A stretch of DNA of 64,000 bases, taken from NCBI RefSeq assembly GCF_017641085.1, contig NZ_JAEPPI010000002.1, positions 806,001 through 870,000 of the forward strand, given 5' to 3'. The position numbers and the translations under genes are program-made. Each line of letters opens with the position of its first letter. Position 1 is the stretch's first letter. Below the pieces are notes generated by a model. It was not told the origin of the DNA. It ran no database searches and saw nothing but the letters and a program-made list of their open reading frames with translations. This DNA is from Gracilimonas sp. GTDB lineage: Bacteria; Bacteroidota; Rhodothermia; Balneolales; Balneolaceae. Of the stretch, positions 1-64,000 are shown one piece after another.

Positions 1-1844
1 ACTGACAGCTTTTCCCTCATCGCATCAAAGGCATTATTACACAAATTGATTATCACCCGGCTAAAATCTTCAGGAATCAGCGGTACTTCTCCGATCGAAT
101 CATCCAGCTCAAAATCCATAGCTACGTTTATGGGATTCTTGCTTGCCCTCATACCATGGAAGGAGAGATTTACAAATTCTTTAACCAATGCATTCAAATC
201 CGTAGGCTCCATCTTTCCGGAACCACCCCGGCTATGCTCCAGCATTGATTTGACGATAGAATCAGCCCGTGTACCGTGTACATGAATTTTGCGGAGATTC
301 TTGTCAATATCATTCAGGTTATCATTGGCCTCCTTAATACGCCCTTTATCCTCCGCTGAAAGCTGATCGCTGAGAGCTGAAAGCTCCTCTTTTGTCTCTT
401 CTATCAACTCCACACTCAACTCCGAAAAATTATTCACAAAATTCAGCGGGTTCTTAATCTCGTGGGCAATGCCGGCGGTGAGTTGTCCAAGGGAAGCCAG
501 TTTTTCCTGCTGTATAAGCTGTTCTTGTGTAGCCTGCAGGTTTTCAAGACTTTCTTCCAATTCCCTGGTTCGTTTTTTGACAAGATTTTCCATAGTGCCA
601 TATAATTCGCCATATCGATGGGAGATAAACAGGCTTAAACCAAAAGGGATGGAGGAAAATGCTAATGTCGTATTTAAATAAGACAAGAAGCTTGAAAGGG
701 TATATACTCCTAAAACTTCCAGCCAATAAATGATCACACAAATGATAGACGCTAATATTCCGCCTGCAATATAAACCAGCCCGGTTTTTTTTCTGCGATA
801 TGCAACTCGGATCAGGAAGGCACTCAATACAAACGATATAAATAAAACACCCAGTGCTGAATAAGCCAGGTAAAAATCAAAATGATAAATCAGTGCATAA
901 GCCAGAAAAACCCAGGCAAAATGAATTACCTGGTAGTAGTTCTTTAACCGGAACAGCAGGGCTATCACAAAAGGAAGAATGGTAAATGGAAATGCGCATA
1001 ACAGGTTCCAGGTATAATCTGCAAGAATATAGCCTAATGTCTTGTACTCAATGAAAGCAAAACTGTGCACAGTCAGGCTTCCTATAAGTAAACATAAAAT
1101 GACGAGTATGATTACAGGGTTGGAGGGGTCTTCAGGAAACTTCAGGTAGAGCATTAAATGAATTAGAAATAGCATCAATAAAATGCCTCCGGTAAAAGAA
1201 GCCGTAAATATTCTAAAATCAATTTCGGCAGATAAGTACTTATTGTAGGAAGCAGTGGAAAAACCCATAGTAAAACCCAAATCTGTAGCTGTCTTTCCAA
1301 ATAACTGTTGATATGGTTTTGCCTGGTGGAATGAGTATCTGACGGCCAATGTGTGTATCCCTCCGGGTTCAATACTGACAGACTCTTTGAGCTTAGTGTT
1401 TGGTGAAAAAGTGGTTTCGCTTTCAGGATGAACCGAGAAGATTCCATAATTTTTTATGAGTTTCCCATCCAGATAGACCTCAGCGGCTCCAAATCCGTAA
1501 AAATAAAGGTTCCAGTTTTCTTTATAGAAAGCACTGTCGGCAATAAACTGAATTCTCCACCATCCGTAACCCGGCCAGAGTGAATCCGGCATTTCGCTTG
1601 CCCGGAGCCCGCCCGGCGGGATATTATGCCATGAGGAATCATTAAAATCAGGATCAGCCCATTCCGGGTTATCACCGGGGTGGTACCTCCAGGATTTATC
1701 GAACTTGGGAGAGCTTAAAAGCAGTCGGCCGGTATCAGTTACATCAGCCATTTCGATAGCAGTCAAAGTTGTGTCCTGGTGGACAGGGTTTTCAGCTATG
1801 CCCACAGAAAGAAGTAACCCGAAAAATATGGCTAAAGTATTCAT
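1..1844 (-). CDS. 7TM-DISM-type sensor histidine kinase, 3' end cut by window edge
   Basis: The frame is open from an ATG at 1844 to the window start, giving about 614 codons with the C-terminal ATPase part missing. The N-terminus has a signal-like stretch ([18 protein letters not shown]). A jelly-roll-like extracellular region follows ([11 protein letters not shown] and [17 protein letters not shown], as in carbohydrate-binding-like sensor domains), then about seven hydrophobic helices between roughly residues 210 and 410. A short coiled coil leads to HisKA with the phospho-acceptor motif [13 protein letters not shown], then the start of HATPase_c. The start overlaps the stop of the upstream GAF kinase in an ATGA tetranucleotide, so the two are probably translationally coupled. 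The kinase core is almost identical to that neighbour's. The ligand is unknown. Confidence 0.85.
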
Positions 1845-4800
1845 GGCACTGTATTTAATTGTACTATAAAACAGGTGCCATTACCATTCGTATTAATACG
1901 TATTTCCCCGCCGTGGGCTTTTACAATATCATTAGTGATGCTAAGCCCCAACCCGGTTCCCTCTGTACCTTTCTTGGTCGTAAAAAATGGTTGTAATATC
2001 TTACTTCTCATCTCCTCCGGAATTCCCGGTCCGTTGTCTTCAATCTCAATAGATACTTTCCCGTTTTGAAAGGAAGTCCGCACCGTTAGTTTTGCCCTAT
2101 ATTCTTTACCACCACTTTCTGAATGCTGTCGTCTGTCAGCTGACAGCTTTTCCCTCATCGCATCAAAGGCATTGTTGCACAGGTTCACGATCACCCGGCT
2201 GAAATCTTCGGCAATCAGCGGTACTTCTCCGATCGAATCATCCAGCTCAAAATCCATAGCTACATTTATGGGATTCTTGCTTGCTCTCATCCCGTGGAAG
2301 GAGAGGTTCACAAATTCTTTGACCAAAGCATTCAAATCGGTAGGCTCCATCTTTCCGGAACCACCCCGGCTGTGTTCCAGCATGGATTTAACGATGGAGT
2401 CAGCCCGTGATCCATGCTCATGAATTTTGCGGAGATTCATGTCAATGTCCTTCAGTATTTCATGAGCCTCTTTAATACGCCCTTTATCCTCAGCTGAAAG
2501 CTGATCACTGAGAGCTGACAGCTCCTCCTTCGTCTCTTCAATCAACTCCACACTTAACTCCGAAAAATTATTCACAAAATTCAGCGGGTTTTTAATCTCA
2601 TGAGCGATGCCGGCGGTGAGTTGCCCAAGCGAAGCCAGTTTTTCCTGCTGAACCAATTGCTCCTGGGCCGCTCGCAGTTCATTTAATGCCGACTGCAGTT
2701 TTTGATAGGCTTCTGCATTTTGAACGGCAATACCTACGTTGGCTGCAATAGTGGAGAGCAAACGAAGGTCAGTTTCGCTGAATCGGTTTTCCTGTTCCTT
2801 ACTTTGAACGCTGATTACCCCCAGTGATTTTTTACCGGCCAGGATGGGAACTCCAAGGTAAGACTCCACCATTTCCCCTTTCTTCTCAGCCTTAATTTTA
2901 TCGTAGGTTTCATCGAGGTCGTGGTTCACCAGCAGTGGCTCTTTGCTGGTGATGATTTTTTCGGTGATTCCATTTCCAAAAGGCCGCGATTCTGATTTAT
3001 CTCCATAGTAATATGGAAAATGAAGCAGGTCTGATTTCTTATCATGAATAGCCAGGTAAACAATGTCTGCTTTAAATGTTTCCCGCATCTTTTCCCCAAC
3101 CAGTTTAAAAAGCGCATCCACTTCCAGCTGCGATACAATCGCCTTACTGATACTGTTCACGGTTTGAAGTTCGGCGGCTCGCTGCTCGGTTTCCCCCAAT
3201 AGCCGGGTGGTTTCGTTAAACAATCGGGCATTTTCAAGCGCTACACTCATACTGTTTGTGAGGGTGGTAAGCAGGCGAACATCTGATTCTGTAAACGCGT
3301 GCTCCTTTTCTACATTCTGAAGGCTGATGGAGCCCATTACTTTATCACCCACGATCATTGGTACAAAGATGGCTGCCTTGGGAGGTAACCCCTTACTAAT
3401 ACCATGATCGGTGTCTCCGTATTTTTTAGCCGTTTCTACATAATCTTCATTAATAAGTAATGCTTCTTTGGTTTTGATGAGATGTTTATTTGCCCAGATA
3501 AATGGCCGGGGTTCTAGATAAAGACGTTCCCCATTTTCAACGGCGTATTCCCAGGTCTCAATTTCTTTGTCATGGTCGAAAGTACGGATGAGCATTGTTT
3601 GGGTATTCAGAACCTCACAAATGCGGTTGCCAACCAGGCTGTAGATGGCCTGCATGTCCATTTCCCGCACCAATCCTTCCTGCACACTGTTGATTACGGC
3701 CAGCTCGGCATTACGCTGTTCGGTTTCAGCCAGCAGACGGTTGGTTTCATTAAAAAGGCGGGCATTTTCGAGGGCCACCGTCATACTGTTAACCAAGGTG
3801 GTAAGTAAACTTACGTCGGAAGAAGAGAAAGCATTCTCCCGGTCCAGGTTTTGAAGGGTCACATACCCGCGAACGGTATCACCCACAATCATTGGTACAT
3901 ATACTGCAGACTTTGCCAATTTTGTTCCGGGTACAGGCTTGAATGGTTTCTTATTTATCCTTGCCATTTCAGCTGCTGCATTCTCATTAATCAGCAGCGT
4001 CGATTTATCTTCAATAATTTTAGCTCTAAGCCTGTCGTATAATCTTGATTTTGGGTAAAGCCTTTCCCCGTCTTCAAATACATACTTAAATAGTTCTTTC
4101 TTCACTTCGTGATTAAAAGTAACCACACCGGTTACCTGGGCATCAAAAAGATCTCTAATTCGGGAACCCACTAAATCATAGATACCCTGCATGTCCATTT
4201 CAGCAACAAGGCCCTGTTGTACACTATTTATAACGGCAAGCTCTGCATTTCGCTGTTCGGTTTCGTTAAAAAGACGTGCATTTTCCAGCGCAACACTCAT
4301 ACTGTTGGCAAGAGTACTTAACAGCCGTACATCAGAATCGCTGAATGCATGTTCCCGGTCGTTGTTTTGCAAAGTGAGGTATCCCCGCACTTCGTCCGAT
4401 ACAATCATAGGAACATATAGTGCTGATTTTGCCAGTCGGGTACCCGGCACCGGCTTTATGGTCTCACCCTTTATTTCCGAGAGAATTTCAGCTGCATTTT
4501 CTTCGATATTCAGAATGGTTTTCTCTTTAATAATCTTCTCTCTGATCTTGTCATATCGCCTGACCTTTGGGTACATTCGGGCGCCATCCTCAAAAGCATA
4601 TTTCCAATCTTCTGTTTTAGCCTCATGATTAAAAGTAACGATACCGGTAACCTGAGCATCAAAGAGTTCGTGTATTCGGTTACCCACCAGGTCATAAATA
4701 CCTTGCATGTCCATTTCCGCAACCAAGCCCTGCTGCACGCTGTTAATTACAGCTAATTCTGCATTTCGTTGCTCGGTTTCGTTGAAGAGCCGGGCGTTTT

Positions 4801-6349
4801 CCAGCGCTACACTCATACTGTTGGCAAGAGTACTTAGCAGCCGTACATCCGATTCACTGAAGGCATGTTCCTTGTCAATATTTTGAAGGCTTACATAACC
4901 CCGGACGCTGTTACCGACTTTAAGCGGTACATAGAGCATAGACTTAGGGAATGTTGTGCCCGGTACGGCTTTGGGGGCTTCCCCGGTGATAGTGGTGTAC
5001 GCTTCTTTGGCATTTTCGGCAATATGGATCAACTTCTGAGTGCTAATAAGTCGTCTGCGAATCTTATCATAGGGGCGGGGAGCGGGCTCAACACGTTCTC
5101 CATTTTCAAAAGCGTATTGGAAATGTTCTTGTTCGCTTTCATGATTAAAGGTGCCGATGATAACGCCCTGTGCATCAAACAAAACCCTGACTTTTTCGCC
5201 CACCAAGTCATAAATGCCCTGCATATCCATTTCAGCCACAAGCCCCTGCTGAACACTGTTGATTACCGCCAGTTCCGCATTCCGTTGTTCGGTTTCGTTG
5301 AAGAGCCGGGCGTTTTCCAGGGCTACACTCATGCTGTTGGCCAGGGTGCTTAGCAGGCGCACATCCGAATCGCTGAAGGCAAACTCCCGATCCAGATTTT
5401 GCAAACTCACATAACCACGGACTTTATCTCCTAAAATGAGCGGAACATAGACCATCGATTTTGGAAACTTAGTGCCGGGGGCGGCTTTTCCAGTTCCCCC
5501 ATACTGTTTGGTTGCCTCCGGGGCATTTTCGTTTATATGAATGAGTTGATGAGTGTTTATGATGTAATCCCGAATCCCATCATATTTCCGGGAGTCAGGG
5601 TAGAACCGCTTTCCATCTTCGAACACATAATGGAAGTGCTCGATTTTACTTTCGGTATCAAATTCAGCGATAACGGTAACCTGAGAATCAAATAGGTCAC
5701 GTATTTTATCACCTACCAGATTATAAATGCCTTGCAGGTCCATTTCGGCTACAAGTCCCTGCTGTACACTGTTTATTACCGCCAGCTCGGCATTTCGCTG
5801 CTCGGTTTCGTTAAAAAGCCGGGCACTTTCCAGAGCAATTCCCAGACTGTTTGCAAGAGTACTTAATAATTGGGTGTCATCATCGCTGAAGGCATGCTCA
5901 CGGTCAACATTTTGAAGGCTTAAATACCCAAAGGTTGTTTTACCGGAAACCATAGGTACCCACAGAGCAGATTTGGTCAGTTTTGTTCCCGGAGCTACCG
6001 AAGGTTCTTCACCCGTCAATTCAGTCCAAACTTCATCTGCATTTTCATTGATGCAAATCAACTCCTGAGTATCTATTAACCGCTGGCGGAGTTTATCGAT
6101 AGGACGGGGTTTAAGATCATGGCGTTCTCCATCTTCAAAAGCATAATGAAAATGTTCGGTGCCGGTCTCCAAATTAAAAGTTGAGATAACTGCAACCTGT
6201 GCATCAAACAAGTCTCTGATATGCTCCCCAACCATCTCATAGATGTGCTGCATATCTTTTTGTTCAAGAAGAGCTTTCTGAACATTATTGATTACAGCTA
6301 ATTCAGCCTCCCGTTGCTGTAACAACTCTGAAGTAACCTCTTTCCCCAT
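1841..6349 (-). CDS. Cytoplasmic sensor histidine kinase with seven tandem GAF domains
   Basis: About 1500 residues with no membrane segment. Seven repeats of roughly 171-179 residues each open with a conserved helix ([25 protein letters not shown]) and match the GAF fold; residues about 25-1230. A short coiled coil ([18 protein letters not shown]) is followed by HisKA with [10 protein letters not shown] (His near 1257) and HATPase_c with N ([10 protein letters not shown]), G1 (DNGPGIP) and G2 (GTGLGL) boxes. No receiver domain is fused and no response regulator is adjacent. Start: an in-frame ATG lies at 6370, but the ATG at 6349 has GGAGGT four bases upstream, so I prefer it. The stop overlaps the next kinase start by 4 bp. 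GAF modules usually bind small molecules or haem; the ligands cannot be read here. Confidence 0.93.
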
Positions 6350-6546
6350 ATTACCTCCGATAATAATCATCGCTGATGGTTACGGGGACAACAACACCTT
6401 CATGGTCCCCAAAAAATACCCATTGCTAAAGAACGATATTGGTTATAACCACGAACAAACACTTCCGATTATTTGCACCCAAAACAGTAGCTTGAGTAAG
6501 CTAATAGAAAATTTCTGATATCAAAACCGGAAGATTGATATTGATA

Positions 6547-6597
6547 AGTGGATTTTTATGCCACTTTTTGCTTTGTTTAGTTTCATTTCAAACAAAG
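6547..6597 (+). promoter_or_regulatory. Two small hairpins in the leader of the STAS gene
   Basis: In the 237-bp divergent gap between the GAF kinase and the STAS gene, AGTGG/CCACT can pair around 6547-6565. An 8-bp stem CTTTGTTT/AAACAAAG (6571-6578 with 6590-6597) ends 10 bases before the ATG at 6608. No Shine-Dalgarno sequence is visible there. A role in translation control is inference only; the rest of the gap shows no gene. Confidence 0.25.
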
Positions 6598-6607
6598 CAT
6601 CAAGATT

Positions 6608-6964
6608 ATGAAATACGATATTTCGGAACGGTACAATTGTGTGGTAATTACTTTTAAGGGGAATTTGATGGGTGGACCCGATGCTGAACAATTTCGGGAA
6701 AAGCTTCATGAACTGATCGAGAAGGATAAGAAAGAAATCATTGTGGACTTGGGGAAGGTGAAGTTTATTAACTCATCCGGGTTAGGGATTTTGATTGGCG
6801 GACTTACGACTATGAAAAATGCCGGTGGAGAGTTGGTAATCTGCCAGGCCGACAAGAAAATTGAAAGCCTTTTGATGGTAACCCAGCTTGTGAAGGTGTT
6901 TAACCATTTCCGCACACTTGACGAAGCCGCTGACTATTTCCACGAAAAAGGAAAAGAAGACTAA
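6608..6964 (+). CDS. STAS-domain anti-sigma factor antagonist-like protein
   Basis: 118 residues, the normal length of a single STAS domain of the SpoIIAA/RsbV family. The conserved loop INSSGLGIL (about residues 58-66) carries the serine that partner kinases phosphorylate in this family. In known systems the unphosphorylated form binds an anti-sigma factor or RsbW-type kinase and frees its target. No RsbW, PP2C phosphatase or sigma factor is nearby; the only neighbour is the divergent GAF histidine kinase. A signalling link between them is plausible but unproven. Transcription ends at the hairpin at 6973-7010. Confidence 0.9.
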   Translation: MKYDISERYNCVVITFKGNLMGGPDAEQFREKLHELIEKDKKEIIVDLGKVKFINSSGLGILIGGLTTMKNAGGELVICQADKKIESLLMVTQLVKVFNHFRTLDEAADYFHEKGKED

Positions 6965-6972
6965 ACTAAAAC

Positions 6973-7010
6973 AAAAAAAACCCGCATTAACTGAATAATG
7001 CGGGTTTTTA
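6973..7010. terminator. Bidirectional intrinsic terminator between STAS gene and ahcY
   Basis: An 8-bp GC-rich stem CCCGCATT (6981-6988) / AATGCGGG (6997-7004) is flanked by A-runs on the left and T-runs on the right. It can stop transcription of both convergent genes (STAS on plus, ahcY on minus). Confidence 0.85.
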
Positions 7011-7033
7011 TTTTCTGTCAATATGGGTCGTTA

Positions 7034-8350
7034 TTAATAACGATACTGATCTGACTTATAAGGCCCTTTTATAGGAACACCGATGTATTCGGCTTGCTCT
7101 TCCGTCAGTGTTTCAAGTTCTACGCCAATTTTGGACAAGTGCAGTCGGGCTACTTTCTCATCCAGTGATTTTGGTAGTACGTGAACGCCTACCTCAAATT
7201 CTTCCGGACGATTCCACAGAGCAATCTGTGCAAGCGTTTGGTTGGTGAAACTGTTACTCATCACAAAGGATGGGTGACCGGTTGCATTTCCAAGGTTCAT
7301 CAGGCGACCTTGCGACAGCAGAATAACCTGTCGGCCGGTTTCATTCACCGTAAACACATCTACCTGTGGTTTGATGTTTTCTTCCTCGGCGTTTTTCTTC
7401 AGCCAGGCAACATCAATCTCATTATCAAAGTGACCGATGTTTCCTACAATGGCTTTGTCTTTCATATTCAGGAAGTGGCGGTCTTTGATGATGTCTTTGT
7501 TACCGGTTGCAGTAACGAAGATGTCGCCTTCTTCAACGGCATCGTCCATCTTCTTCACTTCAAAACCGTCCATTGCGGCCTGTAGGGCACAAATCGGGTC
7601 AATCTCTGTTACAATAACCCGGGCTCCGGCGCCTTGAAGAGAGGCAGCGGTTCCTTTTCCGACATCACCGTATCCGGCAACAACAGCTACTTTTCCGGCC
7701 ATCATTACATCTGTGGCACGGCGTATAGCATCGGCAGCAGACTCGCGGCAGCCATATTTGTTGTCAAACTTCGACTTGGTAACCGAGTCGTTTACATTAA
7801 TAGCCGGGATAGGCAGGGTGCCATTGCGTTCCCGCTCAATCAGGCGAAGCACGCCGGTTGTGGTTTCTTCAGAAATCCCGTTAATACCATCCACCAGTTC
7901 CGGATATTTGTCCAGCACCATATTGGTGAGGTCACCGCCATCATCTAAAATCATATTCAATGGCTGGCCGTCCGGGAAAAAGATGGTTTGCTCAATACAC
8001 CAGTCAAATTCCTCCTCGGTCATTCCTTTCCACGCATAAACCGGGATTCCGGCTTCGGCAATGGCTGCAGCTGCGTGATCCTGCGTGGAGTAGATGTTAC
8101 AAGACGACCATGTTACTTCCGCGCCAAGCTCAATCAGTGTTTCAATCAGCACGGCGGTTTGGATGGTCATGTGAAGGCAACCGGCAATGCGGGCACCTTT
8201 CAGTGGCTGCTCATCTTTGTATTCTTCACGGATGGCCATGAGTCCGGGCATTTCCGCCTCGGCAAGTTCAATTTCCTGCCGGCCATATCGAGCCTGCGAA
8301 ATATCTTTAACTTTATAGGCTAACTTTTCTTCTTCTTTAACTTGTGGCAT
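7034..8350 (-). CDS. ahcY: Adenosylhomocysteinase
   Basis: Hydrolyses S-adenosylhomocysteine to adenosine and homocysteine, clearing the product inhibitor of methyltransferases in the cytosol. At 438 residues it is the usual length. Visible family signatures: [14 protein letters not shown], the Rossmann NAD-binding [27 protein letters not shown] with the substrate-contacting Lys and Asp, and the C-terminal [10 protein letters not shown] ending with the conserved Lys-x-x-x-Tyr-Arg-Tyr tail. It starts 5 bp after the upstream TlpA-like gene and is probably co-transcribed with it. Confidence 0.97.
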
Positions 8351-8355
8351 GTTAT

Positions 8356-8886
8356 TTATGATGTTTTGTTCTGTTCTATAATTTCTTTTGTGTCCTGATA
8401 GTCGCTGCCGCTTAATCCAAGTTCAGCTTTTATCAAATATCCCTGCGGGTCAACAAATACTTTAAAGGGGATACCCAGGGTAATGACTTCATCTCCAACA
8501 TTGTTGACGTCCAGCACATATTTGAAATCATAATCATTGTTCTCTTTGAAATTCCGGACGTCCTCAAGGGTATCTGAATCGTTCAGGTTTACGGCAACTA
8601 CAACAAAGTCGTCGGGGTATTCATTCTGAAGGGAATCCATTGCCGGAAAAACCTGCAGGCAGGGGCCGCACCAGGTTTCCCAAAAATCAATAAGTACTAC
8701 TTTTCCTTTAAGGTCTGCTACTGTTACTTCGTTGCCTTCAAGATCCTGAAAGCTGGCATTCCAGATAGCTTCATCAATTTTTTGATTTGCTTCTGAAAGG
8801 TTGCGAGGATTTTTTCGGGTTGAATCGGTGCAGGATATAATCGTTAAAATTACAATAAGCAGAGCAGGTAAAAAGGTAGATTTCAT
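8356..8886 (-). CDS. TlpA-family thioredoxin-like lipoprotein
   Basis: A periplasm-facing thiol oxidoreductase of the TlpA/ResA type. From the ATG at 8886 it begins [19 protein letters not shown], a lipoprotein signal with its cysteine in a lipobox. An in-frame ATG at 8916 would add ten residues ahead of the signal and is less likely. The thioredoxin-like domain has the active-site motif WCGPC in [16 protein letters not shown] and a typical [10 protein letters not shown] strand. Such proteins reduce disulfides, for example in cytochrome c maturation. It forms a tight pair with ahcY (5-bp gap). The substrate is unknown. Confidence 0.9.
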
Positions 8887-8916
8887 ATACGTGTTTTTGA
8901 TTTTTGGCATCAACAA

Positions 8917-9274
8917 TACAAGATACGATTTAGTTCTTTAAATATTGAACCGAAGCAGCACTTTGAAACGGGCACATATTATTAAGGCCAAAGATGAGTT
9001 ATAGTAACATAGGCAATGGTTCTTAAACAGGTGAAGTCAGTAATGTGGTTAAAAGTTAAGTGAGTATGCCTAACCTATTTTTTCATTAAACAAAAAGTGA
9101 AATGGAGGTGCAATTAAATTTAATTATGTTATTTTAATTAATTCGGAAGTGAAGTCTAACATACTTCAAGTATTATTATTAATAAAATTAGCCAAAGGAC
9201 ATGATCTACAGGAAATCGCTTTTCGTTTCCTGAATGAGGTCATTAAATAAAACATAAATAAAAACCAGAACACT
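8917..9274. other. 358-bp divergent intergenic region upstream of susC
   Basis: AT-rich DNA between the minus-strand TlpA-like gene and susC, with no open frame of note. It holds an AT-rich, partly self-complementary stretch at about 9112-9142 and a hairpin CAGGAAA/TTTCCTG at 9209-9215 and 9226-9232, in the probable 5' leader of susC. Promoters for both directions must lie here, but I cannot place a convincing -7/-33 pair. Confidence 0.5.
9209..9232 (+). promoter_or_regulatory. Hairpin in susC leader
   Basis: A perfect 7-bp stem (CAGGAAA / TTTCCTG) with a 10-base loop lies 42 bases before the susC ATG. There is no T-run, so it is not a terminator. It could affect mRNA stability or translation of the SusCD transcript; this is inference. 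Confidence 0.3.
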
Positions 9275-12268
9275 ATGAGAAATAGCTACTATGTAAGATT
9301 TCTGGCTGTTCTTGCTGTCACATTTTTTTGTGCGCAGGTTGCAATAGCACAGTATACAGTATCCGGTACGGTAACAGATGCCTCAACCGGAGAAGCATTG
9401 GTCGGTGTTACTATTTTTGACGCCAACACCAATACAGGTACTTCAACCAATATTAATGGTCGGTATTCTCTTGAGTTACCAACAGGCGAAACCAGCTTAC
9501 GGTTCTCATCTATTGGGTATGTAACCCAAAACCTTGATGTATCAGGATCCAATGGAGAGGAAGTAACGCTTGATGTTGAGATGCGTTCGGATGTTGCGAA
9601 TCTTGAAGAATTGGTAGTAACAGGTTTAGCAAGTTCGATCAAAAGAGAGAACCTTGCTAATGCCATTACCAAGGTAGATGCTGCAGATTTAGTTGAACGA
9701 ACACAACCTCAAACACTGGATGGAGCCTTTAAAGGGAAGATTCCGGGTGTATCCATTCGTTCACAAAGTGGTGCTCCGGGCGGTGGTATTAACGTACAGA
9801 TGCGTGGAGTAAGTACACTGGGAGCCGGTTCTTCTCAGCCACTCTACATCATTGATGGTGTGTACGTGAACAACGATGCCATTTCTAACTCCCGATATCT
9901 GACGACAGGTGCCAACAGTACCCAGGAAGATAACTCAGCTAACCGCCTTTCTGATATTAACCCGGAAGACGTGGAAAGTATCGAGGTGCTTAAAGGGCCT
10001 TCTGCTGCGGCTATTTACGGCCAGCGGGCGAATGCCGGTGTGATTATCATAACCACTAAAAAAGGACAGGCCGGAGATACTCAGGTTTCAGTTTCTCAGG
10101 ATGTTGGATTCAATAGTGCCCTTAACCTGGTTGGTGTTGCTGAATGGAATCCCGATAAAATTACGACCTATACCTCCATTTTTGGTGGTAATACTGCTGC
10201 TGAAATTGCTGCATATAATGCCGCTGCCAATGCCGGTCGTATTTATGATTATGAAGAAGAGTTATATGGAAACACAGGCTTGATCACACAAACAAATGTG
10301 GGCGTGTCAGGCGGTAACAGTGCTACCAGCTTTTACATTACAGGTACAACCCGAAGCGAAGACGGGATCATCGAAAACACCGGTTTTGACAGAAACTCCA
10401 TTCGCTTGAACCTCGATCACCGTATCAGCGAGAACCTGAGGGTAGCGAGTCGCACCAGTTATACATTCAGCGAAAACCAGCGTGGTTTCACCGGAAACCA
10501 GAACGGTACGGGTGGTTCCATTGGTTATGCACTTTCCTACACCCCAACGTATGCGCAGTTATTCCCGAACGATCAGGGCGATTATCCTAACAACCCATAT
10601 TTTAGTGATAATATGTTGTCGATCGTTAACAATGCGGTGAATGACCAAACGGTACAACGATTGATTCAGGGACTTCAGGTAAATGCTGACCTGTTTAAGA
10701 GCGGTTCAAATATTGTTTCTCTTTCCGTGGACGGTGGTGTTGACTACCTGACCTTTAAGAGTATGGTTTGGATGCCTACTTACCTTCAGAATCAGCAGAG
10801 TAATGCCAACCCCGGAGATGTGGTTCACACCATCGAAGATAATTTCAACTCCAATGTGCAGGCTGTGTTAAGCTATGCAACAACGGTATCTTCGAATATC
10901 CAGTTGAACACTCAGCTCGGTTTTTCCCGGTTCGATCAGTTCCAGGAACGTAATGTAGTTCGAGGCCAGGGTCTGGTTGCCGGACAAACCGGTATCGCAA
11001 ATGCCACTATCCAGTCGGTAATCAACCAAACAGAAGTTGAGGTTGTTGACCTTAGCTGGTTTGGACAGGAAGAGATTAACTGGGATGACAAAATCATTGC
11101 TACCGTTGGTGGTCGTTTTGACCGATCCTCATTAAATGCTGATCAGGATGAATACTACTTCTATCCGAAAGCATCGTTGGCGATTAACCTGTTAAACTTC
11201 GACATCATTGAAGGCGACTTCCTTAACCAGTTGAAGCCGCGTATAGCTTATGGCGAGACGGGTGGTCTTCCCAACTTTGGTGTAACCTACAGTTCTCTGA
11301 ACTCAGGAAACATCGGTGGGTTATTAGCCACTTCAGTTGGTGGGCGTAGTATTGACCCCAACCTGAAGCCTGAAAGTGCTCAGGAGCTTGAGTTTGGTGT
11401 TGATGTAGCCATGCTTGATAACCGAATTTCACTTGAAGCTACTTATTACAACAAAAAAGTAGCGGATCTGATTTTGGATGAGCAGGTACCAACATCTTCC
11501 GGTATTTCTGTGATTGCAACTAATGCAGCTGACCTGGTAAACAAAGGAATGGAATTTACGCTGAACCTGAACCCGGTTCGCAATCCAAACCTGAACTGGT
11601 TCTCAACAGTACTTTTCTGGAAGAATGAGTCAGAAATCACAGATCTATCTATTGATGGATATACAACCGGTGGTTTCGGAACTAGTTTGAGTAACTACCT
11701 GATTCAGGAAGGATTCTCACCATCTACTATTGTAGGTCTTCCTGCAGTTAGTGATCCTTCATTGTACACTATTTATGGTGACGGACAGCCTGATTTCGAA
11801 ATGTCATTCTCGAATGAATTCAACATTTATAAAAACTTCGATTTCAGCTTCCTGTGGCACTGGAAAAGCGGTGGAGACAATATCAACCTCTCCCAGCTGC
11901 TTACCGATGCAGGAGGTACATCTCCTGACTGGAACGACAGCGTTGAGGGATCAACCCTTCCAAAAGGAGCTGATCGTGTAATTAATGGCGGTTCCGGAGC
12001 ATATGTATATGATGCGTCTTACGTGAAACTACGTGAGATTGGATTGTACTACACCGTACCTACCGAAACGCTTACTAATATTTTTGGCAATAGCGTGAGC
12101 AACATAAAGATTGGTGCTTCAGCAAACAATGTATTGCTGTTCTCTGACTACCCAAGTTATGATCCGGAAACCTCCGTATTTGGTACTCAGGCCATCAACA
12201 ACTCTGTGGAAGTAACTCCTTATCCGACTTCCCGGCAGGTAATGTTCCACGTAAATATTGACTTTTAA
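9275..12268 (+). CDS. SusC/RagA-family TonB-dependent outer-membrane transporter
   Basis: 997 residues. A Sec signal peptide is cleaved near residue 25 (AQVAIA-Q). A carboxypeptidase-regulatory-like domain at about 28-105 (SGTVTDASTGEALVGVTI, the SusC hallmark) precedes a TonB-box-like LEELVVTG, then a plug domain with KGPSAAAIYGQRANAGVIIITTKKG. The 22-strand barrel ends with an aromatic C-terminal residue (VMFHVNIDF). It imports oligomers or peptides across the outer membrane with its SusD partner, which starts 9 bp downstream. No glycosidase, protease or sigma/anti-sigma pair adjoins, so the substrate is not predictable. Confidence 0.95.
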   Translation: MRNSYYVRFLAVLAVTFFCAQVAIAQYTVSGTVTDASTGEALVGVTIFDANTNTGTSTNINGRYSLELPTGETSLRFSSIGYVTQNLDVSGSNGEEVTLDVEMRSDVANLEELVVTGLASSIKRENLANAITKVDAADLVERTQPQTLDGAFKGKIPGVSIRSQSGAPGGGINVQMRGVSTLGAGSSQPLYIIDGVYVNNDAISNSRYLTTGANSTQEDNSANRLSDINPEDVESIEVLKGPSAAAIYGQRANAGVIIITTKKGQAGDTQVSVSQDVGFNSALNLVGVAEWNPDKITTYTSIFGGNTAAEIAAYNAAANAGRIYDYEEELYGNTGLITQTNVGVSGGNSATSFYITGTTRSEDGIIENTGFDRNSIRLNLDHRISENLRVASRTSYTFSENQRGFTGNQNGTGGSIGYALSYTPTYAQLFPNDQGDYPNNPYFSDNMLSIVNNAVNDQTVQRLIQGLQVNADLFKSGSNIVSLSVDGGVDYLTFKSMVWMPTYLQNQQSNANPGDVVHTIEDNFNSNVQAVLSYATTVSSNIQLNTQLGFSRFDQFQERNVVRGQGLVAGQTGIANATIQSVINQTEVEVVDLSWFGQEEINWDDKIIATVGGRFDRSSLNADQDEYYFYPKASLAINLLNFDIIEGDFLNQLKPRIAYGETGGLPNFGVTYSSLNSGNIGGLLATSVGGRSIDPNLKPESAQELEFGVDVAMLDNRISLEATYYNKKVADLILDEQVPTSSGISVIATNAADLVNKGMEFTLNLNPVRNPNLNWFSTVLFWKNESEITDLSIDGYTTGGFGTSLSNYLIQEGFSPSTIVGLPAVSDPSLYTIYGDGQPDFEMSFSNEFNIYKNFDFSFLWHWKSGGDNINLSQLLTDAGGTSPDWNDSVEGSTLPKGADRVINGGSGAYVYDASYVKLREIGLYYTVPTETLTNIFGNSVSNIKIGASANNVLLFSDYPSYDPETSVFGTQAINNSVEVTPYPTSRQVMFHVNIDF

Positions 12269-12277
12269 TTTATAGGA

Positions 12278-13630
12278 ATGAACACAATGAAATATTTAAA
12301 CAAACTATTGTTAATCGTACTGCTTTCAGCAGGGATTTCGGCCTGTGATTTCCTGGACCCGAATGAAATAAGCGACCCTAATAATCCATCAATTGAAGGG
12401 GTATTGTCTGATGCTTCCAAAGCACAGCTTCAAAACCTTGTAACCGGATTAACAGAACGCCACCGGGCAACCACCGGAGCGAACAACATCATGAGTACCT
12501 TTGGGCGCGAAATTTATCCGCTCTTTGCCTCAGATCCCCGATTTGTTAATCAGTGGGTAGGCGTAGGTGCTGATGCTAACGCAGAAGAAGATCCAACGTT
12601 CTTTGGCTCAGGCGGAACATACACGACTCCGTATCAGGCTATAAGACAGGGTAATGTTCTGATTCAGTCTGCCAATAATTCCAATGCGATTTCCGATCAG
12701 GAGCGCAACGGGTATTTAGGCGTGGCCAAAACGCTGCAGGCGTACAGTTACCTGATTCCCCTCAATGTTCAATACACCAACGGTATACGGATTGATGTAG
12801 ACAATGTGGGTGACTTAGGTCCTTTCCTGGATTATGACGCAGCTCTGCAGGAAATCAGAAATCTTCTGGATGAAGCTCAAACCGATCTGAATGCAGCAGG
12901 CTCAAGTTTTGCCTTTGTACTGACGGATGGTTTTGATGAATTTAGCACACCGGCTGAATTTGTTAACCTTAACCGGGCTATCGCAGCACGAGCTGCAATT
13001 TATGCTGAAGACTGGGATGCAGCAGTAACGGCTGTTGAAGATGCTGCTCCTTTCTTTGAGTTAGCTACAGGTGCAGATGTAATGAATAAAGGCGGGTACC
13101 ATGTTTATGGTGATCCACCTGATATTTTCAACCCATTCTATTACGTGCCGAACACAACTTCTGTTCAGTTGCCAATGGCACATCCTTCACTGGTTGATAG
13201 TGCAGAAGCAGGTGATATGCGTATCGACAACAAAATCTTTGTCAGGAATGATACCTTAACCCTTCAGGGTTTGGGGTCACCTTACCAGGATAATCGTTTT
13301 TCAGGAACCGGAGATTCATTCCCGTTCTTTAGAAATGAGGAGCTGATTCTGATTTACGCAGAAGCACTAGCACAGCGAAACCAGGGAACCGACTTAGTTG
13401 ATGCCGTTGACGCTATCAACGTAGTTCGAAACACCTGGGGACTGGGTGACTACTTAAGTGCCAACCAGTCTGATATCATCGATCAAATTCTGTTTGAGCG
13501 ACGATACTCACTGTGGTTTGAAGGCGGCCATCGCTGGATAGATGCCAGAAGATATGATCGTCTGGATGATCTGCCATTGGATGGAGGTCAGATTTACGAA
13601 TACATAGCACGGCCACAATCTGAACTTTAA
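12278..13630 (+). CDS. SusD/RagB-family nutrient-binding lipoprotein
   Basis: 450 residues with a lipoprotein signal ending in SAGISAC (Cys 23, or 20 if translation starts at the ATG at 12287, which has AGGA nine bases upstream). The C-terminal part has the SusD signature: RNEELILIYAEALAQRN, then ILFERRYSLWFEGGHRWIDARR. SusD proteins form the lid over the SusC barrel at the cell surface. It sits 9 bp after susC in a two-gene operon closed by the terminator at 13659-13690. Confidence 0.95.
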   Translation: MNTMKYLNKLLLIVLLSAGISACDFLDPNEISDPNNPSIEGVLSDASKAQLQNLVTGLTERHRATTGANNIMSTFGREIYPLFASDPRFVNQWVGVGADANAEEDPTFFGSGGTYTTPYQAIRQGNVLIQSANNSNAISDQERNGYLGVAKTLQAYSYLIPLNVQYTNGIRIDVDNVGDLGPFLDYDAALQEIRNLLDEAQTDLNAAGSSFAFVLTDGFDEFSTPAEFVNLNRAIAARAAIYAEDWDAAVTAVEDAAPFFELATGADVMNKGGYHVYGDPPDIFNPFYYVPNTTSVQLPMAHPSLVDSAEAGDMRIDNKIFVRNDTLTLQGLGSPYQDNRFSGTGDSFPFFRNEELILIYAEALAQRNQGTDLVDAVDAINVVRNTWGLGDYLSANQSDIIDQILFERRYSLWFEGGHRWIDARRYDRLDDLPLDGGQIYEYIARPQSEL

Positions 13631-13658
13631 GTTCAAATGTGGTTGATTTAAGGCTTAA

Positions 13659-13690
13659 AGAGCCCTCAAAAATTTGAGGGCTCTTTTTTT
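13659..13690 (+). terminator. Strong intrinsic terminator after susD
   Basis: A 12-bp stem AGAGCCCTCAAA (13659-13670) / TTTGAGGGCTCT (13673-13684) is followed by a T-run. It closes the susCD operon and separates it from the next gene. Confidence 0.92.
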
Positions 13691-13702
13691 ATGTATAAAC
13701 TT

Positions 13703-13710
13703 TATCTTTG
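13703..13710 (+). promoter_or_regulatory. Bacteroidetes-type -7 box (TATCTTTG) just before lhgO
   Basis: TATCTTTG matches the Bacteroidetes housekeeping -7 consensus TAnnTTTG exactly and ends only 5 bases before the ATG at 13716, which would place the transcript start at or next to the start codon. The -33 TTTG element is not at the expected distance, so this is tentative. Confidence 0.4.
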
Positions 13711-13715
13711 GCTCT

Positions 13716-14939
13716 ATGATGTACGATTTTACTATTGTTGGAGCCGGAATTGTAGGGCTCTCCACGGCTTATAAATTATCCCTCAAATATCCTGAAGCAC
13801 GTATTCTCGTTTTAGAGAAAGAGAATAAAGTGGCGGCTCACCAAACAGGAAAAAACTCCGGGGTTATTCATTCGGGTATCTACTACAAGCCCGGCAGTTA
13901 TAAAGCTAAGAACTGCGTGGATGGTCGTCATCAGCTGGTTGACTTCTGCAAAAAGCATGGCGTGGCCATAGAAATATGCGGCAAGGTAATTGTTGCTGCT
14001 GATGAGAGTGAAGTACCCAAACTTAAAGAGATTTATGAGCGCGGACTTCAAAATGAAATCGAAGGCATCGAGCTTATTGATGCTGACCGGCTGAACGAGC
14101 TGGAGCCCTATGTGCAGGGAGTAGCAGCTATCCATGTGCCGTGCTCCGGTATTGTAGATTACGCAGGCATGTGCCGCAAGCTGATGGGGCTTTTGGAAGA
14201 GGGAAATGGCAAAGTCAGGTTTAACAGTGCTGTTTCGAATATTTCGAATAAAGGGGATGAAGTTATAATCGAAGCCGGCGGCGATAAAATCAGCACCCGG
14301 TTCTTAATCAATTGTGCAGGGTTATATTCTGATCACGTGGCTCGCTTTGCAGGCGTTCATTCCCCGGTAAAAATTGTTCCGTTTAAGGGAGAGTATTACG
14401 AGCTCAAACCCGAAGCCGAATATCTTGTAAATGATTTGATTTACCCGCTGCCCAACCCTGAGTTTCCGTTTTTGGGGGTGCACTTTACGCGAATGGCTCT
14501 TGGTGGAATTGAATGCGGACCCAACGCAGTGTTTGCCTTCAAGAGAGAAGGGTATAAAAAGCTTTCCTTCAATCTGAAGGAAACAACTGAAACCTTCAAC
14601 TTCCCCGGCTTCTGGAAAATGGCTAAAGAACACTGGCGAATGGGTTTGGATGAGTATAAGCGCTCCTTCTCCAAAAAAGCCTTTGTAAAAGGACTGCAAA
14701 AATTAATCCCGGACGTACGGGAAGAACACCTTAAAGTATCCCCGGCAGGAATCCGGGCTATGGCACTTCAACCGAACGGAGAAATCCTGGACGACTTCTA
14801 CTTTGAAGTGGTTGATCGCCAAATCCATGTGCTTAATGCTCCGAGTCCGGCCGCTACAGCCGGCCTTGCTATAGGTGATGAAATCGTGAAAAGGGTGGAA
14901 GCTAATTTTAAACCTCAGCCTAAGTTATTTGTTTCCTGA
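13716..14939 (+). CDS. lhgO: L-2-hydroxyglutarate oxidase
   Basis: FAD-dependent oxidase of the DAO fold, about 407 residues, that oxidises L-2-hydroxyglutarate to 2-oxoglutarate and passes electrons to the quinone pool in characterised homologues. It has the dinucleotide-binding start YDFTIVGAGIVGLSTAY and the LhgO signature HQTGKNSGVIHSGIYYKPGS, with PCSGIVDYAGMCRKL and APSPAATAGLAIGDEI near the C-terminus. The frame also opens at 13674, but that lies inside the susD terminator; I use the ATG at 13716 (a second ATG follows directly). The next gene is a D-2-hydroxyacid dehydrogenase, which supports a metabolite-repair role. Confidence 0.92.
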   Translation: MMYDFTIVGAGIVGLSTAYKLSLKYPEARILVLEKENKVAAHQTGKNSGVIHSGIYYKPGSYKAKNCVDGRHQLVDFCKKHGVAIEICGKVIVAADESEVPKLKEIYERGLQNEIEGIELIDADRLNELEPYVQGVAAIHVPCSGIVDYAGMCRKLMGLLEEGNGKVRFNSAVSNISNKGDEVIIEAGGDKISTRFLINCAGLYSDHVARFAGVHSPVKIVPFKGEYYELKPEAEYLVNDLIYPLPNPEFPFLGVHFTRMALGGIECGPNAVFAFKREGYKKLSFNLKETTETFNFPGFWKMAKEHWRMGLDEYKRSFSKKAFVKGLQKLIPDVREEHLKVSPAGIRAMALQPNGEILDDFYFEVVDRQIHVLNAPSPAATAGLAIGDEIVKRVEANFKPQPKLFVS

Positions 14940-15056
14940 TTAGATTTGCTATGAATTTACTGATAGGTTTCGACATGCAGAAGTTTATGATTTAGTGTTT
15001 GCTTAAATCACAAAAGTTTACTGAACTTAGTATTGATATTATCCTGAATTAACCTC

Positions 15057-15090
15057 AAACTTCTGCCCTAACAAAGCAGGAGTTTTTTTG
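15057..15090 (+). promoter_or_regulatory. Terminator-like hairpin that contains the SD and abuts a TTG start
   Basis: AAACTTCTGC (15057-15066) pairs with GCAGGAGTTT (15076-15085), ten pairs with one G-U, over a nine-base loop, and a T-run leads straight into the TTG start at 15088. The 3' arm holds the Shine-Dalgarno sequence AGGAG. It looks like an intrinsic terminator for lhgO and, if read through, would mask the ribosome site of the next gene. Confidence 0.6.
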
Positions 15091-17934
15091 ATTCAACGCG
15101 ACAACCTTACCCGCCAGCTGTATGCACAGGATGCTTCCATGTATCAGGAATTTCCGGAAGGAGTTTCTTTTCCCAAATCCGGCGAGGATATCCGGCGACT
15201 GGTAATAAAAGCCAACGAAGATAAGTTCACTATTACAGCCAGAAGTGCGGGAACCAGCCTGGCCGGGCAGACTACCGGTGGCGGTGTCATCATGGACGTA
15301 TCTCGCTATATGAATCAAATTCTTACGCTTGATGGCGAGCAACATATAGCGCATGTACAGCCGGGTGTTATCCGCGATACGCTGAACCGGGAAGCGGCAA
15401 AACATCAGCTTCTTTTCGGGCCCGACACAGCTACGACCAACCGCTGCATGATTGGCGGGATGATTGGAAACAACTCCTCGGGTTCCTATTCCATCAAGTA
15501 CAAAACAACGCGCGAGCATACTCTTGAAATTGAAGCCGTGCTGAGTGATGGATCAACGGCTATTTTTAAACCGCTGACATCCGAAGAGCTCGAAGGGAAA
15601 AAGAAACTCGATAACTTAGAAGGGCATATTTACCGTTCTATGCTCAGGCTGATAGAGCGAAACCGTGAGCTGATTCAGAACAGTTATCCCCATCCGGAAA
15701 TCATTCGCCGAAACACCGGTTACGCTCTGGATAAACTCTGTGAGATGCAGCCGTTTGATCCCAACGGTAGAAAATTCAACCTCTGTGAATTGCTTTGTGG
15801 AAGTGAGGGGACGCTGGCTATGACCGTTTCAGCCAGGCTGAACCTGAGTACATTGGATCAGCACAAACTGGTGGTCGTTCCACAGTTCGAAACGCTGGAA
15901 GAGGCGATGCGTGCGGCCGTTGAGATTGTAAATTTTGATCCGGCAGCTGTCGAACTGGTAGATCATATCATTTTGAATGCCACCAAAGGCAATATAGAAC
16001 AGCGCAAGAACAGGTTCTTTTTGGAGGGTGAACCCAACTATATCCTTATCACTCAGTTTGAAGGTAATGACCCTGAGGAACTCCAAAAGCGGGCTGAGCA
16101 AGTTTCGGCTAAGCTGAGTGAAAAGTCTTTGGGATATGCCTACCCAATCATCCCGGAAGAAGATAAAATGAAAAGAGTATGGGAGTTGAGAAGAGCCGGT
16201 CTTGGGTTGTTGATGGGCCTCGGATCAGATGGACGTTCTCCGTCATTTTGTGAAGACACCGCCGTTCGTGTTCAGGATTTGCCGGAATACATAAAGGAAT
16301 TTCGGGCCATTTTAGATAAGCACAACACAAAGTGCGTGTTTTATGCGCATGCTTCGGTTGGAGAATTACATTTACGCCCCCAAATTGATATCACTACCGA
16401 AACCGGGCTGAATACCATGAAAACCATGGCTGATGAAATAGCCGACCTGGTGAAGAAATACAATGGTTCTTTATCTGGAGAACATGGAGACGGACGGGTG
16501 AGAGCTCCGTATATCGAAAAGATTTTGGGCAGAGAAATGCTGCCGGTTCTCAGGCAGGTAAAAGAAATCTGGGACCCGGAGTATATTTTTAATCCCGGGA
16601 AAATCGTAAAGCCCAAACCTATTGATCAGGATTTACGTTTCTCACCTTCCTACCAAAAACCCGAGCCGGAAACGGTACTTTCCTGGCGTAAGGAAGGCGA
16701 TTTTGGTAGTGCCATGGAGCTTTGCAATGGAGCCGGTGTATGCCGCAAGCTGGCTGAAAGTGGCGGAACGATGTGTCCTTCCTATCAGGCTACCAAAGAC
16801 GAAAAAGATTCAACCCGGGGAAGGGCAAATGTATTTCGTCAGGTGTTTGCGGGAGAAAATCCTGCGGGATATGCATCCGAGGAACTGAAGGAAGCTCTGG
16901 ATTTATGCCTGAGCTGTAAAGCCTGCAAAAGTGAGTGCCCTGCCAATGTGGATATGGCTAAGATGAAAGCGGAGTTTATGAACGGCTGGCATCAAAAAAA
17001 TGGCTCAACATTGAAAGAGCGCTTCTTTGCGGATGCTTCCAAGGTTTTTCCACTGGCTTCTATCACCCCAAAAATTGCCAACAAAGTGGCGGGTTCAGCA
17101 ATAGGTAAAAAAGTATTGGAAGGAGTATTCGGGATTGATTCCCGGCGTGATCTTCCCCAATTCGCCGATCAAACGTTTCGGGGGTGGTTTAAAAAGCATC
17201 GCCGGAATGGAGCAGTGAAAAGTGACGAGAAAGTAGTGCTGTTTGTGGATGTATTCACAAATTACAATGATCCTGAAATTGGTAAGTCAGCGGTAAGCGT
17301 TTTGGAGCATATGGGATATGAGGTGCTCATCCCGAAAGCAATGGAAACCGGTCGACCTCAGCTATCCAAAGGATTTCTTGATGAGGCTAAGAATATTTGC
17401 GGGAAAGTACTGGAAGAGTTTACAGAATATGTGGAAGCCGGCATACCGGTGGTAGGACTGGAGCCATCGGAAATATTGACTGTCCGGGATGAATTCCTGG
17501 AGCTATGTTCGGATGAACAACTACCCCTGGCCGAAAAGCTGGCCGGTCAAACCTATCTTTTCGAGGAGTTTGTAGCCCGGAATAAGTCACGATTGTCGCC
17601 AAAAGCCCAGAACCAAACCGTCACCCTTCACGGTCATTGCCACGCCAAAGCACTTGTTGGGAACGACCCAACCATTGAGGCCCTATCGGCAGCGGGATAT
17701 ACCGTGGATGTTCTGGAGACAGGTTGCTGCGGAATGGCCGGCAGTTTTGGGTATGAAAAAGAGCATTATGAAGTATCTCAGGAAATTGGTGGGTTGGCTC
17801 TATTCCCGACTCTGCAAAAGCAAAAAGATCCTTTAGTTTGTGCCCCGGGCTTCTCTTGCCGTCATCAAATTAAAGACGGGGTGAATATTAAATCTTACCA
17901 TCCGGCGGAACTTATCCATCGTAGCTTGTCTTAA
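15088..17934 (+). CDS. FAD-linked oxidase / Fe-S protein fusion, probable D-2-hydroxyglutarate dehydrogenase (YdiJ/GlcD-GlcF type)
   Basis: 948 residues joining a GlcD-like and a GlcF-like part. An FAD_binding_4 domain (about 20-230; ARSAGTSLAGQTTGGG and GGMIGNNSSGSYSIKYKTTREH) is followed by an FAD-oxidase C-terminal domain (to about 510; GEHGDGRVRAPYIEKILG). A Cys-rich ferredoxin-like segment (CNGAGVCRK, CPSYQATKDEKDSTRGRA, CLSCKACKSECP) and CCG domains (HGHCHAKAL, ETGCCGMAGSFGYEKEHY) complete it. E. coli YdiJ has this architecture and oxidises D-2-hydroxyglutarate; D-lactate is the alternative substrate. The TTG is the only possible start after the in-frame stop at 15034, and it has AGGAG upstream. 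The DASMYQEFPEGVSFPKS block conserved in the family lies just after it. Confidence 0.9.
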   Translation: MIQRDNLTRQLYAQDASMYQEFPEGVSFPKSGEDIRRLVIKANEDKFTITARSAGTSLAGQTTGGGVIMDVSRYMNQILTLDGEQHIAHVQPGVIRDTLNREAAKHQLLFGPDTATTNRCMIGGMIGNNSSGSYSIKYKTTREHTLEIEAVLSDGSTAIFKPLTSEELEGKKKLDNLEGHIYRSMLRLIERNRELIQNSYPHPEIIRRNTGYALDKLCEMQPFDPNGRKFNLCELLCGSEGTLAMTVSARLNLSTLDQHKLVVVPQFETLEEAMRAAVEIVNFDPAAVELVDHIILNATKGNIEQRKNRFFLEGEPNYILITQFEGNDPEELQKRAEQVSAKLSEKSLGYAYPIIPEEDKMKRVWELRRAGLGLLMGLGSDGRSPSFCEDTAVRVQDLPEYIKEFRAILDKHNTKCVFYAHASVGELHLRPQIDITTETGLNTMKTMADEIADLVKKYNGSLSGEHGDGRVRAPYIEKILGREMLPVLRQVKEIWDPEYIFNPGKIVKPKPIDQDLRFSPSYQKPEPETVLSWRKEGDFGSAMELCNGAGVCRKLAESGGTMCPSYQATKDEKDSTRGRANVFRQVFAGENPAGYASEELKEALDLCLSCKACKSECPANVDMAKMKAEFMNGWHQKNGSTLKERFFADASKVFPLASITPKIANKVAGSAIGKKVLEGVFGIDSRRDLPQFADQTFRGWFKKHRRNGAVKSDEKVVLFVDVFTNYNDPEIGKSAVSVLEHMGYEVLIPKAMETGRPQLSKGFLDEAKNICGKVLEEFTEYVEAGIPVVGLEPSEILTVRDEFLELCSDEQLPLAEKLAGQTYLFEEFVARNKSRLSPKAQNQTVTLHGHCHAKALVGNDPTIEALSAAGYTVDVLETGCCGMAGSFGYEKEHYEVSQEIGGLALFPTLQKQKDPLVCAPGFSCRHQIKDGVNIKSYHPAELIHRSLS

Positions 17935-17995
17935 AGAGATATGAGTTGTTCGTTTTTTGCGGCTAATTAAAAAGTTAGTCTTGACAAATTAATGG

Positions 17996-18021
17996 TTTGA
18001 TATTAAACGAATTTTTATAAT
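17996..18021 (+). promoter_or_regulatory. Possible promoter of the cytochrome c gene
   Basis: TTTG at 17996-17999 and TATAAT at 18016-18021 lie 16 bases apart, resembling a -33/-10 pair, about 33 bases before the ATG at 18054. Spacing is shorter than the Bacteroidetes norm, so confidence is low. Confidence 0.3.
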
Positions 18022-18053
18022 CTTAGTTCACAAACCCAATTTGAGAGGTGTTT

Positions 18054-18713
18054 ATGAAACGATTTATACTATCTGTTTTTCTATGTTTAGGAATTTCCGG
18101 CATGAATGTTATGGCACAGGTTGACTATGAGGATGATATACAACCGATCTTTAACGCCAGTTGCACAAGTTGCCATGGAGGACAAAGTGGAGTCACCCTT
18201 ACCAGCTATTCGGCAACGATGAACAGTGAAGGTTCTCAATATGACAAGAAAATAGTGATACCGGGAGAACCGGATAACAGTCCGTTGGTAGATAAAATTG
18301 AACCGAACCCACAGTTTGGTGCCAGAATGCCACAGGGAGGGTCGTTAAGTGATCAGCAAATCAGTCTCATCAGGCAATGGATAGCTGAGGGAGCTAATGA
18401 AGTTGCAACTTCGAATGAAGTAATTGCCGAGTTACCCGACGGTTTTGAACTGAAAGGAAATTACCCAAATCCATTTAATCCGACCACAAATATTACCTTT
18501 AGTGTACCCGAAGCGGTTTCATATCAGCTGAAAATATATACAGCTCATGGTGCTTTGGTTGAGGAGATTGCAGGAAATGCTTCAGCGGGCGAGACATCGG
18601 TTCCGGTGAGTTTTAGCAATCAGCCATCGGGAATCTACTTTTATCAACTCGTGGCCATTACCGCTAACGAACGCTACCTGCTGGGTTCCGAGAAAATGAC
18701 GCTAGTCAAATAG
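18054..18713 (+). CDS. Secreted cytochrome c-like protein with T9SS sorting domain
   Basis: About 219 residues. A signal peptide (MKRFILSVFLCLGISGMNVMAQ) precedes a single c-type haem motif CTSCH within FNASCTSCHGG and a downstream RMPQGG that can supply the axial Met, as in planctomycete-type cytochrome c domains. A C-terminal Por/type A sorting domain follows (GNYPNPFNPTTNITFSV, then SGIYFYQLVA and KMTLVK). The protein should be exported by type IX secretion and anchored at the surface. A GTG lies in frame at 18048, but GAGAGG six bases before the ATG at 18054 decides the start. No redox partner gene adjoins. Confidence 0.88.
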   Translation: MKRFILSVFLCLGISGMNVMAQVDYEDDIQPIFNASCTSCHGGQSGVTLTSYSATMNSEGSQYDKKIVIPGEPDNSPLVDKIEPNPQFGARMPQGGSLSDQQISLIRQWIAEGANEVATSNEVIAELPDGFELKGNYPNPFNPTTNITFSVPEAVSYQLKIYTAHGALVEEIAGNASAGETSVPVSFSNQPSGIYFYQLVAITANERYLLGSEKMTLVK

Positions 18714-18717
18714 GTGT

Positions 18718-18771
18718 AAGTTTCAAGGTGTTAGGTTTTAGAATCGGCTAAAACCTAACACCTTGAAACTT
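18718..18771. repeat. 23-bp perfect inverted repeat between convergent genes
   Basis: Positions 18718-18740 and 18749-18771 are exact reverse complements around an 8-base loop (GAATCGGC). It sits 4 bp after the cytochrome stop and 18 bp before the recN stop on the other strand. No T-run follows on either strand, so it is either a bidirectional terminator of the stem-only kind or a dispersed palindrome. Confidence 0.85.
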
Positions 18772-18788
18772 GCCCCTAAAACCTCCTG

Positions 18789-20495
18789 TCAATTTTTAAA
18801 GGTATTCTTCTCTATAAGTTCACGGGCGCTGTTAAGGGCCGATTCTGAAATTTGGGAACCGCTCATTAAGCTGGCTATTTCATGGATGTGCTCTTCATCC
18901 GAAAGCGGGATGATTTTCGAAACGGTTCGTTCGCCCTCTTCAGCTTTAGCTACTTTGTAGTGTTTGTGGGCCTGACTTGCAATTTGAGGCTGGTGCGTGA
19001 TCGCAATAATCTGGCAGTGCTCCGATAATTTACGCATGGAAGCTCCCACTTTTTCAGAGATCTCCCCGCTGATTCCGGTATCAATTTCATCAAATATCAT
19101 AACCGGGAGGCTTTGCTCTTTTGCCAGAATGGATTTCAACGCCAGCATTACCCGACTGATCTCGCCGCCCGAAGCAATTTTGGCCAGTGGCTTAGGCTCC
19201 TCACCTTTATTAGTGGATATGAACATGCGCAAGTCATCGCAGCCGGTTTCGGTGCATTCTATCTGTTTGCCTTCCACTTCAACCCAGCCATTGTCGGATA
19301 GCAGCCAATCTACCCGTACATCCAGTTTGGAATGAGGAATTCCCACTTTGGCCAGCTCCTGTTGAATTTGAACAGCGAGCTCTTCTCCAATCTTAAGTCG
19401 GGTTTGGTGAAGCAGAATGGCCTTGTCTTTCAGCTCCTTCGCCTGCATTTGTATTTGATTTTCAAGCTTCTCGATTTCAAGGTCGAAGTTATCAGCAATG
19501 GAAAGCTCACGCTGAATTTCATGAAGATAGCTGATGAGTTCCGGTAAATCACGCTGGTATTTTTTCTGAAGGCGGTTCAGTTCCGACTGCCGCTGGCGGA
19601 GCTCTTCCAGCCTCTTTGGGTTGAACTCAATACTGTTGCGGTATCGCTCAGCAAAAGCGATGGCTTCATTCACACTTACCCTTGCGGCGTTAATTTCCTT
19701 AAGATAATTTTCGAATTCAGGTTCAATACGTGCAAGGTCTTCCAGGTTCAGCTTCAGAAAATTCAACAGCTGTACGATGTTGCCGTCATCAGTATCCGCC
19801 ATCTCGGATATAGCGGCTGCCTTCTGATCAAGCACTTCTGCATTATCCAGCAGATTCATCTCCGACTCCAGCTGTTCCAGGTATATTTCCCCAAGCCGTG
19901 CTTCTTCCAGTTCCTGCACTTGGAACCGGTACAATTCCGTCTTCTCCTGAAGCTCGTTTTCTCTCTTTTGAAGTAAACGCAGCTCTTTTTGAAGCTCGGT
20001 CATTTTCTTGTATTCAGCCTTGTAATCTTTAAGAATAGGCTCCACCTCACCAAAACCATCAATTACTCCCTGGTGATTCTCTTCTTTCAGCAAAAGCTGA
20101 TGATCATGCTGACCGTGTAAATCTACCAGTAAATCTCCTGCTGCTTTCAGTACACCTATGTTAACCGGAGTATCATTAATGAAAGCACGACTTCCTGTAT
20201 TCCGAATTTCCCGGCGCAGTATCAGGTATTCACTGAATTCAACCTCGTTTTCTTCAAGCAGGGCTCTTAAGTCGGCATCTTCTCCCACCCGTATGGTTGC
20301 TTCTGAGATGGCTTTGTCTTTTCCCTGGCGGATTACATCGGTGTCGGCCCGTTCACCCAGAATCATATTCAATGCTCCAATAATAATCGACTTCCCGGCA
20401 CCCGTCTGCCCGGTCAAAATATTCAACCCTTCCTCAAAATCGACCTCCAACTCATCAATGAGCGCAAAATCTTTTATGTATAAGCTTTTTATCAT
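18789..20495 (-). CDS. recN: DNA repair protein RecN
   Basis: SMC-like ATPase, 568 residues, acting at double-strand breaks in the nucleoid. N-terminal MIKSLYIKDFALIDELEVDFEEGLNILTG has the RecN pattern, with Walker A TGQTGAGKS at about residues 28-36. Long coiled-coil arms follow (about 150-370), then the ABC signature IASGGEISRVMLALK, Walker B MIFDEIDTGISG and the H-loop IAITHQPQIASQA. It converges on the cytochrome gene. Upstream lies the small S23 gene on the same strand. Confidence 0.97.
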   Translation of the reverse strand: MIKSLYIKDFALIDELEVDFEEGLNILTGQTGAGKSIIIGALNMILGERADTDVIRQGKDKAISEATIRVGEDADLRALLEENEVEFSEYLILRREIRNTGSRAFINDTPVNIGVLKAAGDLLVDLHGQHDHQLLLKEENHQGVIDGFGEVEPILKDYKAEYKKMTELQKELRLLQKRENELQEKTELYRFQVQELEEARLGEIYLEQLESEMNLLDNAEVLDQKAAAISEMADTDDGNIVQLLNFLKLNLEDLARIEPEFENYLKEINAARVSVNEAIAFAERYRNSIEFNPKRLEELRQRQSELNRLQKKYQRDLPELISYLHEIQRELSIADNFDLEIEKLENQIQMQAKELKDKAILLHQTRLKIGEELAVQIQQELAKVGIPHSKLDVRVDWLLSDNGWVEVEGKQIECTETGCDDLRMFISTNKGEEPKPLAKIASGGEISRVMLALKSILAKEQSLPVMIFDEIDTGISGEISEKVGASMRKLSEHCQIIAITHQPQIASQAHKHYKVAKAEEGERTVSKIIPLSDEEHIHEIASLMSGSQISESALNSARELIEKNTFKN

Positions 20496-20498
20496 TGT

Positions 20499-20531
20499 AA
20501 TTATGGATTTTGAATTAGGAATTATGGATTT
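20499..20531. repeat. Short direct repeat between recN and the S23 gene
   Basis: AATTATGGATTT occurs at 20499-20510 and again at 20520-20531 (period 21 bp), separated by TGAATTAGG. It is one of several AT-rich repeats of TGAATT-like words in the intergenic DNA of this window. Confidence 0.6.
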
Positions 20532-20875
20532 CTGCTCTGAGTGGTTTTTACAATCGAAGTTAGAATATTAATTATTTCATCAATCTGAAGTAAGTAAGAA
20601 TCTAAGTTGATGTTTGTAAGATCACTTTCCTTTAATAAGCGTAACCAGTATCTGGTTTCTCTTGCTTCTTTAGAGGAAATGGACATCTTAAAGATAAAGT
20701 CTTTTTTTGAGAATCCGGCTAATGCTTCTTCAATATTCGCTCCGATACTTGTTCCACTTCTTAAGAGTTGCTTTGAAATGATATATTCTTTTTGCTGAAC
20801 TAATTTTCTGTAAAGGTGAATAATACTCAATGAAAATTCAAAGCTTTTATCCTGGATGAGATTCTTTTTAACCAT
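20522..20875 (-). CDS. Four-helix bundle protein (S23 / 23S rRNA intervening-sequence family)
   Basis: 117 residues, all-helical, matching the four-helix bundle (TIGR02436-like) family: FEFSLSIIHLYRKLV, then LRSGTSIGANIEEALAGFSKKDFIFKMSISSKEARETRYWLRLL. First described as ORFs in 23S rRNA intervening sequences, relatives are common as free genes in Bacteroidetes and often lie next to AT-rich repeats, as here on both sides. Proposed roles (RNA binding, variability-associated modules) remain unsettled. The start ATG at 20875 is 120 bp from the divergent rluD-like gene. Confidence 0.88.
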   Translation of the reverse strand: MVKKNLIQDKSFEFSLSIIHLYRKLVQQKEYIISKQLLRSGTSIGANIEEALAGFSKKDFIFKMSISSKEARETRYWLRLLKESDLTNINLDSYLLQIDEIINILTSIVKTTQSRNP

Positions 20876-20879
20876 AATG

Positions 20880-20915
20880 AATGAATTTAAAATTCAACAT
20901 TTAAAATTTAGAATT
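20880..20915. repeat. AT-rich palindromic repeat upstream of the S23 gene
   Basis: Self-complementary words (GAATTTAAAATTC at 20883-20895, then TTTAAAATTTAGAATT to 20915) flank the S23 gene on the side opposite the repeat at 20499-20531. This could mark a small mobile or exchangeable cassette. Confidence 0.45.
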
Positions 20916-20999
20916 ACTAAGTAAGAGCAGGTAAAAGCCAATTCCTTACAAAAAATCTTCTCGGATAAAACAAAGCTTAAAAGTGCTTACCTTTTGGCT

Positions 21000-22016
21000 A
21001 TGGAAAAGAAAGCAGGCAAAGACCGACAGAGTACAATTTACGAACACACCGTCCCGGACGGGCAGCATACTGATATCCGTCTGGATAAATATATTACCTC
21101 CTTTGTGGAAAATGCTTCACGAACGAAAGTGCAGGAAGCCATCAAAGACGGCTACGTGGAAGTGAATGGAAATAAGGAAAAACCGTCGTACATCATGCAG
21201 CCGGGAGACGAAATATTCATCGAGCTGCCACAGCCCCCTCCCCCGGAAGCCAAGCCTGAGAAAATGGATCTTAATATTGTTTATGAGGATGATGAGATTA
21301 TCATCGTGAACAAAGAAGCCGGAATGGTGGTGCACCCCGCATATGGAAACTGGTCGGGTACTATGGTCAATGGCCTGATGTATCACGTGGATGAGCTGGC
21401 CGGTGATGATGAGGATGAGAACCTGCGCCCGGGCATCGTTCATCGCCTGGATAAAGACACCAGTGGGTTGTTGGTTGTTGCCAAGAACGATGAAACACTG
21501 GCTAAACTCAGCGGTTTGTTTCAGGAGAAAGATGTGGAACGAACCTACTGGGCTATCGTCTGGGGAACACCGGAAGAAGAAGGCACCATCGAAGGTGATA
21601 TAGGCAGATCTAAACGCGACCGGAAGCTGATGACCGTGAAACCGGAAGGACAGGGCAAATCAGCCGTCACCCATTACAAAGTACTTGAATATTTTGACTA
21701 CCTGAGCCTGGTTGAAGTAAAGCTCGAAACCGGACGCACACATCAGATCAGGGTGCACTTTGCCCATATGGGTCATCATGTATTTGGAGACCCAACCTAT
21801 GGCGGAACTTCCGTACGTTATGGTCCCAATACCGGTTCCCGAAAATCCATGTTTCATAATCTGATCACCGGACTTGGCCGGCAAGCTCTTCATGCCAAAA
21901 CCCTTGGTTTTGAGCATCCTGCAACCGGCGAAATGGTTAGTTTTGATTCGGAGTTACCTAAAGACTTCCAGCATGTACTAACGATGCTTCAAGAAAACTG
22001 TAAGCAGGAATACTAA
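21000..22016 (+). CDS. RluA-family 23S rRNA pseudouridine synthase (RluD-like)
   Basis: 338 residues. An N-terminal S4 RNA-binding domain (RLDKYITSFVENASRTKVQEAIKDG, about residues 25-85) is followed by the synthase domain with the catalytic motif HRLDKDTSGLLVVAKN (Asp near 151) and the downstream GRTHQIRVHFAHMGHHVFGDPTYGG. It isomerises specific uridines; RluD targets helix 69 of 23S rRNA, but target choice cannot be read from sequence. A TTG is in frame at 20994; the ATG at 21000 is preferred. Confidence 0.93.
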   Translation: MEKKAGKDRQSTIYEHTVPDGQHTDIRLDKYITSFVENASRTKVQEAIKDGYVEVNGNKEKPSYIMQPGDEIFIELPQPPPPEAKPEKMDLNIVYEDDEIIIVNKEAGMVVHPAYGNWSGTMVNGLMYHVDELAGDDEDENLRPGIVHRLDKDTSGLLVVAKNDETLAKLSGLFQEKDVERTYWAIVWGTPEEEGTIEGDIGRSKRDRKLMTVKPEGQGKSAVTHYKVLEYFDYLSLVEVKLETGRTHQIRVHFAHMGHHVFGDPTYGGTSVRYGPNTGSRKSMFHNLITGLGRQALHAKTLGFEHPATGEMVSFDSELPKDFQHVLTMLQENCKQEY

Positions 22017-22061
22017 TACTAACATTTCTCAATCAAAGCCTGATTTAATTATACTTTACGC

Positions 22062-23138
22062 ATGGGATTACTGATTTTTTATTTGATACTGGCTATTGGA
22101 GTCTCCTTTTTGTGCTCCATTCTGGAAGCCGTACTACTTTCTATTACGCCATCATTTGTGGCTGTGCTGGAGCGGGAAGATGCCAAAAGTGGAAAGATAC
22201 TGCGCGATTTAAAGCAGGATATCGATCGCCCGCTTTCTGCGATATTAAGCCTTAACACCATAGCGCACACCGTGGGTGCTGCCGGAGTAGGAGCCCAGGC
22301 ACAGGTGGTATTTGGGAACGCCTACGTTAGTATTACCTCGGCTATACTCACCCTGCTGATTTTGGTGTTCTCTGAAATCATCCCCAAAACCCTTGGTGCT
22401 ACTTACTGGAAAAAGTTATCCGGTTTTGCAGCACGTGTTACTAATGTACTCATCTATATTACATACCCCTTGGTGTTGCTGTCACAGGGAATCACAAAAA
22501 TACTTTCCAGTGAAGAAAAACAACCCACGGTAAGTCGCGAAGAATTTAGTGCGATGGCGGACGTGGGTTTCGAAGAAGGCGTTTTTGAAGAAGGTGAATC
22601 GAATATCTTTAAAAACCTGATTCGGTTTCGGTCGCTGCGAGTCAAGGATATTATGACGCCGCGTATAGTAGTGGTGAAATTTCAGGAAGATCAAACCATT
22701 AAAGAAATCCTGGATAAAAAAGACGAGCTGCGGGTATCCCGGATGCCTGTTTTTGGGGAAGATGATGAAGACATCACCGGCTATGTGTTGAAGAACGATC
22801 TGTATTATAATCTTTCGGAAGAGAACGGGGATAAAAAGCTGAAAGAAATAAAACGGGAGGTGCTGATTGTGCCGGAAACCATTTCCCTGAAAACCCTTTT
22901 TGAACGCCTTCTCGAGAAACAGGAGCACATTGCAGTGGTGGTTGATGAGTATGGCGGTCTCTCCGGTGTTGTGACCATGGAGGATGTAGTAGAAACCTTG
23001 CTGGGTATGGAAATCGTAGATGAGATTGACGCCATAGAAGACATGCAGAAGCTGGCTCGCCAAAAATGGAGAGAGCGGGCTAAACGCCTCGGTATCGTTC
23101 TTCCGGAAAAGCTAAAACAGCAGAGCGAGAAAGCTTAA
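22062..23138 (+). CDS. CNNM-domain / CBS-pair membrane protein (hemolysin C/CorB family)
   Basis: 358 residues. The CNNM (DUF21) transmembrane domain spans about 1-170, with three to four helices and the family motif FSEIIPKTLGATYW. Two CBS domains follow (about 190-315; MTPRIVVVKFQEDQTIKEI, then HIAVVVDEYGGLSGVVTMEDVVE). Relatives transport or regulate Mg2+ or Co2+. The CorC_HlyC domain that normally follows is absent and the protein ends in a basic tail, so it is a short form. Its stop TAA overlaps the lysC stop on the other strand in a shared TTAA. Confidence 0.9.
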   Translation: MGLLIFYLILAIGVSFLCSILEAVLLSITPSFVAVLEREDAKSGKILRDLKQDIDRPLSAILSLNTIAHTVGAAGVGAQAQVVFGNAYVSITSAILTLLILVFSEIIPKTLGATYWKKLSGFAARVTNVLIYITYPLVLLSQGITKILSSEEKQPTVSREEFSAMADVGFEEGVFEEGESNIFKNLIRFRSLRVKDIMTPRIVVVKFQEDQTIKEILDKKDELRVSRMPVFGEDDEDITGYVLKNDLYYNLSEENGDKKLKEIKREVLIVPETISLKTLFERLLEKQEHIAVVVDEYGGLSGVVTMEDVVETLLGMEIVDEIDAIEDMQKLARQKWRERAKRLGIVLPEKLKQQSEKA

Positions 23139-23147
23139 AACAGCTTT
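23130..23147. terminator. Small hairpin over the convergent CNNM and lysC stop codons
   Basis: AAAGCT (23130-23135) and AGCTTT (23142-23147) form a 6-bp stem around the overlapping stops, with T-rich DNA after it on the plus strand. It is a weak bidirectional terminator candidate that lies within both reading frames. Confidence 0.4.
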
Positions 23148-24496
23148 TTATGTATTCGCTGAGCAACCCCGATCAGCTCTTCATTATTTAGCACCAGGTT
23201 GAGAATTCGTTTTTCCTTGCTGAATGAAATCAGGTCAAGCGGGACGTCTCCGAGCGCGCCAAAAATATGTTCAGTCAGCTTTTGGGCAGAGTTTACAGAG
23301 CATCCAATCAAGGTTAAAAGACCCTTGTCTTTTGCCAGGCTTACGTTCCCAACTTCTATAAACTCTTTGGAAAGAGTATCCAGTAAAGAAGAATCGGACA
23401 GGGCGATGGTAACAGAAGCTTCGGTGGTATTTACGGCATCAACGGCCAGCCGGTGCTTTTCCAAAACAGAAAAGACTTTAGTGAGAAAAGAGTAGCCCAT
23501 TACCGTTTCATATGCACTGATAGTGAGTGTAGCTACATCTTGCTTAAACGAGATAGCCAGCACATCCAGGTCGTGATGAGATTCTCGAATAATCTTAGTC
23601 CCGGAGGCTTCAGGTTCAAACATGTTTTTCACAAAAACAGGGATGTTCCGCTCCTGCGCCGGTTTTAAAGTGGAGGGATGAAGCACTTTTGCTCCGAAAT
23701 AGGCCATTTCCGTGGCATCAAAATAGCTCATCTCATCCAGGGGTTTTGCTTCCGGTATGAACCGGGGGTCGCTGGTGTAAATCCCACTCACATCGGTCCA
23801 GATTTCAATGGTTTCAGCATTAACCGCGCCGCCAATCAGGCTGGCGGTGTAATCTGATCCCTCAAAGCCAAGAGTGGTAATGGTCTTCTTTGGCGATTCC
23901 CCATAAAAACCACCGATAATGGGGATAAATCCGTTTTCAAGAACAGTTTCCAGCGAACCACAACGCTGATTAATTTCCAACAGATTGGGATTGGCCTTTC
24001 CATACTCAGCGTCTGTTTTGATGATTTTTCGGGCCTCGATATGTTGCGTCATCATGTTCAGGGCAAGTCCACATTGAGCAAGCAGATACGATGAGATTTG
24101 TTCGCCCATCCCGGCTATAGCATCTTTCATTTGCGGTGAAAGGGTGCCCTGCCGCTCCGTGTAAGTGAGTAGTTTATTCAGCTTGCCGATTTTAGCTTCT
24201 GTGTTCCTCCGGCAGCTGTCTTTAATCAGCTTATTCTTTTCATGCGGATTTTCTTCCAGGAAGTCTTCAACGATTTTGTTATGTCGGTTTTTTATGCCAT
24301 CAGATATTTCCAGGGCTTCATTTAGTTTACCCTGTCCGGCAAGTTCACCGGCCTCCACCAATAGTCGGGTGGTTCGGGCAGTAGCGGATACCACCACTAC
24401 CGGAAATTCATATTTGCTGATGATTTCTAATACCTGCTTCCAGGATTTGTGGTCGGCCATGGAAGTGCCGCCAAATTTAAGTACGTTAATCTGCAT
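23135..24496 (-). CDS. lysC: Aspartate kinase
   Basis: 453 residues. It phosphorylates L-aspartate, the first step to lysine, threonine, methionine and diaminopimelate. N-terminal KFGGTSMADHKSW is the ATP-binding signature; GFEGSDYTASLIGGAVNAETIEIWTDVSG is the aspartokinase core. Two ACT regulatory domains at about 310-450 suggest feedback control by lysine or threonine. It is monofunctional, with no homoserine dehydrogenase domain. lysA lies about 1.5 kb further along on the same strand but separated by a plus-strand gene. Confidence 0.96.
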   Translation of the reverse strand: MQINVLKFGGTSMADHKSWKQVLEIISKYEFPVVVVSATARTTRLLVEAGELAGQGKLNEALEISDGIKNRHNKIVEDFLEENPHEKNKLIKDSCRRNTEAKIGKLNKLLTYTERQGTLSPQMKDAIAGMGEQISSYLLAQCGLALNMMTQHIEARKIIKTDAEYGKANPNLLEINQRCGSLETVLENGFIPIIGGFYGESPKKTITTLGFEGSDYTASLIGGAVNAETIEIWTDVSGIYTSDPRFIPEAKPLDEMSYFDATEMAYFGAKVLHPSTLKPAQERNIPVFVKNMFEPEASGTKIIRESHHDLDVLAISFKQDVATLTISAYETVMGYSFLTKVFSVLEKHRLAVDAVNTTEASVTIALSDSSLLDTLSKEFIEVGNVSLAKDKGLLTLIGCSVNSAQKLTEHIFGALGDVPLDLISFSKEKRILNLVLNNEELIGVAQRIHKKLF

Positions 24497-24809
24497 AAAT
24501 AGGCTTGTTGTAAATGAGGGGTAAAAATAAGAGGATTCCCTGCCTATTCCATGTCAAATCCGGAATTATGTTCCGGGTGTTTGCCACAAAATCTCTAAAG
24601 CAGGAAATGAGAGAAGGTTGCTAAAATAAAGTTCCGAATAGAACATGGATGAGGAAGATCTTACGGATTTTCGCAGAGGTAATATGAAATAATTGAACTA
24701 CTTTTCTGCGATCATCTGCCCCATCCCCTTTATCCATGTTCATTTATTGGTGTTTTAGAGATTTTGAGGCAGATAAGATACTCGTCTGAAGAAACGGTAT
24801 CTTTATGGT
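24497..24809. other. 313-bp divergent region between lysC and the BaiN-type gene, with large foldable element
   Basis: No coding frame of note. It carries a small hairpin CGGAA/TTCCG (24561-24575) and the long interrupted inverted repeat listed separately (24583-24770). A TATCTTTA -7-like box at 24798-24805 lies four bases before the ATG at 24810. I looked for a lysine riboswitch in the lysC leader and cannot support one by eye. Confidence 0.5.
24583..24770. repeat. Interrupted inverted repeat of about 190 bp, candidate structured RNA or decayed MITE
   Basis: The outer arms 24583-24599 and 24754-24770 pair over 17 bases with one mismatch. Second arms GAACATGGAT (24641-24650) and ATCCATGTTC (24732-24741) pair perfectly. 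GATC/GATC (24657-24660, 24710-24713) and CGCAGA/TCTGCG (24672-24677, 24705-24710) give inner stems, overlapping by one base. The arms are nested in the right order for one long cruciform or RNA fold. Confidence 0.6.
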
Positions 24810-26033
24810 ATGAGTGAAGAGAATCTACAAGTTGCGGTTATAGGCGGGGGAGCGGCCGGCTTTTTCAGTGCCATTTCCGCAAAGCGCCATCATCCTGAAG
24901 CCAAAGTTACTATCTATGAAAAAACGGATAAACTACTCGCCAAGGTGCGAATTTCCGGGGGCGGAAGATGTAATGTAACCCACCATTGTTTTGATATTCG
25001 GGAATTGGTGAAATTTTATCCGAGAGGAGAGCGGCCTCTGAAAAAGGCATTCGGGATGTGGTCGCCAACCGACACAGTGCATTGGTTTGAAAGCCGGGGT
25101 GTAGAGCTCAAAACCGAATCGGATGGCCGCATGTTTCCGGTTACCGACGATTCCGAAACCATCATTAACTGCCTGATGGAGGAAACGCAAAAGTTGGGAA
25201 TAGGAATCAAAACCAAGTCGAATATTAAGAGCATCAGTAAAACCGAAAATGGGTATGAATTGGGATTCCATCGAGGGGGGCGTACATCAGCTGATAAAGT
25301 AATTGTGGCAACCGGAGGCAGTCCACGTACCAAAGGATTTGATTGGCTGCGTGAGCTTGGTCACGAGATCGAAGAGCCGGTTCCTTCTCTGTTTACTTTT
25401 AACATGCCGGATGAACCGATTAAGGAGTTAATGGGGGTTGTGGCGGAACCGGTTGCAATAAAAATTATGGGTTCTAACCTGAGCAGCAGTGGTCCATTAC
25501 TCATTACGCATTGGGGAATGAGCGGGCCGGCTGTGCTGAAACTTTCGGCTTTTGGGGCACGGGACTTTCATGCCATGGATTACGATTTCAAGATCCTGCT
25601 AAACTGGACAGGGGAAAGGCCGGAGCAGGAAGTGCGGAGTATTTTGAAAGAAGTGGAAGACAACCATCCCAAAAAGAAAATTGCAAATGTAAATCCATTT
25701 GAGCTGCCGGGAAGGCTTTGGGAATTCCTGCTGGGCAAACTTGATCTGAGCGATGATATGATCTGGCAAAACATGGGCAAAAAGAACATTAACCGGTTGG
25801 TACACTTGCTTACCAACGATGTGTACCAGGTTAAAGGGAAAACTACTTTTAAGGAAGAGTTTGTAACCTGTGGTGGTATAAGTTTGACGGATGTAGATAT
25901 GAAAACCATGGAGAGCCGAAAATCACCGGATCTTTATTTTGCAGGTGAAGTGCTGGATATCGATGGCGTAACCGGCGGTTTCAACTTTCAGGCTGCATGG
26001 ACTACCGGTTATATATCGGGGAAGTTGAATTGA
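24810..26033 (+). CDS. BaiN/HI0933-family FAD-dependent oxidoreductase
   Basis: 407 residues of the YhiN/HI0933-like flavoprotein family. The Rossmann FAD motif VAVIGGGAAGFFSAIS sits at the N-terminus. The family signature KVRISGGGRCNVTHH follows, then VATGGSPRTKGFDW and the C-terminal GEVLDIDGVTGGFNFQAAW. Relatives include BaiN, which reduces bile-acid intermediates, and enzymes annotated as aminoacetone oxidase; the true substrate in most bacteria is unknown. The ATG at 24810 is only four bases after a TATCTTTA box, so the mRNA may be nearly leaderless. Confidence 0.9.
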   Translation: MSEENLQVAVIGGGAAGFFSAISAKRHHPEAKVTIYEKTDKLLAKVRISGGGRCNVTHHCFDIRELVKFYPRGERPLKKAFGMWSPTDTVHWFESRGVELKTESDGRMFPVTDDSETIINCLMEETQKLGIGIKTKSNIKSISKTENGYELGFHRGGRTSADKVIVATGGSPRTKGFDWLRELGHEIEEPVPSLFTFNMPDEPIKELMGVVAEPVAIKIMGSNLSSSGPLLITHWGMSGPAVLKLSAFGARDFHAMDYDFKILLNWTGERPEQEVRSILKEVEDNHPKKKIANVNPFELPGRLWEFLLGKLDLSDDMIWQNMGKKNINRLVHLLTNDVYQVKGKTTFKEEFVTCGGISLTDVDMKTMESRKSPDLYFAGEVLDIDGVTGGFNFQAAWTTGYISGKLN

Positions 26034-26040
26034 AAAGATT

Positions 26041-27207
26041 CTATTCTATTTCATCAATATCATCTGAATAAACAGAAGGATTTGCCTCCCGAAGGTTATA
26101 TGCACTTCGCATCACTTCTCCATAAGCACCGGCGCTGCGTATGGCAATTAAATCCCCGCGCTGCACTTCCGGTATAGAAACATCCTTACGAAAAGTATCG
26201 GAGCTTTCGCAAATAGGGCCGACCACATCATAGGTTTTTTCACCTTTATCGCTGGTGAGTACATCAATGCGGTGTTTGGCCTGATACAGAGCCGGACGAA
26301 TAAGCTCTGTCATCCCCGCATCAACGATAGCAAAGTTCTTGGCCTTTCCTTCTTTTGTATAGAGAACACGCGTGATCAGACTTCCGCATTGCCCGGCTAC
26401 TGAACGTCCCAATTCGAAGTGTAAGCTCTGGTGGTTTTTAAGCTTGATGTTTTCTTCAAACAGACTGAAGAAACGCTCAAAATCAGGTACAGAATGGTCA
26501 TTGGGGTGATCATAATTGATACCAAATCCACCGCCCACATTAATCACGGTCAGTTTAAAACCTTTGTCTTCAATGTAATTATTAAGTGCATTGGCTTTGG
26601 AGCAGAGCTCCTCAAAAGGGGTAAATTTTTCTATTTGTGAACCGATGTGAAAGTGAATACCAATGAGCTCCAGGTTTTCCAGGTCCGGAAATTTGTCAAG
26701 AACGGTATCCAGATCCGATTCATTAATTCCGAACTTATTTTCATTCAACCCGGTGGTGATGTATTTATGAGTGTCGGCTTCCACATTGGGGTTAAGTCGC
26801 AAGGCCACCCGTGCTTTCTTCCCATGCTGTCCGGCCAGTTCATTCAACACATCGAGTTCCTGGGTAGATTCACAGTTAAAGCAAAAAATGTCGTGCTTCA
26901 ATCCAAGCTCAATTTCTTCATCACTTTTACCAACCCCGGCAAAGGCAATTTCATCCGGGGAAAAACCGGAATCTATCGCTCTCTGTACTTCTCCGCCGCT
27001 TACACAGTCGGCGCCGAGGCCTGATTCCCTGATTACATTAAGAATGCGTGTTTGGTTATTCGCCTTTAGCGCAAAATGGACGTGAAATCCTTTTGAAATG
27101 GCATGTTTCTTAACTTGTTCAAGAGTATTTCGAAGGACATCAAGATCGTAGAAAAAATAAGGGGTTTTAAATTCCTGTAGCGCAGAAATCACAATATTAG
27201 GAAACAT
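26041..27207 (-). CDS. lysA: Diaminopimelate decarboxylase
   Basis: 388 residues, PLP-dependent fold III. It converts meso-diaminopimelate to L-lysine, the last lysine step. The PLP lysine lies in HFALKANNQTRIL; GADCVSGGEVQRA, HFHIGSQIEKF, VGGGFGINYD and VGPICESSDTFRKDVSIPE are family motifs, the last with the active-site Cys. It lies convergent to the flavoprotein gene with a 7-bp gap. Upstream on its strand is a hairpin with T-run (27272-27300) within the leader. Confidence 0.95.
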   Translation of the reverse strand: MFPNIVISALQEFKTPYFFYDLDVLRNTLEQVKKHAISKGFHVHFALKANNQTRILNVIRESGLGADCVSGGEVQRAIDSGFSPDEIAFAGVGKSDEEIELGLKHDIFCFNCESTQELDVLNELAGQHGKKARVALRLNPNVEADTHKYITTGLNENKFGINESDLDTVLDKFPDLENLELIGIHFHIGSQIEKFTPFEELCSKANALNNYIEDKGFKLTVINVGGGFGINYDHPNDHSVPDFERFFSLFEENIKLKNHQSLHFELGRSVAGQCGSLITRVLYTKEGKAKNFAIVDAGMTELIRPALYQAKHRIDVLTSDKGEKTYDVVGPICESSDTFRKDVSIPEVQRGDLIAIRSAGAYGEVMRSAYNLREANPSVYSDDIDEIE

Positions 27208-27271
27208 GTTCTATTTTTAGAGGAACTTTATAGCGTAAATTATCCGGTAATTTTTAAAATCTTAAAACATA

Positions 27272-27300
27272 AAAAGCCGTATATGCTGAATACGGCTTTT
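27272..27300. terminator. Orphan intrinsic-terminator-like hairpin in the lysA leader
   Basis: An 11-bp stem AAAAGCCGTAT (27272-27282) / ATACGGCTTTT (27290-27300) has a 7-base loop; T-runs occur at the stem end on both strands. It is not downstream of any annotated gene on either strand. On the minus strand it sits 65 bases before the lysA ATG, so it could end a short leader RNA or act as an attenuator. Confidence 0.6.
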
Positions 27301-27565
27301 AATCTTACAAACATCACTTTCGAAGATAAAGAAACTCTTTTTAAGTTAAACAAATTATAATTGATCGGACCGATTACGAAAACCAATGGGTTAATAGAAT
27401 TTAGTGGAACTCCATGGAATTCTAATAAGGTTATGTTATAATAAAGATCGAAATTAGTGGTGGCCAAGCACGAAAAAAAATACAGTGCTTTGATAAATTT
27501 AATTGCTCAAAGAAATGTCTTAACGTTCATTTTCACCCTATTTTATCCCAGTAAAAAAATGATAG

Positions 27566-27573
27566 TACATTTG
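27566..27573 (+). promoter_or_regulatory. Bacteroidetes-type -7 box for the permease gene
   Basis: TACATTTG fits TAnnTTTG exactly. A T-rich TTTT at 27541-27544 is a weak match to the -33 element at suitable spacing. The leader would be about 110 bases and includes the GGTTAT/ATAACC hairpin. Confidence 0.35.
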
Positions 27574-27687
27574 AGTTTACCGAATATAACCGGGAAAGAG
27601 GTTATCGAATAACCCTAAGACATCGGGATTTCAAGTAACACGTCATTAAATAAACGCGATAAAAAACTGTACTTACTTTAATAATAT

Positions 27688-29793
27688 ATGAAGCACGAAA
27701 AATTAGCTAAAGAATTAGGCCTCTCAGATGTATATGCGATTGCAACAGGGGCTATGTTTAGCTCGGGGTTTTTTCTATTACCTGGTCTGGCCGCTGCAGA
27801 AACAGGCCCATCCGTATTTCTCGCTTATTTTGTTTCCGGGTTGATTGTATTGCCCACCATGTTTAGTGTAGCTGAATTGGCTACTGCCATGCCCAGGGCC
27901 GGAGGAACCTATTACATCATAGACAGAAGTCTCGGCCCAATGATTGGAACCATCGGGGGCTACGGTTCGTGGCTGGCACTGGTACTAAAAAGTGCGTTTG
28001 CCTTAATCGGGATGGGGGCCTACATCTCCATTTTTTATGAAGTGCCTATAGTTCCTGTAGCGATCATCCTGACGATTGTTTTCGGGATTTTAAATGTAGT
28101 AGGAGCCAAAGAGACTACATTCTTGCAAAAAGTTCTGGTTGCTGCATTGGTTTCCATAATGGCGTTCTACATTATTCAGGGTGTTTTTGCTGTGTTCAAT
28201 ATGGATATCGTTAAGATTACCAGGGAGCAATTCACCCCTTTCTTTATTGATGGATATTATGGCTTCTTTGCCACGGTAGGGATGGTTTTTGTTTCTTATG
28301 CGGGACTTACCAAAGTGGCTAGTATAGCCGAAGAGGTGAAAAACCCGGACCGGAATATTCCACTGGGTATGTTTCTCGCGATAGCAACGGCGGTTTTTGT
28401 ATATGTAATTGGCGTTTATATCATGGTGGCGCTACTTGAACCGGAAGCGTTCCGTGAGGATTTAACACCGGTAGCTACTGCAGGAGAAGTATTTTTAGAC
28501 TGGCTGCCAGAACCAACGGGGCTGATTTTGGTAGTGATTGCAGCGGTGGCTGCTTTTGCCTCAACAGGTAACGCAGGTATTATGTCGGCTTCCCGGTATC
28601 CTATGGCGATGGCACGAGATAAGCTGATTAATGAACGTTTCGCCAAACTAAGTAAGCTTGGAACGCCCCTATGGTCGGTAGTAGCAACCGTGTTGATGAT
28701 GATTTTCTTCCTTGTTGCTTTTAATGTGGCAGAAGTGGCCAAGTTAGCCAGTGCATTCCAGTTATTGTTATTTGGTCTGTTGAACCTTGCCGTTATCGTG
28801 ATGCGGGAAAGTAAAATTGAGGAATACGACCCTGGTTTCAATTCACCTTTCTACCCATGGATTCAGATTGCCGGGATCATATTGTCGATTGTATTGATTT
28901 TTGAGATGGGTGGGCTTTCCATTCTATTTACTCTTGTAGTGAGTGTATTTGGTGTAATCTGGTTCAAGTATTATGCAGCTGACAAGGTAGATCGTCAAGG
29001 TGCTATTTTCCATGTTCATGCCCGGTTGGGGGAAAATAAAGATCAGGGGCTAGAGCACGAAATGAGAACCATTTTAAGAGAAAAAGGCCTTCGCCAGGAA
29101 GACCCTTATGAAGAAATGATCTCAAGGGCCAGGGTACTGGAGTTCTCAGGATCCACCAGTTACGATGAAATTCTGACGGCTACCAGTGAGGAATTTGCCG
29201 AACAACTGGGTAAAAACCCCAATGAATTGTACGACATGCTTTCTCAGTTGGAAGAAGACCGAATTATCCCTATTGCTAAAGGGGTGGCTCTTAATCATGC
29301 CCGGATGAAAGAAAAGGTAGAGCCGGAGATGGTGCTGGTACGGGTAAAAGACGGATTGGAAGTGGACAAGCTTAAAAATCTGGATTCCAAAAAAGCCGGC
29401 GCAGAAAAATTAAGCTGCCTGTTATTTTTTATCAGTTCAGATGAAAACTCAGGACAGCATTTGAGGATTTTGGCTCATGTTGCTGAAATGGTAGGCACAA
29501 AGAACTTCCTTGACCGGTGGGTGAATGCAGAAAATGAAGCGGAACTGAAAGAAATTTTGCTGCGTGACGAGCGCTTTATCCGCCTCATCCTGAATCCGGA
29601 GGATAAAACTGATGAGTTTATCGGGAAAATGATTAAAGATGTGTCTTTGCCGGGACAAAGCCTGATTACCATTATCCGGAGGAAAGACCAGATCAAAATC
29701 CCGCATGGAATCACCGTACTCCAGGAAGGGGATGAGCTCTCCATTATCGGAGAGATTGAGGACATTAAAGAGCTGAAAAAGCTGCTAAAGTAA
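27688..29793 (+). CDS. APC-superfamily permease fused to PTS EIIA (type 2) and TrkA-C domains
   Basis: 701 residues in three parts. Residues 1 to about 430 are a 12-TM APC amino-acid/polyamine permease (AIATGAMFSSGFFLLPGLAA, AMPRAGGTYYIIDRSLGP). Residues about 480-630 match the PTS EIIA type 2 (PtsN/fructose) fold: VLEFSGSTSYDEIL, then GVALNHARM with the phospho-acceptor-position histidine near 537, then HLRILAHVAEMV. Residues about 635-701 form a TrkA-C/RCK_C ligand-binding domain (GITVLQEGDELSIIGEIED). The two cytoplasmic domains suggest gating by phosphorylation and by a small ligand. HPr and Enzyme I are encoded at 45.5-47.6 kb. The substrate is unknown. Confidence 0.88.
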   Translation: MKHEKLAKELGLSDVYAIATGAMFSSGFFLLPGLAAAETGPSVFLAYFVSGLIVLPTMFSVAELATAMPRAGGTYYIIDRSLGPMIGTIGGYGSWLALVLKSAFALIGMGAYISIFYEVPIVPVAIILTIVFGILNVVGAKETTFLQKVLVAALVSIMAFYIIQGVFAVFNMDIVKITREQFTPFFIDGYYGFFATVGMVFVSYAGLTKVASIAEEVKNPDRNIPLGMFLAIATAVFVYVIGVYIMVALLEPEAFREDLTPVATAGEVFLDWLPEPTGLILVVIAAVAAFASTGNAGIMSASRYPMAMARDKLINERFAKLSKLGTPLWSVVATVLMMIFFLVAFNVAEVAKLASAFQLLLFGLLNLAVIVMRESKIEEYDPGFNSPFYPWIQIAGIILSIVLIFEMGGLSILFTLVVSVFGVIWFKYYAADKVDRQGAIFHVHARLGENKDQGLEHEMRTILREKGLRQEDPYEEMISRARVLEFSGSTSYDEILTATSEEFAEQLGKNPNELYDMLSQLEEDRIIPIAKGVALNHARMKEKVEPEMVLVRVKDGLEVDKLKNLDSKKAGAEKLSCLLFFISSDENSGQHLRILAHVAEMVGTKNFLDRWVNAENEAELKEILLRDERFIRLILNPEDKTDEFIGKMIKDVSLPGQSLITIIRRKDQIKIPHGITVLQEGDELSIIGEIEDIKELKKLLK

Positions 29794-29810
29794 AGCTATA
29801 GCAGCTTTTT
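29776..29810. terminator. Bidirectional terminator shared by the 3' ends of two convergent genes
   Basis: AAAAAGCTGCT (29776-29786) and AGCAGCTTTTT (29800-29810) form an 11-bp stem over a 13-base loop that contains both stop codons. Each arm encodes Lys-Lys-Leu-Leu at the end of its own protein. Confidence 0.75.
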
Positions 29811-31064
29811 GGTCAGCTTCTCAATGATCTCGTCAAAACTGAGAGACATCTCTTCACTTTCCTTCATATTACGAAGGGTGAACTTGCCTTCATTCAGTTC
29901 ATTGTCTCCGACAATGAGTGTATAAAGGGCGTTCTCCCGGTTGGCATCCTTCATCTGAGCTTTCATTGAACGGCTCATATAATCCATGGTAGCTGAAAGT
30001 CCGGCTTCCCTGGTTTTGGGAAGATGGGTGAGTGCCCATTTTCGTGCAGCATCACCAAGCGTCACAAAGTAAACATCTACAGCTTTCTCCTCGGCAAGTT
30101 CAATGCCCAGTTCTTCACAGGCAATCATTAGCCGCTCCATGCCAGCGGCAAATCCTACAGCAGGAGTAGAAGGCCCGCCAACTTCTTCAACCAACAGGTC
30201 GTAGCGACCACCACCGGCCAGAGCATCCTGCGAGCCAAGATCCGGGCTGGTAAGCTCAAAAGCTGTGCGGGTATAGTAATCCATACCGCGGACAAGATGC
30301 GGATCGAGGGAATAGGAGATTCCGAGGTCGTCCAGGTAGCTTTTAACCTTTTCAAAATGCTCTTTTGATTCCTCATTCAGGTAATCCTGTATCACCGGAG
30401 CTTGTTCGATGAACGGCTGATCCTCCTCTTCCTTAGAGTCGAGTATACGCATCGGGTTTTTCTCAAATCGTTTTTGAGAAAGCTCGCTCATCTCATCAAG
30501 ATTTGGCTTCAGGTATGCCCGCAAAGCTTCTTTGTATGCTTCCCGGCTTTCGGGGTCACCCACAGAATTGAGTTTCAGATCAAAATTCTTAATGCCAATA
30601 CGCTGGTATATGCGCATCATAAAAGCGATGCACTCAACATCAGCGATAGGATCGTCGCTGCCCAGTATCTCCAGCCCAAACTGATGGAATTGTCTTTGTC
30701 GCCCTTTCTGAGGTTTCTCTGCCCGGAACATCGGTCCTATATAATAAAGCTTCTGAGAACCGCCGCGCTGCTGCATATGATGTTCCACAAATGCACGTAC
30801 CACGGGAGCGGTCAGCTCAGGCCGCAACACATAATGACTGTCCCCCTTTTCGAAAGCAAAAATCTCTTTAGATACAATATCCGTCAATTGTCCCACGCCC
30901 CGCACAATCAACTCGGTTTGCTCCATGATGGGAGTGCGAATTTCTTCGAAATTAAATTTAGCGGCTTCCTCCTGAATAATCTGTTCGAGAGCTCTCCATT
31001 TAGGGGATTCGTCAGGAAGGATGTCCACCATTCCAAGGTGGGTAGTGTATTTGGGTTTGGGCAT
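29796..31064 (-). CDS. hisS: Histidine--tRNA ligase
   Basis: Class II aminoacyl-tRNA synthetase, 422 residues. Motif 1 lies near the N-terminus (EIRTPIMEQTELIVRGVG). Motif 2 is YIGPMFRAEKPQKGRQRQFH with FHQFGLEILGS after it. The histidine-specific loops LVRGMDYYTRTAFE and GGGRYDLLVEEVGG are present, and an anticodon-binding domain follows at the C-terminus (about 330-422). Upstream on the minus strand TATCTTTA (31111 down to 31104) could be its -7 box with a leader of about 35 bases. Confidence 0.96.
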   Translation of the reverse strand: MPKPKYTTHLGMVDILPDESPKWRALEQIIQEEAAKFNFEEIRTPIMEQTELIVRGVGQLTDIVSKEIFAFEKGDSHYVLRPELTAPVVRAFVEHHMQQRGGSQKLYYIGPMFRAEKPQKGRQRQFHQFGLEILGSDDPIADVECIAFMMRIYQRIGIKNFDLKLNSVGDPESREAYKEALRAYLKPNLDEMSELSQKRFEKNPMRILDSKEEEDQPFIEQAPVIQDYLNEESKEHFEKVKSYLDDLGISYSLDPHLVRGMDYYTRTAFELTSPDLGSQDALAGGGRYDLLVEEVGGPSTPAVGFAAGMERLMIACEELGIELAEEKAVDVYFVTLGDAARKWALTHLPKTREAGLSATMDYMSRSMKAQMKDANRENALYTLIVGDNELNEGKFTLRNMKESEEMSLSFDEIIEKLTKKLL

Positions 31065-31154
31065 GGGTTAAATCAGATGATAATTACTTGTGCTAATTGG
31101 CACTAAAGATAAGGTTCCCAAAGGTGAATTGCTTTGAGCTGAAGGAGAGTCAAA

Positions 31155-32636
31155 TCAGTTCTTAAGCACTCTCTTTAGTTGCTCTGATATGAAGTTATTC
31201 ACTTCATCAGAGAGCTTGAAAATCCAAACAGCGGCAAAATAGAGAGCAGCCATACATATGGACCTGATAGCAATATCTACATATATGTTTTCGAATTGAG
31301 GTATTAAATAGGAGAGGAGGAGAGTGGCTATTCCTGTTGCAAGCAATCCCAATAAATTCCATGTAAATGGTTGCATTTTGAATTTCACCCAGACAAAAAT
31401 CACCTTGATAATATTGTATGTAAAAATGGATGCAGCCGTGGCTAATGCAGCGCCTTGTAATCCAAACATCGGAATCAGAACAGCATTGAGGGTAATGGCA
31501 AGTATTACGAGTATCCAGGATGAGTAAAAATCGAACCGAAAGTATTTTGAGGCGATTATTATTTGTCCATTAGCACCGGTTACCATTTCCAGAAGATTAC
31601 CCAGGCCTATTATGATGATAACGATGCTGCCATCTACATACTCTTTGGGTAGCATCTCGTATAAATTATCAATATTGGCGATTACGCCTATATAAATGAT
31701 AAGACCGGTCAGAAATTGGTTGAGAGAGGTTTGTTTATATACCTCTTTTACATTCTGTATATCATTTCTTTGAAAAGCTGCTGCTATTACCGGAAATGAA
31801 ATCTTGGTTATTGATTTTTTGGGTACTGTAATAACCGAACCAACATAGAGTGCGATAGCGTAAATTCCTGTTTGTTCAAGGCCATTAAAGGTACCAACCA
31901 TGATCAGGTCAATGTTGCCGATTAGTAGCATGGTTAAACCGCTGAAAAAGGAGTAAAAACTGTAACTGCGTATCTGTTGCCGGGTATCATTGTCAAATAT
32001 TTGCAACACCGGCTCAAAGTTCAGTAGCTTTTCCTTTAATGCATAGCCAAAAAGAAGCAGGTAGAGCAACGCATAGCTCCCAATAAATATCAGCATAAAA
32101 GTATCAAACGTAATAAAATCGAAATAGAAGAGAACTAAATCGAGGATCATCATCACTCTGAGCAAAATGTCTTGCAAAAAAGAGGCAAAAACAGTGTTGA
32201 ATTGGGCCTTTACGAAGGAATTTAAAACACTGAATGATACGGTGAATAATACAAGTGGAATGATGTATAGATAGTACTCACCGAGCAAGCCTGATCCCGA
32301 GTCATAAAAGCTGATAACAAAATCTCTAAAAAAGATGAGGATTAATGAGTAGGCTAAAAACCCGATGGCAGGCGGAATTAAAAAGGCCCAAAATATACCT
32401 GACGGATTATTTGTTTTTTTTGAGAGTGTTGGGAAAAACTTTATTACAGAATTTGGAATACCAAAAGTGATGATTTGAACACTTATAGTAGAAATGGCAA
32501 TTAAAATCCTGGTAAGCCCGAATTGGTCAGCCTCAAGTATATGCGGATAAAGCTGAATGGTGGTGACAAAGCCTATAATAATCCCGATATAGGATATTAT
32601 TGCATTGCGTAAGCTTTGTTTTATTATTATTCCCAA
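31155..32636 (-). CDS. Polysaccharide flippase (Wzx/MATE-like)
   Basis: 493 residues, almost entirely hydrophobic, with about 12-14 helices. Its start LRNAIISYIGIIIGFVTTIQL, central arrangement and long helical C-terminus match the polysaccharide biosynthesis/O-antigen flippase family of the MOP superfamily. Such proteins move lipid-linked glycans across the inner membrane. TTG at 32636 is the first start codon after an in-frame stop, and no upstream ATG exists. It is divergent from the methyltransferase gene and marks the left edge of the glycan region. Codon use is AT-rich, as in the genes just beyond it. Confidence 0.88.
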   Translation of the reverse strand: MGIIIKQSLRNAIISYIGIIIGFVTTIQLYPHILEADQFGLTRILIAISTISVQIITFGIPNSVIKFFPTLSKKTNNPSGIFWAFLIPPAIGFLAYSLILIFFRDFVISFYDSGSGLLGEYYLYIIPLVLFTVSFSVLNSFVKAQFNTVFASFLQDILLRVMMILDLVLFYFDFITFDTFMLIFIGSYALLYLLLFGYALKEKLLNFEPVLQIFDNDTRQQIRSYSFYSFFSGLTMLLIGNIDLIMVGTFNGLEQTGIYAIALYVGSVITVPKKSITKISFPVIAAAFQRNDIQNVKEVYKQTSLNQFLTGLIIYIGVIANIDNLYEMLPKEYVDGSIVIIIIGLGNLLEMVTGANGQIIIASKYFRFDFYSSWILVILAITLNAVLIPMFGLQGAALATAASIFTYNIIKVIFVWVKFKMQPFTWNLLGLLATGIATLLLSYLIPQFENIYVDIAIRSICMAALYFAAVWIFKLSDEVNNFISEQLKRVLKN

Positions 32637-32745
32637 GCTGACTTAAACTGATTAATTAAGGCTTTATTTTATCTGTCTTTTTCTATTTTAGTGGTGTGAA
32701 GCTACCGAATATAAATCCATTCTGAAATCCTGATTAATAAAGTTA

Positions 32746-33363
32746 ATGAAAAATTCTTCTGAAATTACATTTTCCCATGAATGGATTTATAAGCTTGAAA
32801 ACAGGGGGCACTGGACACTTTACTGGCATCAGCTCAACCTGATATTAAATACAAGCGGCTTGTCAAAAGATGCTAAAATTATAGAGATTGGAGTGGGAAG
32901 CGGATTAACATCCAGCTATTTGCGAAGAAAAGGATACCAGGTTACTACTCTGGATATTGATGAGAATAAAAATCCTGATATTCAGGCTAATATTATCGAA
33001 GACGAATTGCCGGAGGCTGACGTGTATTTAGCCTTCGAAATATTTGAACACATTCCATTTGAAAGCGCCAAAAAAGTTTGGAAAGAATTAGCTGAGAATA
33101 AAGTGGATAAGCTTTTTTTCAGTATTCCTCATGCGTATAAAACTTACTTTTTTGCAGAGTTTTATATTCCAAAGCTAGGTAGAAGAACTATACATATTGG
33201 ACGGAAACGCAAATACATACATACAAAGAATCATCACTGGGAATTAGGTATTAACCATATAACTACTGAAAGTATTAAGCAGATACTTTCAGAAGCCGGG
33301 TATACTATAGACTATTCATACAGATATAGAAACCATCATTTCTTTGCTGCCTCATTAATTTAA
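32746..33363 (+). CDS. Class I SAM-dependent methyltransferase
   Basis: 205 residues. The SAM-binding motif I is IIEIGVGSGLTSSYLRRKGY, with the acidic strand end VTTLDIDENKNPDI and the later EADVYLAFEIFEHIPFESA, matching small-molecule or glycan methyltransferases. First gene of a five-gene operon: the next starts 4 bp after its stop. The glycan setting suggests it methylates a sugar or lipid carrier, but the substrate cannot be read. The DNA is noticeably AT-rich. Confidence 0.8.
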   Translation: MKNSSEITFSHEWIYKLENRGHWTLYWHQLNLILNTSGLSKDAKIIEIGVGSGLTSSYLRRKGYQVTTLDIDENKNPDIQANIIEDELPEADVYLAFEIFEHIPFESAKKVWKELAENKVDKLFFSIPHAYKTYFFAEFYIPKLGRRTIHIGRKRKYIHTKNHHWELGINHITTESIKQILSEAGYTIDYSYRYRNHHFFAASLI

Positions 33364-33367
33364 GCCG

Positions 33368-34279
33368 ATGAAGCTCAGTCAATTTCTTATATCCTTACAA
33401 AGTATAGCACTGAAGCCGATTGAAAGATATTTCAGAAAATCATTGACCTATAATCATAATGTGAAGCCGGTTTGGATCATCGGGGTGCCAAGGTCAGGAA
33501 CTACATTAGCTTATCAGCTTTTTTGCACAGCTTTTAAAACTTCTTACCTGAGCAACCGGGTTGTGAAGAGATATCGGATAGCACTGTTAACAAGGATGGC
33601 AGAACGATTCCTTTACTCCAAAAAATTGATCCCTCCCTCATTTGAATCTGCTTATGGATATACCCAATCTGCCAATGGCCCGCATGAAGGAGGTCCGCTT
33701 TTTTACCAGTACTTCCCGAAAGAGTATCCATACACAGATGCTGATGATTTGGATGAAAAAGATGCTAAAGAATTCAAGAGAGTGATACAAGCAATCAGCT
33801 ATCCGAACAAGCTGTTTGTTTCTAAGAATACAGTCCATTCTCTGAGAATTAAAGCACTAGCTAAACTTTTTCCTGATTCTGTCTTCTTGTGGGTAACAAG
33901 AGATAAGGTAGCTACCGCTCATTCGATTATAAATGCACGGGATGCAAATGGAATTAGATCAGAACAGTGGTGGAGTGTTAAACCGCCGGGATGGATTGAA
34001 AAAAACAAACTTCCTGAAATTGAAAAAGTGGTTTGGCAAATCAATGAAATTGAATCTATTATTCGAAGAGATTTAGCAGAAGCCCGGGTATCGTTCATGA
34101 AAATATCATATAAAGATATTTGTGAGAATCCACGGAAATTGGTTGAAGAGGTAGCCCATCAGTTTCATCTAAATGATTATGTTCAAAAAATAGGTGAACT
34201 TATACCTCCATCTTTTCCATACTCTAAAGCACCTGAAGATGAATTGGCAGAAGAATTAAAAAAAATCTGGAATGATTGA
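33368..34279 (+). CDS. Sulfotransferase family protein
   Basis: 303 residues. VWIIGVPRSGTTLAYQLF near residue 36 is the PAPS 5'-phosphosulfate loop (PRSGTT). The 3'-phosphate-binding segment VFLWVTRDKVATAHSIINAR follows. It likely transfers sulfate from PAPS to a hydroxyl or amine of a surface glycan. The next gene overlaps its end by 8 bp. A second sulfotransferase lies at 40307-41320 on the other strand; the two share only the core motifs. Confidence 0.85.
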   Translation: MKLSQFLISLQSIALKPIERYFRKSLTYNHNVKPVWIIGVPRSGTTLAYQLFCTAFKTSYLSNRVVKRYRIALLTRMAERFLYSKKLIPPSFESAYGYTQSANGPHEGGPLFYQYFPKEYPYTDADDLDEKDAKEFKRVIQAISYPNKLFVSKNTVHSLRIKALAKLFPDSVFLWVTRDKVATAHSIINARDANGIRSEQWWSVKPPGWIEKNKLPEIEKVVWQINEIESIIRRDLAEARVSFMKISYKDICENPRKLVEEVAHQFHLNDYVQKIGELIPPSFPYSKAPEDELAEELKKIWND

Positions 34280-35210
34280 AATGACTCCTCATGAGTTGCC
34301 CGGAAATATATTTATGCAACCCTGGTGGTTAGATATTGTAGCACCTAACCGGTGGGAAGATATTCGTATTGAGAAAGGCGGGGAAATTTATGCACGCTGG
34401 CCGGTAGTGAAAAGGAAAGAGAAAGGCTTTACGTTTGTACAAATGCCTGTTTTGACACAGAAATTAGGGCCGTGGATAAAGCAAACAAGCCCTAAAATTG
34501 AAACGATTCACAGTACCGAACGGTCCATGCTCGAAAAGCTTATCGGGAAGCTTCCTCCCTTTGATAAACTTACTTACAATCTGAACGAAGACATTATCAA
34601 TTATCTGCCCTTTATTTGGAATGGGTTTACCCAGCACTCATTAACTACGTTTAGGTTCGAGTATCCATTTGATACCGACAAAACCTGGAAGAGATTGAAA
34701 AGCTCTGTTCGAAGAGATATTCGCCGGGCCGAAGAAGAGCTTGAAGTTAGCAAAAACATCAAAGTAGGAGAGTTATATGATATGGTTGTCAAAACTTTTG
34801 ACCGGCAAGGTTTAAAGCCATCGTATTCAAAAGAAGTTATTACAGAATTGGTTAAACAAGCGTCTGCAAGAGAAAGAGCGAGTATCTTCGGGGCCAAAGA
34901 TTCTAAAGGAAAACTCCATGCTGCTCAATTGTTTATTCATGATGATGATGCAACATACTATCTGGCGGGGGGATTTGACCCGGATTCTGATGTTCCCGGG
35001 GCAGTATCTTTGGTGCTCTGGAACGGCATAAAAGAAGCAAACAGCAGAGAAAATGCCTTTGATTTTGAAGGCTCAAGTATTAAATCTATTGAGCGATATT
35101 TTAGTTCTTTTGGAGCTAAGCAGGTATACTTTCATAATATTCAAGCAGTCAGTAGGAGATTTGCTCCCTTTCATTATGGAAAGAAACTGCTAAAGAGAAT
35201 CAAGGAATGA
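34272..35210 (+). CDS. FemAB-like / GNAT acyltransferase
   Basis: 312 residues. The opening NIFMQPWWLDIVAP, the middle RFEYPFDTDKTWKRLKSSVR with RRDIRRAEEE, and the C-terminal block (YYLAGGFDPDSDVPGAVSLV, then FDFEGSSIKSIERYFSSFGA) match the double-GNAT acetyltransferase_6/FemAB-related family. Members add acyl or aminoacyl groups to amino-sugars or peptidoglycan-like acceptors. It overlaps the sulfotransferase by 8 bp and the deacetylase by an ATGA, so the three are translationally coupled. Confidence 0.8.
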   Translation: MIEMTPHELPGNIFMQPWWLDIVAPNRWEDIRIEKGGEIYARWPVVKRKEKGFTFVQMPVLTQKLGPWIKQTSPKIETIHSTERSMLEKLIGKLPPFDKLTYNLNEDIINYLPFIWNGFTQHSLTTFRFEYPFDTDKTWKRLKSSVRRDIRRAEEELEVSKNIKVGELYDMVVKTFDRQGLKPSYSKEVITELVKQASARERASIFGAKDSKGKLHAAQLFIHDDDATYYLAGGFDPDSDVPGAVSLVLWNGIKEANSRENAFDFEGSSIKSIERYFSSFGAKQVYFHNIQAVSRRFAPFHYGKKLLKRIKE

Positions 35211-36577
35211 CGGATCAGATTGTTAAGATAACTTCAAGCCCTGATTACATTTCAGAAAAGCAATTCGTTTTTGATGTATTAGTAAGGGATTTCCTGAAAC
35301 TGGACTATGCACTGGAAATACTGGATGAAGCGGATAACTATTCCATTACTTTTGAAGAAAAACAGATCCTTATACCAGACGTTTTCTTTGATCAGATTTA
35401 TAAAAAGGATCATAAATTATTACCCGAAGTAGAAGCCTATCAAACGGGTTATGACAATGCATCTCTTGACAAACTACCCGGATGGTTTGCCAATAAGCAA
35501 AGGACTAATGACTCCGGTATAAGAACGTTACCCGTTGATGTTATCGGAATGGCTTTTTTTCTGATGAGCGGGTATGCTGATATTCATTTTGCAGAAAAGG
35601 ATACGCATCAGCGCCGGATAGGGTCTACTTCATTCCTGGTAAAAAAAAATCTGGTTGACCGCCCCATCATTCAGGAATGGTTTACCATATTGGCCGGACA
35701 CTTGTTTGGAGATGAAAAACTAAAGCCGGGAAAGAAATTGCCTGCCTATTCAAAACATATTTCTCATGATGTTGATCAGCCATTTGAATACCTCAACTAT
35801 TCCAAAACCCGATTAATAAAAAGGCTGGCCGGTGATGTGCTGGTGCGAAAGAAGCCCCAAAAAGCAAAAAAGAGATATCAGCTTTACAAAAAAGTAAAAC
35901 AAGGGAATTATCGAGTAGACCCTTATAATAATTTTAATGAGCTTGTTCGGTTACTGGAAAAACATGATTTAAAAAGTACATTCTTTTTTATTTCGGGTGA
36001 ACCAAAGAGTGAATATGATGCTATCTATGATATCAATCACCCTGCTATATCCGATATTTTAAAGAAGGTACACACAGCAGGACATAAAATCGGGTTGCAC
36101 CCTTCCTACAAAACCAGGCATAATCCTGATCTGCTACGCAAAGAAGTGCAAAAACTTCAAAAGGTATGTAAATCGCTTGGTATTGATGCTCCTGTAGAAA
36201 CCAGCAGAAAGCATTATTTACGGTGGGATTGGAGGCATACGCCTCGTATTTTACAAAAAGCCGGTATTAAACATGATTATACTCTTGGCTATGCAGACAG
36301 GACAGGATACAGGGCTGGTGTGGCATTTCCTTTCAGAGCATTCGATTGGGAATCAAAAAAATCATTGAAAATTAAACTTCATCCGCTCATTGTAATGGAA
36401 GCCAGTTTATTGGCAAATAAGTATATGGGATACACTGTAAAGGAGGCCGGTCAAAAGATTGTGTTTTACCATAATCAATTAAACCGGCTTGGTGGAGAAT
36501 TTGTGCTTTTATGGCACAATCATGAATTGATTGAACCGGAAAAACTAACCTTGTTTAAGAAATTTTTATCACTGTAA
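35207..36577 (+). CDS. Polysaccharide deacetylase family protein
   Basis: 456 residues. A roughly 170-residue N-terminal domain of the kind found on Bacteroidetes deacetylases (including PVDVIGMAFFLMSGYAD) precedes the NodB-like domain. Visible metal-site motifs are SKHISHDVDQP, KSTFFFISGE and KIGLHPSYKTRHNPD, with a closing LLWHNHELIE. It likely removes N-acetyl groups from an exopolysaccharide. There is no signal peptide, so the N-terminal domain may keep it at the membrane or in the cytoplasm. Next to an acyltransferase, it suggests remodelling of amino-sugar substituents. Confidence 0.85.
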   Translation: MTDQIVKITSSPDYISEKQFVFDVLVRDFLKLDYALEILDEADNYSITFEEKQILIPDVFFDQIYKKDHKLLPEVEAYQTGYDNASLDKLPGWFANKQRTNDSGIRTLPVDVIGMAFFLMSGYADIHFAEKDTHQRRIGSTSFLVKKNLVDRPIIQEWFTILAGHLFGDEKLKPGKKLPAYSKHISHDVDQPFEYLNYSKTRLIKRLAGDVLVRKKPQKAKKRYQLYKKVKQGNYRVDPYNNFNELVRLLEKHDLKSTFFFISGEPKSEYDAIYDINHPAISDILKKVHTAGHKIGLHPSYKTRHNPDLLRKEVQKLQKVCKSLGIDAPVETSRKHYLRWDWRHTPRILQKAGIKHDYTLGYADRTGYRAGVAFPFRAFDWESKKSLKIKLHPLIVMEASLLANKYMGYTVKEAGQKIVFYHNQLNRLGGEFVLLWHNHELIEPEKLTLFKKFLSL

Positions 36578-36578
36578 T

Positions 36579-37772
36579 ATGCATATACTAATGCTACTGG
36601 ATCATGCCTATCCTCCGGATCAGCGAGTTGAGAATGAGGCGGAGTCACTTGTTAAGAATGGTTTAGAGGTTACGGTTCTTTCGCTTGCGGAGGATGACAG
36701 GCCCGAAATTGAAATGGTGAATGGGGTCAGGGTTCATCGTTTTAAATTATCGAACAAAATCATAAAAAAGCTGCGGGGAGCAGTAGGCTTTTTTGATTTA
36801 TACTCCCACCTTTTCTATCGGTATGCAAAAAAAGCTTATGCCAGGAAACCTTTTGATGCTGTTCATGCCCATGATTTATATCTGGTGAAAGCGGGGATCA
36901 TGATAAAGGAAAAATTTGAAATTCCATTGGTTGCAGACCTGCATGAAAATTATGTAGAAGCCTTATCGCAGTATGCCTGGAGTACACGTCCGCCTGGCAA
37001 GTGGTTAATTTCTTTAGAAAGATGGAAGAAGCTTGAAAAGAAGTGGCTGGAAAAATCGGATCGTATCATTTCAGTTATAGCCGAAATGAAAGACCGCTAT
37101 ACAGGGATGGGATTTGGCGAGAATGAAGTCCTTGTAATTCCCAATACCCCTAATATCCAGGCATTTCGGGAATTTCCAATCAAGCAAGATATTATCACAA
37201 AGTATGAGAACAGAAAGATTTTGCTGTATTCCGGCGGGTTTGATCTGCACCGGGGGTTGGAAACAGCTGTCCGTGCTATGAAGTTTGTTAAAGATGAGCA
37301 CCCTGACGCTCTGCTACTCTTAGTTGGGGACGGACGAAATCGTTCTGAGCTTGAAGCTTTAACCGATGAACATGCATTAAGGGATTTTGTAATATTCGAA
37401 GGGTGGCAAGACCAGTCAAATATCCGAAGCTATGTGAAAAGTGCAACGATCGGGTTGATTCCTCATGTTCGGTCCGTTCAAACTGATGCGTCCATTCCTC
37501 ACAAACTAGGTTATTATATGTCGGAAGAGTTACCTGTTATATCTTCCAACTGTACCTCTCTCGAACGTATGGTAACCGAACATGAAGCCGGGAAAATTTT
37601 CGAATCCGAAAATGACAGGGATTTGGCTAATCAAATCAATTATTTATTGTCGCATCCTGATGAAGCCAAAATATTGGCTGAAAACGGAAAGCGCGCTGTA
37701 GAAAAAGAGTTTAACTGGGAGGCTACTGTAGAGCCTATGATCAGTTACTATAAAAGCCTGGCCTCTAATTAG
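36579..37772 (+). CDS. Glycosyltransferase family 4
   Basis: 397 residues, GT-B fold. The N-terminal MHILMLLDHAYPPDQRVENEA and the C-terminal nucleotide-sugar region are typical of GT4: LLYSGGFDLHRGLETAVRAM, LLLVGDGRNRSELEAL, then GLIPHVRSVQTDASIPHKL. It starts 1 bp after the deacetylase stop and is the last gene of the operon. Its stop overlaps that of the convergent wecB gene by 4 bp. The acceptor and sugar are unknown. Confidence 0.9.
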   Translation: MHILMLLDHAYPPDQRVENEAESLVKNGLEVTVLSLAEDDRPEIEMVNGVRVHRFKLSNKIIKKLRGAVGFFDLYSHLFYRYAKKAYARKPFDAVHAHDLYLVKAGIMIKEKFEIPLVADLHENYVEALSQYAWSTRPPGKWLISLERWKKLEKKWLEKSDRIISVIAEMKDRYTGMGFGENEVLVIPNTPNIQAFREFPIKQDIITKYENRKILLYSGGFDLHRGLETAVRAMKFVKDEHPDALLLLVGDGRNRSELEALTDEHALRDFVIFEGWQDQSNIRSYVKSATIGLIPHVRSVQTDASIPHKLGYYMSEELPVISSNCTSLERMVTEHEAGKIFESENDRDLANQINYLLSHPDEAKILAENGKRAVEKEFNWEATVEPMISYYKSLASN

Positions 37773-38833
37773 ATGAAATAGTTCTTAATGTGTGCGGCAA
37801 TTTTTTGAGCTGCATCACCTTCACCATATAATGGTTTCCAGACGGAGGTCGGGTTAGCATGTATAGCAGAGAGTATTTTGTCTGTGTTAGCTCCTGTAAT
37901 TTGGTTCCAGTTTCCATCCAAAGTCTCTGTCCATTCCGTTTCCTCCCGGATGGTAATGCACGGCTTCTTCATCCAGTAAGCTTCTTTTTGGAGGCCACCG
38001 GAATCAGTAATCACCTTCGTGCAGTTCTTCAGCAAAGTCATCATTTTGAAATAGGAAACAGGCTCGATCAGGTGTAGGTTTTCAGGCAGCTGAATGTTAC
38101 TTAGCCTCTTTTTATTTCGGGGGTGAACCGGCCATACAACGGGTTCATTTATTTCGGAAAATGCTTGCAGAATGGAGCGTAGGTTATTTTCAGAATCAGT
38201 GTTTGCCGGACGGTGCACGGTAGCCAGGTAGAAATTATTAGGGGCAAATGGGATGATAGCTGAAAAATTCACTTTCTCTTCAGCTATTTTGGAAAAAGTA
38301 AGCAATGCATCATACATCACATCTCCTACATCAAAAACATTTTTCTTAATGCCTTCCTTAGCTAGCTGTGTAACCCCCCCTTTAGATGAGCAAAATAAAA
38401 GTGTTGACATGTGGTCGGTTAAAACCCGGTTTGTTTCCTCAGGCATTTCACGATTAAAGCTTCGTAAACCTGCTTCGATGTGAATCACAGGTATATGCAG
38501 TTTTGAAGCCACTAATGCTCCTGCTAAAGTAGAGTTTGTATCACCATAAACAAGAAGGGCATCAGGAGCTTGGTCGGACTTAAGAATAAATTGTTCAATT
38601 TTTTGAAGCATAATCCCGGTTTGAGCACCATGATGTCCGGATCCTACTTCCAGGTTCACGGTTGGAGCCGGAAGGTCGAGCTCTTCCCAGAATATGCTAC
38701 TCATTTCATGGTCGTAATGTTGACCGGTATGAATGATTTCTTCTGTAATGCCCGCATCTGTCAAAGCTTTTGAAACTACTGCTGCTTTAATAAATTGAGG
38801 CCTTGCACCAACTACGGTTAATATGGTTTTCAC
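37769..38833 (-). CDS. wecB: UDP-N-acetylglucosamine 2-epimerase (non-hydrolysing)
   Basis: 354 residues. It interconverts UDP-GlcNAc and UDP-ManNAc, supplying ManNAc-type residues for surface glycans. Signatures: TVVGARPQFIKAAVV at the N-terminus, HTGQHYDHEMS, HIEAGLRSFNREMPEE(TNR), FYLATVHRPANTDSE and TDSGGLQKEAYWMKKPCI. Translation begins at GTG (38833). The gene is monocistronic by position and convergent with the GT4. Confidence 0.94.
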   Translation of the reverse strand: MKTILTVVGARPQFIKAAVVSKALTDAGITEEIIHTGQHYDHEMSSIFWEELDLPAPTVNLEVGSGHHGAQTGIMLQKIEQFILKSDQAPDALLVYGDTNSTLAGALVASKLHIPVIHIEAGLRSFNREMPEETNRVLTDHMSTLLFCSSKGGVTQLAKEGIKKNVFDVGDVMYDALLTFSKIAEEKVNFSAIIPFAPNNFYLATVHRPANTDSENNLRSILQAFSEINEPVVWPVHPRNKKRLSNIQLPENLHLIEPVSYFKMMTLLKNCTKVITDSGGLQKEAYWMKKPCITIREETEWTETLDGNWNQITGANTDKILSAIHANPTSVWKPLYGEGDAAQKIAAHIKNYFI

Positions 38834-38974
38834 GAGCTGTATTTTTTAGATTTAAATCGTTGGGTAAGATACAGTAACTCTTTTTTCTTTTTTTAGAAAA
38901 CCTGCCTAAAACTTGGTAATAATTCATAGTTAAATTCAGTATCCTTGATACCAAACATCCAAAAATTTTAGAAA

Positions 38975-39619
38975 ATGTCATTTACCGGAATTAAAAAAAT
39001 ATTGGTTTTGGCTCCTCATACAGATGATGCCGAGTTAGGATGCGGGGGTACGCTTGCCAGATTTCATGAAGAGGGTATTGAAATTTTTGTAGCGGCTTTT
39101 TCAACGGCCAGAGCCTCCGTGCCGGAGGGCTCTGATCCGGATATCCTGAGAAAAGAGTTTATTGCATCCATGGATATCCTGGGAGTACCTGAAGACCAGT
39201 ATTTTATTTATGAATACGAGGTTAGAAAACTTTCCTATTTCAGGCAGGAAGTATTGGAAGAAATGGTGCGGCTCAGAAATGAGATTCAACCCGATTTGGT
39301 GTTGCTGCCATCCGGTAATGATGTGCATCAGGATCATCAGGTGGTATTTAATGAAGGGTTGCGTGCTTTTAAAGAGTGCAGTATCTGGGGATATGAGCTG
39401 CCCTGGAACCATGTTGACTTCTCCACCCAGGCTTTTGTTACCTTAAGCAAAGCGCATATGGGTAAAAAATGGGAGATGATGTCGGTGTACGAATCTCAGC
39501 TGATAAAAAAGCGAAATTACTTCACACGCGACTTTATCGAAGGACTGGCCAGAGTCAGGGGCGTGCAGGTGAAAGAAGACTTTGCCGAAGCTTTTGAAGT
39601 AGTTCGTTATAAGATCTAA
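38975..39619 (+). CDS. PIG-L family deacetylase (LmbE-like)
   Basis: 214 residues. The zinc-binding motif appears as LVLAPHTDDAELGCGGTLAR and the second metal motif as DVHQDHQVVFNEG. Family members remove N-acetyl groups from GlcNAc-linked lipids, mycothiol or bacillithiol precursors, or glycans. Its place between wecB and wbqC suggests a glycan precursor. The stop overlaps the wbqC stop on the other strand in a 4-bp CTAA. Confidence 0.9.
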   Translation: MSFTGIKKILVLAPHTDDAELGCGGTLARFHEEGIEIFVAAFSTARASVPEGSDPDILRKEFIASMDILGVPEDQYFIYEYEVRKLSYFRQEVLEEMVRLRNEIQPDLVLLPSGNDVHQDHQVVFNEGLRAFKECSIWGYELPWNHVDFSTQAFVTLSKAHMGKKWEMMSVYESQLIKKRNYFTRDFIEGLARVRGVQVKEDFAEAFEVVRYKI

Positions 39620-40332
39620 CTAAATTCAAAAAATCTTCCGGCATCCGGCCCCTCATTTAAAAGAAGGTCAATAACCGACAGATTTGGAATAAAGCCCTTA
39701 AAAAGTTGTTTATACTCAGGGTGGTCAAATTGCTGATACTTTAGTTGAATGCCTGCTTTTTGGAACTGTTCTTCGTCATTATATTTTTTTGCTCCCTGAC
39801 CAGATAAGTAGGTATCTGCCTCAAAATACTCACATATACCAATATTTAGATCATTATTCGTCCCAAATTCTTCATCGATTTGTGAGGCAGTAATAAGTTC
39901 AGTGGTGATACCCAACTCAGTACAGCAAAATTTGATGAGTGCTATGTTTAAATCACCCAATGAATCGTATTCTTTTTCAGTAAAATAATGGGATAGCTTT
40001 TCCATGTACCGGTCAAAATAGGGGGCTCCTCCATAACTTCCCCTGATTTGATTTATGATACTGGTTCCCCAATGTTGTTCGTAGGCTATGGGCAACTCAT
40101 TAAAGTTTACATCCGTGCCTTTTTTATTACTTACCGGAACTGTAATCCAAACGGCTTCGGATTGATTGTTCTTTATTTTATTTCGGTTACAGATGTGGCC
40201 TTTCACAAATTGCACATTATCAATCAGAACAAACACATCCGATTTGGCAATTTTATCAAAAAAGCCGAGCCACGGTAAAAAGTTTGGTTGATGGATTCCA
40301 ACTACTTTAGCTGAGTTCTGGGATTGGGTCAT
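39616..40332 (-). CDS. WbqC-like family protein
   Basis: 238 residues. The N-terminal VVGIHQPNFLPWLGFFDKIA, then VFVLIDNVQFVKGHICNRNK, is the WbqC signature. Family genes are common in O-antigen and capsule clusters; their reaction is not settled. Its start lies inside the preceding sulfotransferase gene (26-bp overlap), and it is the last gene of the gatC-led minus-strand operon. Confidence 0.9.
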   Translation of the reverse strand: MTQSQNSAKVVGIHQPNFLPWLGFFDKIAKSDVFVLIDNVQFVKGHICNRNKIKNNQSEAVWITVPVSNKKGTDVNFNELPIAYEQHWGTSIINQIRGSYGGAPYFDRYMEKLSHYFTEKEYDSLGDLNIALIKFCCTELGITTELITASQIDEEFGTNNDLNIGICEYFEADTYLSGQGAKKYNDEEQFQKAGIQLKYQQFDHPEYKQLFKGFIPNLSVIDLLLNEGPDAGRFFEFS

Positions 40333-41320
40333 TTTTATGGAATTCAGTTAAATACTTTTCAAATTCTTTTTTTAAGTCCTTATCATCATCGTGCTTATTA
40401 GGAGAGAAAGAAGCTGGAAGCTCATGATTCATTGAGATCTTGTAATCATACAGATCCTCAACTCTATCTTGCACTACTTTCAGAAAAGAAGAAGGGTTCT
40501 TACATAGTTCGTCATAAGTAATATGGAGTCCATTTCCCTCAGCAATAAGGTTATTCATTTCCCTTCGGTAAAACCTTTTCAGGTAATGTAGCTGACCGGC
40601 AATTTGTGGAAAGGTATCCAGGCTCTTTAAATTGGGATATTCAGGGGGGACCGTACTCCACCAAGTATTTGGATCATCATAAAATTTCTTTCGGGCATTC
40701 AGATTTGATACCGCAACATCCAGAATATCTCTTTCAATATAAATCCAGAGTGTTTTTCCCAAAACCTGGTTAAGCTTTGATATGTGAAAAGCCCCAAAGA
40801 TGTTTTTAAAAATAAATGCTTTGTTTCTGAAGGAAGTTAAATTGCCCAGCACTTTTTTTAACCCATTCCAGTCTATTTCTGACTCATAATCCTGAGCATT
40901 AATCATATGCTCAAAACTGTCTTTCTTTAACCATTTTCTCCAGAAGTATCCAAATTCGTGGATGTCGTTAAGCTTATGGGTGGTTGCATAATCGGATTGG
41001 AAGCGAGGGCCATCATTTCCGTCAAGTAAAGAATCGGACAGTTTTAACCCATGAAGGGGAGCCGCCCAAAAGCGTGCAGCAATGTTATTGATATAAGAAA
41101 TATCAAGTCCATGTGCCAAAGCCTGTGTCAACAAGGTAGTGCCTGAGCGAGGAAGCCCGATTACAAAAATCAGAGGGTGATTGATGCTAAGGTTTTGATA
41201 TTCTTCTTTTTCCTTTTTCTCGAGGATATTGTTCAAGCCTTCAAGGAAAGACTCCTCTTCAACCGGCTTGTGGTACTTCCCGGTTCGTTTTTCGTTCAGT
41301 TTTTCAAGCTCGTTCGGCAT
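40307..41320 (-). CDS. Sulfotransferase family protein
   Basis: 337 residues. The PAPS loop is FVIGLPRSGTTLLTQALAHG near residue 55; the second segment LWIYIERDILDVAVSNLNAR binds the 3'-phosphate. The context WSTVPPEYPNLKSL resembles the matching WSVKPPGWIEKN segment of the other sulfotransferase (33368-34279), so the two may act on related acceptors. It follows the glycosyltransferase by 3 bp and overlaps wbqC. Confidence 0.85.
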   Translation of the reverse strand: MPNELEKLNEKRTGKYHKPVEEESFLEGLNNILEKKEKEEYQNLSINHPLIFVIGLPRSGTTLLTQALAHGLDISYINNIAARFWAAPLHGLKLSDSLLDGNDGPRFQSDYATTHKLNDIHEFGYFWRKWLKKDSFEHMINAQDYESEIDWNGLKKVLGNLTSFRNKAFIFKNIFGAFHISKLNQVLGKTLWIYIERDILDVAVSNLNARKKFYDDPNTWWSTVPPEYPNLKSLDTFPQIAGQLHYLKRFYRREMNNLIAEGNGLHITYDELCKNPSSFLKVVQDRVEDLYDYKISMNHELPASFSPNKHDDDKDLKKEFEKYLTEFHKNDPIPELS

Positions 41321-41323
41321 AGG

Positions 41324-42628
41324 TCACGAAATTAGGTCAACCAATATTTTCTCAAGTCTCTTTGTAAGATAACTAAAGTCATACTGCTGTATGGCCTTTT
41401 GAGAAGGGTTAAAAAGGGTTTCCTCTTTTTGCTTGGCATGATAGGTTTCCTTGATAAAGCTGGCTACACCTTTCTCATCTTCATGAGAAAAAAACTTACC
41501 TATATTGGTATTGGTAACTAATTCTGAAGCAGCCCCATCAACCGGGCCAATACCCATAACAGGTTTCCCTGAAGTCATATACTCAAATACTTTTGTTGAT
41601 AGACCAAACTTACTATTCTTCGTTCTTCCAATCAGAAGTAAAAGCAAATCAGATGAGTTCACTTTCTTCATCATCTCATCATGGGGGATGTAACCTGTAA
41701 AACTTGTTTTGATGATATGGGAAGCTGACTTAATATCATCTTTTATGTTGGGGTCAATATTCCCATAGAAATCAAAATGGATATTTTCGGCTATTTCCGG
41801 GTAATCAACAGACAAGGTATGCAAAGCCTTAATGAAGGCTTCAGGGTATTGGTTGATTTTCATACTCCCGAAGTACCGTATATAAAAAACGGAATCATTT
41901 GTTTGAGGTACTTCTTTTTTATTCAGAACATGATCCGGATCAAAGCCATTGGGGATTTTAGTCAGCTTATCCTCAAGATGGTAGCTTGGAAAGAAACCAT
42001 GATTAACTACGGTTAACCGGTCAGCTTTTTCGAGGACAGAAGCCTCAAGCTTTTTATTCCTCTTTCGGGCCCATGCACTTGGTGGATTGTCATCATAGTA
42101 ATAGATATTAGTCCATGGATCCCTGAAATCAGCATGCCAGGGAAGTCCGCTCCATGCAGCCAGTTTCCTGGCAATAAGGCTGGTAGTTGGAGGGGGAGAT
42201 GTTGATAAAATCACATCAGGCTTTTCCTGTTCAATCACTTTTTTACCAAGGGGTACAGCAAACCATTTCCAGGTAAACTTGGCATCCGGAATCATAATAT
42301 TGAGCCGAGCCCATACAGCTAAACGGGAAATAAAGCCGGCATCTTTTTGATAAAAAATAGATGGATTGCTGGTTTTAGCACTACCCCCTTTTTTACCCTT
42401 CAAAAGACTCACGGGTTCAATAATGTTTGCCCGGTAAACTTTGATGTTCTCTAGTACAGGGTCATCCGGCTCTCCTTTCATTCCCGCCGCAGCTTTTTTT
42501 GAGGTGAGAACTACAATGTCCCAGCCGGACTTCGCCAAATACTTTGCAAAACGGGAAATGCGGTAAGTACCTACGTCCGCAAAAGGGTACCAATAGTAAG
42601 AAACGATAAGGATTTTTTTACGAGCCAC
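41324..42628 (-). CDS. Glycosyltransferase (GT4-like)
   Basis: 434 residues. The N-terminus MARKKILIVSYYWYPFADVGTYRISRFAKYLA and the donor-site region (LLIGRTKNSKFGLSTKVFEY, then MTSGKPVMGIGPVDG) match GT-B enzymes of WcaI/GT4 type. The start is GTG at 42628, overlapping the YfhO stop by 11 bp. Part of the gatC-YfhO-GT-sulfotransferase-WbqC operon; probably builds the same glycan. Confidence 0.88.
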   Translation of the reverse strand: MARKKILIVSYYWYPFADVGTYRISRFAKYLAKSGWDIVVLTSKKAAAGMKGEPDDPVLENIKVYRANIIEPVSLLKGKKGGSAKTSNPSIFYQKDAGFISRLAVWARLNIMIPDAKFTWKWFAVPLGKKVIEQEKPDVILSTSPPPTTSLIARKLAAWSGLPWHADFRDPWTNIYYYDDNPPSAWARKRNKKLEASVLEKADRLTVVNHGFFPSYHLEDKLTKIPNGFDPDHVLNKKEVPQTNDSVFYIRYFGSMKINQYPEAFIKALHTLSVDYPEIAENIHFDFYGNIDPNIKDDIKSASHIIKTSFTGYIPHDEMMKKVNSSDLLLLLIGRTKNSKFGLSTKVFEYMTSGKPVMGIGPVDGAASELVTNTNIGKFFSHEDEKGVASFIKETYHAKQKEETLFNPSQKAIQQYDFSYLTKRLEKILVDLIS

Positions 42629-45089
42629 TTGAATTGCGGGCTTTGAACCATGTGAATATCCAAAAAGCTGCCAAAAGAGCCTGAATGATTACAGAAATCC
42701 AGCCGAGCATTACCCCGATTTCATAAGAGCGGGGCATGAAATTCAATTCCAGTGTATGCTCTCCGGCCGGAATATCCATTCCCCGAAGGAAGTAATTCGT
42801 TTTATAAATCGGAATTTCTTCTCCGTTCAATGTAGCTGTCCATCCAGCGGGATAATAAACTTCACTCAGCACCAGGAACCCGGGTTGGGCTCTCGAAAGT
42901 TCGAGGGTCATTTCCGGTCCGGTATAGTTGGTGACTTCAACAGTAGAAGTAGTGTCATTGTATGAAGTAAGCGCTTGATTGGTTTCAACTACGGCTGTTT
43001 CTGAAAAGTCAAGTTGCCTAGGCATCAGGTAGTTGAAGGCTGTGTTTGGATCCTGAACCGTAATAACGGAATCCACAAAAAATGCTTTGGGAAGTACGTT
43101 TTGGTTTTCGTAAACCACGCCATTCTGGCTTTCAAAAACCGGCTGGTAACCATCAAAAGGTAACCCCTGAACATAGGTGACATACTTTACATTGAAGAGG
43201 TCGAGTAGCTGTGGATTGAAGTTCTGATTCTGGAGATTCAACGGCCCCTGACCATACATCACATCCTGAATCACACTCAGCTTGGCTCCGGTGTACCCCC
43301 CAATCATTGGGTAGAAGTATGCGGGCGTGGCATTGCTGTATGGATTGTCCAGAATGGGTAGAACCCGGTATGGATATTCAGTATCAGCTGATACCCGTTC
43401 TTCGATAAAAGTGTCGATATCACGGCGCTGGGATTCCAGGGTTTTCTCCGGGCTGACATTCCCAGCCACAATGGTGTTTTCGGGGATGTAGCGTTTATCA
43501 ACGCTTATCATGTCAACGGCAAGAATAAGGGTGAAGCCCATGAGGCTGACGCTTACAGGAATTTTGCCTGAGGTTGTCAGATACATTAGGCCCGCTGCTA
43601 CAATCAAAATAATAGCCAGTCTCATTAAGTCGCTGTTGGCTTTTTCTTCCCGTTCGGGAGCAAGCTGGGTGTTTACATAACTCTGAGCTCTTCGCTGAAC
43701 CTGAGGATTATCTACACTTACCTGATTCTGCCGTGCAATTTGATTGGCAATATTTGAAACTTCGCCCGTGCGAGTGAAATCCATTGAACTCAACATAATA
43801 AAGAGCACAACTAAAACCCCTCCCGTTATTCCGAGCGGCAAATAAAGCTTTTTGAATTCATTCTTCTTGGAGCTCACAAAATCCGCAAACCAGTCAAGCC
43901 CATACACGGCCACTACCGAATAGCAAAAGGCAACTAAAGTCAGCCAGGTTTCCGGGGCTCTGAACTTATCGAAATAGGGGATATAATCGAAGGCAAATTC
44001 ATTCAGCAATCTGAAGTTACCGCCCCATGAGAAAAGGATGCCGAGCGTTCCGGCAGCAAAAAAGGCATACATGGTTTTACTGCGCCGCTTCATTAATGCA
44101 AGGATTACGAACGGCAAACTGAGTGCCCCAAAATAGTGGGGACCGGAAGTAACAGATTTGGGTCCCCAGTATTCCGGTGAAGCTCCGCCAAAAATATTGG
44201 GCATAATCAGCGTCCAGGTTTCCCGAATTCCCTGCGACCAGGCAAAAGCATAGCTGGAGGTGAGGCCGGTTGAATTATCAAGGGCTGAGCCCCCGCGAAT
44301 ACTGTATTCGGCATATTCCTGAAGAGCAAGAAGTTTTTGTGCATGGCCTAACAGCCCAACAATACCACCTGCTAACAAAAATATTGTTGTTAAGCCCCAT
44401 TCTTTAAGCCGGTGATCTTTGTAAGCCTTCCAGGTATCGAAAACCCAAAGCGATCCTAACAGATAAGCAAAGTAATACGTTATTTGAGGATGGGCAGACC
44501 GAAGCTCAAGTGTGACAGCAACTGAGAAAAGAAGGAGACCGGGAAGTTTCTTTTCTTTTCGTGTAAGCAGCCAATATCCGGCAATCATCCAGGGAGCAAA
44601 GGCCAGGGCTTCAAATTTAGAAGTATGTCCCGCTACAATAATAATCGGGAAATAGGTGGTTAAGCCGTACATCAAGCTGCCAAATAAAGACGTCAAAGTC
44701 CGGAAACCCATCATCACTAAAAGGAAATAGGTGCCGGAAAGGAGCACCCAGTATTGAAAAGCCGGGTAGATGTTGGAAAATAAACTTGCAATACGATCTA
44801 AATATGGGACAGCATCCTTTGTGGATACCACAAAAGAAGGCATGCCGCCAAACATATTGTTAACCCACAGCGGCTCCTTGTCATAGGTTTCGCGGTATTC
44901 AATTACAGACTCCGCACCGGCTCTCCACTGGGTAATGTCGTGTCTTTTAAATTCTTTGCCTCCTATTGTTGTAGCAGTAAACAGCACAAACGGAATCAGA
45001 AATAGAATGACCAGCGCAATAATATGCTGGCGACTATCAGGGAGCTTGGCAAAGAAATCCTGTTGGGAGGCGTTTTTGGGGTCTGTCAT
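42618..45089 (-). CDS. YfhO-family polytopic membrane protein
   Basis: About 823 residues from the ATG at 45089; a TTG at 45107 would extend it into gatC by 8 bp. About twelve helices are spread from residue 20 to 560 (IIALVILFLIPFVLFTATTI at the start), then a large external domain (FFVDSVITVQDPNTAFNYLM) and final helices (WISVIIQALLAAFWIFTW). YfhO proteins are GT-C-like and in Gram-positives take part in lipoteichoic-acid glycosylation; the Bacteroidetes role is unknown. The WNHEL-rich C-terminal domain (YYPAGWTATLNGEEIPIYKT) is typical of the family. Confidence 0.85.
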   Translation of the reverse strand: MTDPKNASQQDFFAKLPDSRQHIIALVILFLIPFVLFTATTIGGKEFKRHDITQWRAGAESVIEYRETYDKEPLWVNNMFGGMPSFVVSTKDAVPYLDRIASLFSNIYPAFQYWVLLSGTYFLLVMMGFRTLTSLFGSLMYGLTTYFPIIIVAGHTSKFEALAFAPWMIAGYWLLTRKEKKLPGLLLFSVAVTLELRSAHPQITYYFAYLLGSLWVFDTWKAYKDHRLKEWGLTTIFLLAGGIVGLLGHAQKLLALQEYAEYSIRGGSALDNSTGLTSSYAFAWSQGIRETWTLIMPNIFGGASPEYWGPKSVTSGPHYFGALSLPFVILALMKRRSKTMYAFFAAGTLGILFSWGGNFRLLNEFAFDYIPYFDKFRAPETWLTLVAFCYSVVAVYGLDWFADFVSSKKNEFKKLYLPLGITGGVLVVLFIMLSSMDFTRTGEVSNIANQIARQNQVSVDNPQVQRRAQSYVNTQLAPEREEKANSDLMRLAIILIVAAGLMYLTTSGKIPVSVSLMGFTLILAVDMISVDKRYIPENTIVAGNVSPEKTLESQRRDIDTFIEERVSADTEYPYRVLPILDNPYSNATPAYFYPMIGGYTGAKLSVIQDVMYGQGPLNLQNQNFNPQLLDLFNVKYVTYVQGLPFDGYQPVFESQNGVVYENQNVLPKAFFVDSVITVQDPNTAFNYLMPRQLDFSETAVVETNQALTSYNDTTSTVEVTNYTGPEMTLELSRAQPGFLVLSEVYYPAGWTATLNGEEIPIYKTNYFLRGMDIPAGEHTLELNFMPRSYEIGVMLGWISVIIQALLAAFWIFTWFKARNSSGS

Positions 45090-45099
45090 AAAAGAGGGG

Positions 45100-45387
45100 T
45101 TATTCAATCACTTTAGGAACACGGAAGTAGTCGCTGTCGGAATCGGGAGCGTTTTTGAGTGCGTCATCATGCGAAAGAGGAGCTTCGGCTTTGTCTTTTC
45201 GAAGGCGGCTATCTAGGTCAATCACATGCTCCAGCGGCTCAACATCAGAGGTGTCCAGTTCATCCAGGCGATCCATATAATCCAGAATTTTATTTATATC
45301 CTGAGCAAAGGATTTTACTTCTTCCCCGGAAAGTTGGAGTCGGGCCAGGTCGGCCATGTATCGAACATCTTTTTCAGTTACAGACAT
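45100..45387 (-). CDS. gatC: Aspartyl/glutamyl-tRNA amidotransferase subunit C
   Basis: 95 residues, the normal GatC length. VTEKDVRYMADLARLQLSGE at the N-terminus and the later PLEHVIDLDSRLRKDKAE are diagnostic. GatC holds GatA and GatB together in the complex that turns misacylated Glu-tRNA(Gln) or Asp-tRNA(Asn) into the correct species. gatA and gatB are not in the window. It leads a minus-strand operon whose other members are glycan genes, an odd grouping. Confidence 0.93.
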   Translation of the reverse strand: MSVTEKDVRYMADLARLQLSGEEVKSFAQDINKILDYMDRLDELDTSDVEPLEHVIDLDSRLRKDKAEAPLSHDDALKNAPDSDSDYFRVPKVIE

Positions 45388-45558
45388 ATATATGGTTTAT
45401 TTGTTTTGGCTGAATTTAAGAAACATTGGGTGAAAGATTAATCGGTTTTTAAATTTGTTATAAATAGGGGCTGTTTTGAGAATGAAGGTTCTATATTTTA
45501 GGTTCAAACTTGGCATCTTGCAGATTTTATTTCCATTTTAAGCAACTATTTTATCTCC

Positions 45559-45831
45559 ATGATCAAAAAGAAAGTAACCATAATAAATTCAGCGGGTTTA
45601 CATGCGCGTCCATCGGCGCAGCTAGTTAAACTTGCCAGTAAGTTTAAGTCCGATTTTTTCATACACAGCTATGGATATCGGGTTAACGGGAAAAGTATAT
45701 TGGGAGTTATGACGCTGGCTGCTGAATCCGGTGCGGAATTAGAGTTGGAGGTTGAAGGGCCGGATGAAGAAGAAGCCATGGAAGCCATCGTAGATCTGGT
45801 AGAGAATAAATTTGGAATGGAAGACGAATAA
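45559..45831 (+). CDS. HPr family phosphocarrier protein
   Basis: 90 residues. The active-site histidine is His15 in SAGLHARPSAQLV, which takes phosphate from Enzyme I. The regulatory serine is Ser46 in NGKSILGVMTLAAES, the site used by HPr kinase where one exists. The 18-bp gap to the EI gene marks an operon. No sugar EIIC or EIIB gene lies in the window, so the pair is probably regulatory; the EIIA-fused permease at 27688-29793 is a candidate recipient. Confidence 0.95.
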   Translation: MIKKKVTIINSAGLHARPSAQLVKLASKFKSDFFIHSYGYRVNGKSILGVMTLAAESGAELELEVEGPDEEEAMEAIVDLVENKFGMEDE

Positions 45832-45849
45832 CAGCCGGATACATATACT

Positions 45850-47559
45850 ATGGAAGCCACAAACACCGATGAAATTACATTAAAAGGCCGAAGTGTTGGC
45901 TCCGGTGTGGCTATAGGTAAAGCTGTTTTATTGAGCTCCGAATCCAAGACGGTTACTCCAACCTCGATTAATAAATCGGCGGTAAAGAAGCATAAAAATC
46001 GATTTTTAAAAGCGAAGGAGAGTCTTATTGCTGAGCTTCAGCTGATGGCCGATGAACTGAATGATGCCGGCTCAGTAGAAATAATTGATACGCAGAAGCA
46101 AATTATTCTGGATGCCGAAATTGAGAGGAGCGTTTTTGAAATCATAGAAGACAAGCTCCTTAGTGTTGATTTCGCCATCTATCAAACCTACTGCCAGTTT
46201 ATTGAGCGACTGAAACAAAGTGGTTCCGAATTGTTCCGGCAGCGCATTGTAGATCTTGAGGACATACGGGACCGGTTCATAGACCTGGTTTGTGATCAAA
46301 AGAAAAAGAAATCGGTAAAGAAAGGCTCGCTTATCGTCGCGCGTGAAATCAGCCCAACCGACCTGGTTTCTTATTATGAAGACGGTGCCATTGGCTTGGT
46401 CATGGAGAAAGGTGGGGTAACCTCTCATGCTGCCATTATCGCCAAATCGCTTGGAATTCCCTGTATTGTAAGTGCCGAAAAAGCGACCAAGGAAGTGCTT
46501 AATGATAAGATGTTAGTTCTGGATGCCGCAGAGGGAACCTTGATTTTAAACCCGTCGCGTAAAACCATATCCAGATATCGTAAAAAAGCTGAAGAAGCTG
46601 CCCGGAAAAAGAAAAAGCGCCTCGACAGTTTTGAGACGGCCGATGGCGTTTCCCTGAAAATTACAGCTAATATTGAATTCGAGGCCGAGCTTCCAAAAAT
46701 AAAAGAACACGGCGCGCAGGGTATTGGGTTGCTGAGAACGGAGAGCCTGTTATTTGGCCACCGGTTAAGAAAAAGCATGGAAGAACAACGAGCTTTTTAT
46801 TCGGCTGTGTTAGAACGATCCACCGGGTCGGTTACGATTCGGTTGTTCGACATTGGCGGAGATAAAACCAGCAGCCGGACGGTGAAAGAGGCGAACCCGT
46901 TTTTAGGATGGAGAGGCATACGCCTGCTGCTGGACGAAAAAGAACTCCTCCAAAATCAGCTCAAAGCAATTGTTAGAACTGCAGCTGCATATCCGGGAAG
47001 AATTCGGGTTTTGGTGCCCATGGTATCTGTGATCGATGAAGTAGCTGAGATTAAGAATGAACTTGAATCCGTTATAACAGAACTGAAAACGGAGGGTGTA
47101 GAGTTAGGTGAATCGATTCCGCTTGGGTTGATGGTGGAAGTACCGAGTGTTGCCCTTTCTGCTTATCACTTTGCCAAAGAAGTGGATTTTTTAAGCGTGG
47201 GTACTAACGACCTCACACAATATACGATGGCGGTGGATCGCGGAAATGAGCGCATCTGCAATCTATTTCAGCATTACCACCCTTCTGTGCTGCACTTGAT
47301 TAGTAACACGGTTAAGGGAGCGGAAAAAGCCGGCATTGACGTGAGCGTATGTGGCGAACTGGCCGGTGATGAAATCGGCGCAGCCTGCCTTATCGGTATG
47401 GGCATTCAGGAGTTGAGCATGGTGCCTGAGTCGATACCCGAAATCAGTGAACTCCTTCACTCCAAGACCAAAGCAGAGTTTGAGCAATTTGCAAAATCTG
47501 CACTGGAGCTATCCTCCGTTGAAGAGCTTGAAAAACTTTTTGAAGACTGGAAGAACTGA
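45850..47559 (+). CDS. ptsI: Phosphoenolpyruvate-protein phosphotransferase (PTS Enzyme I)
   Basis: 569 residues, the standard EI length, with no GAF domain of the PtsP type. An N-terminal HPr-binding helical domain (about 1-140) precedes the swivelling phosphohistidine domain with GGVTSHAAIIAKSLGIPC (His near 193). The PEP-binding barrel follows: GIGLLRTESLLFG, LGWRGIRLLL, SVGTNDLTQYTMAVDR and the acid/base Cys near 501 in SVCGELAGDE. It passes phosphate from PEP to HPr encoded just upstream. The stop lies 4 bp from the convergent SOD gene. Confidence 0.96.
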   Translation: MEATNTDEITLKGRSVGSGVAIGKAVLLSSESKTVTPTSINKSAVKKHKNRFLKAKESLIAELQLMADELNDAGSVEIIDTQKQIILDAEIERSVFEIIEDKLLSVDFAIYQTYCQFIERLKQSGSELFRQRIVDLEDIRDRFIDLVCDQKKKKSVKKGSLIVAREISPTDLVSYYEDGAIGLVMEKGGVTSHAAIIAKSLGIPCIVSAEKATKEVLNDKMLVLDAAEGTLILNPSRKTISRYRKKAEEAARKKKKRLDSFETADGVSLKITANIEFEAELPKIKEHGAQGIGLLRTESLLFGHRLRKSMEEQRAFYSAVLERSTGSVTIRLFDIGGDKTSSRTVKEANPFLGWRGIRLLLDEKELLQNQLKAIVRTAAAYPGRIRVLVPMVSVIDEVAEIKNELESVITELKTEGVELGESIPLGLMVEVPSVALSAYHFAKEVDFLSVGTNDLTQYTMAVDRGNERICNLFQHYHPSVLHLISNTVKGAEKAGIDVSVCGELAGDEIGAACLIGMGIQELSMVPESIPEISELLHSKTKAEFEQFAKSALELSSVEELEKLFEDWKN

Positions 47560-47563
47560 GTTC

Positions 47564-48103
47564 CTACTTCTGAGCAACTCCTATCACACCACAAGCAACG
47601 CGACTTCCGGCAGCTCCTGTGGGTTGTGACTCGAGATCATCTTCTCCTGCATGTATAATGATACCTCGTCCTAAAATCTGATCGAGCGTTACGGTTTGGT
47701 CTGTGTAATCTACCGTAGCCTTGCCGTTTTCATTGGCTTCAATATTTCCGAGGTCGCCCATGTGCCGTTCGGCATCAGATGGTGCTCCATGCTGATTATT
47801 GGCAGGATTAAAATGTCCTCCTGCGCTGGTTCCATCATCAGCTGTACAGTCTCCGTACTCATGAATGTGAAAACCATGATTTCCGGGCTCGAGCCCTTCA
47901 AAACTACCTCGGACCTGTACTCCATTTTCGGCTTCAGAAAACATTACAGACCCGCTGACATCGTTTTCCCCAACCGGCATTACAGTTGCGACTAATTCAG
48001 AATGAGCCGGCTCTGCCTGCATCGATGTGGATTCCGTTTCGGTGTTTTTTGTACATCCGGTTACCATTAGTAAGAAAGCGAAAATCACAGAATAGAGCTT
48101 CAT
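47564..48103 (-). CDS. sodC: Cu/Zn superoxide dismutase-family lipoprotein
   Basis: 179 residues. The lipoprotein signal is MKLYSVIFAFLLMVTGC. The SOD domain keeps the copper/zinc ligands: NHGFHIHEYGDC, GGHFNPANNQHG, RHMGDLGNI and IIIHAGEDD, with the Cys pair in YGDC and RVACGVIG. It dismutates superoxide in the envelope. It has its own short upstream gap and runs convergent to ptsI. Confidence 0.93.
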   Translation of the reverse strand: MKLYSVIFAFLLMVTGCTKNTETESTSMQAEPAHSELVATVMPVGENDVSGSVMFSEAENGVQVRGSFEGLEPGNHGFHIHEYGDCTADDGTSAGGHFNPANNQHGAPSDAERHMGDLGNIEANENGKATVDYTDQTVTLDQILGRGIIIHAGEDDLESQPTGAAGSRVACGVIGVAQK

Positions 48104-48157
48104 ATAAAATGTTTGGTTGTTTTGAGATTCGCTAATTCAACATCAAATCCAAGAGCT

Positions 48158-49426
48158 TCATTCATTCAGTATAGACTCCCGAAGCTTTTTAAATGATTGA
48201 AGGTGAGACTGTAGCTTATCATATAAAGCGGGCTTTTTCTTTCTCAATTTGCGCCCGGAACGCGGACTAAAAAGCTGCTTAGCCCTGATAAACAATGGGG
48301 CAGTAAGTACACTTAAAGCCAGGTATCCAAGTATGAAGCCTCCATCAACTCCGGTAAAAAGTAAAATCAGAGAGACCAGTACATAGAAAATCGGCAGTAA
48401 AAATAAGCTACTCAGGAATTTTATGGATGAGTCAAAAGCATTGTCTCTGATCACATTCCTGATCAAATAACGAATGGGTTGGTAAGGGATGATATTGTTC
48501 AAGAGGCTGAACAGGTAAAACGGAAAGAGGACGAAATCTTTCACCCCAACCTGTTTTCCACAGGCTAACTCATTAAGATCCACATCGTGTTTATCAGCTA
48601 TTTTAGTCAGTTCCTTTGCTTTTTCTATAAGTTCAGGAGTGATGTGCTCGTGGGTTTTCCGGATTCTTGGATTTGCTATTTCCGGGTCAATGATCTTGAA
48701 GTTATCGGGCTCCAGGTCATCCCACAAAATCTTATGTACGGGATATTCATTTAAGTCCTCCACATGAAATACAAGTTCCTTCATAGCATCTGAAACCTGC
48801 TCTTTCATAGTTTCTACAGCTTCCTTTTCGTCTTTTTCAAGCAGAGATCGGAAGTTGCTCACCGGAATGGGTTTCCCATAATTAACCTGAACCGCATTTC
48901 CACCGGTGCGGTGTTCACTGTAATTCACCCCAACCGGTACAATCTGTAAATCCAGTTCCCAATTGTGCTTTTCTTCTGCACCAAAAGCAATACGGGTAAA
49001 ACCCTTACTTAGTGGCCTGATCCTTCGTTTTAGATTATGATTGGCTTCGGCAAAAACCAGAACGGTATCTTTATTTTTGAGGTATTGGATGCATTTCTCA
49101 AAAATCTCGTTGTTCTTTTGAACCGACTTCAATCCATCGCGCACACGGTAAACGGGCATCATATTGATGGACCATAGGAATTTCCCAATGATATCGGGTT
49201 TAAAGGCCTGCGCCCGGGTAAGAAAGTAAATTACCGGTTTGGTGGTAGTTGCCACATGCAGAGCATCCATGAATGAATTCTGGTGATTAGGCACATAGAG
49301 AATGGGTTTGTCTTTGGGGAGATGCTCCTTGCCGGAAGTTTTAACGGTGGAATAAAAAAAGCGTAATCCATTTCCTACTACAGTATGTCGCCAAAACTGG
49401 TACCACAAATAATTTTTTTTACGCAT
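48158..49426 (-). CDS. 1-acyl-glycerol-3-phosphate acyltransferase-like protein (PlsC superfamily)
   Basis: About 422 residues. The acyltransferase motif I appears as YVPNHQNSFMDAL (HX4D variant NHQNSFMD), motif III-like as VFAEANHNLKRRIRPLSKG. Three to four C-terminal helices (about 300-390) anchor it in the membrane. A longer frame opens at 49492, but the ATG at 49426 gives an 8-bp overlap with the transporter gene upstream and a clean start MRKKNYLWYQFWR. Its acceptor could be a lysophospholipid or other alcohol. Confidence 0.85.
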   Translation of the reverse strand: MRKKNYLWYQFWRHTVVGNGLRFFYSTVKTSGKEHLPKDKPILYVPNHQNSFMDALHVATTTKPVIYFLTRAQAFKPDIIGKFLWSINMMPVYRVRDGLKSVQKNNEIFEKCIQYLKNKDTVLVFAEANHNLKRRIRPLSKGFTRIAFGAEEKHNWELDLQIVPVGVNYSEHRTGGNAVQVNYGKPIPVSNFRSLLEKDEKEAVETMKEQVSDAMKELVFHVEDLNEYPVHKILWDDLEPDNFKIIDPEIANPRIRKTHEHITPELIEKAKELTKIADKHDVDLNELACGKQVGVKDFVLFPFYLFSLLNNIIPYQPIRYLIRNVIRDNAFDSSIKFLSSLFLLPIFYVLVSLILLFTGVDGGFILGYLALSVLTAPLFIRAKQLFSPRSGRKLRKKKPALYDKLQSHLQSFKKLRESILNE

Positions 49427-50345
49427 TAGTAAAGACGCGTTGTAAAGTTGATTTTCCAATTGACCAGTACCATCCGATACTGAGACCGGCAATAATATGC
49501 CAAATGCCCCACCATGCAGCCACTAAAGCCATACCGCCGAGCCCGTCAAAGAAATTGAAAATCAGCAATAAACCCAAGCCCGAATTTTGAATTCCGGTTT
49601 CAATGGCAATGGACTTACGATCCGGTTTCGGAAGCTTGAAGATATACCCCAATCCGTAACCGCTCATCAGAGCAACTGCGTTATGGAAAAATACCAGGGC
49701 GATAACCAGATGTACGTAACTCGTAAAGTGCTCGAAGTTCATGCTGAAGGCCACAATCACAAAACCGGCAAAAAAGATAATTCCGAAGTTCTTAATAAAC
49801 GGGGATATTTTTTGGGAGAAGGTGTCTTTGAAGTGCCGCAGGGTCATCCCCAGGATAAGCGGTATCCCGAGAATCAGGATGATAATTCGAAATACTTCAA
49901 AGAGGTCGAGGTGAATTTCAGTAAGGATGGCGTTTGTGGGGCCGTATAAACTGGCCCAGAAGGCAAAATTAAAGGGGGTCATGAATATGGAAAGCAGGGT
50001 GGCGAAGGCCGTCATGCTCACCGATAAGGCCGCATTTCCTTTCGCTAAAAGAGAGAAAAAGTTGGATATATTTCCTCCCGGGCAAGCGGCAACCATCATC
50101 ATTCCCAATGCAAAACTGGGGTGTGGCTCCATCAAAACAACCAATAAAAAAGTAAGTGCAGGGAGTAAAAAAAACTGGGAGCAAAGACCGATAACAGTGC
50201 CTTTTGGGTTCTTGGCTACTTTCTTGAAGTCCTCAACGGTCAGTTCCAGAGCTACCCCAAACATGATGATCGCCAGCGACACATTCATGATGTGCAGTCC
50301 GCCACTGTTCAGGTTCAACTGAAGGGCATCAATCGATTCGCTCAT
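49419..50345 (-). CDS. Bile acid:sodium symporter (BASS) family transporter
   Basis: 308 residues with about nine to ten helices. SFALGMMMVAACPGGNISNFFSLLAKGN (read as CPGG and NFFSLLAKGN motifs) and AIETGIQNSGLGLLL are the two crossing motifs that bind sodium and substrate in the BASS fold. Bacterial members carry organic acids such as pantoate or keto acids rather than bile acids. It lies 15 bp after the hydrolase gene and overlaps the acyltransferase start, so the three form an operon. Confidence 0.92.
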   Translation of the reverse strand: MSESIDALQLNLNSGGLHIMNVSLAIIMFGVALELTVEDFKKVAKNPKGTVIGLCSQFFLLPALTFLLVVLMEPHPSFALGMMMVAACPGGNISNFFSLLAKGNAALSVSMTAFATLLSIFMTPFNFAFWASLYGPTNAILTEIHLDLFEVFRIIILILGIPLILGMTLRHFKDTFSQKISPFIKNFGIIFFAGFVIVAFSMNFEHFTSYVHLVIALVFFHNAVALMSGYGLGYIFKLPKPDRKSIAIETGIQNSGLGLLLIFNFFDGLGGMALVAAWWGIWHIIAGLSIGWYWSIGKSTLQRVFTNA

Positions 50346-50360
50346 AATTTTATACTAACG

Positions 50361-51116
50361 TTAGATGTATTTTTCAGCCCAGGTGGCCATTACCTTACCC
50401 ACATATTTGCTGTCTTTATCGTCGGAAAGCAGGTGACTGGCCTCGTCCAAGGATACAAAACTTTTGGGATGTTTTGCGGCATTAAAAATCATAGAGGCAT
50501 TATCGATGCCTACCGTATTGTCGAGAGGAGAATGGAAGATCATCAAAGCGCGGTCCAGTTTTTTGATGAAATCCGACATCCGGGCTTCTTTCAGGTCATC
50601 CAGAAATTGTTTCTTAATGGTGAATTTCCGCCCGGCAAGGGTGACTTCAGCCTCTCCCTTTTCCTCAATTTCAGCAAGGTGCATACTGAAATTTTCGCGT
50701 ACATGAGCGGGGTGAGCCGGAGCTGCAATAGTTGCTACGGCTTTCACAGAATCCATGTGATGAGCCGCTTGCAAAACAGCAGCTCCCCCCAGTGAATGTC
50801 CGGCTAAAATCGTGGGTGCATTACCTTCAGCTTCTAAATATTTATAGGCAGCAACCAGGTCATCTACATTGGATGAGAAATTGGTGTTAGCAAAGTCACC
50901 GTCGCTTTCGCCGAGCCCGGTAAAATCAAACCGGAAAGTGGCAAACCCCAGTTCGGCGAGTATAGAGGTGATATTACTCATTACTTTCAGGTTCTTGGAG
51001 CAGGTAAAGCAGTGTGCAAACAAGACCGTGCCTTTTTGTTCATTTTCCGGGAGGTCAAGTTTGGCAGAAAGTGTATCCCCGAGACTGCCGGTAAATTCTA
51101 TTTTCTTTGATTTCAT
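50361..51116 (-). CDS. Alpha/beta hydrolase, hydrolase half of the hydrolase-OsmC family
   Basis: 251 residues. The nucleophile elbow is LAGHSLGGAAV (Ser near 108), with the Asp in FHSPLDNTVG and the His in DEASHLLSDD completing the triad. The N-terminal block VLFAHCFTCSKNLKVMSNI is typical of proteins where an OsmC domain follows; here the protein stops at the end of the hydrolase part. No OsmC gene is adjacent. Substrate unknown. First gene of the operon with the BASS transporter and acyltransferase. Confidence 0.9.
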   Translation of the reverse strand: MKSKKIEFTGSLGDTLSAKLDLPENEQKGTVLFAHCFTCSKNLKVMSNITSILAELGFATFRFDFTGLGESDGDFANTNFSSNVDDLVAAYKYLEAEGNAPTILAGHSLGGAAVLQAAHHMDSVKAVATIAAPAHPAHVRENFSMHLAEIEEKGEAEVTLAGRKFTIKKQFLDDLKEARMSDFIKKLDRALMIFHSPLDNTVGIDNASMIFNAAKHPKSFVSLDEASHLLSDDKDSKYVGKVMATWAEKYI

Positions 51117-51160
51117 GAGTGTAGTATTATTGGCGTGTAATTTTTAAGATAATCAACATT

Positions 51161-51586
51161 ATGAGTAACACAACGCATCCTTTCCATCTCGCATTTCCGG
51201 TTAAAGATCTTGAAGAATCCTATAAGTTCTACCATGATCTTCTGGGATGTGAAACCGGCCGGAGTTCCGACAGCTGGATCGACTTCAATATGTGGGGGCA
51301 TCAGGTAGTCGCTCATCTCAGCCCGGACGAAGCCAAACAATCCGCCATGAACGCGGTAGATGGACACGGAGTCCCGGTTCGTCACTTTGGGGTGATTTTG
51401 GAAATGGACGAATGGCAAAAGCTTGCCGACAAGCTAAAAGCTGCAGATATCGAATTTGTGATAGAGCCGTACATTCGCTTCAAAGGCGAACCGGGCGAGC
51501 AGGCAACCATGTTTTTCCTCGACCCGTCCGGAAATGCGCTGGAGTTCAAGGCCTTTCAAAATAAAGATCAGATTTTTGCTAAGTAA
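51161..51586 (+). CDS. VOC-family (glyoxalase/dioxygenase-like) protein
   Basis: 141 residues forming one vicinal-oxygen-chelate module pair: [24 protein letters not shown] at the N-terminus and [16 protein letters not shown] at the C-terminus. The His, a second His in VRHFGVIL and the Glu in ALEFK are likely metal ligands. Divergent from the hydrolase with a 44-bp gap. The substrate is not predictable; the family covers glyoxalases, dioxygenases and resistance proteins. Confidence 0.88.
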
Positions 51587-51709
51587 TCCGCTTTGGGGAA
51601 TTGAAAATGAAAAATTCTACATTTTGAATAGGTGACGGGGGGTGAAGTAAGAGATTGGTAGTTGAATGCGTCAACAATCTGATAACGTTCTCATCAGGTA
51701 ATTACCGCT

Positions 51710-52825
51710 ATGAAAGCTCTGGTCTTATTTACTTTTGGCAATGCAGGCAAGGCGTTAATGCTGGTTCTGTTACTATTCGTTTTTTCCTGCGATCATACAA
51801 CAGTTAGCAGTGATGAGGATTCCCGGTCCGGTTTTCAAACCGAAAGCGAGTGGCTGGTAGCTGAACATGAAATCATTGATGGAGGCCCGGGGAAGGACGG
51901 CATTCCGCCTATCGAAGAACCTGAGTTTTCGGATGCGTCAGAAGTCACATTCATCCCGGATAACAGGCGCGTAATTGGATTGATAAAGAATGGAGAACCT
52001 ACCGCCTATCCCTACCAAATATTGGACTGGCATGAGATTGTGAATGATGAAAGTCAGGTTACGATTACGTTTTGTCCACTCACGGCAACCGGAATTGCAT
52101 GGAGCCCCAAAGAAGGCCCCGATTTTGGCACATCCGGGCTCATATACAGGAACAACCTGATAGCCTATGACCGGAAAACAGGCTCGTTATGGTCGCAAAT
52201 GAGACTGAGAGCCATTCACGGAGAGCACCTCGGGGCAAGCATTGATCCGTTGAATGTGTTGGATACGACCTGGGAAACCTGGAAGTCGATGTTTCCTGAG
52301 TCAAAGGTTTTAAATACCAATACCGGCTACAGCAGAGATTATGAGAAATATGCCTATGGCCGAACGTATGAAGAAATGGATGGGGTGATCCTTTTTCCAA
52401 CCGTAAACAGAACCGATACCCGATTGAATGCCAAAGACAGGGTGCATGGCATTTTTACTGGAGACGGCTTAGATCAGGACTCAAATGTGCGGGTGTATGA
52501 ATACAGCGCCTTTGGTGAGGATATAAAGACTATTCATGATGAATTTGAGGGAGAGAAATTTGTGATTGTTGGGAGTACAAAGCTGAGTTTTGTTATTGCT
52601 TATAAATCAGATCTGAATGGCGAAGATCTGGAATTTGAACCCGTGCAGGACGAGCTCCCCGTGGTGATGGTGGATCAGAGCGGTACTAAGTGGAATGTGT
52701 TTGGTGAAGCTGTTTCCGGCCCGAATGCAGGCGGTCGCTTATTTCCTGCCAAATCTTATTCAGGCTATTGGTTTGCATTCCGGGATATGTTTAACCTGCC
52801 GGAAATCTATGGATTTGAAAGCTGA
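51710..52825 (+). CDS. DUF3179-domain lipoprotein
   Basis: 371 residues. A lipoprotein signal ends in LLLFVFSC (Cys near residue 26). The DUF3179 domain covers about 90-370 with its usual markers: TFCPLTATGIAWSPKE (Cys-containing), FGTSGLIYRNNLIAYDRKT and GSLWSQMRLRAIHG. The function of DUF3179 proteins is unknown; they are widespread in marine bacteria. The leader (51652-51697) contains two small hairpins, AGATT/AATCT with GTTGA/TCAAC, and CTGAT/ATCAG. Confidence 0.88.
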   Translation: MKALVLFTFGNAGKALMLVLLLFVFSCDHTTVSSDEDSRSGFQTESEWLVAEHEIIDGGPGKDGIPPIEEPEFSDASEVTFIPDNRRVIGLIKNGEPTAYPYQILDWHEIVNDESQVTITFCPLTATGIAWSPKEGPDFGTSGLIYRNNLIAYDRKTGSLWSQMRLRAIHGEHLGASIDPLNVLDTTWETWKSMFPESKVLNTNTGYSRDYEKYAYGRTYEEMDGVILFPTVNRTDTRLNAKDRVHGIFTGDGLDQDSNVRVYEYSAFGEDIKTIHDEFEGEKFVIVGSTKLSFVIAYKSDLNGEDLEFEPVQDELPVVMVDQSGTKWNVFGEAVSGPNAGGRLFPAKSYSGYWFAFRDMFNLPEIYGFES

Positions 52826-52891
52826 TGGGGTGAAACCTATAAACCTGAGTTCGATTAATATTAGATGACTGGCGTTGCCTGAATAACCAAA

Positions 52892-52956
52892 TAACCCTTC
52901 CAGGGTTACGGCAATGATCCTGACTCAGGAAAAGGGGTTTAACCCTGGAAGGGTTA
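52892..52956. repeat. Nested palindromic element with 17-bp perfect inverted ends
   Basis: 52892-52908 and 52940-52956 are exact 17-base inverted repeats. Each arm is itself a small hairpin (TAACCC/GGGTTA), and the centre holds TCCTG/CAGGA. It lies between convergent genes (DUF3179 on plus, lipoprotein on minus) and may act as a bidirectional terminator. The arm sequence is of a kind seen as dispersed repeats in Bacteroidetes. Confidence 0.85.
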
Positions 52957-52997
52957 AGTTTAAAAGCTTTTGAGTGTTAAGGAGATTGCCTGCCGGT

Positions 52998-53531
52998 TTA
53001 AGGTTCTTTTTCAACCCATCGAAGGTCGTTTTGAATGAAGGTAACAAAGGTTAGGAGGTTCTGTACCTGCCAGTAATCCCGGATGTCTTTTTCCGGGTCT
53101 TGATAAGAATAGGAACGGGTAGTGTCTCCATTAAAAACTTCGAAGCTGTACACCCGACGGGGCAGCTGACCGGAATCAGGAACCCAGCCTTCGATCTCGT
53201 TTTGAGGCTGAATTTGGTAGAGCTTCAGGAAGTCAACAAACAAGTCAAAATCGCTCCAGGAGCTGTCGTTGGCCGAAACATATTCCGATTGCACCACTTT
53301 CTCTCCCTCGGCATTCAGCGTGTACACGGTCAATTCACCGGTCCAGGTGGTGTCGTTCTTGAAAAAATCAAAATAGACGGCCTCGTTGATGTTTAATGAA
53401 ATACGCTCATCCGGCTGTACTTCTTCCTGAACCATTTCATCAGCCACAGAAACCGCATTCTCAGAAGATGAGCAACCGATTATTGCTGTCATCAATAATA
53501 AAATTCCTGCTATGTAGAATTGTTTACCCAT
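52998..53531 (-). CDS. Hypothetical lipoprotein
   Basis: 177 residues that I do not recognise. A lipoprotein signal ends in LLLMTAIIGC (Cys 20). The mature part is acidic, with beta-rich segments (VYFDFFKNDTTWTGELTVY, RRVYSFEVFNGDTTRSYSYQ) and a final helix LLTFVTFIQNDLRWVEKEP. It starts 5 bp after the ABC-F gene stop and is probably co-transcribed with it. Confidence 0.8.
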   Translation of the reverse strand: MGKQFYIAGILLLMTAIIGCSSSENAVSVADEMVQEEVQPDERISLNINEAVYFDFFKNDTTWTGELTVYTLNAEGEKVVQSEYVSANDSSWSDFDLFVDFLKLYQIQPQNEIEGWVPDSGQLPRRVYSFEVFNGDTTRSYSYQDPEKDIRDYWQVQNLLTFVTFIQNDLRWVEKEP

Positions 53532-53536
53532 AATCT

Positions 53537-55504
53537 TTAACTGTCAATCGACATTTCTTGTTCAATCACCTCAATCCGGCTCTGATATTCTTCCCATTTC
53601 GAATAATGGTCTGTAAGGTCGGCCTTGAGTTGGTCATATTCTAATGAGAATTTCTTTACGTTCTCGGCATCGTCATAGAAGTCCGGTTTGGTCATCTCTT
53701 CTTCAATCTCGGCTTTCCTCAGTTCCTTCTCCTCAATCTCTTTCTCCAGTGCTTCCGCTTTCTTACGGATGGGTTTTGTTCGGCGGCTAAGTTCATTCCG
53801 GCGTTCAGCTTCAATACGGCGCTGCTCTTTTCGGGAAAGCTGGTTGTCTTCTTTGGTTTCTTTTTGGGGTGAGGGCTTCTCTGATGCTGCCTCGGCTTCT
53901 TCTCTTTTTCGTGTGAGATAGTAAGACACATTCCCCAAATACGTTTTGATGTACCCCGGCTGAACATCCAGCACTTTATCAACGATGGGATCCAGAAAAT
54001 CCCTGTCGTGCGATACAATAACTACAGTCCCTTCATACTGTTGAATGGCCTGTTGCAGGATATTCTTGCTGCTCATATCCAGATGGTTGGTAGGCTCATC
54101 AAAAATCAAGAGGTTGGCAGGAGAGAGCAGCATCTTGGCCAGTGCCAGCCGGCTTTTCTCTCCACCGGATAAAACCTTCACTTTTTTAAAGACATCATCT
54201 CCCTGAAATAGAAAACAGCCAAGTATGGTCCGCAGCCTACTTTCTTTAGCATCGGAGCCGGCTTCTTTCAGGGTTTCCAAGGCATCCTTTTTAGGGTTTA
54301 GCTCATCGGCCTGGTGCTGGGCAAAATAGTTTACCGTCACGTTATGCCCTTCAATCCGTTCTCCTTTTTGGTGGGGTTCCATTCCAGCAAGAATCCGGAT
54401 TAATGTTGATTTCCCGGCACCGTTTGGTCCAACCACCGCAATTTTATCGCCCCGTTCAATTTCATAATCAATGCCTTCAAAGACCTGAGTATCATCATAA
54501 CTTTTGTGAAGATTTTCGAGCTTCATAACCACTTGTCCGCTTCGGGGAGGTTCCGGAAACCGAAAGGAAACTTTACTCTGTTCCTCTTCCAGTTCAATGC
54601 GATCCATTTTCTCAAGCTGCTTCACCCGGCTTTGCACCTGACTGGCTTTCGAAGCTTTATATCGGAATCGGTCTATAAATTCCTGGGTCTGCTGGATTTT
54701 CTTTTCCTGATTCTTCTTGGCATTCTGCAGGAGCTCTTTTTCCTCTTCCCACTTTTTTTCATAGAATGAATAGTTGCCGGCATAATCGCTGATTTCACCA
54801 CTTCTCAATGCCAGTGTACGGTTGGTGATGGTGTCCAGAAAAGCCTTGTCGTGAGAAACCACAACTACAGCGCCTTCATACGAATTCAGGAAGTTTTCCA
54901 TCCATTGCAGCGATTCAATATCCAGGTGGTTGGTCGGCTCATCCAATAACAAATAGGTTGGTCTCTTAAGGAGCAACTTAGCCAGGGCAATACGCATCAG
55001 CCAGCCCCCGCTGAATTCAGATGTACTGCGGTGAAAGTCTTCTTCGCTGAAACCAAGTCCCATAAGTACTTTTTCCACTTCTGAACGCAAGCCATATAAC
55101 CCTGAAGATTCCAGCTCGGTTTGAAGCTTGCCGTAGCGCTCCATCAGTTGCTCATATTCTTTGTTGTCATGATCAACCTCGGCCAGTTTTTCTTGAACAG
55201 ACTTTACTTTCATCTCAAGCTCAAATAATTCGGCAAAGGCAGATTCCACTTCCTCAATTACGGTAAGTGTAAAATCCGGATCTACCCCATCCTGTGGGAG
55301 GTAACCCAGGCTTTCTTCATTAGATAGAGCCACACTGCCTTCATCGCATTCTTGGATGCCCATAATAATTTTAAGCAGGGTGGATTTCCCGGCGCCGTTT
55401 GGGCCCACAAGTCCAATGCGTTCACCGGGATTGATGAACGTACTAACGCCGTCCAGAAGCTCGCGGTCGCCCAAATGTAACGTAATGTTTTCGAGTGCTA
55501 ACAA
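53537..55504 (-). CDS. ABC-F family ATPase (ribosome-associated)
   Basis: 655 residues with two ABC domains and no membrane segment. Walker A sites are GLVGPNGAGKSTLLKI (about 35) and AVVGPNGAGKSTLIRI; signature motifs are SGGWLMRIALAKLL and SGGEKSRLALAKML; Walker B YLLLDEPTNHLDIES and LLIFDEPTNHLDMSS. A charged linker (about 235-310) and a basic coiled-coil C-terminus (about 530-655) match the Uup/YheS-type group. ABC-F proteins act on the ribosome to relieve stalling. The start is TTG at 55504: no in-frame ATG exists upstream and the family N-terminus begins here. Confidence 0.94.
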   Translation of the reverse strand: MLALENITLHLGDRELLDGVSTFINPGERIGLVGPNGAGKSTLLKIIMGIQECDEGSVALSNEESLGYLPQDGVDPDFTLTVIEEVESAFAELFELEMKVKSVQEKLAEVDHDNKEYEQLMERYGKLQTELESSGLYGLRSEVEKVLMGLGFSEEDFHRSTSEFSGGWLMRIALAKLLLKRPTYLLLDEPTNHLDIESLQWMENFLNSYEGAVVVVSHDKAFLDTITNRTLALRSGEISDYAGNYSFYEKKWEEEKELLQNAKKNQEKKIQQTQEFIDRFRYKASKASQVQSRVKQLEKMDRIELEEEQSKVSFRFPEPPRSGQVVMKLENLHKSYDDTQVFEGIDYEIERGDKIAVVGPNGAGKSTLIRILAGMEPHQKGERIEGHNVTVNYFAQHQADELNPKKDALETLKEAGSDAKESRLRTILGCFLFQGDDVFKKVKVLSGGEKSRLALAKMLLSPANLLIFDEPTNHLDMSSKNILQQAIQQYEGTVVIVSHDRDFLDPIVDKVLDVQPGYIKTYLGNVSYYLTRKREEAEAASEKPSPQKETKEDNQLSRKEQRRIEAERRNELSRRTKPIRKKAEALEKEIEEKELRKAEIEEEMTKPDFYDDAENVKKFSLEYDQLKADLTDHYSKWEEYQSRIEVIEQEMSIDS

Positions 55505-55887
55505 AGTTTGATGAAAGTCATGAGTTAAAAAAATGCAGCGAGGCTGAAAATATGGATTAATTGTCTTCAGAATGAAATTAATCCTTTCCCAATTATCTAT
55601 TCAGGACTGTCATCGCGAGGAGCATCATAACTCATATTCAGAACCCGAACTTTTTCGACGCAGCGATCTCCCTGAAGAGTTTGGGATATTGTGTCCAGGA
55701 GATTGCCGCGTCGGAATTCATCCCAAAGTTGGATTCGCTTTTTGAGGCTCCTCGCAATGACATGTTTCAATCGTATTCCAGTACACAAGCGAAGTCCTTC
55801 AGGGCTTCGCAATGCTTTTATGAATTGAAGTGAGTTAATAAATACAGAAACCCTTAGTTTTGGGGTGAATTTAAAAAGACCGAAATC
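55505..55887. other. 383-bp intergenic region occupied by a repeat element
   Basis: Between the divergent ABC-F and gldC genes. Most of it is the palindromic element at 55608-55762. A second hairpin CGAAGTCC/GGGCTTCG lies at 55790-55809. A -7 match TAGTTTTG at 55855-55862 may serve gldC. I see no gene here. Confidence 0.6.
55608..55762. repeat. 155-bp imperfect palindrome, REP/MITE-like
   Basis: The outer arms TGTCATCGCGAGGAGC (55608-55623) and GCTCCTCGCAATGACA (55747-55762) differ by one base when paired. The inner arms CGACGCAGCGATCTCC (55656-55671) and GGAGATTGCCGCGTCG (55698-55713) pair with two mismatches. The words GTCATTGCGAGGAGC and GGAGATTGC-GCGTCG belong to a repeat type known from many bacterial genomes. 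There is no transposase. Confidence 0.85.
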
Positions 55888-56217
55888 ATGCAGAAGAAAG
55901 AAATCAACATTACCGTTGAACTGGATAAAGATAATGTACCTACCGACATCGTTTGGAATGCTTCCGATCTTCAGGGTAAAGACAAGGCACAGTGCCGGGC
56001 CATGCTATTGTCACTTTGGGATGCCCACAACAAAGACACCCTGAAACTGGATTTGTGGACCAAAGAAATGACGGTGGATGAAATGAAAATTTTCTTCCAC
56101 CAAACCCTTGTTACCATGGCTGATACCTTAGAACGAGCTACAAATGATGAGCGGATTACCGGCGATATGCGCGACTTCTGCCACTATTTCGCTGAGAAAA
56201 TGGAAATCAAGGAATAA
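55888..56217 (+). CDS. gldC: Gliding motility protein GldC
   Basis: 109 residues, close to the normal GldC length. KEINITVELDKDNVPTDIVWNASD, then LLSLWDAHNKDTLKLDLWTK and DFCHYFAEKMEI match the family. In Flavobacteria GldC is a non-essential soluble protein that supports gliding or the lipoprotein GldB. No other gliding or T9SS gene is in the window. A -7-like TAGTTTTG lies 26 bases upstream. A hairpin follows the stop at 56218-56266. Confidence 0.92.
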   Translation: MQKKEINITVELDKDNVPTDIVWNASDLQGKDKAQCRAMLLSLWDAHNKDTLKLDLWTKEMTVDEMKIFFHQTLVTMADTLERATNDERITGDMRDFCHYFAEKMEIKE

Positions 56218-56266
56218 TGAAAAATTCAAAATTGGCTGAGACTAATTTTAAATTCTGAATTTTTCA
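56218..56266. terminator. AT-rich hairpin between convergent gldC and MEMO-family gene
   Basis: TGAAAAATTCA (56218-56228) and TGAATTTTTCA (56256-56266) form an 11-bp stem, with inner AAAATT/AATTTT pairing. It starts one base after the gldC stop and ends 8 bp before the MEMO-family stop, so a bidirectional terminator or an AT-rich repeat of the kind found around 20.5 kb. Confidence 0.55.
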
Positions 56267-56273
56267 TCTTGAA

Positions 56274-57566
56274 TTAACGATAGAGAATAGACCCAAAACT
56301 CACGCCGCTTTCTCGTTCTTCCTCATCCCAGATATCATAGGTGAGGATTTCGCCGGATAGGTTTGGGAATGCTTTCAGAAAAGAAAACAAAGGAGGGTAG
56401 CCACAGGTTCGATAGGGATCATATTTCTGACTCATCAACTCAAGAATTTTATCCGGATTTCCTTCAGCCCCAAAATCGAGGAAATCTTCATCAAAAGAGC
56501 GGATTTCCTCAAACAACTCTTTAGCCGGTTTATCATCTCCGAATTTTTTACCAACGTGAGCTAAATCGCCACTGATACAAAAGAAGGTATCTTCATCATC
56601 TCCAAAAAGCTCATTCAGCAACCCGGAAAATTTCTCTACCTGTTTCCCCTGAAATCCATCCGCTTTGTAGAAAAGCTCTTCCAGGCTGCCTACAACTATC
56701 GGCACAATTTTGAATTCATGATCCCACAAGTGATTCAACAGAAGCAGATGAAGCTCAATGCTGTGCTCAATGCGGTGCGCCCTGTCGTGGAAGGTGATGC
56801 CGTAGTCAATATTGGAGATTCGGGCTTTCGCCGCGGAATGACTTTTGTTATCAGTTTTGTCATCGCGGACTTGATCCTCGATCTCCTGAATGGCCGCCTG
56901 GTCTGCTTTTACCGTGCCGTTTACCAACTCAAAATCCTTGTTTGAAACCACGAACGGATACTCTTCATACAGATCAGGATGTAGCCCGGAGTAATGGGAA
57001 GTTGCTATAACTACCACCCGCTTGGGTTTCAGGTTTTTGATGGCCGAGAAAGCTTTTACATAGCTGTTCAGGCCAACCCGATAATCAATATGAGGTGCAT
57101 ATAGGGCTTTGGCAGAATCAACCGGTTCAGAAGTAGGGAGTTTCTCAAAAGCTTCGTTCAGAAAATGCTCCAGCTCTTCCGGGTCTTCCGGATAGGAGAT
57201 TCCATAGGTGTTGGAAGGATGAACTTCAGACTCCTCGTAGGTTCTTTCTGTTTCCCTGGCGTGTTCCTTAAAATGAGGAGAATGCAGCAAGGCTTTTTCG
57301 TCTAAAAACTGAACATATTCCAATACCTGTTCCCGGGTAATCTGGTCGTCACTGAACTCAAGAATATCTTCCACGCTCCGGCTGCCATCAAACAGTGAAA
57401 ACAGAGACTGGGCAGAATAAGGAACGGCAAAATCTGACTGCGCGTACCCAAGCTGATCCTGAAAATACAGGAACGTCTCGCCATTCTGTTTTACAGGGAT
57501 GATCTGAATTTCATACCTGAGAGGAGGAATGGGATCGGTGAAGGAATCAAAAATTTTATCTGCCAT
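56274..57566 (-). CDS. MEMO/AmmeMemoRadiSam system protein B-family protein with N-terminal extension
   Basis: 430 residues, longer than the usual 270-290. The MEMO domain covers about 150-430: LYAPHIDYRVGLNSYVKAF, VVVIATSHYSG (metal-site His), DRAHRIEHSIELHLLLLNHL and CISGDLAHVGKKFGD. About 140 extra N-terminal residues (FAVPYSAQSLFSLFDGSRSV, then LEYVQFLDEKALLHS) resemble a winged-helix or PqqD-like module. MEMO proteins form a system with an AMMECR1 protein and a radical SAM enzyme; neither is in the window. The biochemical function is unresolved. Confidence 0.85.
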   Translation of the reverse strand: MADKIFDSFTDPIPPLRYEIQIIPVKQNGETFLYFQDQLGYAQSDFAVPYSAQSLFSLFDGSRSVEDILEFSDDQITREQVLEYVQFLDEKALLHSPHFKEHARETERTYEESEVHPSNTYGISYPEDPEELEHFLNEAFEKLPTSEPVDSAKALYAPHIDYRVGLNSYVKAFSAIKNLKPKRVVVIATSHYSGLHPDLYEEYPFVVSNKDFELVNGTVKADQAAIQEIEDQVRDDKTDNKSHSAAKARISNIDYGITFHDRAHRIEHSIELHLLLLNHLWDHEFKIVPIVVGSLEELFYKADGFQGKQVEKFSGLLNELFGDDEDTFFCISGDLAHVGKKFGDDKPAKELFEEIRSFDEDFLDFGAEGNPDKILELMSQKYDPYRTCGYPPLFSFLKAFPNLSGEILTYDIWDEEERESGVSFGSILYR

Positions 57567-57574
57567 AGAAAGAA

Positions 57575-57613
57575 AATACTTCAGCGTTCATTGTTGGGTG
57601 TTCCTTGTTCAAT
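57575..57613. repeat. Short AT-rich dispersed-type repeat at the nth 3' end
   Basis: Read on the minus strand, the DNA after the nth C-terminus contains words of the type ACATTGAACAAGGAACAC and CAACAATGAACGCTGAAG. This resembles dispersed intergenic repeats of Bacteroidetes. The nth stop codon (ACAT-TGA) lies inside it. Confidence 0.5.
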
Positions 57614-58319
57614 GTTCTTCCGTCCGCATCTTACGGCACTCACAATTCACACCGTACTTTTTGCATAAGGGGTGATCCGGGGCTTCCGAAATACGGGCTT
57701 TACAGGCGTTACGTCCGTGGTGGATCATCAGGTGCGAAAGGTCGGTCCAGTTCTCCCTGGGAAATAAGGCCATTAAATCCTTCTCAATTTTATTGGTATT
57801 CTTTTTCTCTTTGGTGAGGCCAAAGCGGTTCGAAATTCGCTTCACGTGCGTATCAACCACCACGCCCACATTAATATTGAAAGCATTTCCCAATACTACA
57901 TTGGCTGTTTTTCTCGCCGCCCCTCTTAGCTTCAATAAATCTTTCATGTTTTGCGGAACTTCACCGTCAAACTCGTCCACTAAGATCTGCGAGGTTTCTT
58001 TAAGCGACTTTGCCTTATTCCGGTAGAAGCCGGTTGAACGAACCAATTCTTCCAGCTCCTCAAGCGGTGCGTCTTTCATGAGCTCCGGTGTAGGGTAGGT
58101 CTCAAATAAAGCCGGAGTGGTTTTGTTGACCCGAACGTCGGTGCACTGGGCACTCAGTATGGTTGCAATCAGCAGCTCAAAGGGATTCCGGTGATTTAAC
58201 TCGCAATGCGGATTTGGGTAATGAACATATAATTCCTGGAGAATTTCTTCCGCTCGCTCTTTCTGCTTATTTGACTTTCTGGGAAGCTTCGGAAGTTTCG
58301 GTTCGTCTTTATTGGACAT
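57609..58319 (-). CDS. nth: Endonuclease III-like DNA glycosylase with atypical HhH and Cys motif
   Basis: 236 residues of the HhH-GPD superfamily. It should remove oxidised pyrimidines and nick the AP site. The catalytic Lys in ARKTANVVLGNAF and Asp in VVVDTHVKRISNRFG are present. Two features are unusual: the helix-hairpin-helix loop reads LRGAARKTA where LPGVGRKTA is usual, and the 4Fe-4S cysteines are spaced C-x12-C-x6-C-x-C instead of C-x6-C-x2-C-x5-C. The stop lies inside an AT-rich repeat. The fold is clear; exact specificity is not. Confidence 0.88.
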   Translation of the reverse strand: MSNKDEPKLPKLPRKSNKQKERAEEILQELYVHYPNPHCELNHRNPFELLIATILSAQCTDVRVNKTTPALFETYPTPELMKDAPLEELEELVRSTGFYRNKAKSLKETSQILVDEFDGEVPQNMKDLLKLRGAARKTANVVLGNAFNINVGVVVDTHVKRISNRFGLTKEKKNTNKIEKDLMALFPRENWTDLSHLMIHHGRNACKARISEAPDHPLCKKYGVNCECRKMRTEEH

Positions 58320-58432
58320 GAATAGGTTTAATTCGATGATTGTATGAACGCCTCAAACATAAATAATCCATTACAGAGAAGGAACCGTTCAAAATTCCCG
58401 GTTCAATATTCCACATTCGATGATCATATGCT

Positions 58433-58440
58433 TATCTTTG
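58433..58440 (+). promoter_or_regulatory. Bacteroidetes-type -7 box for glyS
   Basis: TATCTTTG, identical to the box before lhgO, ends 36 bases before the glyS ATG at 58477. No TTTG -33 element is seen at the right distance. Confidence 0.35.
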
Positions 58441-58476
58441 ATGCTCACAAGATTTTTGAATTGCAAAAACACCCAC

Positions 58477-59934
58477 ATGTCGAATCTGGACAACCTCGAT
58501 AAAATTGTATCACTGGCAAAAGCCCGTGGTTTCATCTTCCAATCCTCGGAAATTTATGGCGGACTTAGTGCCGTGTATGATTACGGACCCCTCGGTGTAG
58601 AACTCAAAAGAAATATCCGTAATGCCTGGTGGAAAGAGATGACACGCCGCCACGATAATATCGTGGGAGTAGATGCAGCTATTTTTATGCATCCCAAAGT
58701 ATGGGAAGCCAGTGGCCATGTTGGCGGATTTAACGATCCGATGATCGACGACAAGCAGTCCAAAAAACGCTACCGTGCCGATATGCTGATTGAGCAGCAC
58801 ATTGAGAAGCTGCGAAAAGATGATAAACACGAAGAAGCAAATGCTATCCAGGAAAAGCTGGATACCTGCGGTTCCCGAAAAAGCCTAACGGAAGATCTGC
58901 ACGAAATCATCATGGAAAACGAGATTCGTGCCCCAGAGTCCGGAGCTTTTGACTGGACCGAAGTGCGCCAGTTCAACCTGATGTTTAAGACTCAGTTTGG
59001 TTCTACTTCAACCGAAGAAGAGGGTGTTTATCTTCGGCCTGAAACTGCTCAAGGGATCTTTGTGAATTATAAGAACGTAATGGATACCTCCAGAACCACT
59101 ATTCCGTTTGGTATCGCCCAAACCGGAAAGGCATTTCGTAATGAGGTTGTAGCCCGACAGTTTGTATTTCGTATGCGGGAATTTGAGCAGATGGAAATGC
59201 AATACTTCGTGAAACCGGGCACCGATGAAGCCGAATATGAGAAATGGCTGGAGAAACGACTGGAGTGGCATAAGAAAATGGGGATTCGGGAAGAAAACCT
59301 GAGGACGGCCCCGCATCCGGAAGATAAGCTTGCCCACTATGCGCGGGCTGCGGCTGACATTCAGTATAAATACCCCATCGGCTGGCAGGAAGTGGAAGGT
59401 ATACACAACCGAACAGACTTTGACTTAAAACAACACACTGAGCATTCCGGTAAAAAACTGGATTACTACGATCAGAAAAACCAGGAGCGGTTTGTCCCTT
59501 ATGTGATTGAGACTTCGGTTGGGCTCGATCGACTGACGCTGATGGTGCTTTGTGATGCTTATCGTGAGGAAGAGGTAGATGGCGATACCCGAACTGTATT
59601 GAAGTTGAATCCAAAAATTGCTCCAACACAGGTTGGTATTTTCCCGCTTATCAAAAAAGACAAGCTTCAGGATCTGGCACATAAGATTGAAGAAGATCTC
59701 CGTGAAGAATTTTCAGTGCTGTATGATGAGTCCGGATCCATTGGAAAACGCTATCGCCGACAGGATGAAGCCGGGACGCCGTTTTGTGTAACCGTAGATT
59801 TTGACGGCGTGGAATCAGAAGGTGAAGATACCGTGACCATCCGTTACCGCGATGATATGAGTCAGGACCGGGTGCCTGTTTCCAGACTTGCAGAAGTGAT
59901 CCGGGACGGCATGAAGGACTGGAAACCGGAGTAG
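58477..59934 (+). CDS. glyS: Glycine--tRNA ligase (dimeric type)
   Basis: 485 residues of the single-chain alpha2 GlyRS type. Class II motifs: LKRNIRNAWWKEM (motif 1), FRNEVVARQFVFRMREFEQMEMQYF (motif 2 region), VIETSVGLDRLTLM (motif 3), and TAQGIFVNYKNV. The anticodon-binding domain is at the C-terminus (KIAPTQVGIFPLIKKD, then DESGSIGKRYRRQDEAGTPF). The frame opens at 58420, but the ATG at 58477 (MSNLDNLDKIVSLAKARGF) matches the family start. The terminator at 59972 follows. Confidence 0.96.
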   Translation: MSNLDNLDKIVSLAKARGFIFQSSEIYGGLSAVYDYGPLGVELKRNIRNAWWKEMTRRHDNIVGVDAAIFMHPKVWEASGHVGGFNDPMIDDKQSKKRYRADMLIEQHIEKLRKDDKHEEANAIQEKLDTCGSRKSLTEDLHEIIMENEIRAPESGAFDWTEVRQFNLMFKTQFGSTSTEEEGVYLRPETAQGIFVNYKNVMDTSRTTIPFGIAQTGKAFRNEVVARQFVFRMREFEQMEMQYFVKPGTDEAEYEKWLEKRLEWHKKMGIREENLRTAPHPEDKLAHYARAAADIQYKYPIGWQEVEGIHNRTDFDLKQHTEHSGKKLDYYDQKNQERFVPYVIETSVGLDRLTLMVLCDAYREEEVDGDTRTVLKLNPKIAPTQVGIFPLIKKDKLQDLAHKIEEDLREEFSVLYDESGSIGKRYRRQDEAGTPFCVTVDFDGVESEGEDTVTIRYRDDMSQDRVPVSRLAEVIRDGMKDWKPE

Positions 59935-59971
59935 AGTTTAAGATCTGCCAGACTTATTCAATCTAAAACGT

Positions 59972-60003
59972 AGAGCGGACAGCCTGTCCGCTCTTTGTTT
60001 TTT
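59972..60003. terminator. Intrinsic terminator between glyS and the CotH gene
   Basis: A 10-bp stem AGAGCGGACA (59972-59981) / TGTCCGCTCT (59985-59994) with a GCC loop is followed by a T-run on the plus strand. The convergent minus-strand gene ends 7 bp beyond and may also use it. Confidence 0.88.
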
Positions 60004-60009
60004 AGTGAG

Positions 60010-63006
60010 TTATTTCAACAGAATCATTTTTTTGGTTTCACTGAACTTCCCGGCAGTTAGTCGGTAGATATACACTCCACTCGGCAGGTTGCGTGCGTCA
60101 AAAGTGAGGGTGTGTTCCCCGCTTTTCATGGGCTCTTTCATAAGTTTCTTCACTTCCTGCCCAAGCATGTTATACACAATTATCTCCACCGACGAGGCCT
60201 TGGCCAATGAGAAAGAAATTCGCGTTGTTGGGTTAAACGGGTTTGGGTAATTTTGGTGTAAAGCAAAAGCTTTAGGTGCATTCCCATCTTCTTCACTGCT
60301 GTTTATGACTCCATCGTTAGAAGCAGAAGGGGTGCCGCCTGTTTCTTTAGATGCCATCCAGCTTTCGGCCAATGAGTTGTCAAGTTCATAATCTATTAAA
60401 GCCAGCGTTGCACCATTTCCGTCAGCTTCTAATGGCCATGGTTCTTCATCGTTATACTCCACAAAGTCGATTAAAGAATTATTCGGGTTAAAAATCCGAA
60501 CCTGATCTCCTGAACCGCTCAATCCGAAATCGGCTTCTCCTTTTACGAATTCAGCATTTGGGTGCAGCTGTTTGAAAGCAGCCGTATCATTGGTGATCAC
60601 TAAATAACCTCCTGAGGCAATAGAAGTGCCGTTTGGAATTACAAATTCGTGCTCGTCGTCCTCATCCTTATACACCCAACCAGAAAGATCGATGGTGGTT
60701 TCAGAATAGTTGTACAGTTCAATCCAGTCACCGGCATCAAAGTCATCGCTGGGGTTGTAGTTAATTTCGTTGATAACAATTTCATCGTTAACAACCGGCT
60801 GGAAAGCAGCTTCAATTTCTACGGGCGTTGTGCCTAGCTCAACAGTTAGTACATTGTTTTGACCGGCTTGCTCGCCATCAACCAGCCAGTGCTCCAGTTC
60901 CAGTCCGGGCTCCGGCGTAACCTCTAAGGTGATGGTAGTACCTTCGAAATAAATTCCCGACCAATCCTGACTGGATAAATCCGGAGTGATGGAATTGAGT
61001 TGTATGCTGCCTTCAGAAGTTTGAGCAAGGTGCACCCGTACCGTATCGGTTTGCAGGGTATCCTGAATTTCAGCATAAATGAAGTCCGGGTAATCGAGCA
61101 CATAAGGAACCGCAAGACCGTAGTCTTCTTCTTTCAATCCATAGTAAAAATACTCCATGCTGTAATCGGTAGGACCGCTGTTGTCATACCAGCCTTCATC
61201 CCAGCGTTCAATATCTCTCGGCATTTCCGGGTTGATGGCGGTGTCTATGGAATCGATTAAGCTGATCATATAATCCGGCTTAAAAGCGGTATTCAGCATA
61301 TCAGCAAGGCGATTCAGGAAGATTTCCCGGTAGGTGGGGTTTTGCATCATCCGGCCGATGAGCCAGAATCCTGCCGGATCTTTCTTTAAGTATTGAGTAA
61401 AAACCGGGATGTAGGTGCCGGGCTCATTGTCCAGGTTTCTCCACCAGTCAAAATCATGGGAAATAAAATACCACTTGCCATCCACCGTTTGCGGCCTCCA
61501 GTACCGTAAGTTGTTGGGATCGCCGTGAGAACTGTACACCTGGTAAATCCAGTGGTCGGTAAAGCTTTCCAGGTCGATGAGGGAATCCGCCATGATGAAA
61601 AATTCCGGTTCCGTCAGAGATTCATCCTGAAAAACATCCAGTAGCTCCTGGTAGGCATCATAGGTGCCATCTTTAACTTCATCGTAGTCCTTAATCATGT
61701 CGATGTCATCATATCCATAGCGGGATTCAACAAAATCATCGTTTTTGCGCTCCTGTAAATTATAAATACCCCAGTACTTGCCGTTGATGTACATTGCCAC
61801 CGGCTCATAAGCCTGCATGGCATTTTTGTGGCCCCATTGTTTGTTGATGGTGTACATCAATTCATTGAGCAGGCGAGATCGTTCTTCGGCTCCGGCCCGC
61901 AGGCCAAATCCATCGTAAGTGTCATAATCGTTTTCGGGGAAAAGCTCATACTCCAGCTCATCGATCCCGTAATCGGCATTGTTATTGATGATGAATGATT
62001 TTTTAGGGAAAGCCCGGCTGAAGTTGCCACCGATACTGGCTCCTGCATCAAATTCAAATTCGACCGACCCACCGGGCTTCATATATTCAATATGCACCGG
62101 GTACTCCCATTCTTCCCAAAAGTTGGCTCCAAACCACGGATAGTCATCACTGGCTTCTGAGGAATCTCCGATTACATACATTCCTTTGTCATAATCGAAG
62201 AGACTGTCGGGTTCCATCACAAATGACACCAGGGGGATGGTGTGCGGGTCTTCAAAGAAATAGCTGTTGGTCGCGATTTCACTTGCTGCAAAACCGGGAG
62301 CAAAAGCCATAGCCCGGATCACGGAAGAGGAATCAACGGTTATAGGGTTTTCATATAGTGGTGAGTTGGGAGTGGGAGCCGATCCGCCAATTTCGTATCG
62401 TATCTCCGCATTTTCAGTAGCTGATGAAATTCCGATGACTTCTGAGCCTGAATAGAAACCAGATTCCAGAGAAAAAGCCGGTTTCTCGGCTTGTTCGGAA
62501 ATTTGACTGCCGTTATTGCTTGCTTCGGGAGTAGGGTTCAGGAATTTGAAAGTCCCGCTACCGTCGGGCACTCTTCCCCAGGCTATATCTGTCGTTTGCG
62601 CTCCAAAAGAAACGGAGTCGATAAGGGTTTCTCCATCAGGCTCGGTGAGTATCACTGCTTCACCATCGGCGCTTAATTTCATGTCCACATGTAGTGCGCC
62701 TTGTTCGGTTTCTTTATCAAACCAAAGAATCAGAAACTCTCCCGGGGAAATGGTGGTGGTTGCACTTTGTCCGGATGGAATCTGCCATTTGTCGAGCTGT
62801 GAGGAATCATCAGAGACGTACATCCCCGCAAGGTTAACGGAAACAGAACCGGCATTGTAGAGCTCAACCCAATCGTCGTTATCCCCATTTTGGTCAGCAT
62901 GAGAAGATGCGTTAGAGGCAACAATTTCATTGATTTTAATTTGGGCGAAAGCTGAGGTGCTCAAAGCAATCATTAAAAGCAGAACAGTAGAAAAGAATTT
63001 TTTCAT
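60010..63006 (-). CDS. CotH-kinase / lamin-tail domain protein with T9SS sorting domain
   Basis: 998 residues, secreted. The signal peptide is MKKFFSTVLLLMIALSTSAFA. Domains in order: lamin-tail (about 22-165; IKINEIVASNASS, DDWVELYNAGS), chitobiase-type beta-sandwich (about 175-250; SGFYSGSEVIGISS), CotH kinase-like (about 260-570; FPKKSFIINNNADYG and LMYTINKQWGHKNAM, then YINGKYWGIYNLQERKNDDF), a bacterial repeat region (about 640-730), a second lamin-tail (about 735-880; IVINEINYNPSDDF), then the type A sorting domain (HQNYPNPFNPTTRISFSL to KKMILLK). CotH proteins phosphorylate spore-coat proteins in Bacillus; this one is a surface T9SS cargo of unknown target. Confidence 0.93.
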   Translation of the reverse strand: MKKFFSTVLLLMIALSTSAFAQIKINEIVASNASSHADQNGDNDDWVELYNAGSVSVNLAGMYVSDDSSQLDKWQIPSGQSATTTISPGEFLILWFDKETEQGALHVDMKLSADGEAVILTEPDGETLIDSVSFGAQTTDIAWGRVPDGSGTFKFLNPTPEASNNGSQISEQAEKPAFSLESGFYSGSEVIGISSATENAEIRYEIGGSAPTPNSPLYENPITVDSSSVIRAMAFAPGFAASEIATNSYFFEDPHTIPLVSFVMEPDSLFDYDKGMYVIGDSSEASDDYPWFGANFWEEWEYPVHIEYMKPGGSVEFEFDAGASIGGNFSRAFPKKSFIINNNADYGIDELEYELFPENDYDTYDGFGLRAGAEERSRLLNELMYTINKQWGHKNAMQAYEPVAMYINGKYWGIYNLQERKNDDFVESRYGYDDIDMIKDYDEVKDGTYDAYQELLDVFQDESLTEPEFFIMADSLIDLESFTDHWIYQVYSSHGDPNNLRYWRPQTVDGKWYFISHDFDWWRNLDNEPGTYIPVFTQYLKKDPAGFWLIGRMMQNPTYREIFLNRLADMLNTAFKPDYMISLIDSIDTAINPEMPRDIERWDEGWYDNSGPTDYSMEYFYYGLKEEDYGLAVPYVLDYPDFIYAEIQDTLQTDTVRVHLAQTSEGSIQLNSITPDLSSQDWSGIYFEGTTITLEVTPEPGLELEHWLVDGEQAGQNNVLTVELGTTPVEIEAAFQPVVNDEIVINEINYNPSDDFDAGDWIELYNYSETTIDLSGWVYKDEDDEHEFVIPNGTSIASGGYLVITNDTAAFKQLHPNAEFVKGEADFGLSGSGDQVRIFNPNNSLIDFVEYNDEEPWPLEADGNGATLALIDYELDNSLAESWMASKETGGTPSASNDGVINSSEEDGNAPKAFALHQNYPNPFNPTTRISFSLAKASSVEIIVYNMLGQEVKKLMKEPMKSGEHTLTFDARNLPSGVYIYRLTAGKFSETKKMILLK

Positions 63007-63130
63007 AGGGTTATTTAGCAGGTTGTTTGCTGAGGTTTATCGGCAGATGCACAATTAAGATAAGGAATAAGGAAAGTACTGCCCCATTAGGAAAGCTTTA
63101 GGTTCAGCAAAGCTGGTGGTTAAAAGCTGG

Positions 63131-63580
63131 CTATAATTTAAACTCTACACTTACCATCCATCTGTAGCGGGCATTTACCTGGTGATTAAGTTGACCTGTT
63201 TCGAATTTAGAATTCTGAATGGCTTTAATTACCATTTCTTCACATCCGTATCCGATTTCCTGAAGTACTTCGAAATTTGAAGTGCTGCCATCTTCATTTA
63301 TGGTGAACAGGATACTTACAATTCCCTCAATATTGTTTTCAATTGCCTCATCTGGATACTCAATTCTATTTCTCAGAGCTCTGTTTCCTCCTTCAAGAAC
63401 AGGAACTGAAAGTACAATCACAGTATGGGGTGTCTCTTTTGAAGAGTCTTGAGTTACTGATTCTACTGTTGAAGAAGGCCGGGAAATAGGGGAGGAGCCT
63501 TGATATTTTATCATCACTCTTGGTCCACACGAATATAGAAAGAGTGATAAAGCGATAATGGCAAAAAGGTTTCTGTACAT
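63131..63580 (-). CDS. TonB C-terminal-like lipoprotein
   Basis: 149 residues. The lipoprotein signal is MYRNLFAIIALSLFLYSC. The C-terminal half (about 65-149) matches the energy-transducer TonB C-terminal fold: RIEYPDEAIENNIEGIVSILFTINEDGSTSNFEV, then MVIKAIQNSKFETGQ. It has a lipid anchor and no transmembrane helix or Pro-rich linker, so it cannot span the periplasm like TonB. It may bind TonB-box-like segments or be a surface structural protein. It lies 30 bp after the TPR gene. Confidence 0.82.
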   Translation of the reverse strand: MYRNLFAIIALSLFLYSCGPRVMIKYQGSSPISRPSSTVESVTQDSSKETPHTVIVLSVPVLEGGNRALRNRIEYPDEAIENNIEGIVSILFTINEDGSTSNFEVLQEIGYGCEEMVIKAIQNSKFETGQLNHQVNARYRWMVSVEFKL

Positions 63581-63610
63581 TGATGGAGGAGTAGTATTTT
63601 TTTGAAGTTG

Positions 63611-64000
63611 CTACGAAAGTTTTTTTAATAAATCTCGGGCCCTTTCTAAATTCCACTTATCAATGTCATTCTTTGGGGCGATTTGAACGATTTCTTTCAG
63701 GGTTTGAATGGCTTTGTTGTTTTCTCCGGCTCGTTCATAATGGCGGGCTAAATCCAGTTTGTAGCGAAGGGTTTGTTCCGGTTGCAAGCGGATCGCTTTC
63801 TGCATGTACTCCACTGCTTTTTGGTTGGAAGCCCCCTCCGGAAGACCGTCAGAAAACAAACCGGCAGCAAACTGCCGGGCCGAACCCACATTTGCTATTT
63901 TACTGTGCCACAACCCCAGCAGGTGCCAGGCAGGTGCGTAATTGGGAAGCAGCTCAACGGCCTTTTGAGCATGTTTCTTTACAACATGAGATTTTTTGAT
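63611..64000 (-). CDS. TPR-repeat protein, 5' end cut by window edge
   Basis: The frame is open from the window edge to the stop at 63611, about 129 codons; the true start lies outside. Tetratricopeptide repeats are visible: AQKAVELLPNYAPAWHLLGL, then AVEYMQKAIRLQPEQTLRYK, then AIQTLKEIVQIAPKNDIDKW. TPRs mediate protein contacts; the partner is unknown. It probably shares an operon with the TonB-like lipoprotein downstream. Confidence 0.82.
   Translation of the reverse strand: MKKSHVVKKHAQKAVELLPNYAPAWHLLGLWHSKIANVGSARQFAAGLFSDGLPEGASNQKAVEYMQKAIRLQPEQTLRYKLDLARHYERAGENNKAIQTLKEIVQIAPKNDIDKWNLERARDLLKKLS

Follow-up and report, generated by a model that had tools for sequence, protein, structure and literature searches.

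A Gracilimonas APC permease carrying an EIIA type-2 and TrkA_C tail: a putative control module for which phosphorylation may be optional

The fusion protein and the PTS proteins of its genome

The window, by which we mean the whole 64,000-nucleotide stretch of Gracilimonas sp. DNA that was analysed, encodes a permease followed in the same chain by an EIIA type-2 domain and a TrkA_C domain, and farther along on the same strand HPr and Enzyme I of the phosphotransferase system (PTS). The features discussed below are these:

26041..27207, minus strand: lysA (diaminopimelate decarboxylase), neighbouring gene in divergent orientation, given for context
27688..29793, plus strand: APC permease-EIIA type 2-TrkA_C fusion, 701 aa (open reading frame and Pfam)
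27715..28902, plus strand: AA_permease_2 transmembrane domain, residues 10-405 (Pfam, 140.7 bits)
28993..29085, plus strand: membrane-proximal linker, residues 436-466 (alignment of 116 fusions)
29158..29562, plus strand: EIIA type-2 (PtsN-like) domain, PF00359, residues 491-625 (Pfam, fold match)
29296..29298, plus strand: codon of His537, EIIA phospho-acceptor position (alignment with PtsN)
29458..29460, plus strand: codon of His591, second conserved EIIA histidine position (alignment)
29611..29787, plus strand: TrkA_C (RCK_C) domain, residues 642-700 (Pfam, fold match)
29796..31064, minus strand: hisS (histidine--tRNA ligase), neighbouring gene in convergent orientation, given for context
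45559..45831, plus strand: HPr with His15 and Ser46, possible phosphate donor (translation, Pfam)
45850..47559, plus strand: PTS Enzyme I, three PEP-utiliser domains (TIGR01417 476.8 bits, cut-off 341.7)

The initial annotation of this DNA had described a permease whose C-terminal part contains an EIIA type-2 domain, a histidine of the motif GVALNHAR near residue 537 at the phospho-acceptor position, and a TrkA-C domain behind it, and all of these elements were borne out. Pfam places PTS_EIIA_2 (PF00359) at residues 491-625, inside the 480-630 stretch where the domain had been proposed, with 45.9 bits against a curated cut-off of 27, and TrkA_C at residues 642-700 with 44.5 bits (cut-off likewise 27); the Pfam-A scan of the tail returned no PTS domain other than PF00359, glucose-type IIA included. 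The motif begins at residue 532, which makes the histidine residue 537 exactly, and it aligns with the histidine of GLAIPHAK in the stand-alone PtsN of the same genome. A tail model made with AlphaFold for residues 434-701 from 53 sequences (mean pLDDT 76, moderate confidence) agrees with the assignment, its best Foldseek matches being the PtsN structures 1a6j, 3urr, 2a0j and 4gqx (TM-score by target 0.74-0.82). The same model also matched 3jxo and the RCK_C structures 5f29 and 4ys2 ('RCK domain with CDA'; TM-score by target 0.80-0.84), which have the PHG-T-L-GD segment of TrkA_C in common with the window permease, and Band 3 and other SLC4 cytosolic domains appeared among its lower-ranked matches.

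The full-length AlphaFold model (pLDDT 78) was closest to a bacterial homologue of the cationic amino-acid transporters (CAT; 6f34/5oqt, TM-score by target 0.84), and the protein is an APC-superfamily carrier, probably for amino acids. It shares the transmembrane fold with this homologue and with other APC transporters; its TM6 reads GLTK (residues 208-209 at 28309-28314) where the aligned CAT-type relatives read G-F-D. T208 is present in 115 and K209 in 112 of the 116 fusions described below. Given this difference the substrate may not be the same, and GLTK could signal an unusual substrate or coupling ion.

The HPr with His15 and Ser46 and the complete Enzyme I that had been reported at 45559-47559 were confirmed by translation, Pfam and TIGR01417. 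A survey of the genome holding the window (G000; 3.49 Mb, 98.37% complete) for further EIIA domains found two beyond that of the window permease, making three EIIA type-2 domains in all: the stand-alone PtsN and a 693-residue permease-EIIA-TrkA_C paralogue on contig 3 (L003:52-2133), outside the window. The paralogue's motif is GVICSYHA, which puts Tyr in the acceptor column, and it carries Asp at the second histidine position. HPr kinase (HprK) and a diadenylate cyclase (c-di-AMP cyclase) are also encoded. The earlier statement that sugar EII genes are missing from the window was supported for the whole genome as far as the two families searched reach: PTS_EIIC (PF02378) gave no match at E<=1, and EIIA-man gave a single match (E 0.185) under the cut-off.

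These relay proteins are not tied to the fusion. An EIIA type-2 match was present in 63 of 64 genomes picked from a 247-genome sample of the phylum, with or without a fusion, and nearly all of the 63 include a strong match in a PtsN-sized frame, so that Enzyme I and HPr need no permease as their target. We considered the presence of Enzyme I as a discriminator and rejected it, since 61 of these 64 genomes have the enzyme whether or not they have a fusion, which makes it uninformative within the phylum.

Acceptor histidine, constraint on the tail and the relay

With residues 435-701 as the query, 55 of the 247 phylum genomes gave matches, some of them to TrkA_C or antiporter tails only. A scan of a genome collection with full-length alignment yielded 315 relatives, of which the best 80 were kept, corresponding to 79 loci; the frequencies given here thus describe the best-scoring relatives and not all of them. 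Among these best 80 of 315, the loci come from Balneolaceae, Rhodothermales, Cyclobacterium and Gemmatimonadota, with a few from Lentisphaeraceae, Chloroflexi, Phycisphaerae, Deltaproteobacteria and Thermoanaerobaculia. Removal of two rows without EIIA (one L138 ORF, and L075) from a 118-row alignment left 116 distinct fusions; 18 ORFs that were incomplete, duplicated or of another architecture stood outside the alignment, and 13 further fusion proteins were examined for acceptor state outside the 116.

The acceptor column holds His in 91 of the 116 fusions, Tyr in 19, Phe in 3, Asn in 2 and Gln in 1. Conservation of the histidine in relatives, whose lack the initial annotation had listed, alongside a full sugar PTS elsewhere, as counting against its proposal, was thus upheld for 91 proteins and failed for the other 25, which fall into three clades: (i) a Salinibacter-type clade of 12 rows with Tyr; (ii) a pair with Asn and (iii) Balneolaceae paralogues, of which 11 rows have Phe, Tyr or Gln and a twelfth has a His whose context differs. 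When the tree is built from the transmembrane part only, the distribution of His and non-His states needs at least four changes, a count that is blind to gain versus loss and comes from a tree with long-branch warnings, whose starred branches alone force two changes. From the state in PtsN and the majority state we infer that His is ancestral at this column. Tandem permease copies in two loci (L077 and L083) have His in one copy and Phe in the other. The fusions of G382 and two of the three in G441 are only 642-650 residues long and seem to be without TrkA_C, so EIIA and TrkA_C are not inseparable. In Salinivenus lutea the Tyr-type fusion has another APC permease next to it, which carries Usp and has no EIIA match (L131:3579-5786).

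EIIA is the fastest-evolving part of the 116 fusions, with a mean column entropy of 2.29, compared with 2.03 for TrkA_C, 1.38 for the linker and 1.22 for the transmembrane part. This low conservation, together with the missing acceptor in three clades, speaks for a tail that is a structural or vestigial leftover, serving assembly or stability and taking no regulatory input. We consider that explanation highly improbable: R593 and F607 are invariant in all 116 proteins, W611 and A599 are nearly so, and full-length fusions occur in several phyla. His537 itself is clearly conserved in the alignment, ranking 15 of 135 EIIA columns, and His591 ranks 5 and is kept in 22 of the 25 proteins without His537. 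Pairwise identity in EIIA and in the transmembrane part, respectively, is 0.40 and 0.71 among His-less proteins and 0.36 and 0.63 among His-bearing ones; the corresponding values are 0.73 and 0.85 for the Tyr clade, whose EIIA is the better conserved, and 0.55 and 0.86 for the window's own clade. Since the His-less proteins keep their EIIA domain equally constrained, the domain probably does something there that needs no phosphorylation at the acceptor position.

The two regions flanking EIIA differ in what they suggest. In the linker, R436, G438, A439, H442 and E458 are invariant (116/116) and conservation comes close to that of the membrane part; residues 436-466 are probably a contact site, on the strength of these invariant residues, yet model confidence there is low. 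In TrkA_C, the His of the PHG motif is present in just 57 of the 116 proteins, which makes a single fixed ligand for all members doubtful.

Does the acceptor histidine report on a working relay? The initial annotation had proposed a phosphorelay PEP > EI > HPr > EIIA-permease, which in its full form would have HPr phosphorylate His537 and the phosphorylation state act as the main switch of transport. The components of this proposal stood, namely the domains, an acceptor-like histidine kept in most relatives with a well-conserved second histidine, and Enzyme I, HPr and HprK in the genome, the first of these being widespread in the phylum (61/64). The active site is a different matter. The Arg found 16 residues before the acceptor histidine of PtsN has an active-site role; the window permease has Leu instead, and none of the 116 fusions keeps the Arg.

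HPr was searched for in a first set of 50 fusion-bearing genomes and in an overlapping second set of 36, and Enzyme I in the 64 chosen genomes and in a fusion-bearing set, with few of the second-set newcomers covered. HPr was found in 45 of the 50 genomes of the first set, the same five that lack it also being without Enzyme I, and in 21 of the 36 genomes of the second set, none being detected in the other 15. These 15 genomes, whose completeness is not reported, carry His in 11 cases, Asn in 3 and Tyr in 1 (G407); one of the genomes compared, G269, has only 1.9 Mb. Among the 65 distinct HPr-bearing genomes, 13 showed only His-less copies. A link between acceptor state and HPr was considered on these figures and we claim no association, non-His states being found in 4 of 15 HPr-less genomes and as the only state in 13 of 65 HPr-bearing ones.

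Individual lineages point both ways. All three Asn-bearing genomes found (G280, G291 and G432) are without detected HPr, as expected if the histidine is useless where there is no relay; they are close to each other and probably represent one event. These genomes fit the relay idea, whereas Cyclobacterium, G382, G441 and G509 do not. Six Cyclobacterium loci (L096, L099-L103) all keep the histidine with no HPr detected, and Enzyme I was not found in the L096 genome, the one Cyclobacterium genome checked for it. Histidines kept in Cyclobacterium, G382, G441 and G509 with no HPr detected would suit another explanation, in which a former EIIA pocket has become, through His537 and His591, a site for a ligand, a proton or a metal, and EIIA responds to a metabolite or to the pH of the cytosol instead of the PTS. 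The retention of His591 in proteins without His537, the antiporters that adjoin related permeases, and the EIIA fold of SLC4 regulatory domains (in the available text of PMC4664831) are in line with it. However, only 43 of the 135 EIIA columns vary in Cyclobacterium, so that six of six has little statistical power and an unconstrained histidine would often survive by chance; furthermore, the G509 fusion has Asp at the second histidine position, and the completeness of these genomes is not reported. On balance we regard a sensory site of this kind as improbable.

The relay fares better, but we still think it rather unlikely as the main switch. The expectation that the acceptor histidine occurs only where a relay exists and is always kept there did not hold on either count (11/15 and 13/65), and with His in 11 of the 15 genomes without detected HPr, conservation alone is no proof of phosphorylation by HPr. 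Add to this the absent Arg and an EIIA domain that is constrained even without its histidine, and the part of the original proposal that made phosphorylation the determinant of transport is not supported in that form. Taken on sequence evidence, the history of the acceptor column allows for phosphorylation in certain lineages without requiring it.

Gene neighbourhood and antiporter tails

A Na+/H+ antiporter directly adjoins a permease copy in 23 of the 79 loci, where antiporter labels come from BLAST to a few reference proteins and the counts cover antiporters resembling those references; in 5 of the 79 loci no ORF was labelled as permease. The antiporter-adjacent loci are mostly from Balneolaceae, with hisS and often lysA nearby, and therefore do not amount to many independent events. 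With a lysine carrier as one candidate reading of the adjoining lysA, we recognised this gene in 11 of the 79 loci. The window has no antiporter between lysA and hisS; in G061, which belongs to the same genus as the window, the permease and a lysA-like gene are separated by an NhaP-type antiporter and a protein related to that of L158. Four antiporters of the Usp-EIIA type lie beside or near a permease:

L158:1002-3476, Usp-EIIA antiporter
L159:5649-8123, Usp-EIIA antiporter
L160:1753-4218, Usp-EIIA antiporter
L161:4616-7090, Usp-EIIA antiporter

The tails of these neighbours vary. Pfam identified Na_H_Exchanger with Usp and EIIA in the L158 neighbour, with Usp and no EIIA in L078, and with TrkA_N in L159, L161, L149 and L151 (TrkA_N only in L149 and L151); the Na+/H+ exchanger of L110 carries TrkA_N, EIIA and TrkA_C. 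By BLAST, the larger proteins of L059-L063 have tails matching permease residues 463-698. An EIIA-bearing antiporter and a Usp gene lie near the permease in L162 and L163 (Pfam for L162). In the alignment, the antiporter tails of L162-L164, L067, L069, L070 and L072 keep both the Arg and the His, and those of L060 and L063 keep the His and not the Arg.

Antiporters of the Na_H_Exchanger-Usp-EIIA type, a type defined by Pfam on L158, have Asp, Glu or, in L166, Lys at the acceptor position. Antiporters of the Usp-EIIA type in L166, L168 and L169 come from genomes in which the permease tail had no match.

In the initial annotation the fusion would couple glycolytic status to amino-acid or amine uptake. 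The gene neighbourhood points to ion homeostasis at least as much as to glycolytic status.

Relation to known systems and proposed role

There is precedent for a C-terminal IIA domain on a carrier outside the PTS. LacS-type sugar symporters have a C-terminal glucose-type IIA controlled by HPr, and the window permease resembles them in being a secondary carrier outside the PTS whose putative regulator is an EIIA at the C-terminus. It differs from LacS in that the EIIA is type 2 and not glucose-type, the carrier is of the APC fold and not a sugar symporter, and an RCK_C domain is added.

The closest parallel in the EIIA domain itself is PtsN of the PTSNtr, acting on TrkA, KdpD and YcgO: domain family and fold are the same, the acceptor histidine and the second histidine are present, and Enzyme I and HPr are encoded in the genome. 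The differences are that EIIA is here fused to an APC permease, that the Arg at -16 is absent and that a free PtsN is also present. In the available text of PMC11808508, the C-terminal region of YcgO, a K+/H+ antiporter of E. coli, is bound by unphosphorylated PtsN, which the authors suggest prevents activation by RCK, the RCK domain of YcgO being putative; a domain of this kind is also what follows EIIA in the permease tail, as RCK_C. In Rhizobium, amino-acid uptake by ABC transporters drops when K+ is limiting and in mutants of the PTSNtr, an effect presumed to come from unphosphorylated EIIANtr (PMC3665714, from the part of that text available).

Two further groups of transporters invite comparison. 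CPA antiporters with RCK_C/TrkA, some of which bind c-di-AMP, have a TrkA_C tail of the same fold (5f29/4ys2), and antiporters with EIIA or EIIA-TrkA_C tails adjoin some of the related permeases; here, by contrast, the carrier is APC, and c-di-AMP binding is predicted at most. In SLC4 proteins, the cytosolic domain is likened to EIIA in the available text of PMC4664831. The N-terminal cytosolic domain of Band 3 and NBCe is an EIIA-like fold serving as a transporter regulator, but it is eukaryotic, N-terminal and attached to another carrier. We know of no acceptor role for the EIIA-like domain of SLC4.

Action of EIIA on transporters in trans and fusion of IIA to non-PTS symporters such as LacS are already known in kind; the EIIA type 2-RCK_C tail on an APC carrier would be a variant of these. 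A PTS genomics review by Barabote and Saier (2005) may list such fusions. Among the open-access matches listed, no paper dealt with an APC-EIIA-TrkA_C protein, and the available text of PMC13104625 and of PMC12453120 contains nothing on fusions of EIIA to permeases.

We favor, with moderate confidence, the possibility that the EIIA/RCK_C tail is a built-in module that regulates the APC carrier, with phosphorylation optional, much as PtsN does but in cis. The EIIA of the tail would act as free PtsN acts on K+ transporters; it would contact RCK_C, the transmembrane domain or both through the invariant linker, and this contact would hold the carrier in a more or a less active state. RCK_C would probably add a ligand signal, as the initial annotation also supposed, with c-di-AMP or another nucleotide as the candidate, and where the relay and the histidine coexist, as they do here, the module may in addition be tuned through phosphorylated His537. 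The likely physiological outcome would be a matching of amino-acid flux to the ionic/osmotic or energy state of the cell. We infer from sequence and fold that the tail regulates transport, and whatever is said here of the direction of that effect, of ligand and substrate, or of a phosphorylated state is proposed on the same footing. Our reasoning is that lineages without the histidine keep the domain, which makes the basic role of the module independent of phosphorylation. Furthermore, the tail is kept where either the histidine or the relay was not found, and it thus probably serves for control in a general way, not just as a switch set by glycolysis.

PtsN acts on K+ transporters in trans; the fusion is a natural arrangement in which EIIA, RCK and carrier stand in one chain. 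Versions with the histidine exist next to versions that lack it, in some cases within a single genome, and comparing them would cleanly separate the action of phosphorylated EIIA from that of the unphosphorylated domain. The fusion also lets the coupling of amino-acid uptake to ion or energy state be tested in bacteria that have the relay and no detected EIIC. We put forward more tentatively, as a possibility that we would not rate as probable, that EIIA-RCK_C is a portable, phosphorylation-optional cassette that several phyla have fitted to APC permeases as well as to Na+/H+ antiporters, and a bacterial counterpart of the EIIA-fold domain of the SLC4 bicarbonate carriers. If this were true, a permease copy with His beside one with Phe, together with antiporter tails with Asp, would place relay-sensitive and relay-blind regulators in one membrane system.
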